NCBI GenBank assembly: GCA_022360075.1 | Contig: JAKSDN010000619.1 | Span: forward strand, 1-11,573 | DNA length: 11,573 nucleotides | Reading direction: 5' to 3' | From: Kiloniellales bacterium | GTDB lineage: Bacteria > Pseudomonadota > Alphaproteobacteria > Kiloniellales > JAKSDN01 | Shown: piece after piece, positions 1 to 11,573 of the stretch | Numbering within the stretch: position 1 is the stretch's first letter | Layout of the letters: every line of letters starts with the position of its first letter | Position numbers and translations under genes: made by a program | The notes under the pieces: generated by a model | Told to the model about the DNA's origin: nothing | Database searches by the model: none | What the model saw: the letters and a program-made list of their open reading frames with translations, nothing else

Positions 1-978
1 ACCGTCTCGCGGGTGCTGAACAATCCCGAGTCGGTGCGGGCCGAACGCCGCCTACGGGTGGAGCAGGCGATCGAGGATCTCGGCTACTTGCCGTTCGCGG
101 CTGCGCAATCTCTGAAATCCGGCCGATCCTTGACCATCGGCGCGATCTTCCCGCGGCTCGACAGCGTGCTCTTCGGCAGCGTACTGGACGAGATGCAGTC
201 CTGGCTCGACGAGGCCGGCTACACGCTGACCGTTATGACCATGGACTACGATATCGGCGTCGAAGCCAAGCGTGTGCGGCAGCTCATTGCCCGCGGTGTC
301 GATGCTCTGATCCTGGTGGGCGGCTGGCATGCCCCGGAGACCGAGGAGATCATCGCGCGCCACGAACTGCCGCGGGTGAACGTCTGGTCCTGGCATGCGG
401 ACAGTCCGCATGTTCAGATCGGCTTCTGCAACCGTGAAGCCACGCGCTCGGCCGCGTCCCATCTCTGCGCGCTCGGCCATCGGCGCATCGGCATGATTTC
501 CCGAGATCCCGAGGGCAACGACCGTGCCGCGGCCTGCGTCGCGGGCGTCCGGGATGCACTGGAGGACGCCGGTTTGCCGATCGACCCCGATTTGTTTGCC
601 AAGGCCGGCTTCGGGATCGATGAGGGCGCGATCGCCTTTTCCAGCCTGATGAGCCGGACGGACCCACCGACCGCGGTTGTCTGCGCGTCGGATTTGTTTG
701 CCTTCGGTGCGCTGCGCGAAGCCCGCCGCCGCGGTCTGGGCGTGCCGGAGGATGTATCGATCACCGGCTTCGACGATTCGGAGCTGTCCCAGATCACCAC
801 CCCGGCGCTGACCTCAGTGCGCACGCCCCGCCAGCAAATGGCCGCACGCTGTGCCCAGAGCATCCTCGGCTATCTCACCGAAGGCCGGGCCATGTCGTCG
901 CTGCGCTTTGCCACGGAACTCGTCGTGCGCGACAGCACCGCGCCCGCCGCCTCGCCTCGCGCTTGCGGGGGCAGGTGA
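1..978 (+). CDS. LacI-family transcriptional regulator (5' end outside window)
   Basis: This is a cytoplasmic repressor or activator of the LacI/GalR family, which binds an operator as a dimer and responds to a small ligand. The reading frame is open from base 1. The first visible residues, TVSRVLNNPESV, are the second half of the LacI helix-turn-helix and lead into the hinge (LGYLPFAAAQSLKSGRS), so only about 20 N-terminal residues should be missing. A periplasmic-binding-protein-like sensor domain follows and runs to the end. It carries the typical RGVDALILVGG, LGHRRIGMI, AVVCASDLFAFGALREARRRG and PEDVSITGFDDSEL motifs. The gene converges on the lyase operon with a 28-bp gap, so it is not cotranscribed with anything visible here. 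Its target, possibly sugar or carboxylate genes to the left, cannot be read from this window. The truncation is a window edge and not a mutation. Confidence 0.95.
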   Translation, partial: TVSRVLNNPESVRAERRLRVEQAIEDLGYLPFAAAQSLKSGRSLTIGAIFPRLDSVLFGSVLDEMQSWLDEAGYTLTVMTMDYDIGVEAKRVRQLIARGVDALILVGGWHAPETEEIIARHELPRVNVWSWHADSPHVQIGFCNREATRSAASHLCALGHRRIGMISRDPEGNDRAAACVAGVRDALEDAGLPIDPDLFAKAGFGIDEGAIAFSSLMSRTDPPTAVVCASDLFAFGALREARRRGLGVPEDVSITGFDDSELSQITTPALTSVRTPRQQMAARCAQSILGYLTEGRAMSSLRFATELVVRDSTAPAASPRACGGR

Positions 979-1006
979 TCGGCCCCAGGGCAAACGGCAC
1001 CTGACC

Positions 1007-3721
1007 TTAAGTTACGTAGGCACAGTCCGAGGCCGGCGTCCGTGTATCCATGTTGCGGCCGCGGTTCAGGTGGTCGTCGATTTCGGCCGCGGCGCCGATC
1101 ATGCGGCCGTATAGGAATACGGTGAAGGCGGCGGTCTCGAGGTCGCGCTCACTCAGGTTTCCGGCCTTGTAGTCCTTCCACAAAAGCGCGAGGAGTAACG
1201 CCGCGATGACCGCATCGACGTTGACGCAGAATACGTAGGGGGTCGCGCCGACGTCGTAGAGGGCCTGGACGAGTTCCCGGTAGAAATGATGAAAGGCGTT
1301 GTAGTCGCCGCGCTGCCCCAGGAACTCGGCGATGAAGCGTTCGCGCGGGTCGTAGTTGACCGGCTTTCCCTTGAAGACGGGATGATGAACGCCGGGCAGG
1401 GCGCGAACGCTGGTGGTTCCCAGTTCCTTCGCCCTCGCTTTTTCCGCCTTGAAGGCTCTCGCGAAGGACGTTGCCATATCCTTCAGGTCCAGACCGTGAT
1501 CCGGGTCTGCAGGATCCTCCAGGCCGGAGTCCTTGAACTGCTCGAGCAAGAGGGCCATGCCTTCGAAACCGTTGCCGCCGTGGCTGTAGCCCGTGTGGGT
1601 CAGAAATCCGACCATGGCCTTGTTGATCTGCACCCGCCCCGGTGTCTGTGGACCGTCGGCCGCCACCGCGCCTTTCGCCCCTTGGGCGGAGATCGCGCCC
1701 GGCCCGTTGGAGATCAGCAAGCCGATCAGGATCTGCAAGGGGCGCGCCTCCGCTTCCGTCGGCTTCTTGCCGGTCATGGCAAGGAAACAGAGGTCGGCCA
1801 TGGTCCACGCGCCGAAGCGTTCCTCACGCGGAATGCCGTAAAGGGAGCCGTGCTCGTGATGCCGGCCCGGTATCGAGGCGCCGACCATCACGCCGTATAG
1901 CCGCAGATACCAGGGCAGTGTCTCCGCGGTCAGACGGCTGATCCGCTTCCGCATCAGCGGTGCCCAGGCAATGGACGTCGATATCGCTGCCAGGATCGCG
2001 TCCCGCGAGGGCCGGCCACCGAGACCCTCGAGGAATCTGAGGAACACGGACTCGGCGCCGTGCTGGCGGACGGCCTGCAACATGGCCTCGGGTCGCGGGT
2101 CATCCGCCTCCGCCTCGCCCGCCATGAAGAGAGCACGGGTCGCGTCGTCCACATTGATCCCCGAAAGGTCGAAGCCCTCGTCGCTGCCGTCCTTTAGTCC
2201 GGAGTAGACGAAAAGGTCGATCAGCGCCCGGGTGCAGGCGAGCGTCCGTTCCACCCGCTTCGGCCCGACAATCGAGGCCGCAGCCGCCATGATGGTGTTT
2301 GGCGAGTTGCCAGCCTCGCGCGCGGCATCGGCGGCCTGCAAGATCGGGTCGCCTACGAGGTTCACTTCGGCCGCCACCGCCACGTCCAGCAGCGCCCGGT
2401 CGTTTTCGCCGGCGATCTCGTGCACCAAGGGTAGGGCGAAGTTCGCTTCGAGCGGTTCCAATGCAAGGTCGAGGACTGAGTGGCCGTGGACGCTGGTCAC
2501 CTGCGTCTTGGGGTCCATCACGCTGGCGCCGGACTTGTCTTTCATCGTCTGGCGCGCGATCACCGCGCCAACCTGCCGACCGAGTGCGGCGATCTGCTCA
2601 GCATAGGGTTCGGGTGCTGCTTTGGGCACAAGGGCCACTTCCTTCGGAAGCGCCAGCCCTTGATCGTTGGCGATCCAGGGTTTCAGGGCGAGGCTCCCCC
2701 TCGATTCGAAATCCGGCTCGACGCCGCTGAGCGCCATCACGGCGCTCAGCGCAGCCGGTATGTCGGCGATGTTCGTCACCACCGCACCCTTTTTCGAGAC
2801 CACCCGGTTATCCGCCGTGAAGATCCCATCCACGCCGAAGGCTTCCATGAACCAGCCCTCTTTGTCCTCGGCTCTGTCGCCGGAGCCGGCCATGGCGCCG
2901 GCATGGCCGACGGCGCGGGTCAGCTTGGACTTCCAACGGCCGACGACGCAGGCGACAACCGGCTTGCCGAAGTTCAAACCGTGCTCGTAGTAGCCGCCCG
3001 GTTCGGCATAGAGCACGGCCGCCTTGGAGCGCTCGTCGTTCTGGAAAGCGTGCGCGAAGTCGCGGGCGGCGTAGTGGATGTAAACGTCCTTACCGGATGA
3101 GACGAGGGTGGTGGTACCCCAGCCCTCGGTCGCCAGATATTGGGCGATGGTGGTGGTGAAGCCGCCCGAGTTGGAGAAAATCGCCACCGAGCCCTTGTGC
3201 AGCGACTCCTCGGGATGGTCGCCGCCGAGGGCGCCCCCGATGCGCACCCGGTTCCAGGAGTCCGCTACGCCCAGGCAATTGCCGCCGAATACGTCGATCC
3301 CATTGGCCTGCGCCATCGCCCGGATCTCGCGCGCGTCATGCACGGCGATTTTCTCGGTGATGATGACGATCTTCTCGAGGCCCGGATTGACGCGTACCAG
3401 TTCGGCCACGCCGTCGCGCACGCCGGACGGCGGCAAATAGACGACCCCGCTGTTGAAGTGGTGTCCGGCGTCCAAGCCCTCGCGTACGTTGTTGAAGACC
3501 GGGATGTTGCCCGCCGGCGTCTTGAGGACTTGGCCGCTCCGCCCGGGCGACGTTCCGAAAACGATATTGCTACCCGAGAAGGCATGGCTGGTCGGCGATA
3601 CCTGCCGCGACTCGCCGCCCAGGATATTCAGAACGCAAACCCGATCGTCACGGGTCGCGATCTCGGCCAATGATCGGATGCCGAGATAGTAGGGGAAAGC
3701 CTCGATGCCCTGGCGATGCAT
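1007..3721 (-). CDS. aclA: ATP-citrate-lyase-type large subunit (CoA-ligase alpha + citrate-synthase-like domain), divergent
   Basis: A 904-residue cytoplasmic enzyme, predicted to work with the adjacent ATP-grasp subunit to form citryl-CoA (or an analogue) from ATP, CoA and acid and cleave it to acetyl-CoA and oxaloacetate. Residues about 1-345 match succinyl-CoA-synthetase alpha: CoA-binding GTSPGRSGQ (56-64) and PVFNNVREG (74-82), GGNCLG (146-151), SNSGG (183-187) and the phospho-histidine loop GHAGA, with His273. Residues about 620-904 match the citrate-synthase-like C-terminus of ACLY: SNGPGAIS (671-678), YSHGGNG (712-718), GVHHPVFKG (777-785) with His780, YDPR (790-793) and NVDAVIA (834-840) with Asp836, ending SDCAYV like ACLY's own C-terminus. 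About 270 residues between these parts (350-620) have no counterpart in the classical ~610-residue AclA. An AGGGGAGGA ribosome site precedes the ATG. The family is clear; citrate as the real substrate is inference. Confidence 0.88.
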   Translation of the reverse strand: MHRQGIEAFPYYLGIRSLAEIATRDDRVCVLNILGGESRQVSPTSHAFSGSNIVFGTSPGRSGQVLKTPAGNIPVFNNVREGLDAGHHFNSGVVYLPPSGVRDGVAELVRVNPGLEKIVIITEKIAVHDAREIRAMAQANGIDVFGGNCLGVADSWNRVRIGGALGGDHPEESLHKGSVAIFSNSGGFTTTIAQYLATEGWGTTTLVSSGKDVYIHYAARDFAHAFQNDERSKAAVLYAEPGGYYEHGLNFGKPVVACVVGRWKSKLTRAVGHAGAMAGSGDRAEDKEGWFMEAFGVDGIFTADNRVVSKKGAVVTNIADIPAALSAVMALSGVEPDFESRGSLALKPWIANDQGLALPKEVALVPKAAPEPYAEQIAALGRQVGAVIARQTMKDKSGASVMDPKTQVTSVHGHSVLDLALEPLEANFALPLVHEIAGENDRALLDVAVAAEVNLVGDPILQAADAAREAGNSPNTIMAAAASIVGPKRVERTLACTRALIDLFVYSGLKDGSDEGFDLSGINVDDATRALFMAGEAEADDPRPEAMLQAVRQHGAESVFLRFLEGLGGRPSRDAILAAISTSIAWAPLMRKRISRLTAETLPWYLRLYGVMVGASIPGRHHEHGSLYGIPREERFGAWTMADLCFLAMTGKKPTEAEARPLQILIGLLISNGPGAISAQGAKGAVAADGPQTPGRVQINKAMVGFLTHTGYSHGGNGFEGMALLLEQFKDSGLEDPADPDHGLDLKDMATSFARAFKAEKARAKELGTTSVRALPGVHHPVFKGKPVNYDPRERFIAEFLGQRGDYNAFHHFYRELVQALYDVGATPYVFCVNVDAVIAALLLALLWKDYKAGNLSERDLETAAFTVFLYGRMIGAAAEIDDHLNRGRNMDTRTPASDCAYVT

Positions 3722-3727
3722 GATCCA

Positions 3728-3736
3728 TCCTCCCCT
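3728..3736 (-). promoter_or_regulatory. Ribosome binding site overlapping the upstream stop codon
   Basis: On the minus strand AGGGGAGGA lies 6 bases before the large-subunit ATG and overlaps the TAG stop of the ATP-grasp gene (TAGGGGAGGA). Ribosomes finishing the small subunit are therefore placed on the start site of the large one. This suggests translational coupling and near-equal synthesis of the two subunits. Confidence 0.8.
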
Positions 3737-5015
3737 AATTCGCCGGGTGCAGACCGAGATGACTGGCGATGGCCTCGCGCCCGCCGCTCTTCATCCACTG
3801 GTCCACTTTCTTGGCATAGTTCACGACCTCCGAGATGGCGCTGTCGAAGCCGAAGAAACGGTACGGAAGGCCAAGGCTGTCGCAGGTCTCGCCGAGCGCG
3901 CCCATGCCGCGGACCAGATTCGGTCCGCCGCGACCGACCACCACGTAAAGCGGCGTTGGGCCGTGATCGGCGAAGTACTGGCGCAGCGCGTCGCCCATCG
4001 CCCGGAAGGTCTCGAAGATGTCAGTGTTGTTCGACTTGCCCCCAATGATGAACAGCACGTTGGCCTGTGCGAGGAAGTGCCGGTAACAGATGCTCGCGAC
4101 CGACTTCATTTTCTCGTAGGGAGGATTGCCGCCGAAGTCCGACGAGATGATCGCCGCATCTCCGAGCACCTCGGTGACGAGGCTGTTGGCTCCACCGCCG
4201 AACGTGGGCGCGAGAATCGTCCCTTTGTCATTGATGACAAAGACATCGGACTGGCCCTGATGGGTCCGAAGCTGGTTGACCTCCTGCTCAAAGGCGGAAA
4301 CGTCGGCCGCAAAGAGGTGGTCCGGCAGACCCAGCCGCGCAACCCGCGGATCGTCGCGGTCGAAGCCACACTTGAAGTCGCAGGCGACCGGCGTGAGTCG
4401 GCCGCCGCGTCCCGGCATCATGCGGATCGGGTTCAGTTCCAGGGCGGTCATGCCGTAGTGTTGAACGAGTTCCCACAGCTTCGGCAGGTGTTGCACGAGA
4501 GGCGAGATGATCTCCTTGGGCGCCTTGATGTCGGAGAGCGCGTTCGCGACGACGAAGGCCTTGAGTCCGGTCAAGGCCTCGAACGGCACGGTCGCGATGT
4601 CGTCCTTGTCCAACTCCTCGATGTCGACACCGCCGCGGTGGGTCAGGGTCATGGTCGGCGCTCGATAACGGGTGTCATCGGTGATCGAGAAGTAGACTTC
4701 GTTCTCGGCCGGAATCGCGCTCTCGAAGGTAACGCCTTGGGCCTTTGCGTAAGCGTTGCCGTGGCGGTGCTCGGCGAAGTAGAGACGCTCCTTCTCCTGC
4801 ATAGCGGTCTGCAGATCACTGGCGCGGCCGATCAGGCCAGACTTTCCCTTCTTGCCGACACCGCCCTTGAAGAAGGGCTTGATGAACACGGACCCATGGC
4901 GATTGATGAGGTCTTGAACCTCGTCCTCCGTCGCCTCGGGTCCGAGCACTTCGGCGGTTGGATAGCCGACGTGGCGCAGCAGCTTGGCGCCGTAGAGCAT
5001 TCCGGTGATTTGCAT
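3735..5015 (-). CDS. aclB: ATP-citrate-lyase-type ATP-grasp subunit (succinyl-CoA synthetase beta-like)
   Basis: A 426-residue ATP-grasp subunit that should bind ATP and Mg, phosphorylate the histidine of the large subunit and help form the acyl-CoA intermediate. It matches the N-terminal part of animal ACLY along its length: VFIKPFFKGGVGKKGKSGLI (43-62, compare ACLY KRRGKLGLVG), HRGGVDIEELD (126-136), ALELNPI with Glu193 and Asn195 (metal site), CDFKCGFD (212-219), FGGGANS (272-278), FIIGGKSNN (322-330) and GRGGPN (361-366). The length is close to known AclB (about 400). The frame continues upstream to a TTG at 5033, but the ATG at 5015 is preferred because GGGGAGGG (5024-5031) sits 8 bases before it and the extra residues would be that ribosome site translated. 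It lies 13 bp upstream of the large-subunit gene. Homology is secure; the exact substrate acid is not. Confidence 0.9.
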   Translation of the reverse strand: MQITGMLYGAKLLRHVGYPTAEVLGPEATEDEVQDLINRHGSVFIKPFFKGGVGKKGKSGLIGRASDLQTAMQEKERLYFAEHRHGNAYAKAQGVTFESAIPAENEVYFSITDDTRYRAPTMTLTHRGGVDIEELDKDDIATVPFEALTGLKAFVVANALSDIKAPKEIISPLVQHLPKLWELVQHYGMTALELNPIRMMPGRGGRLTPVACDFKCGFDRDDPRVARLGLPDHLFAADVSAFEQEVNQLRTHQGQSDVFVINDKGTILAPTFGGGANSLVTEVLGDAAIISSDFGGNPPYEKMKSVASICYRHFLAQANVLFIIGGKSNNTDIFETFRAMGDALRQYFADHGPTPLYVVVGRGGPNLVRGMGALGETCDSLGLPYRFFGFDSAISEVVNYAKKVDQWMKSGGREAIASHLGLHPAN

Positions 5016-5023
5016 GAGCCGAT

Positions 5024-5031
5024 CCCTCCCC
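5024..5031 (-). promoter_or_regulatory. Ribosome binding site of the ATP-grasp subunit
   Basis: GGGGAGGG on the minus strand, 8 bases before the ATG at 5015. It decides the start in favour of this ATG over the in-frame TTG at 5033, which would sit inside or before the ribosome site. Confidence 0.75.
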
Positions 5032-5082
5032 AATAGTCCGCAGGATAACGGCCCTACCTTTCGGCGCGCTTTCAGGAGAAGT

Positions 5083-5103
5083 GCATCCCGTGCTGCGGGC
5101 TGC
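5083..5103. other. Small hairpin in the LysR-aclB gap
   Basis: The 108-bp gap between the LysR stop and the aclB start holds an imperfect inverted repeat: GCA-t-CCCG, loop TGCTG, CGGG-c-TGC, that is 7 pairs around one mismatch. No T-run follows on the minus strand, so it is not a convincing terminator. LysR and the lyase genes could be one transcript, or the lyase could have its own promoter here. No good -35/-10 pair was seen. Confidence 0.35.
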
Positions 5104-5123
5104 CGGCTATGGTGAGATCGCGT

Positions 5124-6044
5124 TTAGCGTCCCTTCTGGAGCAAGTCTCGCGCTTCGCCTCGGACCAGCGAGACGAAACGCTGTGCGGAGGCAGAATGAT
5201 CGAGGCTACGGCACGCGAGCAAGATCTGCGCTAGGAGCCGTGGCGGCTCTGCGAGCGGACGGTAGACGACCCCATCGAGCTGCATCCCGCCGAGCGATTC
5301 CGGCACGATGGTCACCCCGAGCCCCGCTGCGACCAGATTGAGAGTCGCGACGACGCGCGGTGCTTCCTGCTCGATCCGTGGTGTGAAACCGGCGTAGTGG
5401 CAGGCCCCGACGATCTGATCGTACAGACCGGGCCCCGACGAGCGGCGATAGAGCACGAATGGCTCCGCTGCGAGATCGACGAGAGGAAGGGGCGCGGTGC
5501 CCTCCTTCGTCGAGAGTCGATGATCGCTTGGCAAGGCCGCGAACATCCGCTCTTCCAGCAACGCGTGCACCCTGACGCCCTCGCCGTCAGGCACGGGCGA
5601 ACGGATGAAGGCCACGTCGAGCCGTTCCGCCCTCACTGCGGACATGAGGTCGCCGGTGCCGCTTTCCTCCAGAACCAGCGATACCCGGGGATAGTTCTCG
5701 CGGAACAGCCGAATGACGCGCGGGACGAAGGGATGGAAAGGTGCGGAGCTGGTGAAGCCCACGACGATCCGCCCCTGCTCGCCGCGCGCCGTCCGCTTGG
5801 CCTTCGCCAACGCGCCGTCGATCTCGTTCAGTATCCGACGGGCATCGAGAAGGAGCGTTCGGCCGGCGTCGGTCAGTTCGACGCCGCGTGGTTTCCGTCG
5901 GAAGAGCTGTACGTCGAGTTCCCGTTCCAGGGCGCGTATCTGTTGACTGAGGGGCGGTTGCTGGATTCCGAGGCGTTCTGCCGCCCGGGTCACATGGCCT
6001 TCCTCGGCAACGGCGACGAAGTAGCGGAGATGTCTCAGTTCCAT
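5124..6044 (-). CDS. LysR-type transcriptional regulator
   Basis: A 306-residue DNA-binding regulator of the LysR family, cytoplasmic and probably tetrameric. Residues 1-60 form the winged helix-turn-helix (MELRHLRYFVAVAEEGHV, then AAERLGIQQPPLSQQIRALE and LFRRKPRGVELTDAG), followed by a linker helix. Residues about 90-296 form the inducer-binding domain (GRIVVGFTSSAPF, RLDVAFIRSP, VAAGLGVTIVPES). The frame extends to a TTG at 6059, but the ATG at 6044 gives the canonical MELRHLRYF start. Neither start has a clear ribosome site. The gene lies upstream of the lyase genes on the same strand and is divergent from the small gene at 6158. Either neighbour could be its target, and the inverted repeats between it and the small gene are candidate operators. 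Regulation of the lyase by a pathway metabolite is plausible but inferred. Confidence 0.92.
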   Translation of the reverse strand: MELRHLRYFVAVAEEGHVTRAAERLGIQQPPLSQQIRALERELDVQLFRRKPRGVELTDAGRTLLLDARRILNEIDGALAKAKRTARGEQGRIVVGFTSSAPFHPFVPRVIRLFRENYPRVSLVLEESGTGDLMSAVRAERLDVAFIRSPVPDGEGVRVHALLEERMFAALPSDHRLSTKEGTAPLPLVDLAAEPFVLYRRSSGPGLYDQIVGACHYAGFTPRIEQEAPRVVATLNLVAAGLGVTIVPESLGGMQLDGVVYRPLAEPPRLLAQILLACRSLDHSASAQRFVSLVRGEARDLLQKGR

Positions 6045-6105
6045 GGCATATCGTTTCAATATGAATTCTGCATATACTATATATTAGACCTAATATCATG
6101 CCATG
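6042..6105. promoter_or_regulatory. Divergent control region with a nested pair of inverted repeats
   Basis: The LysR/DUF1127-like divergent region is strikingly AT-rich from about 6048 to 6118 compared with the GC-rich genes around it. CATGGCAT (6042-6049) and ATGCCATG (6098-6105) form a perfect 8-bp inverted repeat around a 48-bp spacer; the left arm contains the LysR ATG. Inside the spacer ATATTAG-AC-CTAATAT (6081-6096) is a perfect 7-bp dyad with a 2-bp centre. LysR regulators typically bind such dyads beside divergent promoters. TATACT (6073-6078) and TAATAT (6091-6096) resemble -10 boxes on the plus strand, but no matching -35 box was found, so no promoter is assigned. Confidence 0.5.
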
Positions 6106-6114
6106 CCCATTTTC

Positions 6115-6143
6115 TGTGTGCCCTCGTAAGTGAGGAACACACA
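6115..6143 (+). promoter_or_regulatory. Leader hairpin just before the ribosome site of the DUF1127-like gene
   Basis: TGTGTG (6115-6120) pairs with CACACA (6138-6143), and CCTC (6122-6125) with GAGG (6132-6135), leaving a GTAAGT loop and a small internal bulge. The ribosome site GGAGAGAG (6145-6152) starts two bases after the stem. In the mRNA this could shield or present the ribosome site or protect the 5' end. A DNA operator is the alternative reading. Confidence 0.4.
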
Positions 6144-6157
6144 CGGAGAGAGCCTTC

Positions 6158-6394
6158 ATGGAAGATCGGGCATGCATCGACGAGAGCCCTGGACAGCCAC
6201 GGCGCCATGAGACGGTTTCGATCTTCGGCAGGCTGGCACGGCTGATCGAGACCTATCGGCGCTACATTCGCGCCGGCTGTGAAATCGGCCAACTGCTTGG
6301 CTTGAGCGATGCGCAGCTCGCCGCTCGGAACCTGAAGCGAGAGGGCGTCGCACGAAAGACCTTCGCGAAGCACGGTATCGACCTGGATCCATGA
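6158..6394 (+). CDS. Small DUF1127-like (YjiS-like) protein
   Basis: A 78-residue, basic, cytoplasmic protein without signal peptide or membrane segment. The ATG follows GGAGAGAG by 5 bases, which supports real translation. Residues about 22-70 (FGRLARLIETYRRYIRAG, then LLGLSDAQLAARNLKREGVARKTF) recall the short arginine-rich helix-turn-helix of DUF1127 proteins, whose usual core is a 'LsDreLaDIGLsR' motif. Here the D-I-G part is changed to A-R-N, so the assignment is tentative. Members of that family in Alphaproteobacteria have been linked to RNA binding and to phosphate or carbon metabolism; whether this one does the same is unknown. It is divergent from LysR and may be under its control. 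Confidence 0.6.
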   Translation: MEDRACIDESPGQPRRHETVSIFGRLARLIETYRRYIRAGCEIGQLLGLSDAQLAARNLKREGVARKTFAKHGIDLDP

Positions 6395-6742
6395 TCGCAG
6401 ACCGATGAGGTTGACGCGAAGCTGCCTACCTTCCCAATAGGGTTAAGGGGCCTGGACGAGCGCCTGAAGCATATGTCGTGGGAGCCGATGCCAAGAGCCT
6501 GATTCGAAAAAACGCCCTGAGTTCAATGAGTTGATACAGCTCAGCTGTCATCACCGGGCTTGACCCGGTGATCCAGAGTGACGTTTTGATCAGGCGATGC
6601 CTGGATTGCCGGATCAAGTCGGGCAATGACAAGTGAAGAGGGGATTCTCTCCAACTTCTTGTTCAAGAAAAGATCACTCTGGGTCAGGCTCTACGGGCAT
6701 GCCAACGCTTGCAGAGCGAGGCAAAGCGCCGCACGCGCCACT
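6395..6742. other. Gene-poor stretch of 348 bp
   Basis: No convincing gene on either strand. It holds a weak hairpin shortly after the small gene (CCTTCCC at 6429-6435, loop AATA, GGG-TT-AAGG to 6448, no T-run), the 86-bp palindromic repeat at 6546-6631, and a short dyad TTCTTG-TT-CAAGAA (6656-6669). A minus-strand frame of 68 codons (6426-6632) runs through the repeat and looks like repeat translated by chance. Confidence 0.6.
6546..6631. repeat. REP-like palindromic intergenic element, 86 bp
   Basis: The element starts with TGTCAT and ends with ATGACA. Its two outer 31-base arms are inverted copies of each other at about 24 of 31 positions, by hand alignment. The left arm also folds on itself: ATCACCGGG (6550-6558), loop CTTGA, CCCGGTGAT (6564-6572), a perfect 9-bp stem. 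The right arm folds as ATTGCC (6605-6610) with GGCAAT (6622-6627) plus two inner pairs. The GGGCTTGACCCGG-type core is what is seen in dispersed intergenic repeats of many Alphaproteobacteria. Copy number cannot be judged from one window. It could end or stabilise the transcript of the small gene upstream. Confidence 0.75.
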
Positions 6743-6979
6743 TTACGGCAGCCTTCCCTCTTCCGTCAGTCGCGACAGCCCCAACGGCGTGGCCCTCACG
6801 ATCGTACCGACGCCTTCCTCTTGCACAGGGACAACAAAGCCCTGCTCGAGCGCGTCCTCCCAGATCGTGAGCCTTGGGCATGAGGTGCGCCAAGCCTCCA
6901 TCACCTCCGCATAGCTTCGCGGCTTGGTCGCGACCCATTCAATCAGGTCGAGAACGAGAGCGTTCGTATTCGTAGTCAC
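6743..6979 (-). CDS. Small conserved hypothetical protein
   Basis: A 78-residue soluble protein of unknown function. The visible motif YAEVMEAWRTSCPRLTIWED (23-42) and the C-terminal VRATPLGLSRL (61-71) resemble a short family I recall in Alphaproteobacteria and other bacteria. The pattern of a helical N-terminus, a PRL turn and a 'V-x-T-P-x-G' end suggests a small winged-helix-like fold, but this is inference. The frame reaches a TTG at 7009; GTG at 6979 is preferred because the protein similarity begins about there and a weak GGA lies 9 bases upstream. It has no clear partner: the remnant and tctE lie upstream on the same strand, the palindromic repeat lies downstream. Confidence 0.65.
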   Translation of the reverse strand: MTTNTNALVLDLIEWVATKPRSYAEVMEAWRTSCPRLTIWEDALEQGFVVPVQEEGVGTIVRATPLGLSRLTEEGRLP

Positions 6980-7066
6980 AGCGATTCCGTTCAAACAGAT
7001 CCGAATCAATCCAGCATTGTGCGGCTATCTAACCATAGGTGGATGTCGTCAGCGCAAGCCGATGAT

Positions 7067-7180
7067 TCAATCCTGCAAGACGACGTTGCGGTCGGCGGCG
7101 GCCTCGAGCCCATTCAGTTTCGGCATCGCGCGAACAGGCCGCACGACCTTCCGGTCGTCGTCGAGAACGGCGATGCGCAT
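7067..7180 (-). pseudogene. Probable N-terminal remnant of a D-2-hydroxyacid dehydrogenase gene
   Basis: A 37-codon frame starts 7 bp after the tctE stop codon. It begins MRIAVLDDDRKVV, continues with a KLNG segment and ends NVVLQD before TGA. This resembles the first 35-40 residues of D-isomer-specific 2-hydroxyacid dehydrogenases (MRIA-V/I-LDDYQ...VVR...KL-G...NDHVQD, recalled from memory). The NAD-binding and catalytic domains are absent: the next bases in all three minus-strand frames show no continuing similarity, and 88 bp further on lies the unrelated small gene. The likely history is a gene once cotranscribed with tctDE and later deleted. The alternative is a chance short frame. Confidence 0.38.
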
Positions 7181-7187
7181 GCCTTCT

Positions 7188-8606
7188 CTAACTCACAGAG
7201 GTCGCCTGCAATGCCTCGGAGTCGGCGGAGGCTTCCGGCAGCACGACGCGCACGAGCAGGCCGCCCGATGGCGCCGTGTGAAGCGCCACGTCGCCGCCGT
7301 GGCGTTCAGCGATCTCCTGCACGATCGCCAGTCCCAGGCCGCATCCCCCCTCGGCCTGCTCGGAGAGCCTCACGAAGCGGTCGAAGACGGCCACGTGCTT
7401 CTCCTCGGGGATCCCGGGACCGTCATCCTCGACCTCGAGAACCACTTCGCCCGCGTCCCTAGCATCCGTTCTGACGGATATGCAGGTTCCGTCGGGACAA
7501 TATCTGAGGGCATTGTCGATCAAGTTGGCCAGCATCTCGCGAACGAGCGTCGGATTGCCCTTTACCCAAAGGCCCCGCGTCGGCCCCTCGAATCCCAGAT
7601 CGAATTGCTTGGCAAGCGCCTCCGGCACCCATTCACCGGTCAGTTCAGCCGCGAGCTCGGCAACATCGAACCTCTCCTCGTGCTGTGGCTCGCTGCTGTC
7701 GTGCTGGGCGCGTGCCAGGTTCAGGAGCTGATTGGCAAGGCGTGAGGAATGCTGCGTCGCGCTCAGGATCTTGCCGAGGGATTTCTTGGACTCCTCGCTA
7801 TCGGCTTCCCGCAGCGCCAGCTCCGACTGGGCCTGTAGCGCGGCCAGCGGAGTCCGCAACTGATGCGAGGCATTGGCGATGAACTGCTCCTGGCTGGCTA
7901 TGCTCTCCTTGAGGCGTGCCAATAGCTGGTTGATCGCCGCCACGACGTCGCGGATCTCCTGCGGCATCGGGTGGGTAATCGGACGCAGATCCTCGTAGGA
8001 CCGGCGCCGAATGGCCTCCTGTAGACGCTTCAGCGGGGCCAGGCCCTGGGTGATGCCGATCCAGGCGAAGAACAGGGCGACGCATATGAGCAGGACCAGC
8101 CGCGCGCCCGCGCGTATGACCGATTCCGTGATCACCTGCTGTCGGCCGTGGCGTGTCTGGCTCACCTGGACGGTGACCCAGCCGTTGATGTCTCGTTCGG
8201 CGACAAGAAAAGACAGGACAACGACGCGAACGGGCTCATTGCGATACTCGGCGTTGAAGAAGAGTGGAATGCCGCCTTCGAGGATCTGGTCCTCGGGAAT
8301 CTCCGGAAGGTCGTAGTAGCCGGTGAGAAAGGCGCTGTCTGGCCCCGTCACTTTGTAGAAGATCTCGTCATCCGTGCCTGCTGTCCTCAAATCGAGCGCA
8401 CTCTCGGCCACAAGGTCGCCGCCGGTTGCCACCACCTGTTCAGAGATGCCGAGCGCGAGGCCGACGATGAAGCGGTCATGCAGGGAATCTGCGGTTCCGC
8501 GAGCGCTTATGTAGGCTTCATAGAGGATCGCGGTGGAGAGTAGAACGCCGGGCACGAGGGCCCACGCCAGGAGTCGACGGCGTAGCGATCTTTCGCCCCC
8601 GATCAT
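7188..8606 (-). CDS. tctE: TctE-type sensor histidine kinase
   Basis: A 472-residue inner-membrane kinase that senses a ligand outside the cytoplasm and phosphorylates TctD. Order of parts: membrane segment about 12-31; periplasmic sensor about 35-165 with FYKVTGPDSAFLTGYYDLP (83-101), typical of the TctE-type sensor domain (2CSK_N); second membrane segment about 167-187; HAMP linker (APLKRLQEAI, 190-199); H-box FIANASHQLRTPL with His248; N-box NLIDNALRY (361-369); DDGPGIP (394-400) and GCGLGLAI (421-428) of the ATPase domain. All catalytic residues look intact. Its ATG overlaps the tctD stop (ATGA), so the two are translationally coupled. In known TctDE systems the signal is a tricarboxylate, possibly with the binding protein; the ligand here is inferred from the divergent tctC. 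Confidence 0.93.
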   Translation of the reverse strand: MIGGERSLRRRLLAWALVPGVLLSTAILYEAYISARGTADSLHDRFIVGLALGISEQVVATGGDLVAESALDLRTAGTDDEIFYKVTGPDSAFLTGYYDLPEIPEDQILEGGIPLFFNAEYRNEPVRVVVLSFLVAERDINGWVTVQVSQTRHGRQQVITESVIRAGARLVLLICVALFFAWIGITQGLAPLKRLQEAIRRRSYEDLRPITHPMPQEIRDVVAAINQLLARLKESIASQEQFIANASHQLRTPLAALQAQSELALREADSEESKKSLGKILSATQHSSRLANQLLNLARAQHDSSEPQHEERFDVAELAAELTGEWVPEALAKQFDLGFEGPTRGLWVKGNPTLVREMLANLIDNALRYCPDGTCISVRTDARDAGEVVLEVEDDGPGIPEEKHVAVFDRFVRLSEQAEGGCGLGLAIVQEIAERHGGDVALHTAPSGGLLVRVVLPEASADSEALQATSVS

Positions 8607-9271
8607 TGAGTGTCGAGCAAATAGCCGAGCCCGCGCACGGTCCGTATGGCGACTTGCGGGTGAGAGAGCTTCTTGCGCAAGCGGTGAACGTAGATCTCGA
8701 TCGACGACAGGCTGGCCTCGTCGTCGAAATTGAATATGGACTCCGCGATGTGCTCCTTGCTGACGACCTTGCCGCAGCGGCGTATCAGCACCTCGAGCAA
8801 GCTCCTCTCACGCGGGGTCAGGTCGATATCCTGATCTGCGATACGACAGATCCTGCTCCGCGTATCGAAGCTGACGACACCGTGGGTGATGACGGCCGAC
8901 TTCGCCTCGCCACCGCGGCGCCGCAGCATGGCACGCACCCGGGCCTCCAGCTCTTCCAAGGCGAACGGCTTGGTCAGGTAGTCATCGGCACCCAGGTCAA
9001 GCCCCGCGACACGTTCCTTGATCTCGGTGCGCGCGGTAAGGATCAGGACGGGAGAATCCGAGCCGCGACGACGGAGGTTCCGAAGCACCTCCAGGCCGTC
9101 CAACTTCGGTAGCGTGAGATCCAGAATGATCAGATCGTAGCTCTGCATGGCGAGAACCTGATCGGCACAGTCGCCTTCCTTGAGCACGTCTACCGCATAG
9201 TCCTGCTTTGCCAGCGACCGCGACAACGCATCCGCCAGCGTTTCGTTGTCCTCGACCAATAGCAGCCGCAA
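8603..9271 (-). CDS. tctD: TctD-type OmpR-family response regulator
   Basis: A 222-residue transcription factor activated by phosphorylation. The receiver domain (1-115) has Glu7-Asp8, the phospho-acceptor Asp51, Thr79 and Lys101 (YLTKPF). The OmpR-type winged-helix domain (about 125-220) shows LTPRERSLLEVLIRRCGKVV, IEIYVHRLRKKL and the terminal TVRGLGYLL. The start is an uncommon TTG at 9271, supported by GGGAGGA (9280-9286) placed 8 bases upstream and by the canonical MRLLLVEDN beginning; no in-frame ATG gives a better start. The gene is divergent from tctC, so it very likely binds in the 174-bp gap to activate the transporter genes and perhaps its own operon. Confidence 0.94.
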   Translation of the reverse strand: MRLLLVEDNETLADALSRSLAKQDYAVDVLKEGDCADQVLAMQSYDLIILDLTLPKLDGLEVLRNLRRRGSDSPVLILTARTEIKERVAGLDLGADDYLTKPFALEELEARVRAMLRRRGGEAKSAVITHGVVSFDTRSRICRIADQDIDLTPRERSLLEVLIRRCGKVVSKEHIAESIFNFDDEASLSSIEIYVHRLRKKLSHPQVAIRTVRGLGYLLDTQ

Positions 9272-9445
9272 GACCCCTGTCCTCCCGTCGGTCGCTTCTG
9301 TTGGCGACCCCTGATCCGGTATTTTAGCTCAATCTGCCTTGTGAAAGCTATTTGACAGGTATGCGCGGTAGCGTGACGGCATTGCGAGGGCGATTGTCGC
9401 TCCGCCAAAACCAAGACAGCCCTTGTGGCGAAGGGAGGTAACGTC
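9272..9445. promoter_or_regulatory. Divergent tctD / tctC promoter region
   Basis: A 174-bp gap feeding tctDE leftwards and tctC-tctA rightwards, the expected place for TctD binding. On the plus strand TTGACA (9352-9357) is a perfect -35 hexamer, but nothing close to a -10 consensus stands 16-18 bases on, as expected for an activator-dependent promoter. On the minus strand TAAAAT (9321-9326) is a good -10 box about 50 bases before the tctD TTG, again without a strong -35. A short inverted repeat GGTCGC / GCGACC (9290-9295, 9304-9309) lies in the tctD leader. No clear TctD direct repeats were recognised. Confidence 0.5.
9431..9439 (+). promoter_or_regulatory. Ribosome binding site of tctC
   Basis: AAGGGAGGT, a near-perfect anti-16S match, ends 6 bases before the ATG at 9446. 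It rules out the in-frame GTG at 9425, which lies upstream of it. Confidence 0.85.
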
Positions 9446-10552
9446 ATGAATTCAAGAAGAGTTCTCTTAGACCGACGCATAGCGCTGGCCGCCGTTGGCG
9501 TTGCTGCCCTTGGTCTCCTGGGCCTGACCGGCACACCGGCATTGGCCGTAGACATGTCCGGCAAACGCATCGAATGGATCATTCCCTTCAAGGAAGGCGG
9601 CGGATCCGACACCTGGGCCCGCTTTTACGCGCCTCAGGTCGCAGGCAACCTGCCCGGAAGCCCCGTGATCGCCGTCAAGAACATCCCGGGGGGTGGCTCG
9701 ACGAAGGGTGCGAACCAGTTCCAATCCCGTGCGAAGCCCAACGGCCTGACCATCCTCGGGACGTCCGGCTCGACCCAGTTTCCCTACCTTCTGGGCGATC
9801 GCCGGGTGCGTTACGAATACAAGGACTGGCGGGTCGTCCTTGCGACACCGACGGGTGGCGTCGTCTATGTCAACCCGGACCTCGGCGTGGCATCCGCCGA
9901 CGACATGACCAAGCTGAAGGACGTGGACCTTCGTTACGGCAGCCAGGGCGCCACGTCGCTCGATCTCGTCCCGCTTCTCGCCTTCGAACAGCTCGGTCTC
10001 AACGTCAAGGCGGTGTTCGGAATGAAGGGCCGCGGTGCCGGCCGGCTCGCCTTCGAGCGCGGCGAGACCAACATCGACTACCAGACCTCGTCGGCCTACC
10101 TCAAGAAGGTGACGCCACTGGTCGATGGCGGCAAAGCCGTACCGATCATGAGCTGGGGTGCGCTCGACGAACAGGGAAACCTCGTTCGCGACCCGACCTT
10201 CCCGGATCTGCCTCACTTCGTCGAGGTCTACGAGAAGGTTCACGGCAAGGAACCGTCGGGCGAGTGGTTCGAGGCCTGGAAGGCATTCTTCATCGCCGGA
10301 TTCGCCGCCCAGAAAATGGTCTTCCTGCCGAAGGACACGCCAGACGACGTGCTGCAGGCTTGGCGTGACGCCGCGGCCAAGACCATTGGGGCGCCCGGCT
10401 TCAAGGAGGAGTCGCAGGCTGTGCTCGGCACCTATCCGCAGAAGGTCGGCCCCGATGCGGAGCTGCTGCTGGATACCGCGATCAACGTCGATCCGGATGC
10501 CAAGGAATGGGTGCGGAGCTGGCTCACCGAAACCTACAACGTCAAGTTCTGA
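9446..10552 (+). CDS. tctC: TctC-type extracytoplasmic solute-binding protein (Bug family)
   Basis: A 368-residue periplasmic receptor of a tripartite tricarboxylate transporter; it captures a carboxylic acid and hands it to the TctA/TctB membrane part. An export signal occupies residues 1-34: arginines at 4, 5, 10 and 11, a hydrophobic stretch from 12 to 27, and likely cleavage after ALA (32-34). SRRVLLD at 3-9 resembles a twin-arginine motif. The mature part shows the family pattern: IEWIIPFKEGGGSDTWARF, KNIPGGGSTKGANQF, ILGTSGSTQFPYLLGD, YGSQGATSLDLVP, FLPKDTPDDV. It is somewhat longer than the usual 320 residues, with an extended C-terminus. First gene of the operon with tctA and divergent from tctD. 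Family is certain; the ligand (citrate, tricarballylate or another acid) cannot be read from sequence. Confidence 0.93.
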   Translation: MNSRRVLLDRRIALAAVGVAALGLLGLTGTPALAVDMSGKRIEWIIPFKEGGGSDTWARFYAPQVAGNLPGSPVIAVKNIPGGGSTKGANQFQSRAKPNGLTILGTSGSTQFPYLLGDRRVRYEYKDWRVVLATPTGGVVYVNPDLGVASADDMTKLKDVDLRYGSQGATSLDLVPLLAFEQLGLNVKAVFGMKGRGAGRLAFERGETNIDYQTSSAYLKKVTPLVDGGKAVPIMSWGALDEQGNLVRDPTFPDLPHFVEVYEKVHGKEPSGEWFEAWKAFFIAGFAAQKMVFLPKDTPDDVLQAWRDAAAKTIGAPGFKEESQAVLGTYPQKVGPDAELLLDTAINVDPDAKEWVRSWLTETYNVKF

Positions 10553-10567
10553 CCTGGATCCGTGAAC

Positions 10568-10592
10568 GGGGCGGGTCGCGCGGACCCGCCCC
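10568..10592 (+). promoter_or_regulatory. Perfect GC hairpin between tctC and tctA
   Basis: GGGGCGGGTC (10568-10577), loop GCGCG, GACCCGCCCC (10583-10592): ten uninterrupted pairs, nine of them G-C. No T-run follows, so it is not a standard intrinsic terminator. Placed between a binding-protein gene and a membrane-protein gene, it most likely stabilises the tctC transcript end or lets only part of transcription pass, giving more receptor than transporter. It ends 12 bases before the tctA ribosome site. Confidence 0.7.
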
Positions 10593-10616
10593 GCGCCATT
10601 CACCGGGGAGGGATCG

Positions 10617-11573
10617 ATGCTTGACAGTGCGCTCGTCGCGCTCGGGAACATCGCCAGCGGCGTCCATCTTCTCTATCTGATCGGTGGCGTCTTCCTGGGG
10701 CTTGCGGTTGGGATCTTCCCCGGCCTCGGCGGGATCGTCGGCCTTTCCCTTCTGCTCCCATTTCTCTACGGCATGGATCCCACCTCGGCGCTGGCGATGT
10801 TGATCGGCCTCGTCGTCGTGATCCCCACGTCAGACACCTTCACCTCCGTCTTGATGGGGATACCGGGCTCCAGTGCCTCTCAAGCGACGGTTCTCGACGG
10901 ATTCCCGCTCGCCAAGAAGGGCGAAGCGGCCCGGGCGCTGGGTGCCGCCTTCTCCGCATCGTTGTTCGGCGGCTTGCTCGGCGCCTTGATCCTGACGGTT
11001 TTCGTTCTGGTCGCCCGCCCCGTCATTCTCCTGTTTGGCTCGGCCGAGCTCTTCATGCTGACGGTTCTTGGCCTCAGCATGGTCGGGGTCATGGCCGGCT
11101 CGAGCATTGTGAAGGGTCTGGCGGCCTGTGGCGTGGGCCTGCTGATCGGCGGTATCGGTGGCGCGCCGGCCACCGGCGAATACCGCATGATCTTCGATCT
11201 GGACTACCTCACCGACGGCGTACCGCTCGTCGTGGTCGGCTTGGGCATCTTCGCAATCCCGGAGATCGTCGACCTCCTGCGGCAGAACCGATCGATCGCT
11301 GGCGGGGCGACGCTCGGCAAGGGCTGGCTCGACGGCCTGCGGGACACCATCCGCCACAAATGGCTCTGCGTGCGCTGCGCCGGTATCGGCTCCATGGTCG
11401 GCGCGCTGCCGGGTCTCGGCGGCAGTGTCGTCGACTGGATCGCCTATGGCCACGTCGTGCAGACCTCGAAGGACAAATCGCAGTTCGGCAAGGGCGATAT
11501 CCGCGGGGTCCTGGCGCCGGAGTCCGCCAACAACGCCAAAGAGGGCGGCGGTTTGATCCCGACACTGCTGTTC
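10617..11573 (+). CDS. tctA: TctA-type transporter membrane subunit (3' end outside window)
   Basis: The large inner-membrane subunit of a tripartite tricarboxylate transporter, which moves the acid inward using an ion gradient. 319 residues are visible of a family usually near 500. The ATG follows GGGGAGGGA (10605-10613) by 3 bases. The family signatures are clear: GIFPGLGGIVGLSLLLPFLY (32-51), YGMDPTSALAMLIGL (51-65), GIPGSSASQATVLDGFPLAK (81-100), and in the second half GALPGLGGSVVDWIAYGH (262-279) and APESANNAKEGGGLIPTLLF (300-319). The two PGLGG motifs mark the repeated halves of TctA. Several hydrophobic segments are visible (about 20-50, 58-80, 110-140, 145-180, 202-218). It follows tctC by 64 bp with no tctB between; tctB may lie beyond the window. 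The frame is intact to the last base. Confidence 0.93.
   Translation, partial: MLDSALVALGNIASGVHLLYLIGGVFLGLAVGIFPGLGGIVGLSLLLPFLYGMDPTSALAMLIGLVVVIPTSDTFTSVLMGIPGSSASQATVLDGFPLAKKGEAARALGAAFSASLFGGLLGALILTVFVLVARPVILLFGSAELFMLTVLGLSMVGVMAGSSIVKGLAACGVGLLIGGIGGAPATGEYRMIFDLDYLTDGVPLVVVGLGIFAIPEIVDLLRQNRSIAGGATLGKGWLDGLRDTIRHKWLCVRCAGIGSMVGALPGLGGSVVDWIAYGHVVQTSKDKSQFGKGDIRGVLAPESANNAKEGGGLIPTLLF

Follow-up and report, generated by a model that had tools for sequence, protein, structure and literature searches.

A putative type II ATP-citrate lyase with a doubled citryl-CoA-lyase-like module, probably used for heterotrophic growth on tricarboxylates

Introduction

The presence of ATP-citrate lyase (ACL) is commonly treated as a diagnostic marker for carbon fixation by the reductive tricarboxylic acid (rTCA) cycle, as passages of PMC9560492 put it. 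A second form, the type II ACL of Magnetococcus marinus MC-1 and of tubeworm symbionts, was postulated by Hugler and Sievert (2011), as relayed in passages of PMC3522073, PMC6315080, and PMC6783814. The forms of ACL found in planctomycetes have been described in PMC5459899. Among the open-access matches listed, we found no description of a doubled citryl-CoA-lyase module or of an ACL tied to tricarballylate use in bacteria, although Hugler and Sievert (2011) may mention heterotrophic members.

Here, we analyze an ACL-type gene pair in an 11,573-nucleotide stretch of DNA from a Kiloniellales bacterium (the window). The family to which the pair is assigned is known; the points deserving follow-up are the doubled module, a His-to-Asn change at the cleavage site, and a branch found in heterotrophs.

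Results

The genes of the pair lie 13 bp apart (Table 1). The frame of the small subunit reaches back to a TTG at position 5033, but the ATG downstream at 5015 is the likelier start because GGGAGGG is found 8 nt upstream of it and its Met is invariant in 13/13 aligned relatives, in agreement with the start chosen in the original prediction. The GRGGPN, FGGGAN, GHAGA, and NVD motifs read there are likewise all present in the pair. They are invariant among the aligned relatives except that one Lys occurs at the final N of GRGGPN and that the middle position of NVD is either V or I. In the large subunit, the His expected to be phosphorylated in the CoA-ligase half (H273 of GHAGA) is conserved in 340 of 340 aligned rows. 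In the Pfam search, the small subunit matched PF16114 Citrate_bind (2e-13, 50.7 bits versus a cut-off of 26.8) and PF08442 (1.3e-12), and its best match among PDB sequences was the citryl-CoA synthetase 6hxq_B. The computed masses are 96.5 kDa for the large and 46.4 kDa for the small subunit. Rfam, tRNA, and promoter/terminator scans yielded nothing of use.

Table 1. Coordinates of the gene pair, its modules and the neighbouring genes within the window.
Feature	Position	Strand	Basis
Putative large subunit of type II ACL, 904 aa	1007..3721	-	ATG start; sequence kinship, tree
CSH2, residues ~623-904; His 714, His 780, Asp 836, Arg 873 kept	1010..1855	-	
Codon of Asn 672, which takes the position of the first catalytic His in citrate synthase/citryl-CoA lyase	1706..1708	-	Profile alignment
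CSH1, residues ~390-622, citryl-CoA-lyase/citrate-synthase-like, catalytic His lost; boundaries approximate	1856..2554	-	
Succinyl/citryl-CoA synthetase alpha-like half, residues 1-340; phospho-His 273 (GHAGA), Glu 123	2702..3721	-	
Putative small subunit of type II ACL (ATP-grasp, citrate-binding), 426 aa	3735..5015	-	Pfam, PDB match, alignment
LysR-type regulator, upstream of the pair	5124..6059	-	Frame and domain searches
TctE-like sensor kinase (2CSK_N domain)	7188..8606	-	Domain search, loci comparison
TctD-like response regulator	8603..9271	-	Best NCBIfam model TctD, below its cut-off
TctC-type binding protein of tripartite tricarboxylate transporter	9425..10552	+	Domain search, loci comparison
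TctA membrane subunit, cut by the window end	10617..11573	+	Domain search, loci comparison

Judged by its sequence, the pair is of the ACL type and belongs to the known type II ATP-citrate lyase family. The type II form had been raised in the original prediction as possible kin, and full-length kinship now places the window pair in one family with the MC-1/Endoriftia pair, the identity to the Magnetococcus marinus MC-1 proteins being ~57% over 904 aa for the large subunit and ~70% over 422 aa for the small one. Two adjacent genes and a large subunit of ~900 aa, both features of type II ACL, are found here, and instead of the single citryl-CoA-lyase module of type I ACL there are two in tandem. 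In a 47-row tree, which is unrooted and covers type II only, a branch with 100% SH-aLRT separated the 15 MC-1-type rows, which made up one whole side, from the window on the other. The window pair lies in a separate proteobacterial branch of the same family, a branch spread between alpha-, beta-, and gammaproteobacteria. No type I ACL sequences scored over the PF24948 cut-off in 299 genomes of the phylum.

Many relatives are named 'succinyl-CoA synthetase alpha subunit' by JGI, and the N-terminal half of the large subunit matches NCBIfam synthetase models, as would be expected if a succinyl-CoA or malyl-CoA synthetase had been misread as ACL. However, these matches are all far below cut-off, whereas Citrate_bind is over its cut-off in the small subunit, and two extra citrate-synthase-like modules follow the CoA-binding half of the large subunit. 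Such a misreading is therefore extremely improbable, and the pair falls outside the plain synthetases, as had been anticipated. As a candidate assignment, succinyl-CoA/malate-CoA synthetase was rejected on NCBIfam bits (117 versus 336, 53.8 versus 370, and 25.4 versus 604), with the domains also contradicting it.

The unusual size of the large subunit, put at 904 aa against ~610 in ordinary ACL by the original prediction, was confirmed by its frame (the alpha subunit of 6hxj has 617 aa). The claimed full-length alignment with ordinary ACL did not hold, as single-sequence searches reach residues ~26-300 only; a weak match to a citryl-CoA-lyase model was seen at residues 635-897 in such a search. 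The domain order is a synthetase-like half followed by two tandem citryl-CoA-lyase-like modules, CSH1 and CSH2, of which the first is degenerate. This additional degenerate module, absent from ordinary ACL, explains the extra ~290 residues. CSH1 is recognisable by profile and structure comparison, not by single-sequence search. For CSH2, PF00285 was found in 18 of 21 aligned sequences, though not in the window's own.

In profile comparisons, CSH1 matched CSH2 at 97.5%, independently of the citryl-CoA-lyase-like rows. A profile of six such rows matched CSH1 at 94% and CSH2 at 98%, and five rows (without L171) gave 93% and 98%. With three reverse-strand rows alone, the values were 73% and 96%, and with another three-row subset they were 2% and 95%; the sequence link of CSH1 to citryl-CoA lyase thus depends on profile depth. 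Its fold match to citryl-CoA lyase, obtained by structure comparison, is independent of these rows. A profile of 24 citrate synthase sequences, picked by motif from host loci, matched CSH2 at 27-28% and CSH1 at 0.2%. This direct match is too distant, so the link to citrate synthase runs via the citryl-CoA-lyase-like proteins, which matched citrate synthase at 98.7% (one of their six rows, L171, being on the wrong strand). When the C-terminal module alone was used in an HMM search of the PDB, only weak citrate-synthase pieces were found (best E 0.55). The evidence for its link therefore comes from profile-profile and structure comparison. When whole chains were aligned by structure to those of ACL and ACLY, the rmsd was 14-21 A, and only single-domain matches were used.

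The citryl-CoA-lyase module retains His 780 and Asp 836, which are invariant in 340/340 rows along with His 714, Asp 791, Arg 793, and Arg 873, but its first catalytic His is replaced by Asn 672 in every one of these rows. The His positions of CSH1 are gone in most of them. From the ACLY sequence and the citryl-CoA-lyase-like profiles, we take H900 of ACLY to be the likely counterpart of Asn 672. H900 is named for ACLY in a passage of PMC10115795. With Asn throughout in place of the first catalytic His, citrate cleavage by the pair may be slow, take a different form, or happen elsewhere. The last of these would apply if the C-terminal modules were structural or allosteric and cleavage took place in the synthetase half, type II being a natural example, a doubtful but conceivable arrangement that is compatible with the other readings considered here. 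The uniform Asn and the lost His positions of CSH1 fit it, and passages of PMC10115795 argue that the domain acts allosterically in human ACLY, with a catalytic role that is non-essential. The same passages, however, frame that role as debated between alternative models, and six residues invariant across all rows exceed the needs of a scaffold.

Citrate synthase, the 2-oxoglutarate dehydrogenase E1 component, and the alpha subunit of a 2-oxoacid:ferredoxin oxidoreductase (OAFO) were looked for in the host genomes of 20 window-branch relatives. The first two were present in 20/20. The OAFO alpha subunit scored over cut-off in seven hosts, with 13 lacking it; the seven include the genome (G001) of the closest relative (L001), which counts against a heterotrophic reading. 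Among 12 hosts of the MC-1 type, OAFO scored over cut-off in 11 and 2-oxoglutarate dehydrogenase E1 was found in one. Taken with the neighbourhoods of the relatives, the genome content supports heterotrophic use rather than autotrophy, as the original prediction of acid breakdown had it.

The neighbourhood was compared between the window and 80 loci of relatives. The TctA proteins of the six closest relatives in these loci are 659-675 aa long. In all six loci whose TctC and TctA are of the same type as in the window, PrpF directly follows TctA, and a PrpF gene is thus predicted beyond position 11573. Genes for tricarboxylate uptake and sensing were near the pair in 46 of the 80 loci, with TctA at ~44 times and PrpF at ~57 times the genome background. 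A PrpF-family isomerase was near the pair in 15 loci, and TcuA and TcuB in four. Neither transporter, TctDE, nor PrpF/Tcu genes were found in 28 loci, several of them on short contigs, which counts against a catabolic reading.

Some loci point to a mainly biosynthetic role of the same family, in which citrate, imported or from the oxidative TCA cycle, would be the source of acetyl-CoA for making storage polymer or lipid and malic enzyme that of NADPH, as for animal ACLY. In one (L008, Natronohydrobacter), genes for a thioesterase, malic enzyme, acetyl-CoA acetyltransferase, acetoacetyl-CoA reductase (over its NCBIfam cut-off), and pyruvate dehydrogenase E1 stand in a row behind the pair; in another (L059), malic enzyme, acetyl-CoA acetyltransferase, and a truncated acetoacetyl-CoA reductase adjoin TctCBA. 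These neighbours suggest that acetyl-CoA is supplied to storage polymer there, against a purely catabolic reading. A third locus (L078) has a beta-ketothiolase and malic enzyme, malic enzyme was near the pair in four of the 80 loci, citrate synthase is universal among the hosts tested, and the host genera Azohydromonas, Halomonas, and Variovorax are polyhydroxybutyrate storers. Biosynthetic neighbours are nevertheless confined to 2-4 of 80 loci, far from the count for uptake and sensing genes, and the enrichment of TctA and PrpF also speaks against a mainly biosynthetic role, which we regard as unlikely. The biosynthetic and catabolic readings are compatible, as imported tricarboxylate can feed polymer.

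The substrate could also differ. Eight of nine PrpF neighbours tested scored over the NCBIfam cut-off for 4-oxalomesaconate tautomerase, and their substrate may thus not be aconitate; TctC-type binding proteins are, as a class, not known to be bound to one substrate. The pair might then cleave another tricarboxylate by the same activate-and-cleave chemistry, such as 2-methylcitrate, a hydroxycitrate, or 4-carboxy-4-hydroxy-2-oxoadipate, which is linked to 4-oxalomesaconate. We consider this quite unlikely: the counterparts of ACLY N346, T348, and R379 in the alignment are conserved, the tricarballylate genes TcuA and TcuB occur in some loci, the PrpF superfamily includes proven aconitate isomerases according to a passage of PMC11495376, and citrate cleavage has been detected in the strain that carries the MC-1 relative according to one of PMC6783814.

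Discussion

The pair is probably a type II ACL that serves heterotrophic growth on tricarboxylates. What the computations show is its family, the order of its domains, which residues are conserved or lost, and the genome context of relatives; the reaction, substrate, and catabolic direction are inferred. In the proposed scheme, TctC/TctA would import tricarboxylates under the control of TctDE, and these would be converted to citrate inside the cell where needed. Together with the N-terminal half of the large subunit, the small subunit would then form citryl-CoA from citrate, CoA, and ATP via phospho-His 273. In some hosts, the resulting acetyl-CoA would perhaps go to a storage polymer.

Within the large subunit, CSH1 would pair with CSH2 intramolecularly. 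We see about an even chance that the following hold jointly: a fused pair of lyase-like modules, one active and one dead, turns a homodimeric site unit into an asymmetric one; the enzyme works without the first catalytic His of the citrate-synthase superfamily; and the branch is a dedicated tricarboxylate-utilisation rather than a carbon-fixation enzyme. If so, the holoenzyme would probably be a 2+2 assembly of ~286 kDa instead of a 4+4 one. The tandem module with its natural His-to-Asn change would allow a direct test of what the citrate-synthase-like domain does in ACL, where it may either cleave citryl-CoA itself or only steer the enzyme. A type II branch in heterotrophs with citrate synthase and 2-oxoglutarate dehydrogenase also means that ACL as an rTCA marker can mislead in metagenomes.

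Several known systems resemble the window pair in part. PrpF-family/TarA aconitate isomerases and TcuAB tricarballylate oxidation are plausible upstream steps toward cis-aconitate and hence citrate; unlike in those systems, the genes are mere neighbours here (15/80 and 4/80 loci), and the NCBIfam name of PrpF is 4-oxalomesaconate tautomerase. Both subunits have their best PDB sequence matches, and the middle domain of the large subunit its best fold match, in the Hydrogenobacter citryl-CoA synthetase and citryl-CoA lyase (6hxq, 6hxp). Those are separate proteins, whereas in the window pair they are fused and the lyase module is doubled. Type I ACL (Chlorobium AclAB, 6hxj; human ACLY) shares the ATP-grasp/citrate-binding subunit, the phospho-His CoA-ligase half, and the citryl-CoA-lyase module. 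It has one such module per chain instead of two, and its cleavage site carries a His (H900 in ACLY) at what is probably the position of Asn 672 in the window pair. The type II ACL of MC-1 and the tubeworm symbionts is likewise a two-gene pair of equal length, with Asn 672 at the same position. The window branch differs from it in its tricarboxylate-uptake neighbours and in its hosts, with OAFO in 7/20 and 2-oxoglutarate dehydrogenase E1 in 20/20, compared with 11/12 and 1/12 in the MC-1 type.

Family assignment of the two subunits

The families of the two subunits were assigned via profile matches and structural relatives. The small ATP-grasp subunit matched Pfam Citrate_bind at 50.7 bits (cut-off 26.8) and also ATP-grasp_2, and its nearest PDB relatives were citryl-CoA synthetase (6hxq_B) first, followed by ATP-citrate lyase (ACL) and ACLY. 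Residues about 26–300 of the large subunit matched the citryl-/succinyl-CoA synthetase alpha family. Curated models for succinyl-CoA synthetase and malate-CoA synthetase were both missed by a wide margin. The original prediction of an ACL-type enzyme was thus borne out by the Citrate_bind match, the missed synthetase models and kinship with type II ACL, a known, postulated family to which the pair belongs; the reaction and substrate of the pair are putative. The motif GGGAGGG lies 8 nt upstream of the small-subunit ATG at 5015. Positions 6545–6635, where no gene was recognised, contain two imperfect palindromes found by eye, TCACCGGGCTTGACCCGGTGA and GATTGCCGGATCAAGTCGGGCAATGA, which we take to resemble repeat elements of Alphaproteobacteria.

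Genes of the window
Gene	Position	Strand	Remarks
LacI-family regulator	13–978		DNA-binding part (N-terminus) cut at window start; PF00356 match begins at profile position 20
Large subunit, 904 aa	1007–3721	-	Open frame
Small ATP-grasp subunit, 426 aa	3735–5015	-	Open frame; 13 bp from large-subunit gene
LysR regulator	5124–6059		Upstream of pair
TctE-like kinase	7188–8606		Upstream of pair
TctD-like regulator	8603–9271		Upstream of pair
TctC	9425–10552	+	
TctA	10617–11573	+	Gene cut by window end

Relatives and their distribution

Of 5.8 billion proteins searched, 7997 were scored as candidates and 2919 matched at E ≤ 0.001; the best 120 of these were 79–95% identical. A small-subunit pattern scan of 84,980 species genomes yielded 321 stretches, of which 307 were confirmed; the best 80 of these are loci L001–L080. 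Their hosts were Alpha-, Beta- and Gammaproteobacteria, such as Halomonas, Sinorhizobium, Mesorhizobium, Paracoccus, Variovorax, Azohydromonas, Thauera, Aromatoleum and Caballeronia. Among 60 of 120 records listed, plasmid-borne copies occurred in at least Sinorhizobium, Gemmobacter, Polymorphobacter, Microvirga and Paraburkholderia. Two short contigs, L016 (6.0 kb, binned as Anaerolineae) and L029 (3.0 kb, binned as Spirochaetes), carried small-subunit copies 79% and 82% identical to that of the window in the best segment, as near to it as proteobacterial ones; these are probably binning errors rather than transfers.

A screen of 398 genomes from the same phylum as G001, the genome of the closest relative (G001 counted), found matches to large-subunit residues 341–904 at E ≤ 1e-20 in 39. 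One of the 39 (G026) was Magnetococcus marinus MC-1, whose subunits were 57% (large, over 904 residues) and 70% (small, over 422) identical to those of the window; further named relatives were Candidatus Endoriftia persephone and other tubeworm symbionts. Passages of PMC3522073, PMC6315080, PMC6783814 and PMC5459899 name this family type II ACL. Citrate cleavage was detected in MC-1, according to a passage of PMC6783814 that names the two genes as a postulated type II ACL, and part of PMC5459899 places planctomycete sequences between citryl-CoA synthetase/lyase and type II. When 47 large subunits were placed in a tree, 15 rows (Magnetococcia, tubeworm symbionts and related MAGs) were separated, at a branch with SH-aLRT support of 100%, from the window and from every one of the 31 rows taken from the loci. 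Rows from the gamma- and betaproteobacterial Halomonas, Variovorax and Azohydromonas were intermixed with alphaproteobacterial rows close to the window, which suggests horizontal transfer.

Active site

Conservation was assessed on 340 near-full-length large-subunit rows (325 distinct sequences) from protein searches, named-relative searches and the loci. Invariant in all 340 were E123, H273, H709, H714, H780, D791, R793, D836, R873, D883, H884, R887 and R894. In the small subunit, N335, T337 and R368 (numbered from TTG), aligned with ACLY N346, T348 and R379, were invariant in 13 of 13 sequences. Since its residues are kept, the synthetase half looks fully equipped.

Profile alignments equated H780 with the His of GFGH, D836 with the Asp of NID, H714 with the His of IHGG, and N672 with the His of DHG. 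Position 672 was Asn in 340/340 rows, within a [ST]NGPG motif that corresponds to [DE]HG in citryl-CoA-lyase-like proteins and DHE in citrate synthases; as aligned, the first catalytic His is absent from the cleavage module. The large subunit holds two citryl-CoA-lyase-like modules, CSH1 (residues about 390–622) and CSH2 (about 623–904). The CSH1 position aligned with N672, 455, was Leu (195 rows), Gln (131), His (13) or Arg (1), and Pro 487 replaced the HGG His in 339 of 340 rows. The doubled module and the family-wide loss of a catalytic His were unexpected; pairing of the modules within one chain is putative. For human ACLY, part of PMC10115795 argues that the corresponding domain is allosteric, not catalytic, and type II ACL is a natural test of these two roles of the cleavage-module domain.

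Neighbourhood of the pair

A purpose-written codon-usage script called the genes of the window and of the 80 loci, which were then clustered by BLAST; the counts leave out the window, and the loci differ in length. Tripartite tricarboxylate transporter (TTT) and regulator/sensor kinase (TctDE) genes were frequent near the pair: TctC in 36 loci, TctD in 35, TctE and TctA in 33 each, and TctB (one of two TctB-like clusters) in 17. PrpF occurred in 15, and TcuA, TcuB and malic enzyme in four each. At least one TTT or TctDE gene was present in 46/80 loci, and at least one of TTT, TctDE, PrpF and Tcu in 52/80; none of these was found in the remaining 28, the loci varying in length. In 16 loci, the gene immediately upstream, in the same orientation as the pair, was TctA. 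An extracellular solute-binding-protein-like gene (cluster c8), whose product may partner the TctE sensor in the periplasm, was found in 16. A small acyl-CoA thioesterase of the hotdog (4HBT) family stood near the large subunit in 18 loci (among them L008, L018, L034 and L067), immediately downstream in 15. The c8 gene adjoined TctDE in L046, L056, L058, L063, L067 and L073–L075.

The background density was 70 TctA and 25 PrpF genes in 101.2 Mb of 18 host genomes. In 1.07 Mb of flanks, 0.74 TctA and 0.26 PrpF were expected and 33 and 15 observed, an excess of about 44-fold and 57-fold in loci that are not independent; Poisson values overstate its significance because the loci share descent. 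The TctC and TctA of the window were of the same type as in six loci (55–72% identity). As PrpF directly followed TctA in all six, a PrpF-family isomerase gene is predicted just beyond the window end.

Substrate and use of acetyl-CoA

Proven trans-aconitate isomerases exist within the PrpF superfamily, according to part of PMC11495376. We claim no substrate for the PrpF neighbours because eight of the nine tested exceeded the NCBIfam cut-off for 4-oxalomesaconate tautomerase. In L010, the one locus tested, TcuA and TcuB scored above the cut-off for tricarballylate oxidation. Against a purely catabolic use, acetyl-CoA may pass to polyhydroxybutyrate in three loci with polymer-type genes near the pair: malic enzyme, acetyl-CoA acetyltransferase and acetoacetyl-CoA reductase stand in a row in L008 (14459–18726) and L059 (1–4128), and L078 has beta-ketothiolase and malic enzyme.

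Central metabolism of the two branches

The window's pair belongs to a heterotroph branch whose hallmark is tricarboxylate-uptake genes nearby. Citrate synthase and 2-oxoglutarate dehydrogenase E1 were each found in 20/20 host genomes of this branch; together with the uptake genes in the relatives' loci, this bears out heterotrophic use, which the original prediction had favoured, as likely. For comparison, we took 12 genomes (MC-1 and 11 others) with a copy 54–57% identical to that of the window. MC-1 itself combines a 2-oxoacid:ferredoxin oxidoreductase (OAFO)-type enzyme with E1. E1 was detected in one of the 12, MC-1, and not in the other 11, all genomes of unstated completeness. OAFO was above the cut-off in 11/12 (12/12 at 1e-100). 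The 12 hosts of the MC-1-type enzyme are thus mostly OAFO-positive and E1-negative, whereas the 20 of the window's branch all have E1, with the OAFO-type alpha subunit above the cut-off in 7/20; central metabolism sets the window's branch apart from the MC-1-type branch of type II ACL.
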